A stretch of DNA of 64,000 bases, taken from contig NZ_WBWE01000002.1 in NCBI RefSeq assembly GCF_008932435.1, forward strand, positions 186,001 to 250,000, in the 5' to 3' direction. A program made the translations under genes and the position numbers. The DNA is from Brucella pseudintermedia (GTDB lineage Bacteria > Pseudomonadota > Alphaproteobacteria > Rhizobiales > Rhizobiaceae). The notes under the pieces were generated by a model. It searched no databases. It was not told the DNA's origin and saw nothing but the letters and a program-made list of their open reading frames with translations. Below are positions 1-64,000 of the stretch, piece by piece (the first letter of the stretch is position 1; each line of letters starts with the position of its first letter).

Positions 1-454
1 CGCCGCCGATAATGACCACATTCTCAACATTGGGCATTGCTGCCGCAATGCGGCGGGCATCTTCCATCCGGCGCAGCGTGAAAACACCGTCAAGCTCGAC
101 GCCCGGCACATCGGGAATGCGGGCACGCGCACCGGTCGCGAAGATCAATTCGGACCAGTTCAGGACCTGCCCGTCATCGAGCCTGACCGTTTTGCCTGCC
201 AGAGATACGGCATCGACGCGACGCCCAAACATCATCTCGATATTGTTGTCGCGATAGGCCGACTCCGGACGCAGAACCAGACCGCCGCCTTCGGGCGCCT
301 TCAGGTAGGACTTGGACAACGGTGGCTTATGGTAGGGAATATCGGTTTCGTCATTGATGAGAATGATTTGGCCCGCATAGCCTTCCTGCCGAAGACTGAC
401 CGCAGCCTGCGAGCCAGCATGACCAGCCCCTATGATAATGCATCTGTCGTCCAT
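1..454 (-). CDS. FAD-dependent NAD(P)H:ferredoxin reductase (partial, 3' end outside window)
   Basis: Only the first 151 codons are in the window; the gene runs off the left edge. The protein begins MDDRCIIIGAGHAG, an N-terminal FAD-binding GxGxxG fold, continues with YHKPPLSKSYL (the RPPLSK-type motif of rhodocoxin/putidaredoxin reductases) and ATGAR, and ends at a second glycine-rich IIGGG motif, the start of the NAD(P)H-binding fold. The family passes electrons from NAD(P)H to a 2Fe-2S ferredoxin serving an oxygenase or P450. It diverges from the creatininase-like operon, and a TetR-type palindrome lies between them, so both sides may share one regulator. The ferredoxin partner is not visible. 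Confidence 0.85.
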   Translation of the reverse strand, partial: MDDRCIIIGAGHAGSQAAVSLRQEGYAGQIILINDETDIPYHKPPLSKSYLKAPEGGGLVLRPESAYRDNNIEMMFGRRVDAVSLAGKTVRLDDGQVLNWSELIFATGARARIPDVPGVELDGVFTLRRMEDARRIAAAMPNVENVVIIGG

Positions 455-568
455 AGGACCTCCGAAAATTTCCGCACATCATAAACCTGGCGCGGCCTAT
501 CACGTGGCCAAATAGCCACGGATTCACACCTTAATTGCACGCAATCCGAATATTTAAAACAATTAGTT

Positions 569-582
569 TGACCGATCGGTCA
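569..582. promoter_or_regulatory. Perfect 14-bp palindrome, candidate RutR/TetR-family operator
   Basis: TGACCGATCGGTCA is a perfect palindrome; with the base before it reads TTGACC-GATC-GGTCA, close to the known E. coli RutR site (TTGACC-A-nn-T-GGTCAA). It lies in the divergent gap between the FAD reductase at 454 and the operon starting at 799. That operon ends with a RutR-like regulator gene at 6873, so autoregulation is a natural inference. Binding is not shown. Confidence 0.55.
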
Positions 583-611
583 GATTGTTTAGTAGGATGT
601 GCTAAATCTGG

Positions 612-765
612 TTTGACGCGCATCTTGTTCCGAAAACCGTTCACACTTTCAGGGAAGCGCTCTCAGCATTTTCAGCAAAAGTGGGAAACGGTTTTGCGTT
701 CGGAAATGCGAGAAAACAAATAGATAGAGTGGTTCCGACGAGTCCGTTAAACAGGAACCGCTCTA
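612..765. repeat. RIME/Bru-RS-like palindromic repeat mosaic
   Basis: Two imperfect inverted repeats sit side by side. The first (about 618-711) has CGCAT...CCGAAAACCGTT...CACTTT on the left and its inverted counterpart AAACGGTTTT...CGGAAATGCG on the right. The second (725-765) pairs TAGAGTGGTTCC with GGAACCGCTCTA, with one mismatch. Short palindromic intergenic elements of this style are common in Rhizobium and Brucella genomes. The mosaic fills most of the gap before the creatininase gene and could form a large stem-loop in its 5' leader. Confidence 0.6.
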
Positions 766-798
766 ACGCCCTGGCCCGAGCGTGTAGGAGTTGCAGTC

Positions 799-1599
799 TT
801 GAAACGATATTGGTCCGATTATACGAGCGAGGCATTCTCCCGCCTCGAGCGCGAGAAGCTCGTGGCAGTTCTGCCCGTTGGCGCAATCGAGCAGCATGGA
901 CCGCACCTTCCGCTCGCCGTCGACGCTGCTATCGTTGACGGCATGGTCAAGGAAACCATCGCCCGCCTGCCGGAAACAAGCCGCGTGCTTTTCCTGCCGA
1001 CGCAAGCCATCGGCAAGAGCAATGAGCACAGCCTTTACCCCGGCACATTGACGTTTTCGGCCGAAACGACCATTCGCATGTGGTGCGAGATAGGTGCTTG
1101 CGTGGCAGCAAGCGGTGTCCGCAAGATGGCGCTGCTCAACAGCCATGGCGGCCAGATCAGCGTCATGGATATTGTCGCGCGAGAGCTTCGCATCCGTCAT
1201 AATATGATGGTGGTAAGCATCAACTGGTTCGGCCTTGGAATGCCTGAAGGCGTGTACAGCGAACACGATCTGAAGCACGGCATCCATGCAGGCGACATGG
1301 AAACCTCGGTGATGCTGGAGATGCATCCCGATCTGGTCGACATGTCGAAAGCACAGGATTTCCGGACGCTTACGGAAACTTTTGCAAGCGACTTCAAGCA
1401 TCTCTCGCTGAGCGGCGGCGCCAAGCCCGCCTGGCAGATTCAGGATATCAATCCATATGGCGCCGCTGGTGATGCGACGCTCGCGACCGCAGAAAAGGGT
1501 CGAGCGACTATCGACTTTGCCGCCGAGCGCCTGGTTGAGGTTCTCGCGGAAATTGAACGAGCGCCCCTTTCTTGGCTCGACAACAAGACAGCCTGGTAA
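799..1599 (+). CDS. Creatininase-family amidohydrolase
   Basis: 266 residues, the usual size for creatinine amidohydrolase/ArfB/MftE-type enzymes, which are cytoplasmic metal-dependent hydrolases of cyclic or linear amides. Visible metal-site motifs are GAIEQHGPHLPLAVDA (E31, H33, D42), NSHGG in the middle and HAGDMETS further on. The start is TTG at 799, preceded by TAGGAG with about 8 bases spacing; no better ATG exists in frame. First gene of a tightly spaced operon with an ABC importer, a cytosine-deaminase-like enzyme and an FAD oxidase, so its substrate is probably a lactam or ring-opened amide arising from an imported N-heterocycle. Creatinine itself is possible but unproven. Confidence 0.85.
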   Translation: MKRYWSDYTSEAFSRLEREKLVAVLPVGAIEQHGPHLPLAVDAAIVDGMVKETIARLPETSRVLFLPTQAIGKSNEHSLYPGTLTFSAETTIRMWCEIGACVAASGVRKMALLNSHGGQISVMDIVARELRIRHNMMVVSINWFGLGMPEGVYSEHDLKHGIHAGDMETSVMLEMHPDLVDMSKAQDFRTLTETFASDFKHLSLSGGAKPAWQIQDINPYGAAGDATLATAEKGRATIDFAAERLVEVLAEIERAPLSWLDNKTAW

Positions 1600-1604
1600 G
1601 GACA

Positions 1605-2414
1605 ATGAGCGTGGCCCCCAACTCGCAAGCTCCATCCTCCCTGATCGAAATAGACGGCGTCTACAAGCAATATGGCACTGGCGTGATGGCCGTGAGCGAC
1701 ATGTCGCTCAGGATCGAACAAGGCCAGTTCGTCAGCTTTCTTGGTCCGTCCGGCTGCGGCAAGAGCACGGCGCTGCGCATGATCGCCGGGCTAGAATCGA
1801 TTTCCGCTGGCAATATCCGTATCAACGGCCATGCTCCCGGCAAGGGTCCCCTCGGTGCACAGGATATCGGTTTCGTATTTCAGGAACCGACCCTGATGCC
1901 GTGGGCCAGCGTTTTCGACAATGTTTATTTGCCGCTGCGCCTGTCCGGCATTGCCCGCAAAGAAGCGACCCCGCGCGTCGAAGAAGCGCTCGCACAGGTT
2001 GGCCTGTCACGCTTTGCCAACGCATTTCCGCGGGAGCTGTCCGGCGGGATGAAAATGCGCGTTTCCATCGCTCGTGCGCTGGTTACACGTCCGCGTCTTC
2101 TCTTGATGGACGAGCCTTTTGCAGCTCTGGATGAGATGACGCGCTTCAAGCTCAACAATGATGTGCTGCGTCTTTGGCAGGAACACAGCCTGACCGTGAT
2201 TTTCGTCACCCATAGCGTTTATGAGTCAGTTTATCTGTCCAACCGCGTGGTGGTGATGGCAGCCAGGCCGGGCCGCGTGGTGGCTGACATACCGATCATC
2301 GGGCCTTACCCGCGTGCTGAAAACTACCGCACGACCGATGCCTACGCGAAATATTGCGCCAAGGTATCCGACGCGCTGACCGCGACGCTTTCCTCCGAAG
2401 ATATCGATCACTGA
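1605..2414 (+). CDS. ABC transporter ATP-binding protein (nitrate/taurine/thiamine-precursor type)
   Basis: 269 residues from the ATG at 1605, which has GTAAGGA upstream; an in-frame TTG at 1572 lies inside the previous gene and is less likely. Walker A is GPSGCGKST, the Q-loop FQEPTLMPW is typical of the SsuB/TauB/ThiZ group, the signature is LSGGMKMR and Walker B is LLLMDEPFAALDE. It should energise the importer formed with the next permease and the NMT1-like binding protein at 5835. Five bases separate it from the creatininase gene and ten from the permease gene. Confidence 0.92.
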   Translation: MSVAPNSQAPSSLIEIDGVYKQYGTGVMAVSDMSLRIEQGQFVSFLGPSGCGKSTALRMIAGLESISAGNIRINGHAPGKGPLGAQDIGFVFQEPTLMPWASVFDNVYLPLRLSGIARKEATPRVEEALAQVGLSRFANAFPRELSGGMKMRVSIARALVTRPRLLLMDEPFAALDEMTRFKLNNDVLRLWQEHSLTVIFVTHSVYESVYLSNRVVVMAARPGRVVADIPIIGPYPRAENYRTTDAYAKYCAKVSDALTATLSSEDIDH

Positions 2415-2424
2415 GGGCAGGACG

Positions 2425-3267
2425 ATGAAACCGACGCAAACAGAGCTCCCTGTCCTGAATGCCGAACAGGATCGCCTCGCCCGGCGCGAACGCACCTTGC
2501 GCATTGTCATGCCGACGCTGGCGATCATAATTGCCCTTGGCATATGGGAGGGTCTCGTCCGCTATTATCAGGTGCCGCATTACCTAATCCCTGCGCCTTC
2601 GCTGGTTGCACAGACGCTTATAAAGGATGGGCCATCGTTGATGGCGTCCATGTGGTTCACGATCAAGCTGACCCTGATATCCCTCGGCTGCGCAATTATA
2701 GGTGGCATTCTGCTCGGCATGATTTTCGCCTTGTCCCGCCCGATAGAAATGGCGTTCTTTCCCTTCGCCGTTATTCTTCAGGTCACGCCAGTCATCGCAA
2801 TTGCGCCGCTGATCCTCATCTATGTGCGTGATACGTTTTCAGCCTTGCTGATATGCGCCTGGATCGTGGCGTTCTTCCCGATCCTGTCCAACACGGTGAT
2901 CGGATTGCGCAGCGCCGACCACAATCTGCGTGATCTTTTCAGGCTCTACCGCGCCTCGCCATGGCAGCGTCTGCGCTATCTGCTCGCACCAAGCGCATTG
3001 CCTTATTTCATGGCGGCGCTGAAAATTGCTGGCGGCCTGTCGCTGATCGGCGCAGTTGTCGCCGAGTTCGTTGCCGGCACGGCAGGCCAGAGCACAGGTC
3101 TTGCCTCACGCATTCTGGAATCGAGCTTCCGCAACGAAATTCCGCGCATGTTTGCGGCCCTTTTTCTCGTGTCGCTATTGGGCATCGTGATCTTTCTCGT
3201 GACAAGCTGGCTGTCGCGTCTCGTCCTCGGGCGCTGGCACGAAAGCGAAATTCGCCGGGAACGCTAG
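2425..3267 (+). CDS. ABC transporter permease (SsuC/TauC/ThiX type)
   Basis: 280 residues with about six hydrophobic segments and the BPD_transp_1 EAA region around SADHNLRDLFRLYRASPWQRLRYLLAPSALP (longer run given by position: roughly residues 155-195). The N-terminal 30 residues are polar and charged, then the first membrane helix begins near residue 34. RBS GAGGGCAGGA precedes the ATG. It forms the membrane channel of the importer encoded with its neighbours; its stop is one base before the deaminase start, so the two are likely translationally coupled. Confidence 0.9.
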   Translation: MKPTQTELPVLNAEQDRLARRERTLRIVMPTLAIIIALGIWEGLVRYYQVPHYLIPAPSLVAQTLIKDGPSLMASMWFTIKLTLISLGCAIIGGILLGMIFALSRPIEMAFFPFAVILQVTPVIAIAPLILIYVRDTFSALLICAWIVAFFPILSNTVIGLRSADHNLRDLFRLYRASPWQRLRYLLAPSALPYFMAALKIAGGLSLIGAVVAEFVAGTAGQSTGLASRILESSFRNEIPRMFAALFLVSLLGIVIFLVTSWLSRLVLGRWHESEIRRER

Positions 3268-3268
3268 A

Positions 3269-4426
3269 ATGTTGGAAGGGGTAGCCATAGCCGGTCGCGC
3301 CGGGCACTACGACATCAAGATCGAAGGCAATCGCATCGCATCGCTCGCGCCGTCGCAGGCAGTGGGGGGCGGACTTATCACGCCGCTTTTCGCAGATATC
3401 CATGTTCATCTCGACAAAACCTTCACGATCCGGCGCATTGCGAAAAATGGCAACGTCAGAGTGGATTGCCTGTTCGACGCGATCAATCTGATGGACGCAG
3501 ACCGGAAGAACTGGAGCGAGGCAGATATTCGCGCCCGCGCAATCCAGGGCCTGCAAGCTGCGTTTGAACAAGGCGTCGGCGCGATGCGCAGTCATGTTGA
3601 CTGGACGACGCCGGAAGCACCCGCCGCATGGCCAGTTCTCAACGAACTGCGTCAGGAATGGAAAGACCGGATCGACCTCCAGCTTGCAGCGCTTGTCCAT
3701 GGCGATCTTGTGCTTGATGCTGGTCCGCAAATTGCAGCCCGCGTTGCAAATGATGGCGGCGTGTTCGGCGCATTCTTCTATCGCAACGCTGATCTTGAAG
3801 CCAAGATTGAGGAGATGTTCCGGCTTGCCGTGAAGCATGACCTCGACCTCGACTTTCATGTCGATGAGGGGCTGGATGTAGAAGCGGACGGCTTCTCTCT
3901 GATCGTATCGGCGACCGCGCGCCATGGCATGGCTGGTCGGGTCTTGTGCGGCCATACCTGCTCGCTGTCGCTGCGCGGGCCGGACGAACTGCAGCGCATC
4001 CTTGATGCCGCCGCCGATGCAGGCACCGCGCTCGTTTCGCTGCCAACATCCAATCTTTATCTACAGGATCGGATCGGGGGGAAATCTCCGCGCCTGCGCG
4101 GTGTTGCGCCTCTTAAGGAAGCGCGCGCAGCCGGCATGGATGTGATGCTCGGCTCCGACAATGTTCGCGATGCATTCTATCCTTATGGCGATTACGATCC
4201 GCTCGCCATACTGCGTCTTGCAGCGCCGGTCTGCCATGTCGAACCACAGGAATGGCTCGACAGCATCACCACCCTGCCCGCCCGACTTATTGGCAGCGAG
4301 CGCATGCACGACCTGCAGGCTGGCGGCTTGGCCGATTTCATCTGGCACGATGCCGAAGACCTCAACGATCTCATCAGCCGCCCGCAGGCCCGCCGCGTCG
4401 TCTGGCGCAACGGTACAAAAATTTAA
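3269..4426 (+). CDS. Cytosine-deaminase-like amidohydrolase
   Basis: 385 residues of the amidohydrolase superfamily, CodA-like branch. Metal and catalytic motifs are visible in order: HVHLDKTF (HxH), DFHVDEG (replacing the HCDE/HVHE seen elsewhere), CGHTCSL, and GSDNVRDAFYPYGDYDPL, equivalent to the HDDVFDPWYPLG motif of CodA. The family removes an amino group from, or opens, nitrogen heterocycles. Located between the ABC permease and an FAD oxidase, it probably processes the imported compound; cytosine, an N-methylated pyrimidine, a creatinine-like imine or another heterocycle would fit. The precise substrate cannot be read from sequence. Confidence 0.82.
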   Translation: MLEGVAIAGRAGHYDIKIEGNRIASLAPSQAVGGGLITPLFADIHVHLDKTFTIRRIAKNGNVRVDCLFDAINLMDADRKNWSEADIRARAIQGLQAAFEQGVGAMRSHVDWTTPEAPAAWPVLNELRQEWKDRIDLQLAALVHGDLVLDAGPQIAARVANDGGVFGAFFYRNADLEAKIEEMFRLAVKHDLDLDFHVDEGLDVEADGFSLIVSATARHGMAGRVLCGHTCSLSLRGPDELQRILDAAADAGTALVSLPTSNLYLQDRIGGKSPRLRGVAPLKEARAAGMDVMLGSDNVRDAFYPYGDYDPLAILRLAAPVCHVEPQEWLDSITTLPARLIGSERMHDLQAGGLADFIWHDAEDLNDLISRPQARRVVWRNGTKI

Positions 4427-4438
4427 TCGGAGAACCCC

Positions 4439-5818
4439 ATGAATTCTGCCGCACCACAGCGCATCTATGACTGGGCCGCATTTCGCGCCGAAATCGATGG
4501 AATCCGCATTTATGATGACCCCAAGCAGGTCGAACTGCGCTCTCGGGATTATTTCTGGTATAGCCCCATCCTGACGGAGGACATTGGCCATTATGTCGGC
4601 GATCTCGTCGTCATACCGAAGGATCAGGATGAAGTACGCCGCGTTGCTGCTGCTGCTGCGAAACTTCGCATTCCGATTACGGTTCGCGGTGGCGGCACAG
4701 GCAATTACGGTCAGTGCGTTCCCCTTGAAGGCGGCATTATCCTGGATATGACCAAGATCGACCGCATTATCGCAATCGAACCCGGCAAGGTTCGTGTGGA
4801 AGGCGGCGCGCGCATTTCGCGCCTTGACGATGCGGTTCGTGAGACCGGACAGGAATTGCTGATGTATCCGTCCACCCGCCGCATCGCCACGATTGGCGGC
4901 TTTTTCTCCGGCGGTTCCGGCGGCATTGGCTCGCTGCGCCACGGGATGCTGCGCGACGATGGCAACGTTTATTCTGTCAAGGTCCTGACCGTCGAACCGG
5001 AACCGAAGATCATTGAACTGACCGGACGCGACATTCATAAAGTCCAGCATGCCTATGGGACCAACGGCATCATTCTGGAACTGGAAATCGGCCTCACCAA
5101 ATCGACCGACTGGATACATACTGCAGCCTTGTTCGACAGTTACGAGGCAACGCTCAACTTCTGCCTCAAGGCACTGGAAGATAATCTCGACTGCTATCTT
5201 CTGACCACGGTCGACCGCCGTTTTGCGCGTTTCTACACCAAGTTCGGCGAACTCTTTCCTTCCGACAAGGATGCGGTTTTCGCCATGATCGCGCCGGAAG
5301 AAATGGCCCGTTTCGAAGCACTCGTCACCGAATTTGGCGGCAAGGTTTCCTTCGCCATGACGCTGGACGAATTGCACAAGAACGGTCTTCAGCCTGCGTA
5401 CGAATGTGGCTGGAACCATACGACCTTGCAGGCGCTGAAGGCCGAGGAAGGCTGGACCTATCTCCAGGTCGCCTATCCGCGTCCATTCGACGTTGATGTG
5501 GTGACGCGCCAGATCGCGCGCTACGGCGAAACACAATATATGCATCACGAAATGGCTCGTCTCGAAGGCGAAGTGCAGATTTTCGCGCTTCCGCTTGTCC
5601 GCTTTGAAGGCCGTGACGAGATGTATCGCCTGATCAAGGAACTGGAGCAGGTCGACGGCTGCGACATCTACGATCCTCATGCCTACACCATTGAGGATGG
5701 CGGCATGAAGGAGATCGACGGCGTCCAGATCGAGTTCAAGAAACTTGCCGACCCGTATGGCCTGCTCAATCCAGGTAAAACGCGCGGCTGGACTGCCGAC
5801 ATGGCTTTGACTGCTTGA
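4439..5818 (+). CDS. PCMH-type FAD-linked oxidase/dehydrogenase
   Basis: 459 residues. The FAD_binding_4 (PCMH) domain covers about residues 45-230: VIPKDQDEVRRV, TVRGGGTGNYGQ, then GGFFSGGSGGIGSLRHG, which binds the flavin diphosphate. The C-terminal half matches the substrate cap only loosely, with the usual LLNPGK ending (DPYGLLNPGKTRG). Such enzymes oxidise hydroxyacids or C-N bonds. RBS CGGAGAA precedes the ATG. Its place in the operon suggests an oxidative step on the imported heterocycle or on a hydroxyacid released from it. Confidence 0.85.
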   Translation: MNSAAPQRIYDWAAFRAEIDGIRIYDDPKQVELRSRDYFWYSPILTEDIGHYVGDLVVIPKDQDEVRRVAAAAAKLRIPITVRGGGTGNYGQCVPLEGGIILDMTKIDRIIAIEPGKVRVEGGARISRLDDAVRETGQELLMYPSTRRIATIGGFFSGGSGGIGSLRHGMLRDDGNVYSVKVLTVEPEPKIIELTGRDIHKVQHAYGTNGIILELEIGLTKSTDWIHTAALFDSYEATLNFCLKALEDNLDCYLLTTVDRRFARFYTKFGELFPSDKDAVFAMIAPEEMARFEALVTEFGGKVSFAMTLDELHKNGLQPAYECGWNHTTLQALKAEEGWTYLQVAYPRPFDVDVVTRQIARYGETQYMHHEMARLEGEVQIFALPLVRFEGRDEMYRLIKELEQVDGCDIYDPHAYTIEDGGMKEIDGVQIEFKKLADPYGLLNPGKTRGWTADMALTA

Positions 5819-5834
5819 AGCAAGGGGAACCAAT

Positions 5835-6845
5835 ATGAAAAAAACTCTCGTTGCGGCACTGGCCGCACTCTCCGTGGGCCTTTCCGCACAAATGGCCCAT
5901 GCGCTCGACAAGGTGACGCTTGGCACCAACTGGCTGGCGCAAGCCGGTCACGGCGGTTTCTATCAAGCCGTCGCCGATGGTACCTATGAGAAATACGGTC
6001 TCGATGTGCAAATCGAAATGGGCGGACCGCAGGTCAACAATCGCCCGATGCTTGCCGCAGGCCGTCTCGATTTCCTGCTGACGGGCAACCTGCTCCTGTC
6101 GTTCAACAATGTTGCCAACGGCGTGCCGACAACGGTTGTTGCTGCGTTCTACCAAAAAGATCCGCAGGCGTTGATGGTCCATGAAGGCGAATACAAGGAC
6201 TTCAAGGATCTGACCAATGCCGAAACGATCCTGCTGTCGAAAGATGCGCAATTCTCGTTCTGGCCGTGGCTGGTGAAGGAATTCGGCTTCAAGGAAGAAC
6301 AGCTTCGCCCCTATGGCTACAGCCTGGCGCAGTTCCTGAACGACAAGAAGGTGGTGCAGCAAGCCTATGCCACCGCCGAACCGCTCTACGCCGAAAAGGA
6401 AGGGGCAAAGGTTACGACCTACCTTCTGGCCGATTATGGCTACAGCACTTATGGCAACACGATTGAAACCCGGCAGGAGCTGATCGAAAAGAACCCCGAT
6501 CTGGTGCAGCGTTTTGTCAGCGCTTCAATCGAGGGCTGGACCAATTTTCTCTACGGCGACCGCAACAAGGCCTATGAATTGATCCTGAAAGATAATCCCG
6601 ACATGAGCAAGGAAACGCTCGATGCGGAATTGGAGCGGATCAAAAGCCTCCAGCTCATCGACAGCGGCGACGCAGCCGAGAAAGGCATCGGCGCAATTGA
6701 CATGAACCGTGTGAAGGCGTTTTACGAACTCGCGCGCAAGGCTGGCATCGTCAGCGGTGACGAACTCGACATCAGCAAGGTCGCGACGGATGCCTTTGTA
6801 AACAAGGGCGTAGGCCTCGACATTAAGAAGAAGTTGAGCCAATAA
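5835..6845 (+). CDS. ABC transporter substrate-binding protein, NMT1/THI5-like
   Basis: 336 residues with a clear signal peptide (MKKTLVAALAALSVGLSAQMAHA, cleavage predicted after AHA), followed by the NMT1/THI5-type periplasmic fold: LGTNWLAQAGHGGFYQAV, then GPQVNNRPMLAAGRLDF. Members bind pyrimidines such as HMP or formylaminopyrimidine, riboflavin, nitrate or sulfonates. This type of binding protein together with a deaminase and a RutR-like regulator favours a pyrimidine-like or similar N-heterocyclic ligand. RBS AAGGGGAACC lies upstream. Confidence 0.88.
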   Translation: MKKTLVAALAALSVGLSAQMAHALDKVTLGTNWLAQAGHGGFYQAVADGTYEKYGLDVQIEMGGPQVNNRPMLAAGRLDFLLTGNLLLSFNNVANGVPTTVVAAFYQKDPQALMVHEGEYKDFKDLTNAETILLSKDAQFSFWPWLVKEFGFKEEQLRPYGYSLAQFLNDKKVVQQAYATAEPLYAEKEGAKVTTYLLADYGYSTYGNTIETRQELIEKNPDLVQRFVSASIEGWTNFLYGDRNKAYELILKDNPDMSKETLDAELERIKSLQLIDSGDAAEKGIGAIDMNRVKAFYELARKAGIVSGDELDISKVATDAFVNKGVGLDIKKKLSQ

Positions 6846-6872
6846 GTCCCTCCTTAATCGCGGCAGGCACGG

Positions 6873-7523
6873 ATGAACAACGACGAGAATGACAACACGG
6901 AGCCAACCGGACGAGACAAGGTTCTCGACCGCAGGCGGCGCATTCTCGGCGCTATACGGGCTGCCGCGATCGACGAGTTTGCCGAGAAAGGCCTTGCCGG
7001 GGCATCCACGCAAGGCATTGCGCACCGCGCCGGTCTCACCAAGCCGCAGTTGCACTACTATATTTCCAGCAAGGAAGAACTCTACGAGGATATCATCGTG
7101 TATATCCTCGACGAGTGGGAAGAAATATTCCTCGGCGCCAATACCGAAGACGATCCCGCCAAGGTGATCCGGCAATATATCCGGGCCAAGCTCGAATATA
7201 GCCAGAAGAACCCCAAGGCCTCTCGCCTTTTCACCACCGAGATTGCCAATGGCGCGCCCTATCTAAGCCGCCATTGGAAAAAACACGTCTTTGCAACCCA
7301 TAATGCGGTGAAACTCATCCAGTCATGGGTGGACGACGGCCGCATCAGGCCTGTCGATCCGCTGCTGTTTCAGATGCATATATGGGCTGTGACCCAGCAT
7401 TATGCCGATTTTGAAGCGCAAGTGCGCAGCATGATGGAACTCCAAAAGGATGAACCGCTTGATCTCGAAAGGATCGAGAAAGAAGTTTCTGCACTTTTTC
7501 TGCGGGCCTGTGGGCTGGAATAA
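6873..7523 (+). CDS. TetR-family regulator, RutR-like
   Basis: 216 residues. The N-terminal HTH includes AAIDEFAEKGLAGASTQGIAHRAGLTKPQLHYYISSKEELY (about residues 33-73). The C-terminal half resembles E. coli RutR closely: YIRAKLEYSQKNPKASRLF corresponds to YIRLKLEVSRDYPQASRLF, and WAVTQHYADFEAQV to WASTQHYADFAPQV. RutR binds uracil or thymine and controls pyrimidine degradation. Here the gene closes the catabolic operon, and a RutR-like palindrome lies at 569-582. It is the probable local repressor, with the imported substrate or a breakdown product as inducer. Confidence 0.88.
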   Translation: MNNDENDNTEPTGRDKVLDRRRRILGAIRAAAIDEFAEKGLAGASTQGIAHRAGLTKPQLHYYISSKEELYEDIIVYILDEWEEIFLGANTEDDPAKVIRQYIRAKLEYSQKNPKASRLFTTEIANGAPYLSRHWKKHVFATHNAVKLIQSWVDDGRIRPVDPLLFQMHIWAVTQHYADFEAQVRSMMELQKDEPLDLERIEKEVSALFLRACGLE

Positions 7524-7545
7524 CACGCGCCCTTAACGATTTTCG

Positions 7546-8370
7546 TCAGCGCAGCCCTTCGAGTTCCGCAATGCGGGCAGCGCTGTCCTTTTCCAGCATT
7601 CGGGTCATTTCGCGAATGACCGTTTCGGCCAGAACAAAGAGTGCAGCCGAGGAATCCCATGCGGACGGCACGGCTGTACGCCCGGCCAGAACATGACGGG
7701 CCACGCGTGCTATCGGCGAAAGCCACTGGTCAGTGACGAGAACAACCTCGACGCCCCGTGACCGCGCCTTCTCGGCAAGCTGCAAAAGGCTGTCCTGATA
7801 GCGGCGAATATCGAAAACCACCAGAACATCACGCTTTCCCATATCGAGAAGGCGGTCACGCCAGACGCTTTCCTGCCCGCCAAGATGAAAGACATGGGGA
7901 CGAATGACCGTCATGTGTGCAGCCATATATTGCGCAATGGGATCGGTGAAGCGCCCACCGATCAGATATACATTTCCCCTGGCGCCAGTCAAAGCCGAAA
8001 CCGCCTGCCTCAGTTGCTTCTCGCCAAGGTGCCGGAAGCTTTCGCGAATATTTTCCAGCGTATGTTCCACCGCCGGATAGGCCGCATCCGGCCCGCGCCC
8101 CGGCAGTTCATTGCGATGGTGCGGCGATTGCAGTTGCGCCGCAAGTTCGTCCTGCAGTCGCGCCTGAAAATCGGGATAATTCTGAAATCCGAGCCTGTTC
8201 ACGAAGCGTAGGATCGTCGGGGAGCTGACACCAGCCAAGGCGGAAAATTCCGCCACGGTTTTCAGGCCCAGTATTGGATAATTGGCGATCAGCGTCTGCG
8301 CGGCGCTTCGCTCGCCCGCTGGCATCGTGTCAATCCGCTCATTGATCAGTTCCGCAACGCTTGCATGCAC
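7546..8370 (-). CDS. MurR/RpiR-family transcriptional regulator
   Basis: 274 residues: an N-terminal HTH_6 domain (LKTVAEFSALAGVSSPTILRFVNRLGFQNYPDF, residues 36-68) and a SIS domain (VYLIGGRFTDPIAQYMAAHM ... DVLVVFDIRRY ... VEVVLVTDQW). The start is GTG at 8370; the nearby ATG at 8366 is in another frame. RpiR regulators usually sense phosphorylated sugars, but many govern amine and amino-acid catabolism in alphaproteobacteria. It diverges from the TRAP/glutamine-synthetase-like operon at 8518 and is its likely regulator. Its 3' end converges on the RutR-like gene with a 22-base gap. Confidence 0.88.
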   Translation of the reverse strand: MHASVAELINERIDTMPAGERSAAQTLIANYPILGLKTVAEFSALAGVSSPTILRFVNRLGFQNYPDFQARLQDELAAQLQSPHHRNELPGRGPDAAYPAVEHTLENIRESFRHLGEKQLRQAVSALTGARGNVYLIGGRFTDPIAQYMAAHMTVIRPHVFHLGGQESVWRDRLLDMGKRDVLVVFDIRRYQDSLLQLAEKARSRGVEVVLVTDQWLSPIARVARHVLAGRTAVPSAWDSSAALFVLAETVIREMTRMLEKDSAARIAELEGLR

Positions 8371-8425
8371 AGGCTAAGTACTTTCCGTTCGCGAATGCCC
8401 TTTTCAGATTTGGGCGAAATTGTGT

Positions 8426-8498
8426 TTGACAAATAATCATAGGACGTATCAAATAATCCGCAATAGCGCATAATCGGAAAAAACGTAACATAAGTTAC
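8426..8498. promoter_or_regulatory. Divergent control region with direct repeats and a short palindrome
   Basis: Between rpiR and the 8518 operon there are two copies of CAAATAATC at 8430-8438 and 8450-8458, 20 bases apart (two helical turns), overlapping a possible -35 hexamer TTGACA at 8426-8431. A dyad GTAAC-ATAA-GTTAC lies at 8485-8498, shortly before the plus-strand start. Either could be the RpiR operator. Read by eye only. Confidence 0.35.
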
Positions 8499-8517
8499 AG
8501 CGCGGGGAACAAACGGA

Positions 8518-9312
8518 ATGACGAACGAGCGAGAACATCGCACGGTTTCGTGCGAGCCTGTTTCTGTCTTCAACAAGGATGGGGGAAGCCCCTATCTTCT
8601 TGTCTGCGAGCACGCATCCAACTTCATTCCAGAGACTTTCGATGGACTCGGACTCGACACCGATGCGTTACGGGCACATATCGCCTGGGACCCGGGCGCA
8701 GCGGAGGTTGCGAGACTTCTCGCTACGCTTCTCAACGCGCCGCTTGTCGAAAGCCAGCTTTCGCGGCTGCTGATCGACTGCAACCGCCCGCTTGATGCCT
8801 CTGATCTTATTCCGGAGATCAGCGAGACGACTGTGGTGCCCGGAAACCACGCGCTCAACTCGATAGAGCGTATGGCGCGTATCGATCTCTCCCACCGTCC
8901 CTTCCATACCGCTATTGAACAGACCATTTCAGAGCGCACGCAACGCGGGTTGCCATCGTGGATCGTGACGATCCATTCCTTCACGCCCGTTTATCGGGGC
9001 GTGGCCCGCCCCTGGCAGATCGGCATCATCCACGATGAAGACGATCGGATTGGCAAGCCACTGATCGCTGCCCTGCGCAAGGACGGTACCCTGAACGTAG
9101 GCGTGAACGAGCCCTATTCGCCAGCGGATCGTGTCTATTACACGTTGGAGCGGCACGCGCGTCCGCGCAATGCGCCCTGTGTGATGATCGAACTCCGTAA
9201 CAACGAGATTGCCGATAGTTCAGCGCAGAGCGTATGGGCCGAAAAGCTCGCGACCCTATTGAAGGACGCCGCGAAAGCAATTGGTCCTCACGACATGGAA
9301 CAGAGAGCCTGA
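8518..9312 (+). CDS. N-formylglutamate amidohydrolase-family hydrolase
   Basis: 264 residues, FGase fold. Visible family motifs are LLVCEHASNFIP (metal-binding E and H), SRLLIDCNR, IDLSHRPFH, VTIHSFTPVYRG and MIELRNNEI. Classical members remove formate from N-formylglutamate in histidine breakdown, but no hut gene is present here. The gene leads an operon with a TRAP importer, a glutamine-synthetase-like ligase and two dehydrogenases, so it may hydrolyse a gamma-glutamyl amide at the end of that pathway. That role is inference; the family assignment is firm. Confidence 0.85.
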   Translation: MTNEREHRTVSCEPVSVFNKDGGSPYLLVCEHASNFIPETFDGLGLDTDALRAHIAWDPGAAEVARLLATLLNAPLVESQLSRLLIDCNRPLDASDLIPEISETTVVPGNHALNSIERMARIDLSHRPFHTAIEQTISERTQRGLPSWIVTIHSFTPVYRGVARPWQIGIIHDEDDRIGKPLIAALRKDGTLNVGVNEPYSPADRVYYTLERHARPRNAPCVMIELRNNEIADSSAQSVWAEKLATLLKDAAKAIGPHDMEQRA

Positions 9313-9323
9313 AGGAGCCGGAA

Positions 9324-9875
9324 ATGCCGAAGCCGATCAGACTGTTCGTCAAATATATCGATGCGATGAATTACTATGTCGGGCGCTTTGCGATGTATCT
9401 GTTCTTCGTGCTCGGCGCCTGTCTCCTCTATTCCACTTTTTCGCGCGTGGTGCTGGGCATTCCGGTGAACTGGGTGCTGGAAATGTCCCAGTTCCTGCTT
9501 TCCGCCTATTACCTGCTCGGCGGGGCTTATGCCATGCAGCAAGGCGCGCATGTGCGCATGGACCTTTTCTTCGATCGCCTTTCACCGCGAAGAAAAATGA
9601 TCACGGACATGATCACCATCCTGTTCATCATTTTCTATCTGGGCGTGATGGTGACGGGCGGAATTTCGGCGACCAATTACGCCATCGTTTACAACCAGAA
9701 GAACTATACCGCCTGGGCACCGCTTCTCTGGCCAATCAAGCTCATCATGACCGTCGGTATTTTCCTGCTGCTGCTGCAATGCGTTTCCAATTTCTTCAAG
9801 GACTGGGCCTCCCTGCGCGGAAAGCCGATCAGCACAATCGCGGGTCCTGCCATTGAGGAAGGACATCACATATGA
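9324..9875 (+). CDS. TRAP transporter small permease (DctQ)
   Basis: 183 residues from the ATG at 9324, with GAAGGAGCCGG upstream; a longer frame open to 9234 only overlaps the previous gene. Four hydrophobic segments are evident and the family motif LGGAYAMQQGAHVRMDLFFDRL is present around residues 62-83. It is the membrane partner of the large permease, whose ATG overlaps this stop by four bases (ATGA). Together with the binding protein at 11299 they form a sodium-coupled high-affinity importer. Confidence 0.92.
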   Translation: MPKPIRLFVKYIDAMNYYVGRFAMYLFFVLGACLLYSTFSRVVLGIPVNWVLEMSQFLLSAYYLLGGAYAMQQGAHVRMDLFFDRLSPRRKMITDMITILFIIFYLGVMVTGGISATNYAIVYNQKNYTAWAPLLWPIKLIMTVGIFLLLLQCVSNFFKDWASLRGKPISTIAGPAIEEGHHI

Positions 9876-11197
9876 GCTCTGAATTCATTACGCTTTTCAT
9901 GTTTGCAACCATGATGGTGCTGCTCATGACCGGGCAGCGCGTGTTCGGCGTGATCGGTTTCGTCGGCTCGCTCGCAGCGCTCCTGCTTTGGGGCAAAGGC
10001 TCGTTCGAGATGCCGTATAATGCCACCTTCGCCGTGCTGAACTGGTATCCGCTTATCACTGTGCCGTTCTTCGTGTTCATGGGCTACATGCTCTCGGAAT
10101 CGGGCATTGCCAGCAATCTCTATCGCATGTTTCACGTCTGGTTCGGCGGCATTCGTGGGGGTCTGGCGCTCGGCACCATTGGCCTTATGGTCATCATTTC
10201 CTGCATGAACGGCCTCAGCGTCGCGGGCATGGCAATCGGCGCAACTGTAGCGCTGCCCGAATTGCTGAAGCGCGGCTACAATAAGGTGATGGTAACGGGC
10301 GTCATCCAGGCGGGCAGCTCCCTCGGCATCCTCATTCCACCGAGCGTCGTGCTCGTTCTCTATGCGATGATCGCCCGACAGCCGGTTTTGCAGCTGTGGC
10401 TCGCTGGCATCGGCCCCGGCCTTCTCATGGCCGCGCTCTTTGCGATCTATATCTATATACGCTGCCGCATCCAGCCCGAACTCGGGCCAACATTGCCGCA
10501 GGAAGAGCTGGATAAGATCACGTGGCGCGACCGTTTCGTCACCCTGCGTGCAGGAATATTGCCGCTTGTGGTTTTCGGCGCGATGATGGGCTTGTTCCTC
10601 ACCGGCGTTACCAGCCTTGTCGAGAGCTCCGCCGTCGGAGCCTTGCTTGCAACGCTTGCCGCGCTTTTTACTGGACGCTTGAACAAAACTGTGTGGGAAA
10701 CCACGACGCGCAACAGTCTGACCGTCACCTGCATGTTCCTCTGGATCATTCTGGCAGCGCTGTGCTTTTCTTCGGTCTATGACGGCCTCGGGGCGGTGAA
10801 AGCCATCGAAAACATACTGCTCAACACCTTCGATCTCTCGCCCTGGACAATCCTGGTACTGATGCTGTTTTCGTTCATCATACTGGGCATGTTCCTCGAT
10901 GATACCGCCATGCTGGTCATCGTCGCACCGCTATACATACCGCTGGTCAAGAGCCTCGGCTTCAACGCCATCTGGTTCGGCGTTCTCTATACCATCACCT
11001 GCCAGATCGCATATATCACGCCGCCCTTCGGTTACAATCTCTTCATGATGCGGGCCTTGGCACCGAAGGAAATTACACTGATCGACATCTATCGTTCGAT
11101 CGTACCGTTCTTCTTCCTCATGGTGCTGACCATTATCATCCTGATGATCTTTCCGCAGATCGCGATGTGGTTGCCCAACTGGTACACAGGACGATGA
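9872..11197 (+). CDS. TRAP transporter large permease (DctM)
   Basis: 441 residues with about twelve hydrophobic segments, DctM family. Recognisable regions are GIASNLYRMFHVWFGGIRGGLALGTI, the SVAGMAIGATVALPELLKRGYNK stretch, IPPSVVLVLYAMIA and LGMFLDDTAMLVIVAPLYIPLV near the C-terminus. Translationally coupled to dctQ by an ATGA overlap. It is the ion-driven channel of the importer; its substrate is set by the binding protein that follows. Confidence 0.93.
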   Translation: MSSEFITLFMFATMMVLLMTGQRVFGVIGFVGSLAALLLWGKGSFEMPYNATFAVLNWYPLITVPFFVFMGYMLSESGIASNLYRMFHVWFGGIRGGLALGTIGLMVIISCMNGLSVAGMAIGATVALPELLKRGYNKVMVTGVIQAGSSLGILIPPSVVLVLYAMIARQPVLQLWLAGIGPGLLMAALFAIYIYIRCRIQPELGPTLPQEELDKITWRDRFVTLRAGILPLVVFGAMMGLFLTGVTSLVESSAVGALLATLAALFTGRLNKTVWETTTRNSLTVTCMFLWIILAALCFSSVYDGLGAVKAIENILLNTFDLSPWTILVLMLFSFIILGMFLDDTAMLVIVAPLYIPLVKSLGFNAIWFGVLYTITCQIAYITPPFGYNLFMMRALAPKEITLIDIYRSIVPFFFLMVLTIIILMIFPQIAMWLPNWYTGR

Positions 11198-11298
11198 CAA
11201 CACTTAAGGGAGAATGCGCATAAGCCGGTGACAAGAGCCCAAAACGGCCAGACCGGAACAACTAAAGGGTGAACTCAAACAAGAGTGGGAGAATGGGC

Positions 11299-12366
11299 AT
11301 GAGTGAGAACAGCAAGCTTAACAAACGCGATTTTCTCAAGAGAGCCGGGCTGACAACCGTCGGTGCCTTGGGTGCAAGCACACTTGCAACGCCTTATGTC
11401 AGGGCACAGAGCCCGATCAAATGGAGGCTGCAAACCTATGCAGGCCCGGCCCTTGCCGAGCACGTCATCAAGCCGTCAATAGATGCGTTCAACAAAGCCG
11501 CGAATGGCGAAATGGTAATCGAGCTTTATACGGCCGACCAGCTTGTTCCGCAGGGCGAGTTGTTTCGAGCCGTTCAGTCCGGCACAATCGATGCCGCGCA
11601 AAGCGACGACGACTCCATGGCCTCGCCCGTCGACGTGGCGGTGTTCGGAGCTTATTTCCCCTTCGCATCGCGCTACAGCCTCGATGTGCCAGCCTTGTTC
11701 AACTGGTACGGGCTCAATGAAATCTGGGAAGAAGCATATAAGGAAATTCCGGGCGTAACCTGGCTTAGTGCCGGTTCCTGGGACCCCTGCAATTTTGCGA
11801 CAACCAAGCCGATCCGCAGCCTGCAGGATCTGCAGGGGCTGCGCGTCTTCACCTTCCCGACTGGCGGACGCTTCCTGACGAAATTCGGGGTCGTTCCGGT
11901 GACTCTGCCATGGGAGGATATCGAAGTGGCGATCCAGACCGGCGAGCTGGACGGCGTGTGCTGGTCCGGCGCGACGGAAGTATATACGGTCGGCTGGGCC
12001 GACATCAACAAATACTACCTCACCAATAATATCAGCGGTGCATGGGCCGGGTCCTATTTTGCCAATACGGAAAAGTGGAATGCCGTGCCGGATCATCTCA
12101 AGCAGTTGTTCAGGCTGGCAATGGATTCATCGCATTACTACCGCCAGCACTGGTATTGGTGGGGCGAGGCTCATTATCGAACCACGGGCGGGAAGCTGGA
12201 ACTCACGAGCATCCCTGAAGCGGAATGGAAGCAAGTGGAAGATGCAGCCATGCAGTTCTGGGACGAGATCGCCGCCAAGAGCGCACGGACAGCAAAAGTG
12301 GTCGAAATCCTTAAGAAATACCAGAAGACCATGCGCGATGCGGGCGCACCCTATCGTTATGCCTGA
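11299..12366 (+). CDS. TRAP transporter substrate-binding protein (DctP/TakP-like, Tat-type signal)
   Basis: About 355 residues. Candidate starts are GTG 11269, ATG 11293 and ATG 11299; the purine-rich AGTGGGAGA at 11285-11292 is best spaced for 11299. The N-terminus carries NKRDFLKRAG followed by a hydrophobic stretch and ATPYVRAQ, a twin-arginine-like signal with KR in place of RR. The mature part (WRLQTYAGPALAEHV ... GLRVFTFPTGGRFLTKFG ... GELDGVCWSGATE) is of the dimeric TakP type. Its ligand is unknown; the operon suggests an amine or amino alcohol, or a carboxylate derived from one. Confidence 0.88.
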   Translation: MSENSKLNKRDFLKRAGLTTVGALGASTLATPYVRAQSPIKWRLQTYAGPALAEHVIKPSIDAFNKAANGEMVIELYTADQLVPQGELFRAVQSGTIDAAQSDDDSMASPVDVAVFGAYFPFASRYSLDVPALFNWYGLNEIWEEAYKEIPGVTWLSAGSWDPCNFATTKPIRSLQDLQGLRVFTFPTGGRFLTKFGVVPVTLPWEDIEVAIQTGELDGVCWSGATEVYTVGWADINKYYLTNNISGAWAGSYFANTEKWNAVPDHLKQLFRLAMDSSHYYRQHWYWWGEAHYRTTGGKLELTSIPEAEWKQVEDAAMQFWDEIAAKSARTAKVVEILKKYQKTMRDAGAPYRYA

Positions 12367-12426
12367 AATTTTGGACGCGGCGCAATGCGTCGCGTCCATC
12401 ACTTTTCCGTTCTGGAGCGAGCATAA

Positions 12427-13797
12427 ATGGCCGGACAATTGACTTTCGATGCATTGAAAAAAGCCGTTGCAAATGACGAAATTGACACCGTTCTCGCATG
12501 TTTTGTGGATATGCAGGGACGCCTGATCGGCAAACGCTTCTACGGACAGTTTTTCGTGGAATCCGGTTACGATGAGACCCATGGCTGCAACTATCTCCTT
12601 GCCGACGATATCGATATGGAGCCGGTGCCGGGCTATGAGGCTGCCGGATGGGATAAGGGCTACGGTGACTTTGTCATCAAGCCGGACCTTTCGACCTTGC
12701 GGGTCGCTACATGGCTGGAAAAGACTGCCATCGTGCTTTGCGACGTGCTCGATCATCACAACCATCAGGATCTTGCGCATTCTCCGCGCGCCATCCTCAA
12801 AAAGCAGCTCGCCCGCCTGCACGAGCGCGGCTATCGCGCTTATTTCGCATCCGAGCTCGAATTCTATCTCTTCGACGAGACCTACAAGACGGCCCGCGCC
12901 AAGCACTGGCAGGATATGGAAACGGCCTCCCCTTACGTGCAGGACTATGTGATCCACCTGACCACCAAGGAAGAACCGGTTCTACGTGCAATGCGCAACC
13001 ACCTCGCGGCGGCTGGCATTCCGGTTGAAAACTCAAAGGGTGAATGGGGTCCGGGCCAGGAAGAGCTGAATGTGCGTTACGCCGAAGCGCTCGAAATGGC
13101 GGATCGCCATGTCATCATGAAAAACGCGATGAAGGAAATCGCCGAGGCGCACGGCAAATGCATTACCTTCATGGCCAAGTATGATTACAGCAAGGCCGGA
13201 AGTTCGAGCCACGTACATAATTCCATCTGGAGTGCCGACGGCAAGGAGCCGCTCTTCTTTGATCCGAAAGCGCCCTACACCATGACGCCGCTTATGCGCT
13301 CTTGGGTGGCCGGGCAGCTCAAATATGCCACCGACTACACCTATTTCCTGGCGCCTTACATCAACTCCTACAAGCGTTTTCAGGCGGGCACCTTTGCGCC
13401 AACGAAGATCATGTGGAGCCAGGATAATCGTACCGCAGGTTTCCGTCTCTGTGGCGAAGGCACGAAGGGCATCCGCATTGAGTGTCGCATCGGCGGTGCC
13501 GATCTCAATCCATATCTGGCCTTCGCAGCGCTTATCGCAGCTGGCCTGAAAGGAATAGACGAGCAGCTGGAACTGGAAGAACCCTTCGTGGGCGATGCCT
13601 ATAGCGCCGTGAAACTCAAGGAAATTCCCTATACATTGCGTGAAGCCGCCCAAGCTCTCAAGAACTCCGCCTTTCTCAAGGAGGCGTTCGGAGAGCCAGT
13701 GGTCAACCACTATGTCCATACCGCTCATTGGGAGCAGATCGAGTACGACCGGCGCGTGACAGACTGGGAACTGCACCGCGGTTTCGAGCGCTATTGA
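12427..13797 (+). CDS. Glutamine synthetase-like gamma-glutamyl ligase (type III / PuuA-like)
   Basis: 456 residues of the glutamine synthetase superfamily: beta-grasp domain at the N-terminus (residues 1-110), then the catalytic barrel with ASELEFYLF, GPGQEELNVRYAEALEMAD, SGSSHVHNS-type SSSHVHNSIWS, NSYKRF and RIECRIGGADLNPYLAFAA. These supply the metal ligands and the ATP-binding surface. Non-canonical members join glutamate to amines such as putrescine, ethanolamine or isopropylamine. The neighbouring alcohol and aldehyde dehydrogenases point to an amino-alcohol substrate. Separated by 60 bases from the TRAP binding-protein gene. Confidence 0.88.
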   Translation: MAGQLTFDALKKAVANDEIDTVLACFVDMQGRLIGKRFYGQFFVESGYDETHGCNYLLADDIDMEPVPGYEAAGWDKGYGDFVIKPDLSTLRVATWLEKTAIVLCDVLDHHNHQDLAHSPRAILKKQLARLHERGYRAYFASELEFYLFDETYKTARAKHWQDMETASPYVQDYVIHLTTKEEPVLRAMRNHLAAAGIPVENSKGEWGPGQEELNVRYAEALEMADRHVIMKNAMKEIAEAHGKCITFMAKYDYSKAGSSSHVHNSIWSADGKEPLFFDPKAPYTMTPLMRSWVAGQLKYATDYTYFLAPYINSYKRFQAGTFAPTKIMWSQDNRTAGFRLCGEGTKGIRIECRIGGADLNPYLAFAALIAAGLKGIDEQLELEEPFVGDAYSAVKLKEIPYTLREAAQALKNSAFLKEAFGEPVVNHYVHTAHWEQIEYDRRVTDWELHRGFERY

Positions 13798-13827
13798 TGT
13801 AATGCCAGACTTCAAAGGAAATTGCGG

Positions 13828-15213
13828 ATGAGCGGCACAGCCAAAATCATCTCCCCTATAGACGGCTCTGTTTATGCCGAGCGCCCTTTTTTGAACGAGG
13901 CCGCAATCGCCTCCGTCGTGGCCGCTGCCCGCGATGCGCAGGCCGGATGGGCTCAACTGAGCATCTCGGAACGCGCACGTTATTGCCGGGCCGCCCTCGA
14001 TGCCCTTGCCGGAATGCAGGACGAAATCGTTCCTGAAATCGCATGGCAGATGGGTCGACCCACGCGCTATGGCGGCGAAAACGGCGGCGTTCAAGAACGC
14101 GGCCAGTATATGATCGACATCGCCGAGGCGTCCCTCAAGGCTTACGTGCCTGCACAGAAGGACGGCTTTCGCCGCTATGTGAAACATGTTCCGCTCGGCG
14201 TGGTGATGGTGATCGCGCCGTGGAACTATCCCTATCTCACCGCCGTCAACACGATCATCCCCGCGTTAATGGCCGGAAACACGGTTATCCTGAAACATGC
14301 GACGCAGACGCTTCTGGCCGGTGAACGCTTTGCAAAAGCATTCGAGAAGGCCGGGCTGCCCAAAGGCGTTTTCCAGAATGTGGTGCTCGACCATGCATCG
14401 ACGGAAAAGCTGCTTGCCTCCGGCACGATTGACCACGTGAATTTTACCGGCTCGGTCGGCGGTGGCCGCGCTATCGAGAGGGCTGCCGCCGGCACCTTCA
14501 TGACGCTGGGGCTGGAGCTTGGTGGCAAGGATCCAGCCTATGTCCTGCCAGACGCCAATCTGGATCATGCCGTCGCCAATCTCGTGGATGGCGCGTTTTT
14601 CAATTCGGGCCAGTGCTGCTGCGGGATCGAGCGCATCTATGTGCATGAAGCTGTCTATGACCGCTTTGTCGATGGTTTCATCGACTTGACCAAGCAATAT
14701 GTCGTCGGCAATCCGCTGGATGCGGGAACCACGCTTGGCCCCATGGCGCAGGCGCGTTTCGCCGATCTCATCCGCGAACAGAAAGCGGAGGCGCTGCGCA
14801 AGGGCGCAAACGCACATGTGAATATGAGCGTCGCGAATGACCGCGCAGGTTCTCCCTATGTCGCGCCGGAAGTTCTCACCAATGTCGACCACCAGATGAG
14901 CGTCATGCGTGAGGAAAGTTTCGGCCCCATCGTCGGTATCATGAAAGTGCGCAATGATGAGGAAGCCCTCGCGCTCATGAATGACAGCATCTACGGCCTC
15001 ACCGCTTCATTGTGGACGGCGGACACAGACCGCGCCGCCGTTCTCGGCGATCGCATCGAAACGGGCACGGTTTTCATGAACCGCTGCGACTATCTCGATC
15101 CCGCACTTGTCTGGACCGGCGTGAAGGACACTGGCAAGGGTGCTGCTCTCTCGGCCATCGGCTACGGCAATCTCACGCGACCGAAATCCTTCCATCTGCG
15201 TGAAAAAATCTGA
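13828..15213 (+). CDS. Aldehyde dehydrogenase family protein
   Basis: 461 residues from ATG 13828, preceded by AAAGGAAA; an in-frame TTG six bases earlier is less likely. NAD(P)-binding and catalytic motifs are VIAPWNYPY, FTGSVGGGRAI, LELGGKDPAYV (general-base E region) and NSGQCCCGIER, which holds the nucleophilic cysteine. EESFGPIVGI and the C-terminal region are also intact. In this operon it would oxidise an aldehyde made by the iron alcohol dehydrogenase, perhaps a gamma-glutamyl-amino aldehyde, to the acid. Confidence 0.93.
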   Translation: MSGTAKIISPIDGSVYAERPFLNEAAIASVVAAARDAQAGWAQLSISERARYCRAALDALAGMQDEIVPEIAWQMGRPTRYGGENGGVQERGQYMIDIAEASLKAYVPAQKDGFRRYVKHVPLGVVMVIAPWNYPYLTAVNTIIPALMAGNTVILKHATQTLLAGERFAKAFEKAGLPKGVFQNVVLDHASTEKLLASGTIDHVNFTGSVGGGRAIERAAAGTFMTLGLELGGKDPAYVLPDANLDHAVANLVDGAFFNSGQCCCGIERIYVHEAVYDRFVDGFIDLTKQYVVGNPLDAGTTLGPMAQARFADLIREQKAEALRKGANAHVNMSVANDRAGSPYVAPEVLTNVDHQMSVMREESFGPIVGIMKVRNDEEALALMNDSIYGLTASLWTADTDRAAVLGDRIETGTVFMNRCDYLDPALVWTGVKDTGKGAALSAIGYGNLTRPKSFHLREKI

Positions 15214-15243
15214 CCGCCCATCATAATTCGGAAAGCAATCGAC

Positions 15244-16416
15244 ATGACCACTTTGACCGCGAAATGGAACTTCCCGACCACCGTGCTTTTCGGGCCGGGG
15301 CGTATCAAGGAGCTTCCAGCCGTCCTGAAAGCTGCAGGCATTGAGCGCCCGCTTTTCGTCACCGATCCGGGTTTGGCGAAGCTTCCCGTCGTGGCGTCCA
15401 CGCTCGCTATTCTGGACGAAGCCGGCGTGAAATACGGAGTGTTTTCCGATGTGAAGCCCAACCCGGTCGAAAGCAATCTTTATGCAGGCGTCGAGGTCTT
15501 CAAAAGCGGCAAGCATGACGGTGTCATCGCCTTTGGCGGCGGCTCGGCACTGGATCTCGGCAAGCTGATTGCCTTTCAGGCAGGACAGACCCGACCCGTC
15601 TGGGATTTCGAAGACGTAGGCGACTGGTGGACCCGCGCTGAGAGCAATGCGATTGCGCCGATCATTGCGGTGCCGACAACGGCAGGCACCGGCTCGGAAG
15701 TTGGCCGCGCAGGTGTTCTGACCAATGAAACCACCCACACCAAGAAGGTGATTTTCCACCCGAAGATGCTGCCGGTGACGGTCATTGCCGACCCGGAACT
15801 TTCGACCGGAATGCCGCCCTTCATCACGGCAGGCACGGGCATGGATGCGCTGGCGCACTGCCTTGAAGCCTATTGCGCGCCGGGCTTTCACCCCATGGCG
15901 GACGGCATCGCTGTCGAGGGCATTCGTCTCGTTTTCGAAAATCTTCCGAAGGCTTATGCCGATGGCAGCAATGTCGAAGCCCGCGCCAACATGATGGCGG
16001 CTGCCGCCATGGGTGCAACCGCCTTTCAGAAAGGGCTCGGCGCAATCCATTCGCTGTCACACCCGATTGGCGCCCTCTATGACACCCATCACGGCATGAC
16101 CAACGCGGTCTTCATGCCCTATGTCCTGCTTCAGAATCGGGCGGCTATCGAAAAGCGTATCGAAAGGCTCGCCGATTATCTCGGTATTGATGGCGGATTT
16201 GACGGGTTCCTGACGGCCATCATGAACTTGCGCAGCGAGCTCGGTGTCCCCCACACGCTGCCCGAGTTCATCAAGGGGCTCGAAATGGACGGAGCCCGAA
16301 AGGACCTGATTGCTGATATGGCTATCGTTGATCCTACGGCTGGCGGCAACCCGATTGAACTGACAAAAGAACGCGCGTTGAAGTTGCTAAATGCGGCTCT
16401 CGAAGGTAAAGTCTGA
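15244..16416 (+). CDS. Iron-containing alcohol dehydrogenase
   Basis: 390 residues, the usual length of the Fe-ADH family. The nucleotide-binding half has FGPGRIKELP, GVIAFGGGSALDLGKLIAF and PTTAGTGSEVGRAGV. The metal-binding half has TGMDALAHCLEAYCAPGFHPMADGIA and the C-terminal HSLSHPIGALYDTHHGMTNAVFMPYVL, carrying the conserved histidines. It likely oxidises the alcohol group of the imported or glutamylated substrate. Last gene of the operon; a terminator-like hairpin follows at 16491. Confidence 0.93.
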   Translation: MTTLTAKWNFPTTVLFGPGRIKELPAVLKAAGIERPLFVTDPGLAKLPVVASTLAILDEAGVKYGVFSDVKPNPVESNLYAGVEVFKSGKHDGVIAFGGGSALDLGKLIAFQAGQTRPVWDFEDVGDWWTRAESNAIAPIIAVPTTAGTGSEVGRAGVLTNETTHTKKVIFHPKMLPVTVIADPELSTGMPPFITAGTGMDALAHCLEAYCAPGFHPMADGIAVEGIRLVFENLPKAYADGSNVEARANMMAAAAMGATAFQKGLGAIHSLSHPIGALYDTHHGMTNAVFMPYVLLQNRAAIEKRIERLADYLGIDGGFDGFLTAIMNLRSELGVPHTLPEFIKGLEMDGARKDLIADMAIVDPTAGGNPIELTKERALKLLNAALEGKV

Positions 16417-16490
16417 AACGCTAAATTTCAGGCTTGGCAAAGCCACATGAGGTAAGCATCGCACCACCTACGGCGGGGGGCGATGCATCG

Positions 16491-16530
16491 GGGAGCAGGT
16501 TCTTGGGGAGGAGCCTGCTCCCTTTCATTT
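16491..16530 (+). terminator. Rho-independent terminator candidate after the alcohol dehydrogenase gene
   Basis: GGGAGCAGG (16491-16499) pairs with CCTGCTCCC (16514-16522), followed by TTTCATTTT. A smaller stem, GCATCG...CGATGC, lies just upstream (about 16456-16486). Confidence 0.65.
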
Positions 16531-16644
16531 TGCGCAAGTTCAGATCTGCGAGAATCCTGATCCCGTTTTTTGGCTGGGCGAAAAATGGGAACAAATTCAT
16601 GCCTCAATCGTTCCACTTCGTTACATTTATAAGGAGGGTTGCAC

Positions 16645-17100
16645 ATGAATAGATTCAAGCAAACGTGTGTCGGGGCATTGGCCATGATTTTCGGAGCGAC
16701 ATCAGTTGCACCGACAGTGGCCGCACCTATGAACCTGGAACGCCCAGTCATTGACCAGACTATCGAGCAGGTGCGCGATCATCGCCGTCCACCGCGCCAT
16801 TATCGCGGTCATCGGCCTAACCGGCCCGGATATTGGAACGGGCATCGCGGTTACCGGCATTACCGCCACGGTTACCGTCGCCACAACGACGGATGGTGGT
16901 ATCCGCTCGCGGCATTCGGCGCTGGCGCGATCATTGGCGGCGCAATAAACCAGCCACGCCCCGTTTATCGGGCGCCGAGACTGTCAAACGCACATGTGCA
17001 ATGGTGCTATAACCGCTATAAGTCCTATCGCTCCTCAGACAATACATTCCAACCCTATAATGGGCCGCGCAAACAGTGCTACTCTCCTTATTATCGCTGA
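16645..17100 (+). CDS. BA14K-family lectin-like immunoreactive protein
   Basis: 151 residues from ATG 16645, which has a very strong RBS (AAGGAGGGT); a TTG two codons earlier is not needed. A signal peptide (residues 1-28, ending VAAP) leads into a His/Arg/Tyr-rich segment with [20 protein letters not shown]-like repeats, a hydrophobic glycine-rich stretch ([16 protein letters not shown]), and the BA14K domain [19 protein letters not shown]...QCYSPY at the end. The Brucella 14-kDa member is an immunoreactive, carbohydrate-binding envelope protein. Stands alone, with its own terminator. Confidence 0.92.
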
Positions 17101-17107
17101 CAATTTG

Positions 17108-17135
17108 AAAAAGCGCCTTCCGGGGCGCTTTTTTC
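17108..17135 (+). terminator. Rho-independent terminator of the BA14K gene
   Basis: AAGCGCC (17111-17117) pairs with GGCGCTT (17124-17130) around a 6-base loop, flanked by A-run and T6, directly behind the stop codon. Confidence 0.85.
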
Positions 17136-17426
17136 ATTCCCGTTGCGTTGTGCAGAACCGAAATGTGATGAATTTTGAGTGTCGTTTTGATGCAAGAGCT
17201 GGACGCTTCTCCAAAACAGGACTAAGCAAACCTGCGCCATATGTCGCGGGCAAAATTTTCCGAAATCTTACCCTCTCGCAATTGGTAAAATAACAGTCAG
17301 AACAAGTTATTGGAAGAAATGTGCACGTTCTCTCCATAACAGTTCCGTCAAAAGCCGAATGCCGCTCCTACACTGACCGCATTGCGCGAGTGGAAGCGAC
17401 GTGTCGGCATAACTTCGAGTTTGAAA
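17136..17426. other. Gene-free stretch upstream of the EamA exporter gene
   Basis: About 290 bases with no coding signature, no strong inverted repeat and no recognisable RNA. It must hold the promoter of the EamA gene, but no convincing -35/-10 pair could be chosen by eye. Confidence 0.5.
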
Positions 17427-18326
17427 ATGTCGCATACTACCGCCGCGAGCCCCACGCCTACAAATGCGCAACGTCTGGCGATGACCGCCCTGATCGTTGG
17501 CGGCATTGCTATTGGCAGTTCGCCGATTTTTGTACGGCTGTCCGAGGTTGGTCCGCTGGCCACCGGCTTCTGGCGTCTTGCGCTTGCGGTTCTACCGCTT
17601 CTGTTCATGGATGGTCGCGAACGGCGTGGCGAAAAGGATGCCGCGTCACTTACTCTATCCGATTGTCTGCGTCTTGCCCTGCCCGGCCTGTTCATCGCCT
17701 GCGATCTGGGTGCCTGGCATTTGTCGCTCCACATGACTTCCGTCGCTAATGCAACGCTGCTTGCCAATATGGCGCCAATTTTCGTGACGCTCGGCGCGTG
17801 GCTGCTTTTCAAGTCACGCGTGAGCACCTCCTTTATGGTCGGGCTTGCCGTCGCTGTCATCGGTGTCGTGGTGCTGAAAGGCGGACCGGGCGAGCTTCTC
17901 CAGTCCCAATCTTCCGGCGATGCGATGGCGCTTCTGGCCGCGGTCTTCTATGCTGGCTATATCCTGTCAATGGGCCGCTTGAGAAGCCGCTTCACCACGA
18001 TGCGCATCATGCTATGGAGCAGCGCAATTGCCGCCGTGTTTTCATTGCCAATCGCCTATTTCATGGAAGGCCAGATCCTGCCCGTCACGCTTTACGGATG
18101 GCTGATCCTTGCTGGGCTAGCCTGGGTAACGCACGCCGCGGGCCAGAGCATGATCGCTTATGCGCTTGCCTATCTCCCCGCGTCCTTCTCCTCGCTCACC
18201 CTGCTTCTGCAGCCCGTCATCGCGGCATTTCTTGCCTGGACTATCCTGTCAGAGCCCATCGGCCTGTTGCAGGCCCTCGGCGGCATCATCGTGATATCAG
18301 GTATTCTGATTGCCCGGAGGGGATAG
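17427..18326 (+). CDS. EamA/DMT-family metabolite exporter
   Basis: 299 residues from ATG 17427; the frame is open upstream to a TTG at 17382, but the hydrophilic extension looks unlike the family. Ten hydrophobic segments form two EamA repeats (roughly residues 18-150 and 160-297). The first carries GSSPIFVRLSEVGPLATGFWRL and the second ALLAAVFYAGYILSMGRLR, ending LQALGGIIVISGILIARRG. Inner-membrane drug/metabolite transporters of this type export amino acids or other small metabolites. The substrate cannot be predicted. It converges with proX across a shared hairpin. Confidence 0.88.
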   Translation: MSHTTAASPTPTNAQRLAMTALIVGGIAIGSSPIFVRLSEVGPLATGFWRLALAVLPLLFMDGRERRGEKDAASLTLSDCLRLALPGLFIACDLGAWHLSLHMTSVANATLLANMAPIFVTLGAWLLFKSRVSTSFMVGLAVAVIGVVVLKGGPGELLQSQSSGDAMALLAAVFYAGYILSMGRLRSRFTTMRIMLWSSAIAAVFSLPIAYFMEGQILPVTLYGWLILAGLAWVTHAAGQSMIAYALAYLPASFSSLTLLLQPVIAAFLAWTILSEPIGLLQALGGIIVISGILIARRG

Positions 18327-18332
18327 AATGTG

Positions 18333-18358
18333 AAAAGCCCCGGTATCCCGGGGCTTTT
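18333..18358. terminator. Bidirectional terminator between eamA and proX
   Basis: An 11-bp perfect stem AAAAGCCCCGG / CCGGGGCTTTT with a 4-base loop sits between two convergent stop codons, with A-run and T-run on the two sides, so it can serve both strands. Confidence 0.88.
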
Positions 18359-18367
18359 GCTTGGGCT

Positions 18368-19234
18368 TTATTCTGCCAGCCATTCCTTGATGCGGTCAGG
18401 ATGGTCCGCGATATATTTGTCGACGGCCTTTTCATAGGATGTTTCCTGCGCATCGAACATTGCAGCCTCTAGCTCGCTGATCGGAAGGCTCATCTTGGTG
18501 AGGAGCGAAGCCACTTTCGGGTTCTCTTCCTTGAAGCCCTTGCGTGCGATGGCGTCGATGTGTTCCGCGCCGCCAAGCGCGCCTTCAGGATCGGCAATAT
18601 AACGCAGCTTGTACTTGCCGAACATCCAGTGCGGGCTCCAGGAAGTCGCCACGAACCAGCCGTCGGAACGTGTGGCGCGGTCGACCGTGGTCAGCATCGC
18701 CGCTTCACTCGAAATATTGAGCTTGTAGTCCAGCCCGTATTTCTTGATTGCTTCCTGTGACAGGCGCGTGAGGCCCGCGCCCGGATCAATGCCCTGAATT
18801 TCACCCTTCAGCTTTTCGCGAACTTCCGGTTTCTTCAGGTCCTCGATGGAACTGATTTCGCTTTCGGGGATGTAAGCCGGAACGATCCAGCCAAGCTTCG
18901 CACCTTCATAGAGCGGACCGAGGTTTTCGACCTTGTCCTCGATGCGCTTGTAGTAGTCAGCGTGGGTTTCCGGCAGCCAGGCCATCATCATGGCATCAAT
19001 ATCGCCACGGCTCACGCCCTGATAGAGTGGGGCCACGTCCGTCTGAACCAGCTCGACCTTCTGGCCGAGATTGTCTTCGATCAGCTTCTTGGCAAGTTTT
19101 GTGACGAACTCAGCATCCGACCATGGTGCCCAGCCGATTTTAACCGGCTTGCTGTCCTGCGCAAATGCTGCGCCCATGGTCATCGTTCCCGCCACAACTG
19201 CCGCCAGACCGAATTTGGTTAGTTTGCCTAACAT
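18368..19234 (-). CDS. proX: Glycine betaine/proline ABC transporter substrate-binding protein
   Basis: 288 residues with a signal peptide ending AAFAQ, then an OpuAC domain: KPVKIGWAPWSDAEFVTKL, LYQGVSRGDIDAMMMAWLPETHADYY, GIDPGAGLTRLSQEAI and WFVATSWSPHWMFGKYKLRY. The tryptophans (APW, AW, WSPHW) form the aromatic cage typical of betaine and choline binding proteins. It follows proW and proV on the minus strand and supplies ligand to that system, used for osmoprotection or choline/betaine uptake as nutrient. Confidence 0.9.
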   Translation of the reverse strand: MLGKLTKFGLAAVVAGTMTMGAAFAQDSKPVKIGWAPWSDAEFVTKLAKKLIEDNLGQKVELVQTDVAPLYQGVSRGDIDAMMMAWLPETHADYYKRIEDKVENLGPLYEGAKLGWIVPAYIPESEISSIEDLKKPEVREKLKGEIQGIDPGAGLTRLSQEAIKKYGLDYKLNISSEAAMLTTVDRATRSDGWFVATSWSPHWMFGKYKLRYIADPEGALGGAEHIDAIARKGFKEENPKVASLLTKMSLPISELEAAMFDAQETSYEKAVDKYIADHPDRIKEWLAE

Positions 19235-19294
19235 AGCTTCTCCTTTTCGATTGGTATCAGTTCCCGTTATTATTCTTGGTTATTTTTGTCTGCT

Positions 19295-20200
19295 TCATGC
19301 TTCCTGCTTGCGAAAGGATGAGGCGGACTGGGTGTCCGCCGCCTTCCTTAGAGATGCGAGCCGCTTGAAAAATCCGGCCCCGCCCTTGCCGAAGCTCTGG
19401 GTAATGCGGTCGAGAATGACCGCCAGGATGACCACGGCAAGGCCGCCCTCGAAGCCGAGGCCCACATTGAGGCGCTGGATGCCGGTCAGGACCGTATTGC
19501 CGAGGCCGCCCGCGCCGATCATCGATGCAATGACCACCATCGAAAGCGAGAGCATGATCGTCTGGTTGATGCCAGCCATGATCGAAGGCAGGGCGTTTGG
19601 AAGCTGCACCTTGAACAAAAGCTGCCGCGACGTGCAGCCGAAGGCGAGACCTGCTTCCACAAATTCCGAGTGCACCTGACGGATGCCGAGATTGGTAAGG
19701 CGCACGACTGGCGGCATGGCAAAGATCACCGTTGCAATCGTCCCGGGCACAGCACCGAGGCCGAAAAACATTGCAGCCGGAATGAGATAAACGAAAGCGG
19801 GCATGGTTTGCATGAGGTCGAGAACTGGACGCACAATCGAAGCGACCGTGTCGCTGCGGGCCATTGCGATACCGAGCGGAATGCCGATTACGACAGCGAT
19901 AACTGTCGAAGCCAGCACCAGAGAGAGGCTTTCCATAGTGCCAATCCACAAATCCATGTGGATGATGAGGCCCAGCGCAAGAGCGGTGAAAACCGCAAAT
20001 TTCCACCCCACGCGCCACAGCGATAGCAGTGTTAGAACTGCAACGCCGCCGATAGGCGGCACAGCGAGCAGAGCATTTTGAATACTGTCGGTAACAAAAC
20101 CGATGGTGGCCGCGATCATATCGAGCGCGGGCGTAAAGTGGTCAAGAATGTAGTTGACCACAACATCCGCCCATTCGCCGACACTGAAATTCAAATCCAT
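19295..20200 (-). CDS. proW: Glycine betaine/proline ABC transporter permease
   Basis: 301 residues with about seven membrane segments. It has the ProW-type N-terminus (FSVGEWADVVVNYILDHF), the long cytoplasmic/membrane region with GIPLGIAMARSD, and the permease motif FVEAGLAFGCTSRQLLFKVQLPNALPSIMAGINQ at about residues 195-228, which contacts the ATPase. The gene lies between proV and proX with gaps of about 80 and 60 bases, in one transcription unit. Confidence 0.92.
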   Translation of the reverse strand: MDLNFSVGEWADVVVNYILDHFTPALDMIAATIGFVTDSIQNALLAVPPIGGVAVLTLLSLWRVGWKFAVFTALALGLIIHMDLWIGTMESLSLVLASTVIAVVIGIPLGIAMARSDTVASIVRPVLDLMQTMPAFVYLIPAAMFFGLGAVPGTIATVIFAMPPVVRLTNLGIRQVHSEFVEAGLAFGCTSRQLLFKVQLPNALPSIMAGINQTIMLSLSMVVIASMIGAGGLGNTVLTGIQRLNVGLGFEGGLAVVILAVILDRITQSFGKGGAGFFKRLASLRKAADTQSASSFRKQEA

Positions 20201-20281
20201 ATTTTACCGTCCATTTCCGTATTTCTTCTGGATTGGACCTATTCTGCCCTCATCAGGCAAAAGTCCGTTGGCGTGCGGGGA

Positions 20282-21466
20282 TCAACCCGCGCGGCCAAGC
20301 GTTTCGAGCAATGCCGATTTACTGATGGCACCGACATAGCGGTTCTGGCGGTCCGTAACCGGGACTGGCCAGGGGCTTTCCGCCACTTGCGTCAACAATC
20401 CGGAAAGCGGCGCTTCCGCCTCAATAGCCGAGACGGCGTCCAGCCTCTCCCCACCTTGCGTCGCGGACCCCTTTGCCAGCGCGTCACGACTGACCATTCC
20501 GCGATAGGTGCGGTCGGCATCGATCAGCACACCGAATGTCTTGCCGCTCGCATCGAACCGTTCAAGCGCTGTTGCAAGCTGTTCGGGTTCGAAAACGATG
20601 AGTTCGTCCTCGCGCGCCACATCCGCGGCCTTGAAAACGCGAGACACATCCACATTGCGAAAGAAGGAACGAACATAATCATTGGCCGGTGCGGACACGA
20701 TTTCGTTCGGCGTTCCGACCTGCACCACCTTGCCGTGTTGCATGATGCAGATACGGTCGCCGATACGCATGGCTTCGTCCAGGTCGTGGCTGACGAAAAT
20801 GATCGTCCGGCTGTGCTCCGCCTGAAGACGCTTCAGTTCGTCCTGCATTTCCGTGCGGATCAGCGGGTCGAGGGCGGAAAACGCTTCGTCCATCAGAAGA
20901 ATGGTGGGCTCGCTCGCCAAGGCCCGCGCCAGTCCGACGCGCTGTTTCATACCGCCGGACAGCTGGTCCGGCATGCTGTGGGCATATGGCTCCAATCCGA
21001 CGGCTGCGAGCGCCTTCAGTGCTTTCTGGTGGCGTTCCGCCTCGCCCATTCCGGCCACTTCAAGGCCGAAGGCTGCGTTGTTCAGGACCGAACGATTGGG
21101 CAGAAGCGCAAAGGATTGAAACACCATGCTCATATCGCGGCGGCGAAGATCGATCAGCTCGCGCTTGGTCATTTTTACGACATCGCGGCCATCCACTTCA
21201 ATGGAACCGGCAGTCGGTTCGATCAGGCGATTGAGCAGACGCAAAAGCGTCGATTTGCCCGAGCCGGAAAGGCCCATAATAACGAATACTTCGCCTTCGT
21301 AGATATCGAAGGTCGCATTATCGACGCCGATTGTTGCGCCGAGTTCGCTGTGAATCTGGGTTTTTGATTTACCTGCGCGCAACTCCTGCATTGCACGCTC
21401 CGGATCATCGCCGAAGACTTTAAAAATGCCTTTCAAGCTTATCTTAGTCTCAGCCGGCGACTTCAT
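20282..21466 (-). CDS. proV: Glycine betaine/proline ABC transporter ATPase with CBS domains
   Basis: 394 residues from the ATG at 21466, preceded by GGAAGAAAG on the minus strand; an upstream start at 21499 is less likely. N-terminal ProV/OpuA-type leader (IFKVFGDDPERAMQELRAGKSK), Walker A GLSGSGKST, signature LSGGMKQR, Walker B ILLMDEAFSALDPL. Two CBS repeats occupy roughly residues 280-390. In OpuA-type systems the CBS pair senses ionic strength, so this transporter may be osmotically gated. First gene of proVWX. Confidence 0.92.
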   Translation of the reverse strand: MKSPAETKISLKGIFKVFGDDPERAMQELRAGKSKTQIHSELGATIGVDNATFDIYEGEVFVIMGLSGSGKSTLLRLLNRLIEPTAGSIEVDGRDVVKMTKRELIDLRRRDMSMVFQSFALLPNRSVLNNAAFGLEVAGMGEAERHQKALKALAAVGLEPYAHSMPDQLSGGMKQRVGLARALASEPTILLMDEAFSALDPLIRTEMQDELKRLQAEHSRTIIFVSHDLDEAMRIGDRICIMQHGKVVQVGTPNEIVSAPANDYVRSFFRNVDVSRVFKAADVAREDELIVFEPEQLATALERFDASGKTFGVLIDADRTYRGMVSRDALAKGSATQGGERLDAVSAIEAEAPLSGLLTQVAESPWPVPVTDRQNRYVGAISKSALLETLGRAG

Positions 21467-22016
21467 ACTTTCTTCCTTGTATAAAATACCATGCATCAAG
21501 TCTAACCCCGCTGTGCTGGCGGACTTAATCTCCTTTTTAACAATGATAAAACTTCATTCCAGCGCAGATTCCTCACGCAGTATCTGCGCTCCGCGAACGG
21601 GCCGCATGGAATGATTATCGATAGATTTCTTGATTCTATATAGGTCATTTCCCGACATGTCCACCCACTGCCGCGATTTCATCCAAATGAGCCGTCCGGC
21701 GACCGTCCCCTTGAATGTTTATTTTGAAGGGTCGCACTAAGGATTTTGAGGATCGTCCATCGCCACCCAAAACAGGAGGCAATCGACCAGCCTGAAGACA
21801 ATAGTAGTCCTGTTCCAATCAATTACCGGAACGGCCTGCGACAAATATGCCATCAGCTGCGACATCATCCGAATTAGTATAATTCGGGAGAAAAATGACT
21901 ATAATTGCAGAAAAATAGTGTGATTATACTGTGAACCGGACTCATCTAGTCTATACATAAAACGGCGCACATCGGACGGCCTGCACCCTTATAGACGGAT
22001 CGCGCAGGCCCGATTT
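21467..22016. other. Gene-free leader region upstream of proV with two dyads
   Basis: 550 bases without a convincing gene. Two perfect dyads stand out: AGCGCAGAT (21561-21569) with ATCTGCGCT (21582-21590), about 95 bases upstream of proV, and CCGAATT-AGTAT-AATTCGG at 21869-21887. The first is placed where an operator or 5'-leader stem would be expected for proV. The second lies beside the AT-rich sequence following the NTF2-like gene. No known riboswitch or small RNA was recognised. Confidence 0.4.
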
Positions 22017-22490
22017 TTAGCGATAAGCCATGTACCCGACAAAGCCGGTGATCTTCCAGCGCGCATCTTCGCGGCGGCAGAAATAGAGCGTCTGCCAGTT
22101 GAGGCGGTCAACGGTGCCGTCCTTTTTTGCAATCGTTCCGTCGAATTTTTTCCGCGCCACGGCGACCTCGCCTGTAATATCGATCACGCTCAGGTCAGTC
22201 GCGCGGAAGATTCCGTCAGCCAGAGATTCGGCATATTCAACCGCCGCACTTTCCGCCGCCTGACGCAGCCATTCATCACGATAGCTTGCGAGCGTCGGAA
22301 ACCCTGCATCCCATTTGTCGGGATCGCGATCATTATGCGCATGAATGCCGAGGAAGCGCACCTCGTCGAAATCATCGGCCACCAGCGACCAGTCCTGCGA
22401 TACGAAAGCCTCGATATCGCGTCGCACGAGCATTTCCCAAATCTGCTCACGGTCCCTGTCGCCCGCAAAGGGGTTAAGCGCATCTCTCAT
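22017..22490 (-). CDS. Hypothetical NTF2/SnoaL-like protein
   Basis: 157 residues, no signal peptide. The layout (REQIWEMLVRRDIEAFVSQDWSLVADDF ... GITGEVAVARKKF-like strand ... LNWQTLYFCRREDARWKITGFVGYM) is that of SnoaL/DUF4440-type cone folds, which bind small ligands or act as isomerases and hydrolases. Start ATG 22490. It is adjacent to a remnant of an MlrC metallopeptidase gene, which may mark an older, eroded catabolic locus. No function can be assigned. Confidence 0.7.
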   Translation of the reverse strand: MRDALNPFAGDRDREQIWEMLVRRDIEAFVSQDWSLVADDFDEVRFLGIHAHNDRDPDKWDAGFPTLASYRDEWLRQAAESAAVEYAESLADGIFRATDLSVIDITGEVAVARKKFDGTIAKKDGTVDRLNWQTLYFCRREDARWKITGFVGYMAYR

Positions 22491-22511
22491 GCTATCTCCT
22501 GATTATCTTAA

Positions 22512-22802
22512 CTTTCCACGTGCGGTGATGCGGCAGAAGAAGACACCGCAATCGACATCATTCTCAACACCAACCGGACACAGACTTTCCAGCCGGATAT
22601 TTTTTCAAATATTGGCATAGACCCGTTGAAGAAGGATATACTGGTCGTCAAATCCACCAATCATTTCCACGCGGGCTTTGCGCCGATCGCAGCCGAGATC
22701 GTCTACGTCGCTGCGCCCAGCTCCTATCCGAGCAATCCCCGCATCACCACTTATCGCAAGCTCAGCCGTGCCATCTGGCCGCGTGTCGAGAACCCGTGGT
22801 GA
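22512..22802 (+). pseudogene. C-terminal remnant of an M81/MlrC-family metallopeptidase gene
   Basis: Reading frame 22542 onward encodes about 87 codons beginning DTAIDIILNTNRTQTF, continuing KKDILVVKSTNHFHAGFAP and IAAEIVYVAAPSSYPSN, and ending at TGA 22800-22802. This matches the C-terminal domain of MlrC (microcystinase C) proteins, which are about 500 residues long. No start codon or upstream 400 residues are present; the frame is closed by TAA at 22509-22511, just before the NTF2-like gene. It is therefore a decayed fragment, probably left by a deletion. Confidence 0.75.
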
Positions 22803-22811
22803 ACAAATGAA

Positions 22812-22838
22812 AAAGCGCGGGGAACGCCCGCGCTTTCG
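22812..22838 (-). terminator. Terminator of the hexonate TRAP operon
   Basis: A 10-bp stem AAAGCGCGGG / CCCGCGCTTT (22812-22821 and 22827-22836) with a 5-base loop lies directly behind the dctM stop on the minus strand and ends in a T-run on that strand. Confidence 0.8.
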
Positions 22839-22841
22839 TTG

Positions 22842-24116
22842 TTAGTAAGCCAAGTAGGTCGATATAATCGGCACATAAGTAACCAGCGCCAGCAGGATAA
22901 ACAGCGCCATATACATGCTGAATGCCTGGCGGGTGAAATCCCCCACCCTCACCTTGGCGATATTGCAGACCATCAGCATGACCGTGCCCACCGGCGGCGT
23001 CAGCGTGCCAATCGAAAGATTGACAATGACGACGATACCGAAATGGACCGGATCGATACCCAAAGCCTTTACCGTTGGCATCAGGAGCGGCACCAGAACG
23101 ATCATCAGGGCCGTGCCCTCGATGAGCGCCCCGAGGATCAGCAGGATCACGTTGACTGCCAGCAGGAACGCATAAGGATTGCTGGTGAAAGACGAGATCA
23201 GCTGCATCAGCGACTGGCCGGCCTGTTCGAGCGAAAACACCCATGCGAGCGCTGACGACGCCATGATGACCAGCATGACGGAGGCAGTCGATTTCGCCGT
23301 TTCGATCAGCGAATCCACCACATGCGAGATACGCATTTCGCGATAGATCACGAAGCCGATAATCAGAACCAGCGTTACCGCAACCGCACCGGCTTCCGTC
23401 GGCGTGAAGATGTTCATACGAATGCCGCCGATGATCGCGAACAGCAACAGGACGGCTGGCCATGCCGAGGCAAGCGTCGAGACGACTTCAGCACCGCTCA
23501 TTCGCTTTTCACGGCTCGGCTTGTAGCCACGCTTTACCGACGTGATATAGGCCGCGATCATCAGGATGACGGCGCCCAGAATGCCCGGAACAACACCCGC
23601 CATGAACATCTTGCCAATGGAAACATCCGCAATCAGACCATAGATGATGAGCGCGATGCCCGGAGGAATGATCGGCGTGATCAGCGAACCGGCAGCCGTC
23701 ACCGCGCAGGAAAATGCCTTGTCATAGCCACGCTTGACCATTTCCGGCACCATCATGCGGGTGAGCATAGCGCTGTCCGCCAGATTGGATGCGCTGACGC
23801 CGCCCATCAGGGTGGAAACCATGATGTTGGTGAGGGCCATGCCGCCGCGCATGCGGCCAACCAGAATTTCCGCAACCTTGATCAGGCGCTCGGCAATGCC
23901 TGTATGCGACATCACCGTACCGAGCATGATGAAGAACGGAATTGCAAGCAACGACGTGTTCTGAGCCGGGCTGATGAAGCGCTGAACGGCAATCGCTATC
24001 GGCATCTGGTTGAAAAAGGTGAAATAGGTGAAGACCGCAATCAGGATGGCCACATAAAGGCGCATATTGAGCGCGATCAGCGCCAGCATGATGAGAACGA
24101 TGGTCGTAAGGTTCAT
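22842..24116 (-). CDS. TRAP transporter large permease (DctM), hexonate locus
   Basis: 424 residues with about twelve membrane segments. Family landmarks are IPFFIMLGTVMSHTGIAERLIKVAEILVGRMRGGMALTNI, LMGGVSASNLADSAMLTRMMVPEMVKRGYDK, IIPPGIALIIYG and the C-terminal NLSIGTLTPPVGTVMLM. It overlaps dctQ by four bases. It lies downstream of uxaA and a Zn-dehydrogenase gene on the same strand, so the imported compound is expected to be a sugar acid such as L-galactonate or a hexuronate. Confidence 0.92.
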   Translation of the reverse strand: MNLTTIVLIMLALIALNMRLYVAILIAVFTYFTFFNQMPIAIAVQRFISPAQNTSLLAIPFFIMLGTVMSHTGIAERLIKVAEILVGRMRGGMALTNIMVSTLMGGVSASNLADSAMLTRMMVPEMVKRGYDKAFSCAVTAAGSLITPIIPPGIALIIYGLIADVSIGKMFMAGVVPGILGAVILMIAAYITSVKRGYKPSREKRMSGAEVVSTLASAWPAVLLLFAIIGGIRMNIFTPTEAGAVAVTLVLIIGFVIYREMRISHVVDSLIETAKSTASVMLVIMASSALAWVFSLEQAGQSLMQLISSFTSNPYAFLLAVNVILLILGALIEGTALMIVLVPLLMPTVKALGIDPVHFGIVVIVNLSIGTLTPPVGTVMLMVCNIAKVRVGDFTRQAFSMYMALFILLALVTYVPIISTYLAY

Positions 24117-24583
24117 GCCTTGCCTCCCGCAAAAGCGGCGCGCAAGGATTTGAATGCGCCTGCAAACATATAAAGAGCGATAATGACGAAGCCGACCGGA
24201 ACGGCGATATCGATCCAGTAATAGGAAACCCGCAGCACGTCCGTCACTTTAAACTGGGCCGCCACCGAAAGCTTGTAACCGGCATAGGACACGTAGAGCA
24301 AGAACAGTCCCGACAGGATCGAAACGACAGCATTGATGATCTCGCGCAGCTTTTCCGACAGCAGATCCACGAGCATCGGGATGGCAAGATGCTGGTTGCT
24401 GCGTTCTGCGGCGATGCTGCCGAGCATCACGATCCAGATCATCAACAGGCCGGCCATTTCCTCGGTCCATTGCAGCGGCTGATGCATCCAGTAGCGCATG
24501 ACAACGGCGATGTTGAACATCGCGAGCAGGATGAACAGCGGCACGGCAGCCAGCCATTCGATCAGTTTTTCAAACAGTTTCAT
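24113..24583 (-). CDS. TRAP transporter small permease (DctQ), hexonate locus
   Basis: 156 residues if started at ATG 24583 (MKLFEKLIEWLAAVP), which has GGAA about eight bases upstream; ATG 24598 (MEFNPMKLF) is the alternative. Four hydrophobic segments, with the DctQ motif WTEEMAGLLMIWIVMLGSIAAERSNQHLAIPML around residues 38-70. Sits between dctP and dctM and couples to dctM by a four-base overlap. Confidence 0.88.
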   Translation of the reverse strand: MKLFEKLIEWLAAVPLFILLAMFNIAVVMRYWMHQPLQWTEEMAGLLMIWIVMLGSIAAERSNQHLAIPMLVDLLSEKLREIINAVVSILSGLFLLYVSYAGYKLSVAAQFKVTDVLRVSYYWIDIAVPVGFVIIALYMFAGAFKSLRAAFAGGKA

Positions 24584-24653
24584 CGGATTGAATTCCATGA
24601 GCAGACCACGCCGCGGCAAAGCCGCGACATGGCGATATCCGAATAAGGATGGA

Positions 24654-25628
24654 TCAGTTCAGTTCGGCTTTGATCTTGTCATAAAGACCGGGCGACCATT
24701 CCGGGAACTGGGTGTAGACCTTTTCAGCAAGAGCCTTGAAAGGAGCGCGGTCGACATCGATGACTTCGACACCGGCTTCCTTCATCTTTTCGATCATTTC
24801 ATTGTCTTTTTCGATCGTCAGCTTCTGGCTGTAGAGACCCGCATCATAAGCGGACTCGTGGATCATCTTCAGCTGTTCTTCAGGCAGCGTGGAGAAGAAT
24901 GCTTCGCCGCCGACGATGAGCGCCACGTTGGTCAGATAGCCGACCTTGCTCAGATATTTGGCTTCTTCCTGGAACTTCTGGCCGTAGAGAACCGAAATCG
25001 GGTTTTCGACGCCGTCGATCACACCCTGCGCCAGCGCCGGGAAGGTTTCGCCGAGCGGCATCGGGGTCGGGGTGGCGCCCATGGCCTCGAAGGTCTTGAT
25101 CTGCATGACATTGTTCGGCACGCGGATCTTCATGCCCTTCAGGTCTTCGGGGGTGCGGATCGGCTTCTTGGAAATGATCTGGCGAATGCCGTAAAGATAG
25201 TTCGGCATTACGATGTGAATGCCCTTCTTCTTCAGCTCTTCGCTCTTCTCCTTGAACCAGGGGCCGTCATAGACCTTGAAAAGCTGCGCCGGATCGTCGG
25301 TCAGGAACGGGCCGTAGAGAACGCCGAGGTCCGGGTCATATTCGGCCAGAAAGCCAACGTCGGAAATCGTCACGACATTGAGGCCCATCATAGCCTGTTC
25401 GGTCACATCCTTCTTGGAGCCGAGCTGCGAGCTTGGATAAAGTTCGAGTGTGATCTCGCCATTGCTGCGCTTGGCAAGGTCGTCCTTCCAGTAATGCATT
25501 ACCTCATCGAAAGGCTCGCCGGGGTTGTTTTCATAGGCAACCTTGATCGACACATTGGCAGCATATGCAGCCATGCTTCCTGCCAGCAACATGCTGGCGG
25601 CGATCATGCCGGTAACGAGTTTCTTCAT
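24654..25628 (-). CDS. TRAP transporter substrate-binding protein (DctP), hexonate locus
   Basis: 324 residues from ATG 25628, which has GGGAGGATAC upstream. Signal peptide MKKLVTGMIAASMLLAGSMAAYAA. The mature DctP fold shows SNGEITLELYPSSQLG, LKGMKIRVPNN, whose arginine normally pairs with the ligand carboxylate, and ALAQGVIDGVENP. Closely related proteins bind uronates and sugar acids. Together with the downstream permeases it makes the importer for the locus that also encodes UxaA, UxaB and a hexonate-type dehydrogenase. Confidence 0.9.
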   Translation of the reverse strand: MKKLVTGMIAASMLLAGSMAAYAANVSIKVAYENNPGEPFDEVMHYWKDDLAKRSNGEITLELYPSSQLGSKKDVTEQAMMGLNVVTISDVGFLAEYDPDLGVLYGPFLTDDPAQLFKVYDGPWFKEKSEELKKKGIHIVMPNYLYGIRQIISKKPIRTPEDLKGMKIRVPNNVMQIKTFEAMGATPTPMPLGETFPALAQGVIDGVENPISVLYGQKFQEEAKYLSKVGYLTNVALIVGGEAFFSTLPEEQLKMIHESAYDAGLYSQKLTIEKDNEMIEKMKEAGVEVIDVDRAPFKALAEKVYTQFPEWSPGLYDKIKAELN

Positions 25629-25728
25629 CAGTATCCTCCCGTATAGGGTCAATAAACAATGGCCTTGTGGCCGGTTTCCTCCACTAGCGTCCGGTACCGT
25701 TTATCCGGTCCGAACATTTGCTTCGATT

Positions 25729-26745
25729 TCAGTCGCGCTCGATGATGATCTTCAAAACGTTGCGGTCGCCGTCCCAATAGGGAAGCGCTGCTTCAGCTTC
25801 ATCGAACGGAAATACCTTGGAGATCAGCTTGTCGGCATCTGTGCCGAGCTTTTCCAGATGCGTTATGACGGCCTCGAAATCGTCGAGCGTCGCATTGCGC
25901 GATCCCATGATGTCGAGTTCCTTCAGGTTGAAGAACTGCGTCTGATAGGTGACGGGCGCCTTGGAATAGCCGACATAAACCACCCGGCCCGCAAAGCCGG
26001 CCATATCGACAGCCTGCGTGAAGGTGATCGGCAGGCCGACCGCTTCAAAAGCAACATCCACGCCGTCATCGTTGGTCAATTCCTGCACCTTGGCGACAAC
26101 ATCCTCACCGCCCGGCAGCGCGTGCGTTGCGCCGAACTGCAGCGCCAGCTCACGCTTTTCAGCACTTGGATCGATGGCGATGACCTTGGCGCCGCGCGCG
26201 ACTGCACCGAGCAGCACGCCCATGCCGATCATGCCGCAACCAAGAACAGCAACCGTATCTCCTGCCTGCACGCGCCCGCGCTCGACGGCGTGAAAGCCAA
26301 CCGAAAGCGGCTCGACCAGCGCCAGATGACGCGGCTCCAGCGTATCGTTGAGGATCAGCTTTTCGGCAGGCAGCACGATCTGGTCGGCCAGACCGCCATT
26401 TTGCTGCACGCCAAGCGTCTTGTTATAACGGCACGCATTGAGCCGCCCCTTGCGGCAGGATGAACATTCGCCGCAATTGGTATAGGGCAGAACGATCACC
26501 CGCTTGCCCTTGGCGTAAGCGGCGCCGACGCCCTCTCCGGCCTCCATGATCTCGCCGCCAATTTCATGCCCCGGTATGCGCGGCAGCTGGACCAGAGGAT
26601 TAAGCCCCTTGAAAGTGTTCAGGTCGCTGCCGCAGAGCCCCACATGGCGCACGCGCACACGCACGTGACCTGCCAGCAAAGGCGCTTCGTCGATTTCTGC
26701 AAAACGGGTGACGTTTTCGCTCTCGATACGCAGAGCTTTGACCAT
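25729..26745 (-). CDS. Zn-dependent MDR dehydrogenase, probable L-galactonate/L-gulonate 5-dehydrogenase
   Basis: 338 residues of the medium-chain dehydrogenase family. Catalytic zinc motifs are VGLCGSDLNTF and GHEIGGEI; the structural zinc loop is CGECSSCRKGRLNAC; the NAD-binding Rossmann motif is VLGCGMIGMGVL. Similar to RspB/LgoD-type hexonate 5-dehydrogenases. It lies between uxaA and the TRAP genes. With uxaB and uxaA nearby, oxidation of L-galactonate to D-tagaturonate would complete a route to KDG; a different polyol or hexonate is possible. Confidence 0.85.
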   Translation of the reverse strand: MVKALRIESENVTRFAEIDEAPLLAGHVRVRVRHVGLCGSDLNTFKGLNPLVQLPRIPGHEIGGEIMEAGEGVGAAYAKGKRVIVLPYTNCGECSSCRKGRLNACRYNKTLGVQQNGGLADQIVLPAEKLILNDTLEPRHLALVEPLSVGFHAVERGRVQAGDTVAVLGCGMIGMGVLLGAVARGAKVIAIDPSAEKRELALQFGATHALPGGEDVVAKVQELTNDDGVDVAFEAVGLPITFTQAVDMAGFAGRVVYVGYSKAPVTYQTQFFNLKELDIMGSRNATLDDFEAVITHLEKLGTDADKLISKVFPFDEAEAALPYWDGDRNVLKIIIERD

Positions 26746-26781
26746 CGAATTATTCCTGTCAGTCGTCGTTGAAGAAAGGGA

Positions 26782-28326
26782 TCAGGTTACGGCGCCGACC
26801 TGCCACGGCACGAATTCGTTGTCGCCATAGTCGTAGACTTCGCTCAGCGTCTTCTCGCCGGATGCGACCGCGATGATATGTTCGAAGATGCGCGTACCGG
26901 ACTGCTCGATGGTCTCGTCGCCGGTGACGATGCCGCCGCAATTGATGTCCATGTCTTCCTTCATGTGTTCGTACATTTCGGAATTCGTGGCGATCTTGAT
27001 GCAGGGGGAAGGCTTGAAGCCGGATACCGAACCGCGACCCGTAGTGAAGCAGATCACATTGCAGCCGCCGGCCACCTGTCCGGTCACGGCAACGGGGTCA
27101 TAACCCGGTGTGTCCATGAACACGAAACCCGGTTCGGTGACGGTTTCAGCAAATTCGTAGACCGCCTTGAGCGGCATGGAGCCACCCTTGGCAACCGCGC
27201 CGAGCGACTTTTCCAGAATGGTGGTGAGTCCGCCAAGCTTGTTGCCGTGCGACGGATTGTTGTTGAGTTCGTCGCCGTTGCGCGCCGTGTAGTCGCGCCA
27301 CCAGTCGATGCGCTGCAACAGCTTTTCCGCCACCGCAGGCGTTACCGCGCGGCGCGTCAGAAGATGTTCGGCACCATAGATCTCCGGCGTCTCCGACAGG
27401 ACGGTCGTGCCGCCATTGCGCACGATAAGGTCCGAGGCATAGCCCAATGCCGGATTGGCGGAAATACCGGAATAACCGTCCGAGCCGCCGCATTCCAGCG
27501 CCACTTTCAGCTTCGACAGGGGCTGCTTGGTGCGGACCGCCGAATTGACCAGCGGCAGCATTTCCTTGATCTCGGCAATCGCATGATCAATGGTCTTGCG
27601 CGTGCCGCCATGCTGCTGGATCGTCATGGTGCGCAGGCGCGAGCCTTCTTCCATGCGATAATGCTCGAGAATTGGCGCAATCTGGTTGGTTTCGCAGCCA
27701 AGCCCGATCAGCAATATGCCGCCGAAATTCGGATGCTTGGCATAGCCCTGAATAGTGCGGGTCAAAAGGCGATAGCCTTCCGACTTGGTGTTGAGCGCGC
27801 AGCCGCTGCCATGCGTCAGCGCCACGACGCCATCCACATTGTCGAAACCGTCGAGACCGCCCATCCGGTTGAAATAATCGGCAATGTAACGCGACACCGT
27901 TGCCGAGCAATTGACCGACGAAATCACGCCGATGAAATTGCGCGTGCCGACGCCGCCAGCGCCCCGGTCGAAGCCCATGAAATGACGGCGCTCCGCCTCC
28001 GGCAGCATGCCGCGTTCTTCAATGTCGATGGAGAACTGGTGCTCGTGTTCGGAAGGCAGCATGGCGAGGTTCTGCAGATGCACATGCTCGCCCTGCGCGA
28101 TGTCCTTCGTCGCAACGCCGATCACCTGCCCGTATTTCAGGACTTCCTTGCCCTCCGGAATGTCGCGAACGGCAACCTTGTGGCCGCGCCCGATCAGTTC
28201 CCGGGCCTTGATCCCGTCAAGTCCGATCGGATCGCCCGCGCGAACCGAAACGCGCGCCACCGCAACATCATCCGAAGGATGCAGCAAAATTACCGGCGCA
28301 ACCGCTGTAGCAACGGAATCATTCAT
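26782..28326 (-). CDS. uxaA: Altronate dehydratase family protein (UxaA)
   Basis: 514 residues, the full two-domain form: an N-terminal SAF domain (LLHPSDDVAVARVSVRAGDPIGLDG ... KYGQVIGVATKDIAQGEHVHLQNL, residues 15-90), then the large catalytic domain with TRNFIGVISSVNCSATV, THGSGCALN, GLGCETNQI, ECGGSDGYSGISANPALGYASD and GVINCGGI-type NCGGIVTGDETI, whose cysteines bind iron. It dehydrates D-altronate to 2-keto-3-deoxygluconate. A galactarate or other sugar-acid dehydratase role cannot be excluded, but the uxaB partner supports altronate. Confidence 0.88.
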   Translation of the reverse strand: MNDSVATAVAPVILLHPSDDVAVARVSVRAGDPIGLDGIKARELIGRGHKVAVRDIPEGKEVLKYGQVIGVATKDIAQGEHVHLQNLAMLPSEHEHQFSIDIEERGMLPEAERRHFMGFDRGAGGVGTRNFIGVISSVNCSATVSRYIADYFNRMGGLDGFDNVDGVVALTHGSGCALNTKSEGYRLLTRTIQGYAKHPNFGGILLIGLGCETNQIAPILEHYRMEEGSRLRTMTIQQHGGTRKTIDHAIAEIKEMLPLVNSAVRTKQPLSKLKVALECGGSDGYSGISANPALGYASDLIVRNGGTTVLSETPEIYGAEHLLTRRAVTPAVAEKLLQRIDWWRDYTARNGDELNNNPSHGNKLGGLTTILEKSLGAVAKGGSMPLKAVYEFAETVTEPGFVFMDTPGYDPVAVTGQVAGGCNVICFTTGRGSVSGFKPSPCIKIATNSEMYEHMKEDMDINCGGIVTGDETIEQSGTRIFEHIIAVASGEKTLSEVYDYGDNEFVPWQVGAVT

Positions 28327-28360
28327 GTGTCTGACCTCACTCCCAAATCGCCCCGGCTAA

Positions 28361-29068
28361 TCACTCGCTGGGTTCGTTATCCATCCAACGCTGCTTGGAT
28401 CGGTCCAGATGCGTTCGCATGGCTGCTTGCGCCTGAAGCGGATCTCTTGCCTCCAGGGCTGCATAGATGGCTTCGTGCTCGGCCAAAGCCAGAGCCCATG
28501 TATCGTTATCCTCGAAGCGCGTCCTGATATGCGACGTCAGCGGACTATGCCGCTCGTCGAAAAGGTCGCGCACGATGCGCGCCAGAACCGAATTGCCCGA
28601 CTGCTCGGCTATGAGCAGATGAAACTGCCTGTCGAGTTCAATCGCCTTGCGCCCGGCATCGACATTCACTTTCATCGCGTCAATCGTCGCGCGCAGTTCA
28701 GCCAGTCTTTCAGGCGTCATGCGCGCGCAGGCCGTCACCACCACGCTGCCTTCGACCATTTCGCGTGCCTGCATGATTTCAAGCGGGCTCTCGCCGATGG
28801 AAGTTCCATGGGAAAATGAACGCTTTTCCGACTCCGCCGTAACATAGATGCCGGAACCCATGCGGATTTCGACATTGCCGGCGATTTCGAGTGCAATCAG
28901 CGCCTCGCGCAGCGAAGGCCGCGACACGCCGAGCTGCTGTGCCAGCTCGCGTTCAGCCGGCAGCCTGCTGCCAGCAGGAAACTGGCCGTCCTGAATGAGA
29001 TTTCTCACCCGATCTGCAATCTGCTGATAAAGCCTGCGCGGTTCCGCGGTTGCCGTAAAGTCGCTCAT
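28361..29068 (-). CDS. GntR-family regulator (FadR/FCD subfamily)
   Basis: 235 residues: winged HTH at the N-terminus (LYQQIADRVRNLIQDGQFPAGSRLPAERELAQQLGVSRPSLREALIALEIAG, residues 14-64) and a helical FCD ligand domain (residues 85-225). This subfamily commonly controls uronate and hexonate pathways (ExuR, UxuR, LgoR types) and is relieved by a sugar acid. It leads the uxaA-dehydrogenase-TRAP operon and diverges from uxaB; two similar candidate operators lie in the gap. Confidence 0.9.
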   Translation of the reverse strand: MSDFTATAEPRRLYQQIADRVRNLIQDGQFPAGSRLPAERELAQQLGVSRPSLREALIALEIAGNVEIRMGSGIYVTAESEKRSFSHGTSIGESPLEIMQAREMVEGSVVVTACARMTPERLAELRATIDAMKVNVDAGRKAIELDRQFHLLIAEQSGNSVLARIVRDLFDERHSPLTSHIRTRFEDNDTWALALAEHEAIYAALEARDPLQAQAAMRTHLDRSKQRWMDNEPSE

Positions 29069-29096
29069 TGTGCTCCCAATTCGCCTCTCCTCGAAT

Positions 29097-29226
29097 TGGC
29101 CTTACCATATTTCGAAGGAGAATGAAGCGCAATATGCTTAAAACCCCGATGAACTGCGGAAAATCGCACATTTCCACATCTGCACTCGAATCCTTTGGCT
29201 GATAAATAGTGTCACTGGCTTGACCA
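29097..29226. promoter_or_regulatory. Two candidate GntR operators between gntR and uxaB
   Basis: TGGCCTTACCA at 29097-29107 and TGGCTTGACCA at 29216-29226 share the pattern TGGC-nTn-ACCA, an imperfect dyad similar in form to FadR-family sites (TGGTnnnACCA). One is close to each of the two divergent starts, as expected for a local regulator controlling both sides. Read by eye; degenerate. Confidence 0.35.
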
Positions 29227-29275
29227 ATTTGCCGCGCATCGCTTAGTTAAAACCACTGATTTATGGGAGAAGGTC

Positions 29276-30400
29276 ATGCACAATAAGCCAGCGATCCTGC
29301 AGTTCGGCACCAGCCGTTTTCTGTTGGCTCATGCCGATTTCTTTGTTTCGGAAGCGCTTGCCAATGGCAAAGCCATCGGGACAATCGCCGTCGTGCAGAC
29401 CACTTCCAACCCGCAGAGCAGCCAGCGGATCGCGGCTTTGAACGAAAGCCGCAGCTATCCCGTCATGATCCGTGGACTGGTCGACGGCAAGCCATTCGAG
29501 AATGAATATCAGGCGAAGGGCGTCACCGCGGCCTACTCCGCGCATCATGACTGGGCTGCGATTCTCGACCTTGGCGCCAGCGTCGATGTGATCCTCTCCA
29601 ACACCGGCGACAAGGGTTTCGAGCTCGACAGAAGCGATGACAGCTCGCTTCTTGCCAATCCGGAAGCTTTGCCGAAAAGCTTTCCAGCCAAGCTGCTGGT
29701 GCTGCTGCATCATCGCTGGCAGCACAATCCCGATGCGCCGCTGTCGATATTTCCCTGCGAGCTGATCTCGCGCAATGGCGACAAGCTTCGTGCGATCCTT
29801 GTAAATCTGGCTCAAGACTGGAAACTGCCGGACAGTTTCGTGCAATGGCTCGAAGCGCGCTGCATCTTCGCCAACAGCCTTGTTGACCGCATCGTTTCAG
29901 AACCCATCGAACCCATCGGCGCCGTTGCCGAACCCTATGCGCTCTGGGCAATCGAGAATGCAGACGGCCTGAAGCTCCCTTGCGAACACAAGGATATTGT
30001 CGTCACCGACGATCTGGCGCGCTATGAGCATCTGAAACTCTACCTGCTCAACCTTGGCCATACATTCATCGCAGAACATTGGCTCAAGGGCGGCCGCCCG
30101 AAAGACGAGATCGTGCTGGAAGCCATGCAGGATGAGACGATCCGGAGCGAACTGGAAGCGGTCTGGCGCGAAGAAGTGCTGCCGATATTTGCCGCAGACG
30201 GTCTTGGCGAACAGGCGTCAGCTTATGTGGATTCGGTACGGGAACGGTTTCTCAACCCTTTCCTCAGGCACCGCATTGCCGACATTGCTTCCAACCATGA
30301 GGAAAAGAAGCGGCGGCGCTTCGCGCCGGTCATCGCCCGCGCGGCTGAACTCGGCCTTGATCTCAAGCAGTCTCGTCTGAAGGCGGCTGTCATCGCCTGA
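29276..30400 (+). CDS. uxaB: Tagaturonate reductase (altronate oxidoreductase)
   Basis: 374 residues of the mannitol dehydrogenase/uronate oxidoreductase family: ILQFGTSRFLLAHADFF (NAD-binding start), VVQTTSNPQSSQRI, VILSNTGDKGFEL, FPCELISRNGDKLR, and C-terminal NLGHTFIAEHW with the catalytic lysine region LFDRL-like FANSLVDRIVSEP. It interconverts D-tagaturonate and D-altronate with NAD(H). RBS GGGAGAAGG precedes the ATG. Divergent from the gntR-uxaA operon. It would connect tagaturonate, made by the Zn-dehydrogenase, to UxaA. Confidence 0.9.
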   Translation: MHNKPAILQFGTSRFLLAHADFFVSEALANGKAIGTIAVVQTTSNPQSSQRIAALNESRSYPVMIRGLVDGKPFENEYQAKGVTAAYSAHHDWAAILDLGASVDVILSNTGDKGFELDRSDDSSLLANPEALPKSFPAKLLVLLHHRWQHNPDAPLSIFPCELISRNGDKLRAILVNLAQDWKLPDSFVQWLEARCIFANSLVDRIVSEPIEPIGAVAEPYALWAIENADGLKLPCEHKDIVVTDDLARYEHLKLYLLNLGHTFIAEHWLKGGRPKDEIVLEAMQDETIRSELEAVWREEVLPIFAADGLGEQASAYVDSVRERFLNPFLRHRIADIASNHEEKKRRRFAPVIARAAELGLDLKQSRLKAAVIA

Positions 30401-30402
30401 AA

Positions 30403-31161
30403 CTACGCATCGTGCTTTCCGAAAATCGAGTCCGATTTCCGGGCCGATGCGGTAAGCCACTCATTGAGCTCGACTTCGGCGCGTTCCAGCGCGCTATAGT
30501 TCAAAAGTTTGCGTAGAAGTGCCACTGTGACTGCACGGGCCCGGAGGTTGAAACGTCCTTCGTCGGGTTCACCCTTCTCCTGGTAGACGCCAAGTTTTTC
30601 ATAGAGTTGCTGCAATCTGTTCTGAACGCTTCTGAGAGACAGATTGCGGCGGCGTGCAATAACGCGATCCGTCAGGCCCAACGCTATATCGACCAGAATT
30701 TCGTATTCGCTTTCGCTGAAACCGCTGGCATGGCCAAGGCTCTTTTGCTGCAGGCCGCGCACCTCGCGATCGATGACGCATTGTGCCTCGACGAAGATGC
30801 TGCGCAATGCCAGCCGTAGCTTGTCGTCGGACGCCGATTTCAGCACGTAGCCATAAGCCGCCCCTTCGGGCACGATGCGCGACACGCCGCGCACATAGGC
30901 TTCATCGGCATAGTTCGACCAGAACAGGATGCGCGTTTCAGGATTTTCCTTCCAGATGGTGCGCGCCGCCTCGATACCGTTGCGTCCGTTCATCTGCAAA
31001 TCCATGACGATATGCGCTGCCCTGTGCTGGCGCGCCAGTTTCTCGCCGGCAGACCCATTGTCGGCTTCCAGCACGTCGCTGCATTCAGGCAAGGCCGCGC
31101 GCACGGCCTCGCCAAGATAGGCGCGGTGCAACGGATCATCTTCCACGATCAAGACATGCAT
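30403..31161 (-). CDS. LuxR/NarL-family response regulator
   Basis: 252 residues. Receiver domain at residues 1-120 with acidic pair E7/D8, phospho-acceptor D54 in IVMDLQMNGRNG and conserved K in YVLKSAS. The output domain has SESEYEILVDIALGLTDRVIARRRNLSLRSVQNRLQQLYEKLG (about residues 148-190), a GerE-type HTH. The extreme C-terminus (ARKSDSIFGKHDA) is encoded by a palindromic repeat at 30407-30450. Two bases from uxaB's stop, convergent. Partner of the kinase just upstream; both diverge from a sugar ABC operon, the probable target. Confidence 0.88.
   Translation of the reverse strand: MHVLIVEDDPLHRAYLGEAVRAALPECSDVLEADNGSAGEKLARQHRAAHIVMDLQMNGRNGIEAARTIWKENPETRILFWSNYADEAYVRGVSRIVPEGAAYGYVLKSASDDKLRLALRSIFVEAQCVIDREVRGLQQKSLGHASGFSESEYEILVDIALGLTDRVIARRRNLSLRSVQNRLQQLYEKLGVYQEKGEPDEGRFNLRARAVTVALLRKLLNYSALERAEVELNEWLTASARKSDSIFGKHDA
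30407..30450. repeat. Palindromic repeat forming the 3' end of the response-regulator gene
   Basis: GCATCG (30407-30412) pairs with CGATGC (30445-30450), and inside it CCG-A-AAATCG pairs with CGATTT-C-CGG around AGTC (30419-30442). The sequence resembles the short palindromic intergenic elements common in Brucella/Ochrobactrum. It supplies the last codons of the regulator gene and could act as terminator-like structure between the convergent genes. Confidence 0.6.
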
Positions 31162-31162
31162 T

Positions 31163-32401
31163 TTATTCTCCGCCCTCCCGGCAAATTTCCGCAGGCAGGT
31201 GGATCGTCACACTGGTGCCGCCGCCTTCCCCGTTTTTCCTGATAGCGAAACTTGCAGAAATCAACCGCGCCCGCGTGCGCATATTATCGATGCCGTGCCC
31301 GACATCGGGACGCTGCATCTGGCGATCCATGCCTATGCCGTTGTCCGCGACTTCGACATGCAGCCGACCGCCCTTGTTGCGGAGCGTGACGCGCAACCGA
31401 CTTGCATGAGCATGGCGTATCGCATTGTTGATCGCCTCCTGCACGATGCGGAACAGCGAGGTTGCAACCGTTTCCTCCAGCCGGTCAGCCATGCCGTCGC
31501 TGTGATCGTCGAGCGTCCATTCGATGGTTGACCCGCTGTCGCGCACCGAACGGCCCAGATGGTTTTCCGTCGCCTGCACGAAACCGAAAAGCTGGAGAAT
31601 TGAAGGCTTCGCTTCTTCAATAATTTGTCGGAGATCGTGCATGCAATGCTGGAGGCCGCGAAACAGCGGTTCAAGCTGCTCGCCTGAAAGGTCTGGCGCA
31701 TGGGTAAGCCGTTCGACGTGGCGCGCCAGCCGTGTCAGATCGGCCAGCGTCTGGTCGTGCAGGTCCATGCCGATGCGGTGGCGCTCAATCTCCAGCGCTT
31801 CTGTCAGTTTCAAAGCGCCGAAACGCAGGCCTTCCTCGCGCGCCCGCGCTTCCGCTTCCACGATGGCGGAACGCTTGGCCTGCTCGGCCGCACGGATCGC
31901 AAAGAAATAGGGGGTGAGCAGATCGGCAATCGACTGGGCGTTTTCCACGTCGCGCATGGTGTAGCAGGCAGGGGTGAGACTGGAACAGCTGAGCGCGCCG
32001 ATAATATCGCCTTGCGCCTTCAGCGGCACATGCAGGCGACCCTTGAGATCATGCTCTATGATGGGACGGGAGAAGGCGCCCGCAAAATGGAAGCGCGGAT
32101 CGGCGCGCGCATCGTCGGTCAAAAGATGATCGGCCTCGCCGGAAAGCACTGTCCGGATAGGACTGCCGGAAAGCGGCGCGGGCGGATTGCGGCTCCAGTC
32201 CGTCGATATGCCGCTCTCATAGGCGATATGAAACTTTCCATCCAGCGTCTTGATGCAGACGTCCAGATGATCATAGGGCACGATATGCGTGATCTCTGCC
32301 GCCACCGCCCGGATGATGGAATCGAAGTCGAGTTGTCCCGCCAGCAATCTGGAAATATTCAGATAGTGGTCGAGCAACCTTTGGGGCGCGAGTTCAAGCA
32401 A
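31163..32401 (-). CDS. GAF-domain sensor histidine kinase (HisKA_3 type)
   Basis: 412 residues, no membrane segment, so cytoplasmic. GAF domain at about residues 20-175, then a HisKA_3 dimerisation helix with phospho-acceptor H215 in EIERHRIGMDLHDQ, and HATPase with IVQEAINNAIRHAHAS (N box), VEVADNGIGMD and GHGIDNMRTRA. Start is TTG at 32401 with GGAGGAGA eight bases upstream. One base separates it from the response-regulator gene. The GAF domain probably binds an intracellular sugar or metabolite. Likely controls the divergent sugar ABC operon. Confidence 0.9.
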   Translation of the reverse strand: MLELAPQRLLDHYLNISRLLAGQLDFDSIIRAVAAEITHIVPYDHLDVCIKTLDGKFHIAYESGISTDWSRNPPAPLSGSPIRTVLSGEADHLLTDDARADPRFHFAGAFSRPIIEHDLKGRLHVPLKAQGDIIGALSCSSLTPACYTMRDVENAQSIADLLTPYFFAIRAAEQAKRSAIVEAEARAREEGLRFGALKLTEALEIERHRIGMDLHDQTLADLTRLARHVERLTHAPDLSGEQLEPLFRGLQHCMHDLRQIIEEAKPSILQLFGFVQATENHLGRSVRDSGSTIEWTLDDHSDGMADRLEETVATSLFRIVQEAINNAIRHAHASRLRVTLRNKGGRLHVEVADNGIGMDRQMQRPDVGHGIDNMRTRARLISASFAIRKNGEGGGTSVTIHLPAEICREGGE

Positions 32402-32465
32402 GCGTCTCTCCTCCGGAACGCAAACTGCTCATAAGCTATAATACGCCGCGACAGCCTCGGCGCGT

Positions 32466-32504
32466 CTTGCGGGTTCCCGCAATTTTACTGCGGGAACCCG
32501 CAAG
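32466..32504. promoter_or_regulatory. 16-bp perfect inverted repeat, candidate response-regulator operator
   Basis: CTTGCGGGTTCCCGCA (32466-32481) is exactly inverted as TGCGGGAACCCGCAAG (32489-32504), separated by 7 A/T-rich bases. Each arm is itself a near palindrome, GCGGG-TT-CCCGC. It is the only strong dyad in the gap between the kinase gene and the sugar ABC operon. The nested symmetry suits two dimers of a LuxR-type regulator. A transcript stem-loop is the alternative, but there is no T-run. Confidence 0.6.
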
Positions 32505-32715
32505 TCAGTTGCTTCATTCGGCCTTCACAGAAGGCTCCTCTTCTTTCATCCTCGCTTCACCAGAAAATTGCCCGCGATACAAGAGTGTAAATCGCATCAG
32601 GCGCGGACTGGTGCCGTTGAGGAGCGGCGGTGCGGGAGGCTCGCGCCATAATCAATTCAGACGATCCGAAGTGCCGGGGCGCTGCGGGTCGCATACTGGC
32701 AACTGGGAGGAATGA

Positions 32716-33732
32716 ATGAAACTCGCAAAAATCCTTTTCGCATCCGCAGCACTGGCAGGTGTTCTGGCCGCAGGCGGCGCATCGGCTGACACATCATCGA
32801 AGAAGATTGCATTCTCGAACAATTATGCGGGCAATTCGTGGCGTCAGGCCATGCTGGAAAGCTGGGACAAGATTACAAAGGAAGCCGTGAAGGCTGGCGT
32901 TGTTGCTGCTGCTGATCCGTTCACGACGGCTGAAAACCAGGCGACCGAACAGGCCGCGCAGATTCAGAACATGATCCTGCAAGGCTATGACGCCATCGTC
33001 ATCAATGCCGCCTCGCCGACCGCGTTGAACGGCGCAATCAAGGAAGCCTGCGACGCGGGCATTACGGTCGTTTCCTTCGACGGCATCGTGACCGAGCCTT
33101 GTGCATGGCGCATCGCGGTCGATTTCAAGGCGATGGGTGAAAGCCAGATCGACTATCTTGCCAAGCGCCTCCCGGATGGCGGCAACCTGCTCGAAATTCG
33201 TGGCCTTGCCGGTGTTTCCGTCGATGACAACATCCATGCAGGCATCGAAGAAGGCGTGAAGAAGCATCCGAAATTCAAGATCGTCGGTTCCGTCAATGGT
33301 GACTGGGCCGCAGACGTGGCACAGCGTGCCGTCGCGGGCATTCTCCCAAGCCTGCCGAAAGTGGATGCGGTGGTGACGCAAGGCGGTGACGGTTACGGCG
33401 CCGCGCAGGCTTTCGCCGCTGCCAAGCGCGAAACGCCGATCATCATCATGGGCAACCGTGAAGATGAATTGCAGTGGTGGAAGAGCCAAAAGGACGCCAA
33501 CGGGTATGAAACCATGTCGGTTTCGATTGCACCCGGCGTATCCACGCTTGCTTTCTGGGTTGCCCAGCAGATCCTTGACGGCAAGGAGGTGAAGAAGGAC
33601 CTCGTCGTTCCGTTCCTCAGCGTCAGCCAGGAATCGCTCGAAAAGGACCTAGCCAACACCCAGAAGGGTGGCGTCGCGAATGTCGAATATTCGCTTGAAG
33701 ACGCGCAGAAGGTCATCGACGCCGCGAAATAA
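32716..33732 (+). CDS. Sugar ABC transporter substrate-binding protein (ribose-type)
   Basis: 338 residues with a signal peptide ending GGASA, then a Peripla_BP_4 fold: KKIAFSNNYAGNSWRQAMLESW, GYDAIVINAASPTALNGAI, GITVVSFDGIV, GGNLLEIRGLAGVSVDD, VVTQGGDGYGAAQAF. Atypical in keeping two cysteines (EAC, EPC) that could form a disulfide. RBS GGGAGGA is well placed. First gene of a five-gene operon with one ATPase, two permeases and an SMP-30 lactonase. The ligand is probably a pentose, hexose or sugar alcohol. Confidence 0.9.
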   Translation: MKLAKILFASAALAGVLAAGGASADTSSKKIAFSNNYAGNSWRQAMLESWDKITKEAVKAGVVAAADPFTTAENQATEQAAQIQNMILQGYDAIVINAASPTALNGAIKEACDAGITVVSFDGIVTEPCAWRIAVDFKAMGESQIDYLAKRLPDGGNLLEIRGLAGVSVDDNIHAGIEEGVKKHPKFKIVGSVNGDWAADVAQRAVAGILPSLPKVDAVVTQGGDGYGAAQAFAAAKRETPIIIMGNREDELQWWKSQKDANGYETMSVSIAPGVSTLAFWVAQQILDGKEVKKDLVVPFLSVSQESLEKDLANTQKGGVANVEYSLEDAQKVIDAAK

Positions 33733-33825
33733 GCCGCGTCCTTGCGTCATTGGACGATTGGGGCGGGCTTCGTTCCCGCCCCTTTCCGTCACCTTATTCA
33801 GCCTTTCGAGCAGTCAGTTGAACAT

Positions 33826-35286
33826 ATGACAGAAACAGCAGAGAAACGGGAGGTCGTCGCCGCGCGCAATATTCGCGTGCAGTTCGGTGCTGTGAAGGCA
33901 CTGGATGGCGCCGAACTCGTGATCCGTGAAGGTGAGTGTGTCGGGCTCGTCGGGCACAATGGCGCGGGCAAATCCACCATCGTCAATGTCATCAATGGCG
34001 GGCTGTCGCCGCATGAGGGCAACGTATCCTATCACGGCGAAGCGGGACATGGCGTGGCAATGGCGCGCAAGCACGGCGTGCGCTGCGTGTTTCAGGAACT
34101 GTCGCTGTTCCCGAACCTGACGATTGCCGAAAATGTCCGCATCATGCAGCGCGACCTTGAAGGCGCGAACTGGCGCGGCAAGGCCGTCGGGTTGATTTCT
34201 GCGAAGCTCGACGAGATTTTCCCTGGACATAGGATCGACAGCGGCGCGACCCTTGACGAGCTGTCGATTGCCGAGCGGCAGATGGTGGAAATCGCCATCA
34301 ACTTTACCGCGCCAGGAACGGCGCCGAAACTGGTCATTCTCGATGAGCCGACCTCATCGCTTGATGCAGGCATTGCCGCGCAGCTGATGGCCTATGTGCG
34401 CCGTTTCGTCGGCACGGGCGGCTCCGTCATCCTCATTTCGCACATGCTGGGCGAAATTCTCTCCACCTCCGACCGCATCGTCGTGATGAAGGACGGTAAG
34501 GTCGTCGCCAATCGCGCGGCGAGCGAATTTACCAATCGCAGCCTCGTTGAAGCCATGGGCAGCGTGGAGCGCGAAAGGGCGGCGCGCCGCATCGCACAGA
34601 CCGACGCGACCGGCTCACCCGTTCTGTCTTTCGCAAAGCGCGCCGCCGACATAAAGCCGTTTCAGGCTTTCAAGGGGGAAGTCATCGGCCTCGCCGGGCT
34701 GGCCGGACACGGGCAGACCAGAATGCTGCTCGATCTTTACTATGCCCGGCGGCCAAACTGGGTTCCGGCCCGCAATTGCGAAATCGCTTTCGTGGCTGGT
34801 GACCGCAGCCTGAACGGCACATTCCCGCTGTGGAGCATCCTGCACAATCTTACGGTCAGTTCGCTCGACCGGCTATCGTCGCTCAAGCTCGTCGACCGGA
34901 CACGGGAAGACGCGCTCGGCGGAGAATGGAAGGAGCGCATCCAGATAAAAACGCCGGATATGGGCAACCGCATCCTCTCGCTGTCGGGCGGCAATCAGCA
35001 GAAAGTGCTTTTCGCCCGCGCTCTGGCAACCAGCGCCCATGCGATCCTCATGGATGACCCGATGCGTGGCGTCGATGTCGGCACCAAGCAGGAAGTCTAT
35101 GAAATCCTGCGCCATGAGGCGGAAAACGGACGCACCTTCGTCTGGTATTCCACTGAAATGGACGAAATCGAACTTTGCGACCGGGTCTATGTTTTCCGCG
35201 ACGGCGCTATCGTTGCGGAACTGACCGGCGAAGACATTACGGAAAAGAACGTGCTTGCCGCATCATTCGAGGGAGGGCACGAATAA
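33826..35286 (+). CDS. Sugar ABC transporter ATPase (RbsA/MglA type, two ABC domains)
   Basis: 486 residues from ATG 33826; upstream in-frame codons are in the gap after the binding-protein gene and unlikely. First ABC domain: Walker A GHNGAGKST, Walker B LVILDEPTSSLDAG. Second domain begins with the degenerate Walker A GLAGLAGHGQTRM typical of this class and has LSGGNQQKVLFARAL and ILMDDPMRGVD. It drives the importer with the two following permeases. Its stop overlaps the next ATG by one base (TAATG). Confidence 0.9.
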   Translation: MTETAEKREVVAARNIRVQFGAVKALDGAELVIREGECVGLVGHNGAGKSTIVNVINGGLSPHEGNVSYHGEAGHGVAMARKHGVRCVFQELSLFPNLTIAENVRIMQRDLEGANWRGKAVGLISAKLDEIFPGHRIDSGATLDELSIAERQMVEIAINFTAPGTAPKLVILDEPTSSLDAGIAAQLMAYVRRFVGTGGSVILISHMLGEILSTSDRIVVMKDGKVVANRAASEFTNRSLVEAMGSVERERAARRIAQTDATGSPVLSFAKRAADIKPFQAFKGEVIGLAGLAGHGQTRMLLDLYYARRPNWVPARNCEIAFVAGDRSLNGTFPLWSILHNLTVSSLDRLSSLKLVDRTREDALGGEWKERIQIKTPDMGNRILSLSGGNQQKVLFARALATSAHAILMDDPMRGVDVGTKQEVYEILRHEAENGRTFVWYSTEMDEIELCDRVYVFRDGAIVAELTGEDITEKNVLAASFEGGHE

Positions 35287-36227
35287 TGCGCCTCTCCTCT
35301 TCCACTATCCGCCTGCTGACGCCGGTGTTCTCGCTGGTCCTGCTTCTGGCCGCCGTCTTCTACATGCAGCCCCGGGCCATGAGCTATACCGGGCTGAATC
35401 TGCTGTTCAATCTGGCTGTTCCCATCGCACTGGCAACCATCGCCCAGATGCTGATCATGGCCGTCAACGACCTCGATCTTTCGATGGGAACCTTTGTGAG
35501 TTTCGTGGTCTGCGTTGCCGCGACCTACCTCAACACCACTCCCGTCATCGGCGTGCTGATTCTTGTCGCGGCTATCGCGGCTTATGCCGCGCTTGGCGCG
35601 CTGATCCATCTGCGCAACCTGCCTTCCATCGTGGTCACGCTGGGCATGAGCTTTGTCTGGGGCGGGTTCGCGGTGCTCCTGTTGCCCTCGCCCGGCGGAC
35701 AGGCTCCCGACTGGGCGCGCTGGATCATGACCGCCAAGCCTCCACTCATGCCGATGGCCATTGTCGCCAGCATTCTGATTGCGCTCGTCACGCATTTCAT
35801 CGTGATGCGCTCCACCTTCGGTGTGCTGATGCGCGGCGCGGGCGGCAACACCCGCTCCATTGAGCGCGCGGGCTGGTCTGTCACCATGATCCGCGCCGGA
35901 ACCTATGCACTGGCTGCCTTTTTCGCGGTGTTGGCAGGAATTGCACTGGTCGGCCTCACCACATCGGCCGATGCCAATATCGCGTTACGTTATACACTTC
36001 TGTCCATCGCAGGCGTTATTCTCGGCGGCGGTGAGTTCGTCGGCGGGCGCGTCTCGCCCATTGGTGCTGTCATAGGCGCGCTAACGCTGACCCTTGCAGG
36101 TTCGTTCCTCTCCTTCATGCGCATTTCGCCGGACTGGCAGATTGGCGCGCAGGGCGGCATTCTTATCGTGGTGCTGGCCTTGCGCCTCTTCCTCAACCGC
36201 CTCGAAAAGAGGGAGAAAAAGCAATGA
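35286..36227 (+). CDS. Sugar ABC transporter permease 1 (RbsC type)
   Basis: 313 residues starting at the ATG that overlaps the ATPase stop. About eight to nine hydrophobic segments; family signatures are MAVNDLDLSMGTFVSFVV, LPSIVVTLGMSFVWGG, GAGGNTRSIERAGWSV and SIAGVILGGGEFVGGRVSPIGAVIGAL. It forms one half of a heteromeric membrane channel with the next gene, whose ATG overlaps this stop by four bases. Confidence 0.9.
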   Translation: MRLSSSTIRLLTPVFSLVLLLAAVFYMQPRAMSYTGLNLLFNLAVPIALATIAQMLIMAVNDLDLSMGTFVSFVVCVAATYLNTTPVIGVLILVAAIAAYAALGALIHLRNLPSIVVTLGMSFVWGGFAVLLLPSPGGQAPDWARWIMTAKPPLMPMAIVASILIALVTHFIVMRSTFGVLMRGAGGNTRSIERAGWSVTMIRAGTYALAAFFAVLAGIALVGLTTSADANIALRYTLLSIAGVILGGGEFVGGRVSPIGAVIGALTLTLAGSFLSFMRISPDWQIGAQGGILIVVLALRLFLNRLEKREKKQ

Positions 36228-37171
36228 ACGGCCTCGCCATTCTCACCAGACGTCCGTGGATATGGTCGTTTATTGCGACCGCTGCGGTGTGGATCATCAC
36301 CATTATTTTTACCGGAGGCGCAGGCGCACACGGGCTGTCCCACGCAGCCTTTACCTTCGCATCCTTCTCGGTAATCGTCGGGCTGGGACAGATGTTCGTC
36401 ATCACGCTTGGTCCCGGCAATATCGATCTGTCTGTGCCTGCCAACATGACGCTCGCCGCAACGCTGGCGCTGAAATTGATGGATACGCAGGACGGCATGA
36501 TCCTCGCCGGGCTTGCCGTGGCGCTGCTGATCGGGCTTGCCATCGGCATCTGCAATTATGCGCTGATCAAGCTTCTGCGTATCCCTCCCATCATCGCCAC
36601 ACTGTCGATGAGCTTCCTGATCCAGTCCACCGCCATCTGGAGCAATCGCGGCCTGCGCGTGAAACCGCCGGAAAGCCTGGCGCAGTTCGCCACATCCTCC
36701 ACGCTCGGCATTCCCAATGTCGCCATTGTGGCGCTGTTCCTGTCGGTCATTGGCTGGGTGCTTTTGAAAAGGAGCATTTATGGTCGCTGGATTTCGGCGA
36801 TCGGTCAAAATCCGTTTGCCGCACGCATGGCAGGCGTACCCGTCGACGGCACACGCTTCGTCACCTATCTGCTTTGCGCGGTGCTGGCTTCGCTCTGCGG
36901 CTTCCTGCTCGCCTGTTTCTCGGGCGGCGCGGCGCTGAACATGGGTGCGGAGTATCTGTTGATGTCGATCGCTGTCGTCATCATCGGCGGCACCGCGGTT
37001 GCTGGCGGCGATTCCAATATCCCCGGCATCTGGGGAGCCGCCCTCTTCATGTTCCTCATCGTCTCGATGCTCAATACCTATGGTTTCGGCGCCGGTGTCC
37101 GCCTTGTGCTGACCGGGCTTACGATCATTGCGGTGATTATCCTTGCCAGCGGCCGCGGGGCCGAACGCTGA
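36224..37171 (+). CDS. Sugar ABC transporter permease 2 (RbsC type)
   Basis: 315 residues, BPD_transp_2 family, with FVITLGPGNIDLSVPANMTLAATLAL, IPPIIATLSMSFLIQS, AIGQNPFAARMAGVPVDGTRFVTYLL and SIAVVIIGGTAVAGGDSNIPGIWGAALF. Heterodimer partner of the permease just upstream, as suggested by the ATGA overlap and by the presence of two different permeases with a single tandem ATPase. Confidence 0.9.
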   Translation: MNGLAILTRRPWIWSFIATAAVWIITIIFTGGAGAHGLSHAAFTFASFSVIVGLGQMFVITLGPGNIDLSVPANMTLAATLALKLMDTQDGMILAGLAVALLIGLAIGICNYALIKLLRIPPIIATLSMSFLIQSTAIWSNRGLRVKPPESLAQFATSSTLGIPNVAIVALFLSVIGWVLLKRSIYGRWISAIGQNPFAARMAGVPVDGTRFVTYLLCAVLASLCGFLLACFSGGAALNMGAEYLLMSIAVVIIGGTAVAGGDSNIPGIWGAALFMFLIVSMLNTYGFGAGVRLVLTGLTIIAVIILASGRGAER

Positions 37172-37190
37172 TTTTCCGGAGTAATTTTCC

Positions 37191-38111
37191 TTGCTACAGA
37201 CTGTTTCGATTTACGAAATCCACGACGAACGCTTCAAGCAGATGATCGTGCCGAGCGCCGACCTGGACGAGCTTTATAGCGGCTGTCGCTGGGCGGAAGG
37301 TCCGGTGTGGTTCGGTGACCAGAACTGCCTTTTGTGGAGCGACATCCCCAACCAGCGCATTCTGCGCTGGGTGCCTGAAGGCGGCGTGTCCGTCTTTCGC
37401 CAGCCCTCCAATTTCGCGAATGGCAACACTCGCGACCGTGAAGGGCGCCTCGTTACCTGTGAGCACGGCGGTCGCCGCGTCACTCGCACAGAACCGGATG
37501 GCAGCATCACTGTGCTCGCCGACAGCTACCGAGGCAAGAGGCTGAACGCACCCAATGACGTGATCGTGCGCTCGGACGGAACCGTCTGGTTCACCGATCC
37601 GACCTACGGCATCATGGCGGACTATGAGGGCTACAAGGCCGACCCGGAACAGCCGACGCGCAATGTCTATCGCCTTGACCCGGCAACCGGCGAGCTTGAT
37701 GCAGTCGTCACCGATTTTCACCAGCCGAACGGCCTCGCCTTCTCGCCTGACGAAACCCGGCTCTATGTCGCCGATAGCGCCTATAGCCATGACGAGAAAG
37801 CCCCGCGCCATATCCGCGTCTTCGACATTGTGGACGGTGGCAAACGCGTCACCGGCGGCGCGGTGTTCTGCACCATCGATAATGGCTTGCCGGACGGTTT
37901 CCGTTTCGATACGGGCGGCAATCTGTGGACCAGCGCCGGCGATGGCGTGCACTGTTTCTCCCCGGAAGGCACGCTGCTCGGCAAGATCAGGACCCCGCAG
38001 ACGGTCGCCAACGTGACTTTCGGCGGTCCGCGCCGCAACCGGCTTTTCATCGCCGCCACGAAGTCCCTCTATGCGGTCTATCTCACCGTCACCGGTGCCC
38101 AATATCCGTGA
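37191..38111 (+). CDS. SMP-30/gluconolactonase-family sugar lactonase
   Basis: 306 residues, six-bladed beta-propeller. Metal-site residues are visible in CRWAEGPVWFGDQN (E), LNAPNDVIVRSDGTVWFTDPTYG (N, D), HQPNGLAFSPDETRLYVADSA (N) and FRFDTGGNLWTS (D). It hydrolyses a sugar lactone to the acid, which suggests that the imported sugar is first oxidised by a dehydrogenase encoded elsewhere. Start is TTG 37191 with GGAGT nine bases upstream. Last gene of the operon. Confidence 0.88.
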   Translation: MLQTVSIYEIHDERFKQMIVPSADLDELYSGCRWAEGPVWFGDQNCLLWSDIPNQRILRWVPEGGVSVFRQPSNFANGNTRDREGRLVTCEHGGRRVTRTEPDGSITVLADSYRGKRLNAPNDVIVRSDGTVWFTDPTYGIMADYEGYKADPEQPTRNVYRLDPATGELDAVVTDFHQPNGLAFSPDETRLYVADSAYSHDEKAPRHIRVFDIVDGGKRVTGGAVFCTIDNGLPDGFRFDTGGNLWTSAGDGVHCFSPEGTLLGKIRTPQTVANVTFGGPRRNRLFIAATKSLYAVYLTVTGAQYP

Positions 38112-38124
38112 TAAAATAAAATAA

Positions 38125-38160
38125 CGGCGGCTTTCCAAAACGGAAAGCCGCCGCTCTTTA
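38125..38160 (+). terminator. Terminator after the lactonase gene
   Basis: A 12-bp perfect stem CGGCGGCTTTCC (38125-38136) / GGAAAGCCGCCG (38142-38153) with a 5-base loop follows the stop by 13 bases; the tail CTCTTTA is moderately T-rich. Confidence 0.75.
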
Positions 38161-38615
38161 TAAATAAAGTAATTTATTGAAATATAGTATTTGCCGCACC
38201 CCACGATGTGGGCGCACCAATAATGATTCTTGATCAAAAACGGATCTTTCCGCCCGAAGGCCGGAACGACCCGCATATCAGGACCGTGAATGACGGAACA
38301 AATCAAAGTATGATCTCTTCTGTCCTTCTGCCATGCACTCTGCAGGCAGGCCGAGGCCGTGCATACGAGTACATTTCCTGATGCGCTGAAAGCCTTATAC
38401 CCTCATCGTCAACGCAATGGAAACAGTTCGTCAACAAAAACAGGTCAAATTACTGTGATTAAACTGAATAAAAAGTGCAACTTTTCATGATGTTAGCTAT
38501 AATTTAATATTATCTACATTAGTTATTACTGTTTTATAATCCTATTTATTACCATATTTATTAGGAAACCTGCACGAAGCGCAATATTGGCGGGCGACGA
38601 CTGTCCCGCCAGCGA
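38161..38615. other. Gene-free, AT-rich convergent gap
   Basis: About 455 bases between two convergent operons, with no credible coding frame. Bases 38440-38575 are strongly AT-rich against a GC-rich background and contain the dyad AAAAGT-GCA-ACTTTT (38471-38485). A short stem, GGCGGG (38589-38594) with CCCGCC (38605-38610), lies just behind the ABC ATPase stop on the minus strand but lacks a T-run. Origin or function unknown. Confidence 0.4.
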
Positions 38616-39410
38616 TCAGGCTGAATATCGGAGTTCCGGAGAACACCGGGCCGGCGCCCGATAACGGATATGGCAGCCATCGATGCCGGTGTGCTCGATG
38701 TCAACTTCGACACCGAAGACCTGAGCGATGCGCTCTGCCCGCAACACCTCGCGCGGCGTGCCCAATGCGACGAGATTTCCCTTGTCCATGACCGCGATGC
38801 GGTCGCAGAACATCGCGGCGTGGTTCAGGTCGTGCATGGCAGCAACGACCGTCAACTTCTGTCGGCTGACAAGATCGAGCAGTCCGATCTGATGCCCGAT
38901 ATCGAGATGGTTCGTCGGCTCGTCCAGAAGCAAAATCCGCGGCTCCTGCGCCAGTGCGCGGGCGATGTGCAGACGCTGCCGCTCCCCGCCCGACAGCGTG
39001 TGCCAGTAACGATCGGCCAGATGAGCCATGTCGACATTGGCCAATGCCTGACCAACAATTGCCTCGTCTTCCGCCGACCACGGCGACAGCGCGCCCAGGT
39101 AAGGCGTCCGCCCCAGTTCAACCGCCTGACGCGCCGTGATGCGTTCCGTGGTGCCCGCCTGCTGCTCGACCAGCGCCAGTTGGCGCGCGATCTCGCGACG
39201 GCTGAAACTGCCGATGGGCGCGCCGCAAAGGTTCACTTCGCCGACGCGGCACCGGCGCACGCCGGATAGCAACGACAGGAAACTGGTCTTTCCCGACCCA
39301 TTCGGCCCGATGATGCCAAGAAATTCTCCTTCCGCCACGTCCAGCGAAACATTGCGCAAAATCTCGACATTGCCTGCGGACCAGCCGACATTGTGGGCTG
39401 AGAGAATCAT
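38616..39410 (-). CDS. ABC transporter ATPase, FecE/BtuD type (probable cobalamin importer)
   Basis: 264 residues from ATG 39410. Walker A is GPNGSGKTS, signature TLSGGERQRLHIARAL, Walker B ILLLDEPTNHLDIGHQ, then AAMHDLNHAAMFCDRI and the FecE-type tail. Overlaps the permease gene by four bases. A cobalamin riboswitch precedes the operon, so vitamin B12 or a corrinoid precursor is the likely cargo, although this class also carries siderophores and haem. Confidence 0.88.
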   Translation of the reverse strand: MILSAHNVGWSAGNVEILRNVSLDVAEGEFLGIIGPNGSGKTSFLSLLSGVRRCRVGEVNLCGAPIGSFSRREIARQLALVEQQAGTTERITARQAVELGRTPYLGALSPWSAEDEAIVGQALANVDMAHLADRYWHTLSGGERQRLHIARALAQEPRILLLDEPTNHLDIGHQIGLLDLVSRQKLTVVAAMHDLNHAAMFCDRIAVMDKGNLVALGTPREVLRAERIAQVFGVEVDIEHTGIDGCHIRYRAPARCSPELRYSA

Positions 39411-40462
39411 GACGCAGCCCTCCTTTGTCCGAGCAACAGGGCGAAGGCGGGCGCACCGAATAGCGCGGTGATGACGCCGATCGGAAGAACCTGCCCCGGA
39501 ATAATGACGCGCGACAGGATATCGGCGACGATCATGAAGATTGCACCTATCAGGGCCGCCGCAGGAAGAAGCCTGCCGTGCCGCACGCCAGCCACCATTC
39601 GCGCTGCATGAGGGATGACGAGACCGATAAAGCCGACCGAGCCGACGATGGAAACCATGACCGCCGTCATCATGGCGCTGACGCCGATCAGCACAGCATA
39701 GACGCGACGCACTGGGATGCCGAGCGAAGCTGCGGATTCCGTTCCGAAGGTAAAGGCATCCAGCGCGTGCGCATGCCACAGGCAGATGGCAAGGCCGATC
39801 AAACAGGCAGGCAGAGCAAGTGTGACGTCTGGCCAGCGCACGCCGGAAAGATTGCCTAAAAGCCAGAACATGATGCCGCGCGCCTGTTCGGCATTTGCCG
39901 CCTTGGTGACAATGAACGAGGTCAGCGCGTTGAAAAGCTGCGAACCGGCAATGCCTGCAAGGATGATCGCGCCGCTGCCCCGCCCCGCCCGTAGTGCCAG
40001 CAGAGACACGAGGCCGAAAGCAATAATCGCCCCGATGAATGCGCCGAGCGAAAGCGTCAGTACGCCTGCCCCGATGCCGAGAATGGCGACGCCGACGGCG
40101 CCCGTCGAAGCGCCAGCCGAAATGCCCAGAATATAAGGATCGGCAAGCGAATTTCGCAGCAGCGACTGCAGGATGACGCCGGATATTGCGAGCGAAGCGC
40201 CGCAACATGCGGCGATGACGGCACGGCTGAGGCGATAGCTCCAGACGATCCCTTCATCGATAGGCTCAAGCGCATATCCGGCGTTCCACACCCGGTTGGC
40301 CACGGTTTTCGCAACCACTTCGAGCGGTATCGCCGTTTCGCCTATCGCGGCACCGAGCCAAAGGGCAAGAAGCAGGAGGACAAGAGAAAAGGCCAGAAAG
40401 AACACGCCGGAGCGTGTCCTTCCCTTTTGCCTGAAGCCCGCGGTCGCGGCCCGCGCCGTCAC
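39407..40462 (-). CDS. ABC transporter permease, FecCD/BtuC type
   Basis: 351 residues, about ten hydrophobic segments, FecCD family. Motifs include ISGVILQSLLRNSLADPYILGISAGASTGAV near residues 85-115, GSGAIILAGIAGSQLFNALTSF and VGSVGFIGLVIPHAARMVAG followed by RVIIPGQVLPIGVITALFGAPAF. Starts with GTG at 40462, overlapping the binding-protein stop by four bases. Forms the membrane part of the riboswitch-controlled importer. Confidence 0.9.
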   Translation of the reverse strand: MTARAATAGFRQKGRTRSGVFFLAFSLVLLLLALWLGAAIGETAIPLEVVAKTVANRVWNAGYALEPIDEGIVWSYRLSRAVIAACCGASLAISGVILQSLLRNSLADPYILGISAGASTGAVGVAILGIGAGVLTLSLGAFIGAIIAFGLVSLLALRAGRGSGAIILAGIAGSQLFNALTSFIVTKAANAEQARGIMFWLLGNLSGVRWPDVTLALPACLIGLAICLWHAHALDAFTFGTESAASLGIPVRRVYAVLIGVSAMMTAVMVSIVGSVGFIGLVIPHAARMVAGVRHGRLLPAAALIGAIFMIVADILSRVIIPGQVLPIGVITALFGAPAFALLLGQRRAAS

Positions 40463-41487
40463 TTGTTCAAATCCGAGTTTGCAATATCGGCGGCAAGCGT
40501 TTCGATGCCTTCGATCACGCGAAGCGAAGTACTCATCGATTGCGCGTCCATATCGAAGACATGCTTGTCCTTCACCGCAGGCATCAGCTTCGTGACCGCA
40601 TCGCTGTCAAGGAACTGGTGCTTGACGGCAATATCGTCAGCCGGATAGCGACGGCGATCCAGCTTTGCAGCCACGATCATCGACGGAGCGGACTTTGCAA
40701 TCGTTTCCCAACCGACCGTCGGCCACTCTTCTTCGCTGTCGATCACATTTCTGATGCCGAGCGCCGAAAGAATATAGGCGGGTGCGCCGAACTTGCCCGC
40801 GACGTAAGGGTCAGCATCGACCTGCGCGCTGGAAAACCAGACGACAGCCGACAGTTTTCCATCAGCGGAAGCAATCTTCTTGCGAGCCGCTACCTCGCGG
40901 GCTTTCAAGTCGGCGACGAGTTTCTGGCCGCGATCCTGCACATTGAAGATTTCCGCCAGTTCGGTGATTTCCTGATAGACAATGTCCATCCTGAATGCTG
41001 CCGTGCGAACGCCGTCGCCGCCGCCGGAATTATCCTTGCCAACACAATCGGACGGCGACGTATAGGCCGCAATACCCAGTTCCTCGAACTGTTCGGGCTT
41101 CGCCACAATACCGGTGGGGCCGACATGCCATTGAAAATCCGCCGTCACGATTTCCGGCTTTTCCGCCAGAACGCTTTCAAAACTCGGATCGTTATCGGCG
41201 AGCCGCTTTACTCTGGCATTGACCTCCTCGAAGCCCTCGAGAACAGGGCCGAACCAGACAGCGGTGCCGACTACCTTGTCGCCCAGACCGAGGCTATAGA
41301 GAATTTCCGCGCTGCTCTGGCCAACCGCGACGGCGCGGCTTGGCGCCTGCTTGAAGGTGACGTCACGGCCGCAGTTTTTCAGCGTCAGCGGATATTGCGT
41401 TTCTGTTGCCTGCGCAGCCAGACCGCCTGCCAGAAATGCGACCGCGCATAGGGCGGCACGAAACGGCATATTGCCGAAAGTTTTCAT
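40459..41487 (-). CDS. ABC transporter substrate-binding protein, BtuF/FecB type
   Basis: 342 residues with a signal peptide (ending AAQATE), then the two-lobed BtuF-like fold: YPLTLKNCGRDVTFKQAPSRAVAVGQSSAEILYSLGLGDKVVG in the first lobe (longer run: residues 32-74), FESVLAEKPEIVTA, and TVGWETIAKSAPSMIVA in the second. It would deliver a corrinoid to the FecCD-type transporter encoded downstream. First structural gene after the cobalamin riboswitch, which strongly supports a B12-related ligand. Confidence 0.88.
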   Translation of the reverse strand: MKTFGNMPFRAALCAVAFLAGGLAAQATETQYPLTLKNCGRDVTFKQAPSRAVAVGQSSAEILYSLGLGDKVVGTAVWFGPVLEGFEEVNARVKRLADNDPSFESVLAEKPEIVTADFQWHVGPTGIVAKPEQFEELGIAAYTSPSDCVGKDNSGGGDGVRTAAFRMDIVYQEITELAEIFNVQDRGQKLVADLKAREVAARKKIASADGKLSAVVWFSSAQVDADPYVAGKFGAPAYILSALGIRNVIDSEEEWPTVGWETIAKSAPSMIVAAKLDRRRYPADDIAVKHQFLDSDAVTKLMPAVKDKHVFDMDAQSMSTSLRVIEGIETLAADIANSDLNK

Positions 41488-41523
41488 AGGAATCCCCGAA
41501 AATGATATGAGAAACGAGCCCAG

Positions 41524-41634
41524 TCAGGCGGCGGAAAAAATCCGGCGCGGAAGACGGACAGGCATATCCGGGGACATGTCGAAAACATGCGATGATGATG
41601 GGAAGAAGCGTCCTGCGACGCCGAAATCTGTCAT
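41524..41634 (-). CDS. Candidate 36-residue leader ORF between riboswitch and binding-protein gene
   Basis: A short frame starts at ATG 41634, preceded by CAGGAG with about seven bases spacing, and ends at TGA 41524-41526, 37 bases before the binding-protein ATG. The product starts MTDFGVAGRFFPSSSHVFDM and ends RLPRRIFSAA; no family is recognised. It lies inside the 5' leader downstream of the cobalamin riboswitch, where a translated leader could couple to the next gene. The good ribosome site is the main evidence; a chance frame is possible. Confidence 0.3.
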   Translation of the reverse strand: MTDFGVAGRFFPSSSHVFDMSPDMPVRLPRRIFSAA

Positions 41635-41683
41635 AACCGGCTCCTGCTCCGGGCATCCCCGCCCGTGACAATGGACAACACTA

Positions 41684-41889
41684 GACGGCAGGTCTCCTGG
41701 CTCACGAATATCTGCTGTTCATCTGCCTTCCCGCGCTTCTCCGGCGCAGTGGCATGACGCTTTCAACGCCACGAGGATGAACGGCAATCCGCTTACAGTT
41801 GCGGGGGCAGCCACGGTCTTGGCCCCTTTTCGGGTCGTCCTCACCGTGTTCCCTATTAATCCCCTTCGCTCTCGGTCGGGGAACCGTCG
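41684..41889 (-). promoter_or_regulatory. Cobalamin (B12) riboswitch
   Basis: On the minus strand the element reads, in order: GGTTCCCC, AATAGGGAACACGGTG, GACCGTGGCTGCCCCCGCAA (core), CTGTAAGCGG, a TGCCACTG box, GGGAAGGC and the closing GAGCCAGGAGACCTGCC. These are the conserved blocks of the class I cobalamin riboswitch in the right order and spacing. It lies about 200 bases upstream of the FecCD-type ABC operon and should shut off its expression when adenosylcobalamin is abundant. Confidence 0.95.
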
Positions 41890-42124
41890 TTATACTATTA
41901 CGTCGGCCCGCGCTCGCCGTCAAGCAGGTCTCGACGCCTATTTCCGGCGTGCGGTTTTCAAGAATTCCGAAAGCGTTTCCCATAAAACTGCAGCCAATTT
42001 ATTATCGCATCTGCTGGCCTATTGAATTTGTTTTCGCTAATCTCCATTTAGTTTGCTCCCGCTAGGAGAGCGGGACTTGGGGAGGTCCGCCGAAGGGCGG
42101 CTTATATTCCATTTGGGAGGACAT

Positions 42125-43075
42125 ATGCGTAGATTTATTCTGGCCCTGACGTCGGTGGCGGCGTTGGCTATGGCAGGCTCTGCTTCCGCAGAAGACTACA
42201 AGGTGCTTGCGCCTGCTGCTCCGGGCGGCGGCTGGGACCAGACGGCGCGCACGATGCAGAGCGCACTTCAGGACGAAAAAATTTCCGGCAGCGTGCAGGT
42301 CATCAACGTTCCCGGCGCGGGCGGCACCATTGGCCTTGCGCAGTTCGTGAACCAGAACAAAGGCGATCCCAGCCAGCTGATCGTCGGCGGATATGTCATG
42401 GTTGGCGCGATCCTGACCAACAAATCGCCGGTTACGCTGGAACAGATCACGCCGATCGCGCGCCTTACCGGCGAATACGAAGCTATCGTCGTTCCTGCTT
42501 CCTCCGAGATCCAGAACCTTGGCGATCTTGCCGCGAAGCTGAAAGCCGATCCGGGCTCGGTTTCGTGGGGCGGCGGCTCTGCCGGCGGCACCGATCACAT
42601 CACGGCTGGCCTCTTTGCCAAGGCGGCGGGCGTCGACCCCACCAAGGTCAACTACATCGCTTTCTCCGGCGGCGGCGAGGCGCTTGCGGCCATTCTCGGC
42701 AATCAGGTAACGGTCGGCATTTCGGGCTACGGTGAATTCGAAGCCCAGATCAAGGCAGGTACGCTGCGCATCATCGGCATTTCCAGCGACGAGCGCGTCG
42801 AAGGCATCGACGCACCGACCTTCAAGGAAGGCGGCGTGGACGTTTCGATCCAGAACTGGCGCATGGTGGGTGCCGCTCCCGGCATCACTGCTGAACAGGA
42901 AGCCGCCATCAATGCCGATATCGAGAAGATGGTGAAGTCGGAATCCTGGCAGAAGGCACTCAAGGACAAGGGCTGGGCGGATACTTATCTCGCCGGTCCG
43001 GCGTTCAAGGAACAGCTTGCCAAGGACGTCGCGGCGACTGAGACCATCCTCAAGGAAATCGGCCTCGTCAAATGA
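42125..43075 (+). CDS. tctC: Tripartite tricarboxylate transporter substrate-binding protein
   Basis: 316 residues from ATG 42125 with TTGGGAGG upstream; the frame extends to 42053 but only through the leader. Signal peptide MRRFILALTSVAALAMAGSASAE, then the TctC/Bug fold: APAAPGGGWDQTARTMQSAL, NVPGAGGTIGLAQF, WGGGSAGGTDHITAGL and FSGGGEALAAILGNQV. The ligand is usually citrate or another di/tricarboxylate. A GC-rich stem CCGCC-GAAG-GGCGG (42087-42100) lies in the leader. Followed directly by tctB and tctA; no TctDE two-component pair is adjacent. Confidence 0.9.
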   Translation: MRRFILALTSVAALAMAGSASAEDYKVLAPAAPGGGWDQTARTMQSALQDEKISGSVQVINVPGAGGTIGLAQFVNQNKGDPSQLIVGGYVMVGAILTNKSPVTLEQITPIARLTGEYEAIVVPASSEIQNLGDLAAKLKADPGSVSWGGGSAGGTDHITAGLFAKAAGVDPTKVNYIAFSGGGEALAAILGNQVTVGISGYGEFEAQIKAGTLRIIGISSDERVEGIDAPTFKEGGVDVSIQNWRMVGAAPGITAEQEAAINADIEKMVKSESWQKALKDKGWADTYLAGPAFKEQLAKDVAATETILKEIGLVK

Positions 43076-43569
43076 CAGGATCGAACCAGCACGAAGAGCG
43101 CCGCCCCGAAAGGGCGGCGCCAGATTTCGCCGCTCTTGTCATCGCCCTTGTTCTTGCAGCTGTCGCCATCGCCATCGCCTGGTCGACAACCTATGGAAAC
43201 GACGTGACGAGCTATTCGCCGGTCGGCCCGAAAACCGTTCCCTATGTCATTGCAGCCGGATTGTTCGGCCTTGCGATCTGGACCGTGTTCGAAGCGCTTC
43301 GCGGCGATTTTCCCGAACGTGAGCATCAGGAAATCGCCCCGATGGCCTGGATCATCGGCGGTCTTGCCGTCCAGATGCTGACAATGAAGACCATCGGCTT
43401 TTCCCTGTCCACCGGCCTGCTTTTCGCAGCAACCGCACGTGGCTTCGGCTATCGCAAATTCTGGATCAGCGTTCCCGTGGGCATCGTCTTCGCTTTCGTG
43501 ATCTGGTTCATCTTTGCGCGCGGCCTGCAGCTATCGTTGCCGTCCGGCTGGCTCGAACAATTCGTTTAG
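43072..43569 (+). CDS. tctB: Tripartite tricarboxylate transporter small membrane protein
   Basis: 165 residues with four hydrophobic segments. Overlaps the tctC stop by four bases (ATGA). The polar N-terminus precedes FAALVIALVLAAVAIAIAW; GPKTVPYVIAAGLFGLAIW is the usual TctB loop and second helix. Small membrane partner of TctA. Confidence 0.88.
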   Translation: MTGSNQHEERRPERAAPDFAALVIALVLAAVAIAIAWSTTYGNDVTSYSPVGPKTVPYVIAAGLFGLAIWTVFEALRGDFPEREHQEIAPMAWIIGGLAVQMLTMKTIGFSLSTGLLFAATARGFGYRKFWISVPVGIVFAFVIWFIFARGLQLSLPSGWLEQFV

Positions 43570-43584
43570 CGACGGAGCGCTTTC

Positions 43585-45129
43585 ATGGATACTGTCGCAC
43601 TTCTCGCCAACGGACTTCTGGTGGCGCTTGAACCGTCGAACCTTCTTTATGCGCTGATTGGCGTCACGCTTGGCACAGCCGTCGGCGTGCTGCCCGGTAT
43701 CGGCCCGGCACTCACGGTCGCGCTGCTCCTGCCCGTCACCTATAAGCTCGACCCTTCCGGCTCGCTCATCATGTTCGCGGGCATTTATTACGGCGGCATG
43801 TATGGCGGCTCGACCACGTCGATCCTGCTCAACACCCCGGGCGAAAGTGCCTCCATCGTTACCGCATTGGAGGGTAACAAGATGGCACGCGCCGGACGCG
43901 GCGGCCCCGCACTTGCAACCGCAGCCATAGGCTCGTTCATTGCGGGTCTGATCGCCACGCTGGCGCTCGCTTTCGTCGCGCCGTGGGTCGTGAAATTCGC
44001 CCTGTCCTTCGGACCGTCCGAATATTTCGCGCTCATGCTGCTCGCCTTCATGACGGTTTCAGCGGCCTTCGGCGATTCCACGCTCCGCGGACTGACCTCC
44101 CTCTTCATCGGCCTTGCGCTCGGACTGATCGGCATCGACCAGTTGACCGGTCAGGCGCGTCTCGTCATGGGAACCCCGAACCTGCTCGATGGCATCAATG
44201 TCACAACGCTCGCCGTCGCGCTTTTCGCCATTGGGGAAACGCTGGCTGTCGTATCGAAAAAACTTCGGCCAGAAGATGAAGTCATCGCCGTCAAGGGTTC
44301 CGTCTGGATGACGAAGAACGACTGGAAACGCTCGTGGATGCCGTGGCTGCGCGGCACCGCCATCGGCTTTCCGATTGGAGCCATGCCAGCGGGCGGTGCA
44401 GATGTGTCGAGCTTCCTTTCCTATTCGGCGGAACGGCAATTCTCGAAACATCCCGAAGAATTCGGCAAAGGCGCCATCGAAGGCGTTGCGGGACCGGAAG
44501 CGGCCAACAACGCCTCGGCTGCCGGTACGCTCGTGCCGCTCCTGACGCTCGGCCTGCCGACAACCGCGACTGCGGCTATCATGCTTGCCGGTTTCCAGCA
44601 ATTCGGCCTGCAGCCCGGCCCGCTCCTGTTCGTGACCAATGCCACATTGGTTTGGGGCCTGGTGGCGAGCCTTCTCGTCGCCAATCTGATGCTGCTGGTC
44701 TTGAACCTGCCCCTCATCGGCCTGTGGGTGAAGATGCTCACTATCCCACGCCACTGGCTCTATGCGGGCATTCTGGTTTTCGCCACGCTTGGAACAATCG
44801 GAGCGAATGCCTCCACCTCCATGCTGTTCGGCCTGCCGGTTTCATTCGAGCTTGGCCTGCTTCTGGCATTCGGCGTGCTGGGTTATGTGTTGCGGCGCTT
44901 CCATTACCCCATCGCACCGGTGGTGGTTGGCCTCATCCTCGGACCGATGGCAGAAAAGAGCCTGCGTCAGGCCTTGCAGATCAGCCAGGGCAACCCGATG
45001 GCGCTGGTGCATTCCTGGGTATCGATTGTGCTGATCGCGCTGGCGATTGCCGCCGTGGTCGTGCCAATGATCATGCGCCAGCGCGGCAAGGGTGAATTGC
45101 TGAGCCAGATGGCAACCGATGAGGATTAA
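43585..45129 (+). CDS. tctA: Tripartite tricarboxylate transporter large permease
   Basis: 514 residues, about twelve hydrophobic segments. Landmark sequences are [77 protein letters not shown] and [32 protein letters not shown], the two conserved loops thought to form the transport path. Fifteen bases behind tctB. Ends at a strong terminator. Confidence 0.93.
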
Positions 45130-45134
45130 ACGAC

Positions 45135-45162
45135 AAAAGCCCGGCAAAGCCGGGCTTTTTTT
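45135..45162 (+). terminator. Terminator after tctA
   Basis: An 11-bp perfect stem AAAAGCCCGGC / GCCGGGCTTTT with AAA loop and a T-run, five bases after the tctA stop. Confidence 0.92.
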
Positions 45163-45192
45163 ACTCATATACACTTACGCTTACTTGGCCGT

Positions 45193-45351
45193 TCAACCCT
45201 GAATGCGACGGAACTGATCGACGTCGATGCCAAGCGTCTCAAGGTCATGGGCAGCAGGCTTCTGACCAGCGCGCACAGCCGCAGAAGCACGAACGGCGCT
45301 GCCGAATTGCGCGAATGCACGACCGAAACGATTATTGAAGCGGGTAAACAT
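45193..45351 (-). CDS. Small DUF1127-like protein
   Basis: 52 residues from ATG 45351, which has GGAGAG just upstream; an ATG at 45363 overlaps that site and is less likely. The protein is basic at the N-terminus (MFTRFNNRFGRAFAQFGSAV) and ends DLETLGIDVDQFRRIQ, similar in layout to the LGI-D-xxFR ending of short DUF1127 proteins, which in alphaproteobacteria have been linked to RNA turnover and phosphate or amino-acid metabolism. Stands alone, between two plus-strand genes. Confidence 0.7.
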   Translation of the reverse strand: MFTRFNNRFGRAFAQFGSAVRASAAVRAGQKPAAHDLETLGIDVDQFRRIQG

Positions 45352-45545
45352 TTTTCTCTCCATCACGGACACTTCATCGGTCCGCACCCATGAAATGGTG
45401 ATAAGTCCCGTGACTTAGAAGACCAACATTTGCATGACAGCCATGCAGTTTCGACATGTTCCCTTCCACCCAACTTGATTGCGATCAATGCCGCCCGCTC
45501 GCGGGCTTGCGAAGCTCTTTTCAACCCAAAGGAAGGAGCCTTGGA

Positions 45546-45785
45546 ATGTCGAATACCCCCCACACGCTCGGTGAAGAGTTTCCCGGCCAACTCGAAGCCA
45601 TCCATGCCCTGAAGGCAAAGGATTCCCGTTTTGCCCGCATTCTGGAAGAATATGATTCAGTGAACGATCGCATCCACCGGGCGGAAACAAAGATCGCTCC
45701 CGTAAGCCAGGAGGAAGAAACGAATCTGCGCAAGCAGCGCCTCGCCTTGAAGGACAGCATCGCCGAGGCACTTGCCGGGACTTGA
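45546..45785 (+). CDS. DUF465/YdcH-family small protein
   Basis: 79 residues from ATG 45546 with AAAGGAAGGAG upstream. The sequence HALKAKDSRFARILEEYDSVNDRIHRAE...ETNLRKQRLALKDSIAEAL is the helical hairpin of the DUF465 family, predicted as coiled coil. Cytoplasmic; function unknown though widespread. An imperfect terminator hairpin follows. Confidence 0.88.
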   Translation: MSNTPHTLGEEFPGQLEAIHALKAKDSRFARILEEYDSVNDRIHRAETKIAPVSQEEETNLRKQRLALKDSIAEALAGT

Positions 45786-45837
45786 TCTTCTATCCGGCCC
45801 CTCTCCCATAAGATTGGGAAATAAATAAACGAAGAGA

Positions 45838-45871
45838 AAAAGCGGCCCCGAATATACCGGGACCGCTTTAT
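45838..45871 (+). terminator. Terminator after the DUF465 gene
   Basis: AAAGCGG-C-CCCG pairs with CGGG-A-CCGCTTT around an A/T loop, with one mismatch, and is followed by ATTGTTTTATT. Confidence 0.7.
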
Positions 45872-45973
45872 TGTTTTATTATGAATATGGCAATTGCCTA
45901 AAAAAAGATAAGCTGCTACTAAATTTGAATAAAACAATATTAAACAAAATATTAGCAAATGGGAAATTAATAA

Positions 45974-47185
45974 ATGAAGACCAGATATGCTGTACTTCTT
46001 GCATCCGCAGTGGCATTTTCATATTCTAATTTAGCTGCGGCGCAAAAACTGGAAGGTTTCGATCTCTCGCTGGCGAAAGTGCCGCCATTTCCTGTAACGG
46101 CGTTTTATGAAACGCCGGAAAATTTCTCCTCTTTACCGGTTGGCAGCATTATTCGTCAGGAACCGCTAGAGGCTCCCGCTGGCGCATCGGCCTGGCGCGT
46201 GCTCTACGTTTCGGAGCGCTGGGATGGAACGCACGTTCCGGCAAGCGGTCTGGTCATCGCGCCGAAGCAGACAGACGGCGCCACACCCTATCCGGTGGTG
46301 TCCTGGCTGCATGGCACAACAGGGGCGGCGCGTGGCTGCGCTCCATCGCTTGCGCCAAATCCGGTTCAGGAATTCGTGCAACGCGGCGAGTATGCCATCG
46401 ACATCGGCATTCCATTTCTTCAGGACTGGCTTGCAAGGGGATATGCGATTGTCGCGCCGGATTATGCCGGGCTTGGTTCCGACGCCGTTCACCGTTATCT
46501 CGCGGGCGTGGATTCGGCGCGTGACGTACATAATATGCTGCGTGCGGCGCGCTCCATCAGTGAAGCGAATATCGGCAAAGACGTTTCGCTGGTCGGCTGG
46601 TCCCAAGGCGGAGCCGCCGCGCTGTTTGCAGGCGAAATCGCCGCAACTTACGCCCCTGAGAATAAAATTCGCTCGCTCGTAGCCCTGGCTCCTGCTTCGA
46701 CTGTTCTCAGGCCTGACGCGACGATAAATGCCTTCTTCAAGGCCAAGGTGCCCTACACGCTGCTTGTCGGGCAAAGCTACATCGACGCCTACAATCTCGA
46801 CAAAACTCTTTTTGCCGCCGAAGGCCACAAACTTCTCGAGGCCGCGCAGTCAACCTGCGTGGTGGGTGTGCTGGGCGCACTGGCGCAAAGCCAGGACCCT
46901 GCGGTCACCGATAATATTACGGATCATAAGGATTGGGTTGAAGCCCTGAAACGCAACAATGCCGGTTCCGCAAGAATCGACGCGCCTGTTTCGATTTTCC
47001 AGGGGCTCGAGGATACCATTGTTCCGCCAAGCGATACGCAGGATTATGCCGAGCGGGTCAAGGCATTGGGGATGGACGTTTCCATCACTTGGGTTGCACA
47101 TGCCGGTCATCGTGATCTTTTCGACAGGAAAAAAGACGAAATCGTCGAGAAAGTGGTTGAAGGCTTCGAAGCCGCAAGCAACTGA
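45974..47185 (+). CDS. Secreted lipase/esterase (secretory lipase, LIP family)
   Basis: 403 residues with a signal peptide ending LAAAQ. Alpha/beta hydrolase of the secretory-lipase type: SWLHGTTGAARGCAPS (oxyanion region), YAIVAPDYAGLGSD, nucleophile S210 in VGWSQGGAA, acid residue in FQGLEDTIVPP and catalytic histidine in VAHAGHRDLF. The leader is AT-rich, unlike the gene. Likely exported ester or lipid hydrolase; the natural substrate is unknown. Stands alone and ends at a clear terminator. Confidence 0.88.
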   Translation: MKTRYAVLLASAVAFSYSNLAAAQKLEGFDLSLAKVPPFPVTAFYETPENFSSLPVGSIIRQEPLEAPAGASAWRVLYVSERWDGTHVPASGLVIAPKQTDGATPYPVVSWLHGTTGAARGCAPSLAPNPVQEFVQRGEYAIDIGIPFLQDWLARGYAIVAPDYAGLGSDAVHRYLAGVDSARDVHNMLRAARSISEANIGKDVSLVGWSQGGAAALFAGEIAATYAPENKIRSLVALAPASTVLRPDATINAFFKAKVPYTLLVGQSYIDAYNLDKTLFAAEGHKLLEAAQSTCVVGVLGALAQSQDPAVTDNITDHKDWVEALKRNNAGSARIDAPVSIFQGLEDTIVPPSDTQDYAERVKALGMDVSITWVAHAGHRDLFDRKKDEIVEKVVEGFEAASN

Positions 47186-47214
47186 TCGCGAAATTCTGCG
47201 AAGCTGAACCAGTT

Positions 47215-47246
47215 CGGGATCATTCGGCACGGAATGATCCCGTTTT
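47215..47246 (+). terminator. Terminator after the lipase gene
   Basis: An 11-bp perfect stem CGGGATCATTC (47215-47225) / GAATGATCCCG (47232-47242) with a 6-base loop followed by TTTT. Confidence 0.85.
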
Positions 47247-47280
47247 CAGCAATAAGCCATGCCACCGCTGCGACGGCCGC

Positions 47281-47796
47281 TCAGGAGGACTGGTCCTCGT
47301 TTTTGTTTCCAACCTTGCTGTTGTCCGGGCCGACCGAGTTTTCCATCTTTCCCACTACGACCAGAACCGCGACGGCGATAAATGTGGCCATGATTGCGAT
47401 ATGCCAGAGGCCGAGACCGCTGGCGAGACCGACTGCGGCAGCAAGCCACATGCCCGCGCCGGTCGTGATACCCATTATTTTTCCGCGCGCGAAAATGATG
47501 AAGCCAGCCGCCAGAAAGGCCACGCCACTCGTGATTGCTTCCACCAGCCGCGAAGGGTCCATCCGTATATTTTGATCGTCGAACACAGGCACATTGACCA
47601 GTTCCAGCGACACAATCGTGAAGGTGGCTGAGGCGAGACAGACCAGCATATGGGTCTTTAGCCCGGCGGGGCGCCTGCGCCATTCACGTTCGAGACCGAT
47701 GATGGAGCCGAGCAGCGTTGCCAGCAACATCCGCGCCAGAACCACCGGCAAACTGATTGCATTGTCGTGCGTGAATTCAGCCCAGAATTGATCCAT
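47281..47796 (-). CDS. mgtC: MgtC/SapB-family membrane protein
   Basis: 171 residues, four to five hydrophobic segments. The N-terminal MgtC core is clear: LLATLLGSIIGLEREWRRRPAGLKTHMLVCLASATFTI (residues 24-61), then SRLVEAITSGVAFLAAGFIIFARGKIMGITTGAGMWLAAAVGLASG. Only the membrane domain is present, without the C-terminal ACT-like domain of Salmonella MgtC. MgtC proteins support growth at low magnesium and survival in macrophages, and a Brucella homologue has been implicated in intracellular growth. Converges on the lipase gene. Confidence 0.88.
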   Translation of the reverse strand: MDQFWAEFTHDNAISLPVVLARMLLATLLGSIIGLEREWRRRPAGLKTHMLVCLASATFTIVSLELVNVPVFDDQNIRMDPSRLVEAITSGVAFLAAGFIIFARGKIMGITTGAGMWLAAAVGLASGLGLWHIAIMATFIAVAVLVVVGKMENSVGPDNSKVGNKNEDQSS

Positions 47797-47850
47797 GCCC
47801 GATAACGGGCATGGCAGAGTTTGGTTCCGCTATGATCATTGGCTTGCGGC

Positions 47851-48063
47851 TCATTCCGCCGAAGCCGGAGGAACCGTTTCTGTCGCGGCCGGCGGCAGGG
47901 AATTCTCGCCATTAGGCGTGTTCTGGTCGGGAGAAATGGCAGCCCCATAGATTTCAACCAAGATCCAGACGGCGAGCGCCGCCACGATGCTAACCAGCAA
48001 AACCATGAGAATGGGCTTGCCTTCGCGCCCTTGCCTTGCTTCAGTCGGGTTGACCTGTTTCAT
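47851..48063 (-). CDS. Hypothetical single-span membrane protein
   Basis: 70 residues: a polar N-terminus (MKQVNPTEARQGREGKP), one membrane helix (ILMVLLVSIVAALAVWILVEIYG) and a Pro/Thr/Glu-rich tail. RBS AGGAGG lies close to the start on the minus strand (AACAGGAGGATTTG before ATG). No family recognised. Lies between mgtC and tRNA-His on the same strand. Confidence 0.7.
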   Translation of the reverse strand: MKQVNPTEARQGREGKPILMVLLVSIVAALAVWILVEIYGAAISPDQNTPNGENSLPPAATETVPPASAE

Positions 48064-48209
48064 GGATCAAATCCTCCTGTTGGTTTGAGCGGCGTTAAGG
48101 TTCGCCGCTATAAGCCGAATGGAAGGATGGGAAATTGGTTCCAATGTAACGAGCCGCCACGCAAATCTTGCGTCAGCGCTTCTCGACATCGGTAAATATG
48201 TGGAGGCAA

Positions 48210-48286
48210 TGGTACGGTCGGTTGGAGTTGAACCAACGACCTCAGGAGCCACAATCCTGCGCTCTAACCAACTGAGCTACGACCGC
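48210..48286 (-). tRNA. tRNA-His (anticodon GTG), lacking G-1
   Basis: A 77-base cloverleaf with encoded CCA. Acceptor GCGGTCG/CGACCGT, D-arm GCTC...GAGC, anticodon stem CAGGA/TCCTG with loop TTGTGGC (anticodon GTG), T-arm GTTGG TTCAACT CCAAC, then A73 and CCA. The base before position 1 is C, not G, and position 1:72 is a G:U pair. This is the known alphaproteobacterial form of tRNA-His, read by a divergent histidyl-tRNA synthetase. Confidence 0.97.
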
Positions 48287-48583
48287 GTACCTTTGTGTCG
48301 GCTGCGTGACGCTCTGGCGTCGCCGACAGGGGGTCACATACGGAGAATCGATCCATATTGCAAGTGATTATAGCTCTATTTTTTGAGAAATTCCCAATTG
48401 CGGGTTTCTATGTCAAATCGCGCTGATAAAGGTCACGGGCTGGTAACCATTATAGGTGACCGGCTGTGCACAACCGGGATATTGGCTTGGGCCTGTAAAA
48501 TTGCCTTTCCGGTATTAACTAATGAAATAGAAAATGCGGCCCATATCCAATGGCAATGTGGACCCGCGCCCACAAGAGGCTTA

Positions 48584-48599
48584 TTAACAGGGCGTTAAC
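48584..48599 (+). promoter_or_regulatory. Perfect CtrA box upstream of the PdhS-like gene
   Basis: TTAACAGGGCGTTAAC fits the full CtrA consensus TTAA-N7-TTAA(C) without mismatch, 40 bases before the start codon of the kinase gene. CtrA is the master cell-cycle regulator of this order, and PleC/DivJ-like kinases act upstream of it, so a feedback link is plausible. Confidence 0.7.
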
Positions 48600-48638
48600 G
48601 AGCACTGCGGGCGGTCGAAAGAACAGGTAAGGACTGGT

Positions 48639-51600
48639 ATGTCAGGATCATACCCCTTCATCGATATTGCCGCGCTGGATTCTATCCGCGAGGGCTTTGC
48701 AAAGGGCGATGCGCAGCTCGTGCTGACGCATGACCTGTCGGCGGTGCTCTGGGTCAATGGTCCCGGCGCAAAGCTTTTCGGCTTCGAGCGCGTCGAAGAC
48801 TTGATTGGCAGCAGCCTTGATCTGCCCATTGCCACACGCCGGCAAATTGCCTCATCGAACAGCAATACGGACGGTGAAACCCGCACCATTTCCATTCGTC
48901 TTGGCGGGGGCCTGCGATCGGACCTTACCCGTTTCAGCGTTTCGCATATCGCACTTCCCGACGGCGTGTCCGGCCTGCTGCTGACCGCCGATGGCAAGGA
49001 TGGCGAAGCGGACGCAATTATTTCCGGTCTCAGCGATGAAAGCACGCATGTCGCCCTGATCGACGCGGACAGCCGCGTGATTGCAGCGAGCCCGCGTTTT
49101 GCCGCGCTTGAAATTTCTTCCGCCACACTGGAAGACCTCGTCATCGAAGCCGCCGACGCGGCTGACCGTATCGTCAAGCGCCGCATCCGCGCCGGAAACC
49201 ATTCTGTGCCGGGAGCTATCGCGCGGCTGACCGATACGCGCCCCATGCATCTTCTCTGCATCATCGGCGATGCGCCTGAAGCCCAACAGTCAACGCCAGT
49301 TGCGCTGCCGGGCGAGGCGGAGGAAATACTGGAAGAGATGCTTCCCGAGCCCGTGGAGAGCGCGCATGTCGATATGCGCGAAGAGGCTCCCGCCGATCAG
49401 CCGAAATCCCGAAATTTTGTGTTCGATCAGGATGCGCCGCCCGCGCGCTTCATCTGGAAGGTCGGGCCGGATGGCGCATTCAGCGAAGTATCCCCGGATC
49501 TTGCAGCGACGATCGGGCCGAATGCAGCCGATGTCGTCGGACGCCGCTTTGCCGATGTCGCCAATGTCTTCGGCTTCGATCCCGATGGCAGCATTGCCGC
49601 CCTCCTCGACAAGCGCGATACGTGGTCGGGAAAACGCCTGATGTGGCCGGTCGAAGGCACGGACCTGCGTGTGCCGGTGGAGCTTGCCGCCCTGCCCGTC
49701 TATTCCCGTGACCGGGAATTCACCGGCTTTCGCGGCTTCGGCGTGGTCCGCCCGGCGGATGCGGAAAAGGACCCCGAAAAAATCGGCCTGGTGCTTGCAG
49801 GCGGCATCCCGCAAACGCGCAAGCCCGCCAGCGAGACCGTTGAAACGGCGATCCCTGTCGAAGATGACGATATTCTGGCGCTGGGCGAAGAAGTTGCCAA
49901 TGACGACAGGCCTGCCGCAACCTTGCCCAAGCCGCCGCTCGATATTGCGCCGACGCCGGGCCGTCGCGAATCCGACAAGGTCATCAGCCTGCTGAACGCC
50001 TGCGCGCAGGAGAAGGTGGCTGCGGATCAGGCGCGCATCCTGAAGGAACGGGAGCGCGAAGAGCGCCCCGAAGGCGGACTGACCAAAACCGAACGCAATG
50101 CCTTTCGCGAAATCGCCGACCGTCTGCGCAAGCAGGGTCTTGCAAGTTCACGTGCCGAAAGCGAAGCGAGCGCGATAGCGGAAGAGGCTGTTGTCGAAAC
50201 CCCGAAGCCGGTCGAGCCTACCGTGGAAGAAGCGGCACTTCCGGCACCCACAGCAATCCCTGCCGATGAAACCGCCCTGCTGGCCAACCTGCCTGTGCCG
50301 GTCATCATCCATTCGGGCGATGAGATTCATTACGTCAATCAGGCGCTGCTCGATTTGACCGGCTATGAATCGCTTGGCGATATTCGCGGCGCGGGCGGCG
50401 TCGATGTGCTGTTCAACAGCGAAAGCGACGATGGCGAAACACGACAGGGCATGGTTCTGCGCCGCGCCGATGGCAGCGAAGAACCTGTCGATGCACACCT
50501 CAATGCCATTGCCTGGCGTGATGGCCGTGCACTCATGCTAAGCCTGATGCCTGCGGCGACACCGGCCGCACCGGCCTTGGCCGAAACCGCCGCTCCGGCT
50601 GAAACGCCGGTTGCGATGGATACGGACGACGAGAAGCAGGCGCTTGCCGATCATGTCGAGGAACTGAAGACCATTCTCGACACGGCGACCGACGGCGTTG
50701 TCCTCATCGACCCGGAAGGCCGCATCCGCTCCATGAACCATTCGGCCTCGGCCCTTTTCGGCTATGATCGCGAGGAGACGGAAGGCAAGTTCTTCTCCAT
50801 GCTGTTTGCCATCGAAAGCCAGCGCGCGGCGATGGACTATCTGCACGGTCTTTCCGGCAACGGCGTGCTGAGCGTTCTCAACGATGGGCGCGAGGTGATT
50901 GGCCGTGAAGCAAAGGGCGGGTTCATTCCGCTGTTCATGACCATCGGCAAACTGCCGCATACGCGCGGGTTCTGCGCCGTGCTGCGTGACATCACGCAGT
51001 GGAAGCGCACCGAAGAAGAACTGACCAATGCACGCAAGGAGGCCGAGCGAGCCTCGAGCCAGAAGACCGAATTTCTGGCGCGCATCAGCCACGAAATCCG
51101 CACGCCGCTCAATGCGATCATCGGCTTTTCGGAACTGATGGCTGACGAGAAGTTCGGTCCTATCGGCAATGACCGTTATCGGGATTATCTGCGCGACATC
51201 AATCGTTCCGGCAATCATGTGCTGGCGCTGGTCAATGACCTGCTCGACATCTCGAAGATCGAAGCCGGCGCTCTCGACATGCAGTTTGAAGCGGTGTCGC
51301 TCAACGATGCCATTGCGGAAGCCATAGCGCTGATGCAGCCGCAGGCCAACCGCGAGCGCGTCATCATCCGCTCCAGTTTCCAGTCCAACCTGCCCGACAT
51401 TGTTGCCGATGCGCGCTCGATCAAGCAGGTTGCACTGAACCTTCTGTCCAACGCGGTGCGCTTCACCGCGCCGGGCGGTCAGGTAATCGTGTCGACAAGC
51501 TACGAATTGAACGGCGATGTCGTGATGCGGGTGCGCGATACCGGCATCGGCATGACCAAATCCGAGGTCGAGCAGGCTCTGAAACCCTTCCGGCAGGTCA

Positions 51601-51785
51601 ACGCGCTGGAACGCCGCAAGGCTGAAAGCGCCAGGGACTGGCGCAGCGAAGGCACCGGCCTGGGCCTGCCGCTGACCAAAGCCATGGTGGAAGCAAATCG
51701 GGCGCAATTTGCCATCGATTCCACGCCGGGCCACGGAACGGTGGTCGAGATCGCCTTTCCGCCCACCCGCGTTCTGGCTGACTGA
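48639..51785 (+). CDS. pdhS: PAS-domain sensor histidine kinase, PdhS-like (PleC/DivJ family)
   Basis: 1048 residues, no membrane segments. N-terminal sensory region of several PAS-like folds (about residues 10-75, 265-380, 540-625) with a low-complexity acidic and alanine-rich linker, then a clear PAS at about 665-785. HisKA has H818 in FLARISHEIRTPLNAIIGFSEL; HATPase has NLLSNAVRFTAPGGQ, VRDTGIGMT and SEGTGLGLPL. Size, cytoplasmic nature and the PleC/DivJ-type H-box match Brucella PdhS, an essential old-pole kinase in the DivK-CtrA cell-cycle circuit. RBS GGTAAGGA. A perfect CtrA box lies just upstream. Confidence 0.82.
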   Translation: MSGSYPFIDIAALDSIREGFAKGDAQLVLTHDLSAVLWVNGPGAKLFGFERVEDLIGSSLDLPIATRRQIASSNSNTDGETRTISIRLGGGLRSDLTRFSVSHIALPDGVSGLLLTADGKDGEADAIISGLSDESTHVALIDADSRVIAASPRFAALEISSATLEDLVIEAADAADRIVKRRIRAGNHSVPGAIARLTDTRPMHLLCIIGDAPEAQQSTPVALPGEAEEILEEMLPEPVESAHVDMREEAPADQPKSRNFVFDQDAPPARFIWKVGPDGAFSEVSPDLAATIGPNAADVVGRRFADVANVFGFDPDGSIAALLDKRDTWSGKRLMWPVEGTDLRVPVELAALPVYSRDREFTGFRGFGVVRPADAEKDPEKIGLVLAGGIPQTRKPASETVETAIPVEDDDILALGEEVANDDRPAATLPKPPLDIAPTPGRRESDKVISLLNACAQEKVAADQARILKEREREERPEGGLTKTERNAFREIADRLRKQGLASSRAESEASAIAEEAVVETPKPVEPTVEEAALPAPTAIPADETALLANLPVPVIIHSGDEIHYVNQALLDLTGYESLGDIRGAGGVDVLFNSESDDGETRQGMVLRRADGSEEPVDAHLNAIAWRDGRALMLSLMPAATPAAPALAETAAPAETPVAMDTDDEKQALADHVEELKTILDTATDGVVLIDPEGRIRSMNHSASALFGYDREETEGKFFSMLFAIESQRAAMDYLHGLSGNGVLSVLNDGREVIGREAKGGFIPLFMTIGKLPHTRGFCAVLRDITQWKRTEEELTNARKEAERASSQKTEFLARISHEIRTPLNAIIGFSELMADEKFGPIGNDRYRDYLRDINRSGNHVLALVNDLLDISKIEAGALDMQFEAVSLNDAIAEAIALMQPQANRERVIIRSSFQSNLPDIVADARSIKQVALNLLSNAVRFTAPGGQVIVSTSYELNGDVVMRVRDTGIGMTKSEVEQALKPFRQVNALERRKAESARDWRSEGTGLGLPLTKAMVEANRAQFAIDSTPGHGTVVEIAFPPTRVLAD

Positions 51786-51829
51786 CCTTCCCTCCGGAAG
51801 ATTCCCATGCCCCTGCGTGGGCAAAAAAA

Positions 51830-51850
51830 AGCGCCGGACGAACCGGCGCT
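51830..51850 (+). terminator. Terminator-like hairpin after the PdhS-like gene
   Basis: AGCGCCGG (51830-51837) / CCGGCGCT (51843-51850) with a 5-base loop. The A8 run is on the 5' side and the 3' tail is not T-rich, so efficiency on the plus strand is uncertain. Confidence 0.5.
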
Positions 51851-51957
51851 ATCGGAATCTCAGAGACAAAAGGACACAAAAGCAATTCGCAACGGAGCAC
51901 CGGAAACGGCAGCTCGATCATCACTCAGGTGTTGCATTCCTTATCGCGTGAAGCCGG

Positions 51958-52048
51958 TTAACAAGGGCTTAAATTCTTGGTTTCGGGTTTACATCTTGGT
52001 AGCCTCTGTAAAATCAGGGTTAATTTTCCGCGCAGCAATTGATTAACC
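51958..52048 (+). promoter_or_regulatory. CtrA box and further TTAA half-sites upstream of the AsmA gene
   Basis: TTAACAAGGGCTTAA at 51958-51972 is a second exact TTAA-N7-TTAA box. Downstream, GGTTAAT (52018-52024) is inverted as ATTAACC (52042-52048). These lie in the 417-base gap between the PdhS-like and AsmA genes and may tie asmA expression to the cell cycle. The rest of the gap holds no gene. Confidence 0.5.
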
Positions 52049-52202
52049 ATTCGGCGTTTGCCGCCCTTCTCGGGCGCCACAACCCTTCAAAGCGCACCCT
52101 ATCTCTTTGTTTTCGCCGCATTTATGCGGCATCCCATCTTTCCATTTGACTGAAAAATACTCTAGTTTACACCGTAACCTTGTTTCACTGATTGGATGGT
52201 TG

Positions 52203-54152
52203 ATGCGCTGGCCCCGATTTACGCGCCTCATAATTGCGCTCGTCATTCTCTGCGCCGCGGCTGCAGCAACCTTGCTGGCTGTGGTGCCTTTCATCGTGTC
52301 CACCGATGCCATCCGTATCCGCGTTGCTCAGGAAATCAGCGCCTGGACTGGTTACAGCGTTGAACTCAAGCAAGCGCCTCGCCTGAAAGTATTCCCTGTT
52401 CTGCGCGCCTCCCTGAACGGCGTGACGCTCAGCAAGCTCACCGATCAGGGCCAGAAGCCGCTCATGAGCGCCGACCGTATCGATGTGGAACTTTCGCCGC
52501 TTGACGCCATCATGGGACATATCTCGTTTTCCGAAACGCAGATCGTCCGGCCGCACGTCAACCTCGACGGGCCGGTCGCGAATTTCTCGCAGCTCCTCGA
52601 CGCCATCGCCAATTCCAACGGACGCCTTGGCACCGCGATCCGCGCGCAGCGGGCATTGCAGCAAAGCGGTTCCGGCGGCAATGCGCTCGCCGCGCAGCAG
52701 GCTTCGCAGCCTTTTGGTCGCGTCGTGGTTCGCGACGGAACGATTGCCTTCAACCGACCGGGCAGCGAACCGGAAATCACCAGCGACGAGCAGATAACCA
52801 ATGTCAGCGCAACATTGGAATGGCCGCGTACGTCCAGCGCCGCGACGCTGAAAGGCAGTGCCAGATGGCGTGACGAGACTTCGCAGTTCAGCCTGACCGC
52901 CGCGCAGGCGCTGCCGCTCCTGGCGGGCGGCACATCGGATGTGACCGCAAGCCTCACCTCCAATCCATTGAGCCTGACTTTTCAGGGCAAGGCCAATATC
53001 TCCAAGGACCGGTTTTTCGAGGGTGCCCTGACCGGCAAAACCCCGTCACTCAGCGGCGCAGTGCGCTGGCTTAGCCTCCCGCCTGTCGCGGGCAGCGCGG
53101 AGATCGGCGCGTTTTCGCTGGAATCCGCCATCACCGCGACACCGAAACGGCTCAAATTCGCTGACGTGGAGATGACCGCCAATGACAGCCCTGCCAAGGG
53201 CGTGATCGAAATCGGGCTGGAACAGGCGCAACCGGCGGTGACGGGCACTCTGGCTTTCGACAAGCTGGATCTTCGCCGCCTGTTTTCAGCCTTCATTCCG
53301 CTTCCCGACAGCGCCGCGCGTTCGCCGAGCGAGCGTGACAATCCAGACCGGGAACTGGTCGACACGAGCTTCATCGATCGTGCCGAAGTCGATCTGCGTC
53401 TTTCCGCGCAGAACGCCACGGCGGGGCCGGTTAATATGACGGGCGTGGCGGCTGCCGTGCAGATACGCGGCGGCCGCGCTATCTTCGACATCGGCGACGC
53501 CAAGGCCTTCAACGGCATCATGCAGGCCAATGTGCAGATCGTACGCGACCTGAAAAGCGCGAGCGGCGAATTGCGCTTCAACGCTTCGGATATCGACAGC
53601 GCCCAATTCTTCACCGCAATGGGCTTCGAGAAGCCCTTCGTGAGCGGCAAGGGCAATGTTTCCCTGTTCATGAAAGGCCCGGTCAATCGTTGGTCCGGCC
53701 TTCTGACCAGCGCGCAGGGCAACGTTTCCATCCAGCTCAACAACGGCCAGATGCAGGGTTTTGCCGTGCAGGATTTTCTCTCCAAGGCGCAAAGCCAGCG
53801 TTTTTTCGCGCTTGAACGCAAGGAAAATGTGGCGCTTGCCTTCAATCGTCTGGATGTGAAGGCCAATCTTTCCGATGGTGTGGCGACGCTTGAAAATGCG
53901 CGTCTCGACACCTCCGACGGAACGCTGACGCTGGCAGGCATCGTGCCATTTGTGGATCGCAGCCTGGCGCTGAGCGGTGAGGTTGTCTTTCCGAACGGCC
54001 AGCCGCAACAGCAGCAGGAAGGCGGCACGGGTGATCAGAACGGTCAGTCGCCTGCCGAAGCCCCGCCCGCAAAGCCGCCGCTCAATTTCTTCGTGGGCGG
54101 CTCGTGGGACAGGCCGTTTATCTCGCCATCATCCATGGGAACGGGGCAGTAA
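52203..54152 (+). CDS. AsmA-family outer-envelope biogenesis protein
   Basis: 649 residues from ATG 52203; upstream in-frame codons add residues ahead of the membrane anchor and are less likely. One N-terminal membrane helix (FTRLIIALVILCAAAAATLLAVVPFIVS), then a long beta-rich periplasmic region: AsmA_1-like start (LKVFPVLRASLNGVTLS) and AsmA_2-like C-terminus (GQNQGFAVQDFLSKAQSQRFFALERKENVALAFNRLDVKANLSDGVATLENARLDTSDGTLTLAG, residues about 540-600). The tail is Gln/Pro-rich. Such proteins help move lipids between membranes. CtrA-like boxes lie upstream. Confidence 0.88.
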   Translation: MRWPRFTRLIIALVILCAAAAATLLAVVPFIVSTDAIRIRVAQEISAWTGYSVELKQAPRLKVFPVLRASLNGVTLSKLTDQGQKPLMSADRIDVELSPLDAIMGHISFSETQIVRPHVNLDGPVANFSQLLDAIANSNGRLGTAIRAQRALQQSGSGGNALAAQQASQPFGRVVVRDGTIAFNRPGSEPEITSDEQITNVSATLEWPRTSSAATLKGSARWRDETSQFSLTAAQALPLLAGGTSDVTASLTSNPLSLTFQGKANISKDRFFEGALTGKTPSLSGAVRWLSLPPVAGSAEIGAFSLESAITATPKRLKFADVEMTANDSPAKGVIEIGLEQAQPAVTGTLAFDKLDLRRLFSAFIPLPDSAARSPSERDNPDRELVDTSFIDRAEVDLRLSAQNATAGPVNMTGVAAAVQIRGGRAIFDIGDAKAFNGIMQANVQIVRDLKSASGELRFNASDIDSAQFFTAMGFEKPFVSGKGNVSLFMKGPVNRWSGLLTSAQGNVSIQLNNGQMQGFAVQDFLSKAQSQRFFALERKENVALAFNRLDVKANLSDGVATLENARLDTSDGTLTLAGIVPFVDRSLALSGEVVFPNGQPQQQQEGGTGDQNGQSPAEAPPAKPPLNFFVGGSWDRPFISPSSMGTGQ

Positions 54153-54164
54153 ACCCCTTCCCCT

Positions 54165-54986
54165 TTACCCCAGACGGAATGCCGCCTGCTCATCTCGGCG
54201 GCGCTGCACTTCGCGGCGCTTGTTGACGATGGATGCGACGATGACGCCCGTGGTGACCAGCGCAATCAGGATCGTACAGATCGCGTTGATTTCCGGCGTG
54301 ACGCCAAGGCGCACCTGACTGTAGATTTTCATCGGCAGCGTCGTCGCCCCCGGGCCGGAGGTGAAGCTTGCGATCACCAGATCGTCGAGCGACAGGGTGA
54401 AAGCCAGCATCCAGCCGGAAACCACGGCGGGAAGGATCACCGGCAACGTCACTTTCATGAAAGTCGTGACAGGCGGTGCGCCGAGGTCCATCGCCGCTTC
54501 CTCCAGCGAGCGGTCGAAGCTCACCAGACGTGACTGCACGACGACCGCTACGAAACACATCGAAAAGGTGATATGCGCGAGCGTCACCGTCCAGAAGCCG
54601 CGGTCGAAATTCATCGCGACGAACAACAGAAGCAGCGAAAGGCCGGTGATGACATCGGGCATGACGAGCGGGGCATAGACCATGCCGGAAAACAGGATGC
54701 GCCCGCGAAAGCGCGTGTAGCGCGTCAGCGCCAGCGCTGCGAGCGTACCCAGGACAGTGGCAATCGTTGCCGACAGAAGGCCGACACGGATCGTCACCCA
54801 CGCGGCATCCATCAGCGCCTGATTGCGAAAAAGCTCCACATACCATTTGGTCGAGAAACCCGCCCAGACCGTGACCAGCCGGGATTCGTTGAACGAATAG
54901 ATAACGAGAAGCACGATGGGCAAATAGAGGAACGCAAAGCCCAGAGCCACCGATGCAATATTGAAGCGGGACCAGTTGTTCTGCAT
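54165..54986 (-). CDS. potI: Putrescine/spermidine ABC transporter permease (PotI type)
   Basis: 273 residues, six hydrophobic segments, PotC/PotI family: FLYLPIVLLVIYSFNESRLV, TVLGTLAALALTRYTRFRGR, VMPDVITGLSLLLLFVA and the EAA loop LEEAAMDLGAPPVTTFMKVTLPVILPAVVSGWMLAFTLSLDD. Second permease of the importer; two bases behind potH. Confidence 0.9.
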   Translation of the reverse strand: MQNNWSRFNIASVALGFAFLYLPIVLLVIYSFNESRLVTVWAGFSTKWYVELFRNQALMDAAWVTIRVGLLSATIATVLGTLAALALTRYTRFRGRILFSGMVYAPLVMPDVITGLSLLLLFVAMNFDRGFWTVTLAHITFSMCFVAVVVQSRLVSFDRSLEEAAMDLGAPPVTTFMKVTLPVILPAVVSGWMLAFTLSLDDLVIASFTSGPGATTLPMKIYSQVRLGVTPEINAICTILIALVTTGVIVASIVNKRREVQRRRDEQAAFRLG

Positions 54987-54987
54987 C

Positions 54988-55899
54988 CTATTTTTCCTTT
55001 TCCTGTGCCCGCGCCTGCACCTGCTGGAAGATCACGATGGGAACGATCAGCAGGATCAGCAGCACCACGGCCACCGCCGACGAGACCGGCCAGTCGCGAT
55101 TGGAGAAGAACTCGCTCCAGATCGTCTTGCCGATCATCAGGGTCTGCGACCCGCCGAGAAGATCCGGGATCACGAATTCGCCCACAGCCGGAATGAACAC
55201 GAGGAAGCAACCAGCCAGCACGCCAGCCAGCGACAGCGGGAACGTGATTTTCCAGAAGGCCGCAAACGGTGTGCAGCCGAGATCCTGCGCCGCTTCGATA
55301 AGCGAATAGTCCATCTTTTCCAGCGAGGAATAGATCGGCAGAACCATGAATGGCAGATAGGAATAGACGATACCAATGAAGATGGCCGTATCGGTATTGA
55401 GAATGTTGAGCGGCGTATCGATGATATTGAGCCACATCAGAAACTGGTTGAGCAGGCCTTCCGGCTTCAAAATCCCGATCCAAGCATAGACGCGGATCAG
55501 AAACGACGTCCAGAACGGCAGGATCACCAGCATCAGGAGCGTCGGACGGATCGTTGCCGGCGCACGCGCCATGCCATAGGCCATCGGATAGGCCACCAGC
55601 AATGTCAGAAAGGTAGAAATCGCCGCTATGCGGACACTCGACAGATAGGCTTTGTAATAAAGCGGATCATCCAGCAGCCACAGATAATTGGCGAACGAAA
55701 GCTGTTTGATTTTTTCCCATGTCGCCGCAAATCCTTGCGCGAGATCAAAAGTCGGCGCATAGGCTGGCACCGCCATCGCGACTTCCGACAGCGAAATCTT
55801 GAAGACGATGAAGAACGGGACGAGGAAGAATACCAGCAGCCAGAGATACGGCACCGCGATGACGAGACGGCTGGCAATGGAAGCAATCAGCTTCTGCAT
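54988..55899 (-). CDS. potH: Putrescine/spermidine ABC transporter permease (PotH type)
   Basis: 303 residues from ATG 55899, with GAGGA upstream; the frame extends further but overlaps the ATPase gene. Six hydrophobic segments, with PYLWLLVFFLVPFFIVFKISLSE at the N-terminus, the PotB/PotH-type periplasmic insert, SFLIRVYAWIGILKPEGLLNQFL and the EAA loop LIEAAQDLGCTPFAAFWKITFPLSLAGVLAGCFLVFIPAVGEF. Pairs with PotI. Confidence 0.9.
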   Translation of the reverse strand: MQKLIASIASRLVIAVPYLWLLVFFLVPFFIVFKISLSEVAMAVPAYAPTFDLAQGFAATWEKIKQLSFANYLWLLDDPLYYKAYLSSVRIAAISTFLTLLVAYPMAYGMARAPATIRPTLLMLVILPFWTSFLIRVYAWIGILKPEGLLNQFLMWLNIIDTPLNILNTDTAIFIGIVYSYLPFMVLPIYSSLEKMDYSLIEAAQDLGCTPFAAFWKITFPLSLAGVLAGCFLVFIPAVGEFVIPDLLGGSQTLMIGKTIWSEFFSNRDWPVSSAVAVVLLILLIVPIVIFQQVQARAQEKEK

Positions 55900-55909
55900 G
55901 GGGCAATCC

Positions 55910-57055
55910 TCACGCTGTGAGCACCAGACCGGCGTCGGTATCGAAGGAAACCCAGACGCGCTCGTCATAGGTCAGCGGATTTTCGGTCCTGCGCACGGCA
56001 TTGAGGCTTGCGGCCTTGATTGTGCGGCCATTGTCCAGCCGCACATGAAACACCGTCATGTCGCCGAAATAGGCGATATCCCAAAGCTCGCCTTCCACCG
56101 CATTGACTGACGCGTCCTCCGGCTTTTCGCGCGTGATCCGCGTCTTTTCCGGGCGCACCGCATACCAGACCTTCTGGCCGGGCGTCAGCTCTTCGCGGGT
56201 CTCGGTCTGAATGTGGAAGCCGAATTTTTCCGTGGCGATCTCAGCCTCGCCGTTGGCGGCTTTCACCACCTCGCCTTCAATGATGTTCACATTGCCGATG
56301 AAGTCGGCCACGAATTTGGAGCGCGGCGCTTCATATACCTCGGCTGGCGTCGCCACCTGCTTGATGCGTCCCTTGTCCATCACCGCGATACGGTCGGACA
56401 TGGTCATGGCTTCTTCCTGATCGTGGGTGACGACCATGAAGGTCATGCCGAGCTTGACCTGCAAATCCATTAGCTCGAACTGGGTTTCCTCGCGCAGCTT
56501 CTTGTCCAGCGCGCCAAGCGGTTCGTCCAGCAGCAGCACCTTCGGGCGCTTGGCCACCGAACGGGCAAGCGCCACGCGCTGGCGCTGGCCTCCGGAAAGC
56601 TGGTGCGGCTTGCGCTTGCCATATTGCTCCAGCTTCACGAGTTTCAGCATTTCAGCTACGCGCGCATCGATTTCCGATTTCGCCATGCCGTCCTGCTTCA
56701 GGCCGAAGGCGATATTCTTCTCCACCGTCATATGCGGAAACAGCGCATAGGACTGGAACATCATGTTGACGGGGCGCTTATAGGGCGGGATGCCGCGCAT
56801 GTCCTGACCGTCGAGCGTGATGCGGCCGGAGGTCGGCTCCTCGAAGCCCGCCAGCATCCGCATCAGCGTGGTCTTGCCGCAGCCCGAAGCGCCCAGCAGC
56901 GCGAAGAACTCGCGATTGAAAACATTGAGCGACAGGTCGTCAACGGCAGTGAAGTCGCCGAAGATCTTTGTCACATTCTCAAAAGAAATGAAGGGCTTGG
57001 CTGCCGGATCGTTCCAAGGCGCAAACTTGCGGCGAAAACTGCCAAAAGATTCCAT
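55910..57055 (-). CDS. potG: Putrescine/spermidine ABC transporter ATPase (PotG type)
   Basis: 381 residues. Walker A GASGCGKTT, signature QLSGGQRQRVALARSV, Walker B VLLLDEPLGALDKKLR, plus the C-terminal TOBE_2 regulatory domain (about residues 285-375). The N-terminus (FRRKFAPWNDPAAKPFISFENVTKIFG) matches PotG rather than PotA. Second gene of the operon on the minus strand, 120 bases behind potF. Confidence 0.92.
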   Translation of the reverse strand: MESFGSFRRKFAPWNDPAAKPFISFENVTKIFGDFTAVDDLSLNVFNREFFALLGASGCGKTTLMRMLAGFEEPTSGRITLDGQDMRGIPPYKRPVNMMFQSYALFPHMTVEKNIAFGLKQDGMAKSEIDARVAEMLKLVKLEQYGKRKPHQLSGGQRQRVALARSVAKRPKVLLLDEPLGALDKKLREETQFELMDLQVKLGMTFMVVTHDQEEAMTMSDRIAVMDKGRIKQVATPAEVYEAPRSKFVADFIGNVNIIEGEVVKAANGEAEIATEKFGFHIQTETREELTPGQKVWYAVRPEKTRITREKPEDASVNAVEGELWDIAYFGDMTVFHVRLDNGRTIKAASLNAVRRTENPLTYDERVWVSFDTDAGLVLTA

Positions 57056-57175
57056 TCCGTTCCCCTATAAGCCTGCCGGAACCTGCATCGATATGCTGTT
57101 ACAAGATTGAAAGCGGCCCCCTGATAAACAGCGAGCCGCTCTTCACGATTTCACCGGGCCTGCCCTCGGCAGGTG

Positions 57176-58282
57176 TTACTGGCCTGTGACGATCTTGGTC
57201 CAGGCGCGGGTCACCACGCGCTGGGTCTTGGTATCGTAAGGCGTGGGCACGAACAGCTTCTTCATGACTTCCTCGGTCGGATAGATTTCCGGATCGTCAA
57301 GGATTTCCTTGTCGATGAATTCCTGCGACGCCTTGTTGCCATTGGCATAGAAGACATAGTTCGAAGCCTTGGCCGCCACTTCCGGGCGCATCATGTAGTT
57401 TATGAATTCAAGCGCTTCCGGCACGTGCTTGGCATCGGCCGGGATTGCCATCTGGTCGAACCAGATCAGCGCGCCTTCCTTCGGGATCGAATAGCCGATC
57501 TCGACGCCCTGCTTTGCCTTTTCGGCGCGGTCGCGCGCCTGGAAGATGTCGCCCGAATAGCCGACGGCCATGCAGATATCGCCATTGGCCAGCGCGTTGA
57601 TATATTCCGACGAGTGGAACTTGCGGATGTTCGGGCGGATCTTGAGATAGAGATCCTGCGCCTTCTGCAGATCGTCCGGCGACGGCGAATTCGGGTCGAG
57701 ACCCAGATAATTCAATGCCGGGCGCAGCATTTCGCTGGCAGAATCAAGCAGATAGATGCCGCAATCCTTGAGCTTCGCCGACTGTTCCGGATCGAAAAGA
57801 ACGGCCCAGGAGTCAATCGTGTCGGTGCCGAGCGCTTCCTTGATCTTGGCCTTGTTGTAGCCGATGCCCGTCGTGCCCCACATATAGTTGACGGAATATT
57901 CGTTGCCCGGATCGTAGGTTGCCGCGCGGGTGGAGATTTCGTCCCACATGTTCTTGAGGTTCGGCAGCTTGTCCTTGTCGAGTTTCAGGAATACGCCGGC
58001 CGGAATCTGGCGTCCGAGAAATTCGCCCGATGGCACTACAACGTCATAGCCGCTGCCGCCGGCCAGAAGCTTGGTTTCCAGAATTTCGTTGGAGTCATAA
58101 TTGTCATAGACAAAGTTGATGCCGGTCTCTTTTTTGAAATCTTCAAGAATCTGGGGGTCGATATAATCCGACCAGTTGTAGATATTGACCACCCGCTCCT
58201 GCGCGCTCGCGGAAAATGTGGCGGCTGCGACAAAGCCCGTCACGACAGTCGTTGCCAGAAGGAAGGATTTGATCCCCATCAT
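57176..58282 (-). CDS. potF: Putrescine ABC transporter substrate-binding protein (PotF type)
   Basis: 368 residues from ATG 58282 with TGGAG upstream. Signal peptide ending SASAQ, then the PotF/PotD fold beginning VVNIYNWSDYIDPQ; the WSD triplet is a hallmark of the putrescine pocket. Further motifs are SGYDVVVPSGEFLGRQI, MWGTTGIGYN and EGALIWFDQMAIP. Leads the potFGHI operon; promoter in 58283-58473. The PuuA-like ligase at 62860 may use the imported putrescine. Confidence 0.92.
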   Translation of the reverse strand: MMGIKSFLLATTVVTGFVAAATFSASAQERVVNIYNWSDYIDPQILEDFKKETGINFVYDNYDSNEILETKLLAGGSGYDVVVPSGEFLGRQIPAGVFLKLDKDKLPNLKNMWDEISTRAATYDPGNEYSVNYMWGTTGIGYNKAKIKEALGTDTIDSWAVLFDPEQSAKLKDCGIYLLDSASEMLRPALNYLGLDPNSPSPDDLQKAQDLYLKIRPNIRKFHSSEYINALANGDICMAVGYSGDIFQARDRAEKAKQGVEIGYSIPKEGALIWFDQMAIPADAKHVPEALEFINYMMRPEVAAKASNYVFYANGNKASQEFIDKEILDDPEIYPTEEVMKKLFVPTPYDTKTQRVVTRAWTKIVTGQ

Positions 58283-58473
58283 ATGCTCCAATCTGCACGA
58301 TAAATTCCGGTGCAGGTTCAAGGTGGATATACTGTTTCTTTATTGCACTTTTTTAGATTGCACAGCGTTCGTCAACAGGCTCATGACGGGACGAACATAA
58401 AAATTGCTACTCGGAGGCTCCCGAGGAGCGATGGGCCACGCCATGTGCAGGCCAGAAACCGAAATATCGCGCC

Positions 58474-59886
58474 CTACTGGAAGTCGAAGGCGGAAAGCCC
58501 CGCCACCATCTCGTCCAGCCCCAGCGGGCGCGTCAGCGGTGGTTCGGCGCGGGTGATGCAGCCTTGCCGTTCGCACAGGCGACAGGCCGGACCGATTTCC
58601 GTGTTGCCCGCCTTTGACAGCGAGGCGCCGTAAACCGTGTCGCCCCCCGCCTCCAGCGCGCAGCCAAGCAGCAGCGCCGTGCGGCGCGGGCGCTCGCTGA
58701 ACGCGCCCTGCGGCCCTTCCAGCGTGCGGGCGATAGTCAGGAAAGCGGAGCCATCCGGCAATTCCACCGGCTCAACCAACACCTGACCGGCCTGCGCAAA
58801 AGCCGCATAGACCGGCAGTTTCGGGCACTGCCCGCCGAAGCGAACCGGAAAGCCTTCCGCGCCCGCGACACGCAGCCGGTTACCCGCATGGTCGATTTCC
58901 ATCACGAAGAAGGGCAGCGCGCTTGCGCCCTGCCGCTGCAAGGTCGTGAGCCGGTTTGCCGCCTGCTGGAAAGAAACACCGAAGCGCGTGCGCAGCACAT
59001 CGACATCGTAACGCGCCCGCACCGCCGCATCGCGAAACTGGCGATAGGGCATCATCAAGGCCTGCGCCGCATAACGCGCCAGTTCGAACCGGGCGATGCG
59101 TTTTGCTTCGCCCGATGACAATTTCAGCCCTTCCGTTTCCGCGCCGATCACCACCTGCATGCGGACAAGTGCTGCCTCCATGGCAATTTCCTGCAACTGA
59201 TCGAAAGGCGACAGGCGCTCGGAAATGAAAAGTCGCTGCGAATGCCGGTCATAGCGCCTGCGCCAGTTCGGCATTGTGGCAACCGGCAGCGAACGAACCG
59301 TGATGCCATGCTCGCGGCGCAGCCAGTCCTTCAATGCAGTCGCCAACTCGCCATCCGGCTTGAGCAGCGTGTAAAAGCTCTCGGCCTCTTCCTCGATGCG
59401 CGGATAATGGTTAGGCCGGCGCGCCATCACATCGCGCACTTCATCGAGCGGCAGTCGCGTGGCGGAGAGTTCCGCCCCGCTTCCCTCATGCGAGAGCAAT
59501 TGCGACAGGTCGGACAGGCGCTGCTGTTGCTCTCGATAGGCGCGGTAAAGCTTCATGATGCCGACAGCGGCATTGGGTGCCGCCTCGCCGATTTCGACCA
59601 GTTCCTGATCGCCGGGCAATTCGCCGGTCAGAAGCGGATCGGAAAACACTTCCTTCAGACCCGCGATCGTGGAGCCGCTTTCGGCCTGAAGGCTGTCGAG
59701 GTCGAGCTTATAGACGCTGGCAAGCTTTAAAAGTAGCTGCACCGTCAAGGGCCGCTGGTTGCGCTCGATCAGGTTCAGATAGGATGGCGAGATGCCGAGC
59801 GCCTCAGCCATGGCCGTCTGGGTCAAAGCGCGTTCGTTACGGATGCGCCTGATGCGCGGCCCGGCAAATATCTTGCGTTCGCTCAA
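58474..59886 (-). CDS. ScfR/RamB-like transcriptional regulator (XRE HTH, IrrE-like, DUF2083)
   Basis: 470 residues if started at TTG 59886, preceded by GGGAGGG; an ATG at 59913 would add nine residues. N-terminal XRE HTH (RIRRIRNERALTQTAMAEALGISPSYLNLIERNQRPLT, about residues 7-44), central IrrE-like domain without an evident HExxH, and a C-terminal DUF2083 with the cysteine motif ACRLCERQGC. Relatives (RamB, PccR, MccR) sense acyl-CoA status and control isocitrate lyase, glyoxylate or propionyl-CoA genes. It diverges from aceA, its probable target. Confidence 0.9.
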   Translation of the reverse strand: MSERKIFAGPRIRRIRNERALTQTAMAEALGISPSYLNLIERNQRPLTVQLLLKLASVYKLDLDSLQAESGSTIAGLKEVFSDPLLTGELPGDQELVEIGEAAPNAAVGIMKLYRAYREQQQRLSDLSQLLSHEGSGAELSATRLPLDEVRDVMARRPNHYPRIEEEAESFYTLLKPDGELATALKDWLRREHGITVRSLPVATMPNWRRRYDRHSQRLFISERLSPFDQLQEIAMEAALVRMQVVIGAETEGLKLSSGEAKRIARFELARYAAQALMMPYRQFRDAAVRARYDVDVLRTRFGVSFQQAANRLTTLQRQGASALPFFVMEIDHAGNRLRVAGAEGFPVRFGGQCPKLPVYAAFAQAGQVLVEPVELPDGSAFLTIARTLEGPQGAFSERPRRTALLLGCALEAGGDTVYGASLSKAGNTEIGPACRLCERQGCITRAEPPLTRPLGLDEMVAGLSAFDFQ

Positions 59887-59946
59887 CTCACCCTCCCGAT
59901 CTTTACAACTCATGACAAAGTAGCGGCAAATCCGAACATTGACAAG

Positions 59947-60052
59947 ATTTACAAATTTACAGCGCCACCTGGTCAAAACCTCGACAGGATTACCTCAATT
60001 ATTCGGCGGTTTTGTTAGTTTTTCTGGCCACTATCTAATCGCAATTGTAAAT
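59947..60052. promoter_or_regulatory. Inverted ATTTACAA sites between scfR-like gene and aceA
   Basis: ATTTACAA at 59947-59954 is repeated in inverted form as TTGTAAAT at 60045-60052; the first is followed at once by a second TTTACA (59956-59961). Sites made of short TTTGCAAA/TTTACAAA-like half-sites are known for ScfR-family regulators. Placement near each divergent start suggests regulation of both genes. Confidence 0.45.
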
Positions 60053-60119
60053 CTGGTCACAGAAAGAGCGCAGACAAATTGCTCTTCCGAACCAGTTCAA
60101 AGTGTGAGGAGACACCGAA

Positions 60120-61409
<1,290 letters not shown>

Positions 61410-61443
61410 CAGTCGAAAGACAAATAAAAGGAGGAACAGTTCC

Positions 61444-61683
61444 ATGAATTCGCCAGCACGCGTCAAGGAAAGAGCAGAAGAACAATCTTCAAGCATGACC
61501 ACGGATCAGCAGACCGTTATCCGCATGCTCGCCAACGATCTGCATCGCCTCAACTACACCGTCATGAAGGCGGTCGAGGCAGGCGTCTCCGTGGAACTGG
61601 TCCGCTCGGCCCGGCATCATGGCGGCGACGGCAACTGGGGCGATCTCTTGATCCCCGTCATCGTCACCAACCAGCAGTCATGA
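61444..61683 (+). CDS. 79-residue protein, founder of a microprotein chain
   Basis: Starts at ATG 61444 behind AAAAGGAGGAACAG, one of the best ribosome sites in the window. The N-terminal 58 residues are predicted helical (TDQQTVIRMLANDLHRLNYTV, then MKAVEAGVSVELVRSA). The C-terminus is GDGNWGDLLIPVIVTNQQS, which recurs in the next two small frames. No family recognised. The stop TGA overlaps the next ATG (TGATG), so translation can continue into the following frame. Probably cotranscribed with aceA. Confidence 0.75.
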   Translation: MNSPARVKERAEEQSSSMTTDQQTVIRMLANDLHRLNYTVMKAVEAGVSVELVRSARHHGGDGNWGDLLIPVIVTNQQS

Positions 61684-61808
61684 TGCCTTCGACTATCGCC
61701 GTCGCCGCCATGTTCATTCATTTTGTGTGCCTTCGGCAGCACGGGGTCGGCGACGGCAACTGGGGCGATCTCTTGATCCCGGTCATCGTCACCAACCAGC
61801 AATCGTGA
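61683..61808 (+). CDS. Microprotein 2 of the chain (41 residues)
   Basis: Starts at the ATG overlapping the previous stop by one base (TGATG); an ATG one codon earlier is also in frame. The product is MPSTIAVAAMFIHFVCLRQHG, a short hydrophobic head, followed by the tail GDGNWGDLLIPVIVTNQQS shared with the first and third frames. Its tail differs from the first by three bases, all synonymous. No ribosome site of its own, so it probably depends on reinitiation. Confidence 0.6.
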   Translation: MPSTIAVAAMFIHFVCLRQHGVGDGNWGDLLIPVIVTNQQS

Positions 61809-61933
61809 TGCTCTCAACCATCGCCGTCGCCGCCATGTTCATTCATTTTGTGTGCCTTCGGCAGCACGGGGGCGGCGACGGCAACTGGGGAGACTTGCTC
61901 ATCCCCGTTATCGTCACCAACCAGCAATCATGA
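61808..61933 (+). CDS. Microprotein 3 of the chain (41 residues)
   Basis: Same build as microprotein 2: TGATG overlap, head MLSTIAVAAMFIHFVCLRQHG and tail GDGNWGDLLIPVIVTNQQS. The tail differs from the first copy at eight bases and from the second at nine, all synonymous, including two leucine codons that differ at two positions each (CTC/TTG and TTG/CTC). This is good evidence that the peptide is translated and constrained. Confidence 0.6.
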   Translation: MLSTIAVAAMFIHFVCLRQHGGGDGNWGDLLIPVIVTNQQS

Positions 61934-62067
61934 TGCCTTCGACCATCGCCGTCGCCGCCATGTTCACACACTTCGGTATTTGGCAGCGACAGAATGTCCG
62001 AACACAAAGTTACGCGATGAACGGACTTGATATACCACTCGTTTTATGGTCGGATTTCCTCAACTGA
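61933..62067 (+). CDS. Microprotein 4, divergent end of the chain (44 residues)
   Basis: Begins at a third TGATG overlap with the same head, MPSTIAVAAMF, but then diverges (THFGIWQRQNVRTQSYAMNG ... LWSDFLN) and lacks the shared tail. The repeat ends inside it. It may be a truncated, non-functional copy or a distinct last product. A strong terminator begins four bases after its stop. Confidence 0.4.
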   Translation: MPSTIAVAAMFTHFGIWQRQNVRTQSYAMNGLDIPLVLWSDFLN

Positions 62068-62070
62068 CCT

Positions 62071-62102
62071 CCCCGGCTGGCCCCGCCAGTCGGGGGTTTT
62101 TT
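62071..62102 (+). terminator. Terminator of the aceA-microprotein unit
   Basis: CCCCGGCTGGC (62071-62081) pairs with GCCAG-T-CGGGG (62085-62095) around CCC, followed by T6. It begins four bases after the last microprotein stop and none is seen between aceA and this point, so all five frames are probably one transcription unit. Confidence 0.9.
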
Positions 62103-62234
62103 AAACCCGGCGTAGGCTTCGGGCTGGCAGCGCCACCGCCGCTGGCCCGTAGGCAATTCTTGACGGAAAATTCATCCAATCCTGACAAAGCCGCGCTTTG
62201 AGCATTGACGCGGGACGGCCCATCGTGATCCTGC

Positions 62235-62274
62235 CCGATGCCCCGGAAGGACCGCATTCTTTCCGGGGCATCGG
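62235..62274. promoter_or_regulatory. 14-bp perfect stem-loop in the leader of the 62313 gene
   Basis: CCGATGCCCCGGAA (62235-62248) is exactly inverted as TTCCGGGGCATCGG (62261-62274), with a 12-base loop. It ends 38 bases before the next start codon and has no T-run behind it. A leader structure, an operator or a mobile palindrome are the options. Confidence 0.5.
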
Positions 62275-62312
62275 TAAAGCTGCCTTGCGGGGCGAGAAAC
62301 ACGAGACCAATC

Positions 62313-62729
62313 ATGTCAATTCAATCACTCATCGACAGTATCGCCACAAAGATCAACATCGATCCGCAGCTTGCCGAGAAGCTTGCCGGTTCGGTATTTT
62401 CGGTGCTGCAGCACAGCGCTCCGGAAATCGGCAACAAGATTTTCGCGCTCCTGCCGGATGCGCAGCAACTCGCCAGCGCCCACGACGTGCTTGCCAACAG
62501 CACCGGCGGCATCATGGGCGCGCTGTCGGGCCTGATGGACAATGTGGCTGGCGAAAAGATGAGCGCGCTTCTGAAGGCTGCGGCCACGCTTCGCTCGAGC
62601 GGCCTTTCCAGCGACCAGATCACCGAAGCAGGCGGACAGGTGATCAACTATGTGCGCGATCACGACCCGCAACTGATTGACCAACTGGTCGCGAACGTGC
62701 CCGCGCTCAAGGGCCATTTCGGCCTCTGA
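62313..62729 (+). CDS. Hypothetical helical protein
   Basis: 138 residues from ATG 62313 (MSIQSLIDSIATKINIDPQ). No signal peptide or membrane helix. The sequence is mostly helical with a glycine-rich centre (ANSTGGIMGALSGLMDNVAGEKMSALLKAAATLRSSGLS), reminiscent of DUF2780/DUF2267-type proteins, but I do not recognise a firm match. Follows a strong leader hairpin. Not obviously linked to its neighbours. Confidence 0.65.
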   Translation: MSIQSLIDSIATKINIDPQLAEKLAGSVFSVLQHSAPEIGNKIFALLPDAQQLASAHDVLANSTGGIMGALSGLMDNVAGEKMSALLKAAATLRSSGLSSDQITEAGGQVINYVRDHDPQLIDQLVANVPALKGHFGL

Positions 62730-62859
62730 TAGATGGATTTTCTTTGTGTGCGCTTTCTGCGATGGCGCACACAAAAGCTTGGCCAGCCTATTTGTCCCAT
62801 TTGTCATTGTGACCGGTCACAGCTATCATGCCGTTATCGAAATCATTTTCTGGTGATGG

Positions 62860-64000
62860 ATGTCTGCTGATACGACGGAAAAGAAGGTTACGCGCGCGCC
62901 GCGTCGCCGTACGCCTGCCTATGTCAAATCTCTTCGCGGTGTGAAGAACTGGAAGCAGGCGACCGAATGGCTTGCCTGGCGCGACATCGAAGACATCGAA
63001 TGCATTACCCCCGATCAGGCGGGGGTGGCCCGCGGCAAGATGATGCCGTCGAAGAAATTCACCTCCAATACCTCGCTGGCATTGCCTTCCGCCGTCTTCA
63101 TGACGACGATTTCCGGCGATTATCCGGAAGACGGCTACGGCTTCCACTATCCGGAAGATGACGGCGACCTGAAGCTGATGCCGGATCTCTCGACCCTTTC
63201 GGCTGTGCCGTGGGAATCCGATCCGACGGCGCAGGTCATCTGCGATCTCGTATATCAGGACGGGCGCGCGGTCGAATTCACTCCGCGCAATGTGCTGCGC
63301 AATGTGGTTGCCGCCTATAACAAGCGCGGATTGAAGCCGGTCGTGGCGCCGGAAATCGAATTCTATCTGGTGCGCAAGAATCCCGACCCCGATTATCCGC
63401 TGACACCGCCCGTCGGCCGGTCGGGCCGCGCCATCGGCGGCGGTCAGGGCTATTCGATCGCGGGCGTTAACGAATTCGACGAACTGATCGACGATATCTA
63501 CCACTTCTCCGAAGGTCAGGGCCTCGAGATCGACACGCTGATCCATGAGGAAGGCGCGGGCCAGCTTGAAATCAACCTGCGCCATGGCGACCCGGTGGAA
63601 CTGGCCGATCAGGTGTTCATGTTCAAGCGCACGATCCGCGAGGCGGCGCTGAAACACGATATGTATGCCACCTTCATGGCGAAGCCCATTCAGGGCCAGC
63701 CGGGATCGGCGATGCATATCCATCAGTCCATCGTGGACAAGAAGACCGGGCGCAACATCTTCACCAATGAGGATGGCGGCGAAAGCGAAGCCTTCCGCAA
63801 TTTCATCGGCGGCATGCAGCGCCATGTGCCGAATGCGCTCGTCATGTTCGCCCCTTACGTCAACTCTTACCGACGCCTGACGCCGGACGCTTCTGCGCCC
63901 GTCAACGTCAAATGGGGCTATGACAACCGCACGACTGCGTTCCGCGTGCCGCGCTCCGACCCAAATGGACGCCGCGTGGAAAACCGCATCCCCTCTTCCG
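62860..64000 (+). CDS. Glutamine synthetase-family gamma-glutamylputrescine synthetase-like (partial, runs off the window)
   Basis: 380 codons are present from ATG 62860, open to the right edge; the C-terminus is missing. Basic N-terminal extension (KKVTRAPRRRTPAYVKSLRGVKNW), then the GS fold: ITPDQAGVARGKMMPSKKF, VVAPEIEFYLVRKN, EEGAGQLEINLRHGDPVELADQVFMFKR, GSAMHIHQSIVD, APYVNSYRRL and NRTTAFRVPRSDPNGRRVENRI. This matches PuuA-like ligases that attach glutamate to putrescine. The potFGHI importer a few genes away supports a polyamine role. Confidence 0.9.
   Translation, partial: MSADTTEKKVTRAPRRRTPAYVKSLRGVKNWKQATEWLAWRDIEDIECITPDQAGVARGKMMPSKKFTSNTSLALPSAVFMTTISGDYPEDGYGFHYPEDDGDLKLMPDLSTLSAVPWESDPTAQVICDLVYQDGRAVEFTPRNVLRNVVAAYNKRGLKPVVAPEIEFYLVRKNPDPDYPLTPPVGRSGRAIGGGQGYSIAGVNEFDELIDDIYHFSEGQGLEIDTLIHEEGAGQLEINLRHGDPVELADQVFMFKRTIREAALKHDMYATFMAKPIQGQPGSAMHIHQSIVDKKTGRNIFTNEDGGESEAFRNFIGGMQRHVPNALVMFAPYVNSYRRLTPDASAPVNVKWGYDNRTTAFRVPRSDPNGRRVENRIPSS

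What the first reader, a model, noticed from the sequence alone, without database searches (positions are those of the whole stretch)
61444..62067. Translationally chained microprotein cassette behind isocitrate lyase, conserved at the peptide level
Four short frames (79, 41, 41 and 44 residues) follow aceA. Frames 2-4 each begin at a TGATG overlap with the previous stop, repeating every 125 bases. Frames 1-3 end in the identical tail GDGNWGDLLIPVIVTNQQS. Comparing the 20 codons of the tail (61624-61683, 61749-61808, 61874-61933) gives 3, 8 and 9 base differences, and every one is synonymous. Random drift or RNA-level constraint would not give this; selection on a translated peptide would. A strong leader site precedes frame 1 and a strong terminator follows frame 4. 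I know no described system like this. Possible roles: a regulator of isocitrate lyase, a set of signal or precursor peptides, or a dosage array of one microprotein.
Basis: partly seen in the sequence, partly recalled or inferred. Interest (0 to 1): 0.85.

Follow-up and report, generated by a model that had tools for sequence, protein, structure and literature searches.

The report
Repeated RNA hairpins behind isocitrate lyase
Behind the isocitrate lyase gene and its known small repressor gene, the end of the repressor gene has been copied several times in a row; the copies look like repeated RNA hairpins that are reshuffled with the gene rather than a set of working mini-proteins, and what they do is not yet known.

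Summary
Frame 1 is a known protein, the SMc00767-family acetate metabolism repressor (126.2 bits, cut-off 95). Frames 2-4 do not pass as selected peptides. In the genus, new changes in the extra tails run at the neutral ratio, while frame 1 tails are strongly constrained. The heads of the frames show pN/pS 1.35. Two other genera carry the array without coupled starts (0 of 11). The synonymous differences fit reshuffling with frame 1 alleles of other species. What recurs in all three genera is RNA-type structure: a stem pairing each tail start with a sequence just after a stop, and a hairpin with compensatory changes, though few of these are independent. I read it as a tandem array of structured RNA in the 3' part of the aceA-repressor transcript, homogenised by recombination with the gene. 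Its function (processed small RNAs or mRNA protection) is inferred. A neutral self-templating repeat is the main rival.

The parts
60120..61409 (+). aceA, isocitrate lyase (429 aa)
   Evidence: NCBIfam NF011645 768.2 bits, cut-off 562; Pfam ICL
61444..61683 (+). Frame 1: SMc00767-family acetate metabolism repressor (79 aa); its 3' end is the source of the repeats
   Evidence: NF050174.1, 126.2 bits, cut-off 95; strong match (E below 1e-37) in 34 of 35 genomes of the genus, own genome included
61621..61966 (+). Tandem array, period 125, 2.8 copies
   Evidence: RNA fold z -4.39, 0 of 100 shuffles as stable
61621..61632 (+). Arm a of stem P1 (GGCGGCGACGGC), inside frame 1 (codons GGDG)
   Evidence: perfect complement of 61698-61709; pair counts
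61698..61709 (+). Arm a' (GCCGTCGCCGCC), copy 1, 14 bases after the stop of frame 1; can pair with the tail start before it (P1) or after it (junction hairpin J)
61698..61757 (+). Junction hairpin J, copy 1, spanning the start of tail 2; -30.9 kcal/mol, z -4.24
61725..61742 (+). Hairpin B, copy 1 (GTGTGCC TTC GGCAGCAC)
   Evidence: 98.8% of cells paired, 3 of 7 pairs with changes on both sides
61680..61808 (+). Frame 2 (42 codons from ATG 61680, 41 from ATG 61683); tail copy 2 at 61749-61808
   Evidence: 22.5 bits to NF050174.1, below the cut-off
61805..61933 (+). Frame 3 (GTG 61805 or ATG 61808); tail copy 3 at 61874-61933
   Evidence: 24 bits to NF050174.1, below the cut-off
61823..61882 (+). 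Junction hairpin J, copy 2, -35.2 kcal/mol, with hairpin B copy 2 at 61850-61867
61930..62067 (+). Frame 4: spacer of the last unit (arm a' copy 3 at 61948-61959) running into diverged sequence; no tail copy
   Evidence: last frames differ between species
62070..62096 (+). Intrinsic-terminator-like site ending the presumed aceA-repressor-array transcript
   Evidence: 12-pair stem and T run; number of sites in the region not above shuffles

Best explanation
The locus is a two-gene unit (aceA plus the SMc00767-family repressor) whose transcript carries, after the repressor, a tandem array of structured RNA modules. Each module is a copy of the last ~60 bases of the repressor gene, a spacer with the reverse complement of the tail's first ~12 bases, and a short hairpin. 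The modules arose by tandem duplication of the gene's 3' end and are kept alike by recombination with it, so the extra tails look protein-conserved although they are not selected as peptides (from comparison). In the transcript the modules fold into long hairpins (predicted, with some compensatory change). Most likely they act as RNA: cut out of the 3' part of the transcript as small RNAs, or protecting and timing decay of the aceA-repressor mRNA (inferred).
For: Frame 1 is a known family. 17 of 35 genomes of the genus have a full extra unit; the R1 search lists 19 at E<=0.01, two of them weak relics. The array is also in two more genera: 5 of 7 and 3 of 6 genomes; in a family sample, 14 of 394 genomes and 3 of 109 genera (strict filters). 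In the eight loci of those two genera that were read it lies behind aceA and frame 1. Own frame 1 is the nearest, or tied nearest, frame 1 tail for 24 of 31 extra tails. Private changes in the genus's extra tails: 17 nonsynonymous to 1 synonymous, 8 to 1 without one decayed copy; neutral expectation 9.2 to 1, and frame 1 tails 3 to 7. Frame heads (8 codons) pN/pS 1.35. Coupled starts: 16 of 20 in the genus, 0 of 11 outside. Hairpin B: 98.8% of cells paired, covariation 0.283 against 0.174 shuffled. P1: 92.5%, 0.130 against 0.068. J: z below -2 in 19 of 25 genomes, against 0 of 42 frame 1 body stretches.
Against: Independent compensatory changes are few. On the aceA tree two hairpin B pairs show one joint change each, and P1 pair 3-87 changes largely out of step (10 pair-state changes, 7 if fully coupled, 13 if independent); the sign tests seen have too few pairs to reach 0.05. 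Two of five pair measures do not beat shuffles: pairs with a change on both sides (97 and 80 of 500 shuffles as high) and number of pair types (497 and 289 of 500), for hairpin B and P1. P1 slid by -3 scores 0.114 against 0.130. P1 column 3-87 is unpaired in 6 of 23 and 9-81 in 5 of 23. J is not significant in 6 of 25 genomes: all three of g50, G028, and the two g96 genomes with doubled hairpins. Private changes outside the genus are less clear: 4 to 4 in g96, 8 to 1 in g50 with all 8 in one frame-shifted copy. The array is absent in 17 of 34 genus genomes and presence changes at least 13 times on a 42-tip aceA tree, so it is dispensable. No expression data were available. No Rfam family matches.
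Confidence: 0.5

Rival explanations
1. Neutral self-templating repeat: tails and inverted arms duplicate by slippage, unequal exchange and template switching within the palindromes; the matched arms come from one arm templating the other, and the array has no function.
For: Copy number swings between species (0 to 2 extra tails, plus decayed ones) with at least 13 changes of presence on the tree. Some extra tails decay (G020, G202, G372). Hairpin B is itself doubled in G314 and G390. G031 has a short duplication inside the tail. Few independent joint changes.
Against: The same spacer-hairpin sequence persists in three genera. The first unit is 125 bases in 14 of the 17 array genomes of the genus, the other three being 124, 124 and 115. 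J folds better than shuffles in 19 of 25.
Confidence: 0.33
2. One reading: a cassette of translationally coupled microproteins under selection as peptides.
For: Stop/start overlap in 16 of 20 extra tails of the genus; all tail differences in this genome synonymous; extra-tail pN/pS over pairs still low, 0.114, and hairpin codons 0.172. Outside the genus 9 of 11 extra tails have some in-frame start 28-77 bases after the previous stop.
Against: Private changes neutral in the genus; heads pN/pS 1.35; the 20-codon spacer gives 0.69 in the frame of the peptide, 0.55 and 1.29 in the other two, so its frame does not stand out. No coupled in-frame start in G024, G025 and G028, nor for the second extra tail of G008, nor for 11 of 11 outside the genus; tryptophan and glycine lost in some copies, a stop in one. 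17 of 34 genus genomes lack extra tails.
Confidence: 0.07
3. Feedback site: the repressor protein or another RNA-binding protein binds the repeated hairpins in its own message, so that copy number tunes autoregulation.
For: Position directly behind the repressor gene in the loci examined; repeated structured sites.
Against: No evidence that this family binds RNA; no structure model could be run. Frame 1 without any tail copy is widespread in other genera.
Confidence: 0.1

Closest known systems
SMc00767 (Sinorhizobium meliloti) acetate metabolism repressor, NCBIfam NF050174
   Same: Frame 1 is a member by the curated cut-off and lies directly behind aceA. The 2007 J Bacteriol paper on aceA, SMc00767 and glcB is known to me here only from entries in two reference lists; it is not held, and that it describes an aceA operon and repression is recalled.
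   Different: Of 63 loci L054-L116 read, three (L054, L061, L076) show tail copies by the peptide pattern used; frames 2-4 do not reach the family cut-off.
CcaF1-CcsR1-4 locus of Rhodobacter sphaeroides and related CIN1 loci
   Same: A small-protein gene followed, in one transcript with a terminator, by several homologous RNA units (passages of PMC10253847 seen).
   Different: There the small protein is a DUF1127 RNA-binding protein and the RNAs are cut out by RNase E. Here the protein is of another family, the unit contains coding sequence of the gene before it, no CCTCCTCC was found in the array (motif recalled), and nothing is known of processing.
Repeated palindromic elements (REP-type) at 3' ends of bacterial operons (recalled)
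   Same: Tandem hairpins behind a coding region that may slow decay.
   Different: REP elements are scattered over a genome; here hairpin B has 2 exact matches in the own genome, both in the array, and 5 others only with 2-3 mismatches.

Membership tests
SMc00767 family (NF050174.1), frame 1 | Score above the curated cut-off of 95 bits | tested here: met
   126.2 bits, profile 1-66 of 66
SMc00767 family (NF050174.1), frame 1 | Gene directly behind aceA (feature recalled) | tested here: met
   aceA 60120-61409, frame 1 from 61444
SMc00767 family (NF050174.1), frame 1 | Represses acetate metabolism genes | not testable with these tools
   family name only
SMc00767 family (NF050174.1), frames 2 and 3 | Score above the curated cut-off | tested here: not met
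   22.5 and 24 bits, 18 residues of the tail region each
CcsR / CIN1 loci | DUF1127 small protein upstream | tested here: not met
   frame 1: no Pfam family at E<=1; NF050174
CcsR / CIN1 loci | CCUCCUCC loops (motif recalled) | tested here: not met
   no CCTCCTCC in 61401-62110
CcsR / CIN1 loci | Tandem homologous structured units ended by a terminator | tested here: met
   structure and terminator by prediction only
CcsR / CIN1 loci | RNase processing into stable small RNAs | not testable with these tools
   no expression data
Any Rfam family | Covariance model score at the gathering level | tested here: not met
   no match in the array; with relaxed threshold only two sub-threshold matches, K_chan_RES E 0.028 and NsiR1 E 0.4

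The most novel reading that the evidence does not exclude
A previously undescribed RNA module, present in three genera of one family, that is rebuilt again and again from the coding end of a metabolic repressor gene: the gene's last codons serve at once as protein code and as one arm of an RNA hairpin, and tandem copies release small RNAs or set the life of the glyoxylate-shunt transcript, with copy number as a tunable dose.
Probability: 0.3. Interest if true: 0.65.

Novelty: new variant of a known kind. Interest (0 to 1): 0.45.

Why it matters
It shows a trap: tandem copies that exchange with a constrained gene can show only synonymous differences and mimic a selected peptide family. Comparing private changes in the copies with the pool of alleles of the parent gene separates the two. 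If the hairpins work, a short protein tail is under two codes at once and a central carbon-metabolism operon carries a copy-number-variable RNA control element.

Tried and rejected
Peptide cassette: rejected as the main reading. A simple count of private changes alone would mislead, because many synonymous codons already occur in the pool; hence the neutral expectation. Known RNA family: none. Hairpin B as a genome-wide repeat: no, 2 exact places in the own genome, both here. A tree-based sign test of covariation was tried and has too few independent pairs to decide (its output was cut, so not every slid control was seen). Structure prediction of frame 1 was asked for twice and not run. Literature: the listings of searches showed no account of the array; only three papers were opened, for passages, and the one paper listed was not opened; most subscription papers are not in that library. 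The Fisher test of extra tails against frame 1 gives p 0.02 (8:1 against 3:7) or 0.0007 (17:1 against 3:7); the rows are not independent, so these are guides only.

Rows left out before counts: the alignment for model R1 (A3) has 20 of the 24 rows of A2; left out were G020u1 (decayed) and three near-identical units (G019u0, G034u0, G002u1). A4 holds 23 of 25 array genomes; G314 and G390 (doubled hairpin) were left out. In one search two decayed tails (G020, G372) that the pattern had missed were added by hand. In one search, 14 of the 17 array genomes of the genus were used (G024, G025 and G028 left out). The tree is of aceA stretches, not of species.

Full report
What is there. aceA (60120-61409) is followed by frame 1 (61444-61683), then a 125-base tandem repeat (61621-61966) and a terminator-like site (62070-62096; 3 sites found in the region, shuffles give 2.4).

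Frame 1 is known. NCBIfam NF050174.1, 'SMc00767 family acetate metabolism repressor', matches with 126.2 bits (cut-off 95); Pfam has nothing. Strong matches are in 34 of 35 genomes of the genus, own included; the 35th, G010, has only a chance-level hit. Over the 27 proteins, 13 of the 15 positions of GDGNWGDLLIPVIVT are invariant or nearly so.

How the array is distributed. Tail copies were found in 17 of the 34 genus genomes that have frame 1. Model R1 of the spacer-hairpin junction gives 19 of 35 genus genomes at E<=0.01, two of them weak relics (G022, G027), and 14 of 394 genomes of the family, in 3 of 109 genera, with stricter filters. Within the two other genera it is in 5 of 7 and 3 of 6 genomes. 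In the eight loci of those genera that were read it stands behind aceA and frame 1. The first unit is 125 bases in 14 of 17 genus genomes (124, 124 and 115 in the others), and 106-107, 112 and 140-141 outside. On a tree of aceA stretches, presence/absence needs at least 13 changes over 42 tips.

Why not peptides. The tail copies mostly end like the host's own frame 1 (NQQS, HDK, HEK, HEKG, NKQ, HNP), and own frame 1 is the nearest, or tied nearest, frame 1 tail for 24 of 31 extra tails. Some exceptions are telling. The third tail of this genome is nearer to the frame 1 tail of G029 (6 differences) than to its own (8), and the third tail of G008 is 2 from G029 and 8 from its own. All synonymous codons in this genome's extra tails also occur in frame 1 tails of the genus, though the pool is wide enough to make that weak alone. 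Of changes in the extra tails of the genus not seen in any of 34 frame 1 tails, 17 are nonsynonymous and 1 synonymous (8 and 1 without one decayed copy of G020). Random single changes would give 9.2 to 1, and frame 1 tails themselves, left out one at a time, give 3 to 7. That is 0.87 to 1.85 of the neutral value for the extra tails against 0.05 for frame 1. Outside the genus, with small pools, the count is 4 to 4 in g96 (one change a stop, two W to R) and 8 to 1 in g50, all 8 in one frame-shifted copy. Six of the 20 extra tails in the genus carry private nonsynonymous changes, including W to R, W to S and G to R. Pairwise pN/pS over 14 genomes is 0.095 for frame 1's body, 0.045 for its tail, 0.114 for the first extra tail, 0.172 for the hairpin codons and 1.35 for the 8 codons before them; the 20-codon spacer gives 0.69 in the peptide's frame, 0.55 and 1.29 in the others. 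A start overlapping the previous stop exists for 16 of 20 extra tails in the genus and 0 of 11 outside, where 9 of 11 have some in-frame start 28-77 bases later. In G024 and G025 a frame shift separates the coupled frame from the tail. Against this: extra-tail pN/pS is still low and the overlap is common in the genus. I attribute the first to exchange with frame 1. The overlap is also found in 10 of 17 genus-mates without extra tails (frames of at least 24 codons), usually needs only a stop TGA after a codon ending in A, and may be inherited.

What is conserved instead. Each unit holds an arm a (tail start, GGCGGCGACGGC here), an arm a' shortly after the stop (GCCGTCGCCGCC) and hairpin B (GTGTGCC TTC GGCAGCAC). 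Arms a and a' pair over all 12 positions, G-T allowed, in 12 of 25 array genomes and 2 of 17 genus genomes without array; 11 or 12 in 19 of 25 (in G314 and G023 the best register is not the usual one) and 7 of 17. Of 300 shuffles of the downstream bases, 0 to 53 reach the score in those 26 genomes. In loci L054-L116 it is 11 or more in 0 of 63; these include the three array loci of g50, whose arms are shorter, and two loci of the genus. In several genomes where the tail reads GAA the arm reads TTC, and in G022, where it reads AAC, the arm reads GTT; G015 has GAA without TTC. Hairpin B pairs in 98.8% of cells over 23 genomes of three genera, with T-A to C-G and G-C to A-T changes. P1 pairs in 92.5%. 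In covariation score both exceed all 500 shuffles and all slid controls (closest: P1 slid by -3, 0.114 against 0.130), but the tool warns that relatedness alone can do this, and the number of pairs with joint changes and of pair types does not exceed the shuffles. On the aceA tree the joint events are few: one each at two pairs of hairpin B, and 7 pair-state changes at 9-81 where 6 would be full coupling and 10 independence; pair 3-87 does poorly. The whole array folds at z -4.39. In that fold each of the first two a' pairs with the next tail start around hairpin B, and the first tail start pairs with the last a'. This junction hairpin has z below -2 in 19 of 25 genomes, against 0 of 42 equal-length stretches of frame 1's body; all three genomes of g50, G028, G314 and G390 fail.

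Mechanism. Supported by comparison: duplication of the gene's 3' end, exchange with frame 1, near-neutral evolution of the extra tails as protein, and recurrence of the same hairpins in three genera. Predicted: the fold. Inferred: that aceA, frame 1 and array are one transcript (no promoter-like site found, where shuffles give 0.9; terminator-like site only after the array) and that the hairpins act as RNA. The nearest working analogue is the CcaF1-CcsR1-4 operon of Rhodobacter, a small-protein gene followed by four RNAs cut from the transcript (passages of PMC10253847). It is an analogue, not kin: neither the DUF1127 protein nor the recalled CCUCCUCC motif is there. A neutral palindrome-templated repeat remains a serious rival, since template switching can make arms match without selection.

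Verdict. Observation confirmed; frame 1 known; peptide-cassette reading not supported; a reshuffled RNA-hairpin array is the best reading, function open. I saw no description of the array in the listings of searches.

Noticed in passing
L136, L137 (genomes G390, G314), behind frame 1: Hairpin B is itself doubled and shortened (GCATGC TAC GCAATGC, with small differences, twice), giving units of 140-141 bases.
   Followed up: partly
L025 (genome G031), end of frame 1: A short direct duplication inside the tail extends frame 1 to 92 residues; another sign of slippage at this spot.
   Followed up: no
genomes G020 and G032 (L008, L028): aceA stretches nearly identical (branch lengths 0.0034 and 0.0007) but frame 1 and array state differ strongly, which suggests a recombination border between aceA and frame 1.
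   Followed up: no
genome G010 (3.3 Mb, same genus): The only genus-mate of 35 without a strong frame 1 match; an aceA search there also found nothing. Absence, gap or masking cannot be told apart here.
   Followed up: partly
window 58474-59976 (-): Divergent regulator with HTH, IrrE-like peptidase and ScfR domains; resembles RamB (301 bits) but below that family's cut-off of 700.
   Followed up: no
window 62313-62729 and L054 downstream of the array: The small gene after the terminator looks alike by eye behind the array in Paramesorhizobium, so synteny seems to extend past the array.
   Followed up: no
window 41670-41903 (-): Cobalamin riboswitch, 110.2 bits.
   Followed up: no
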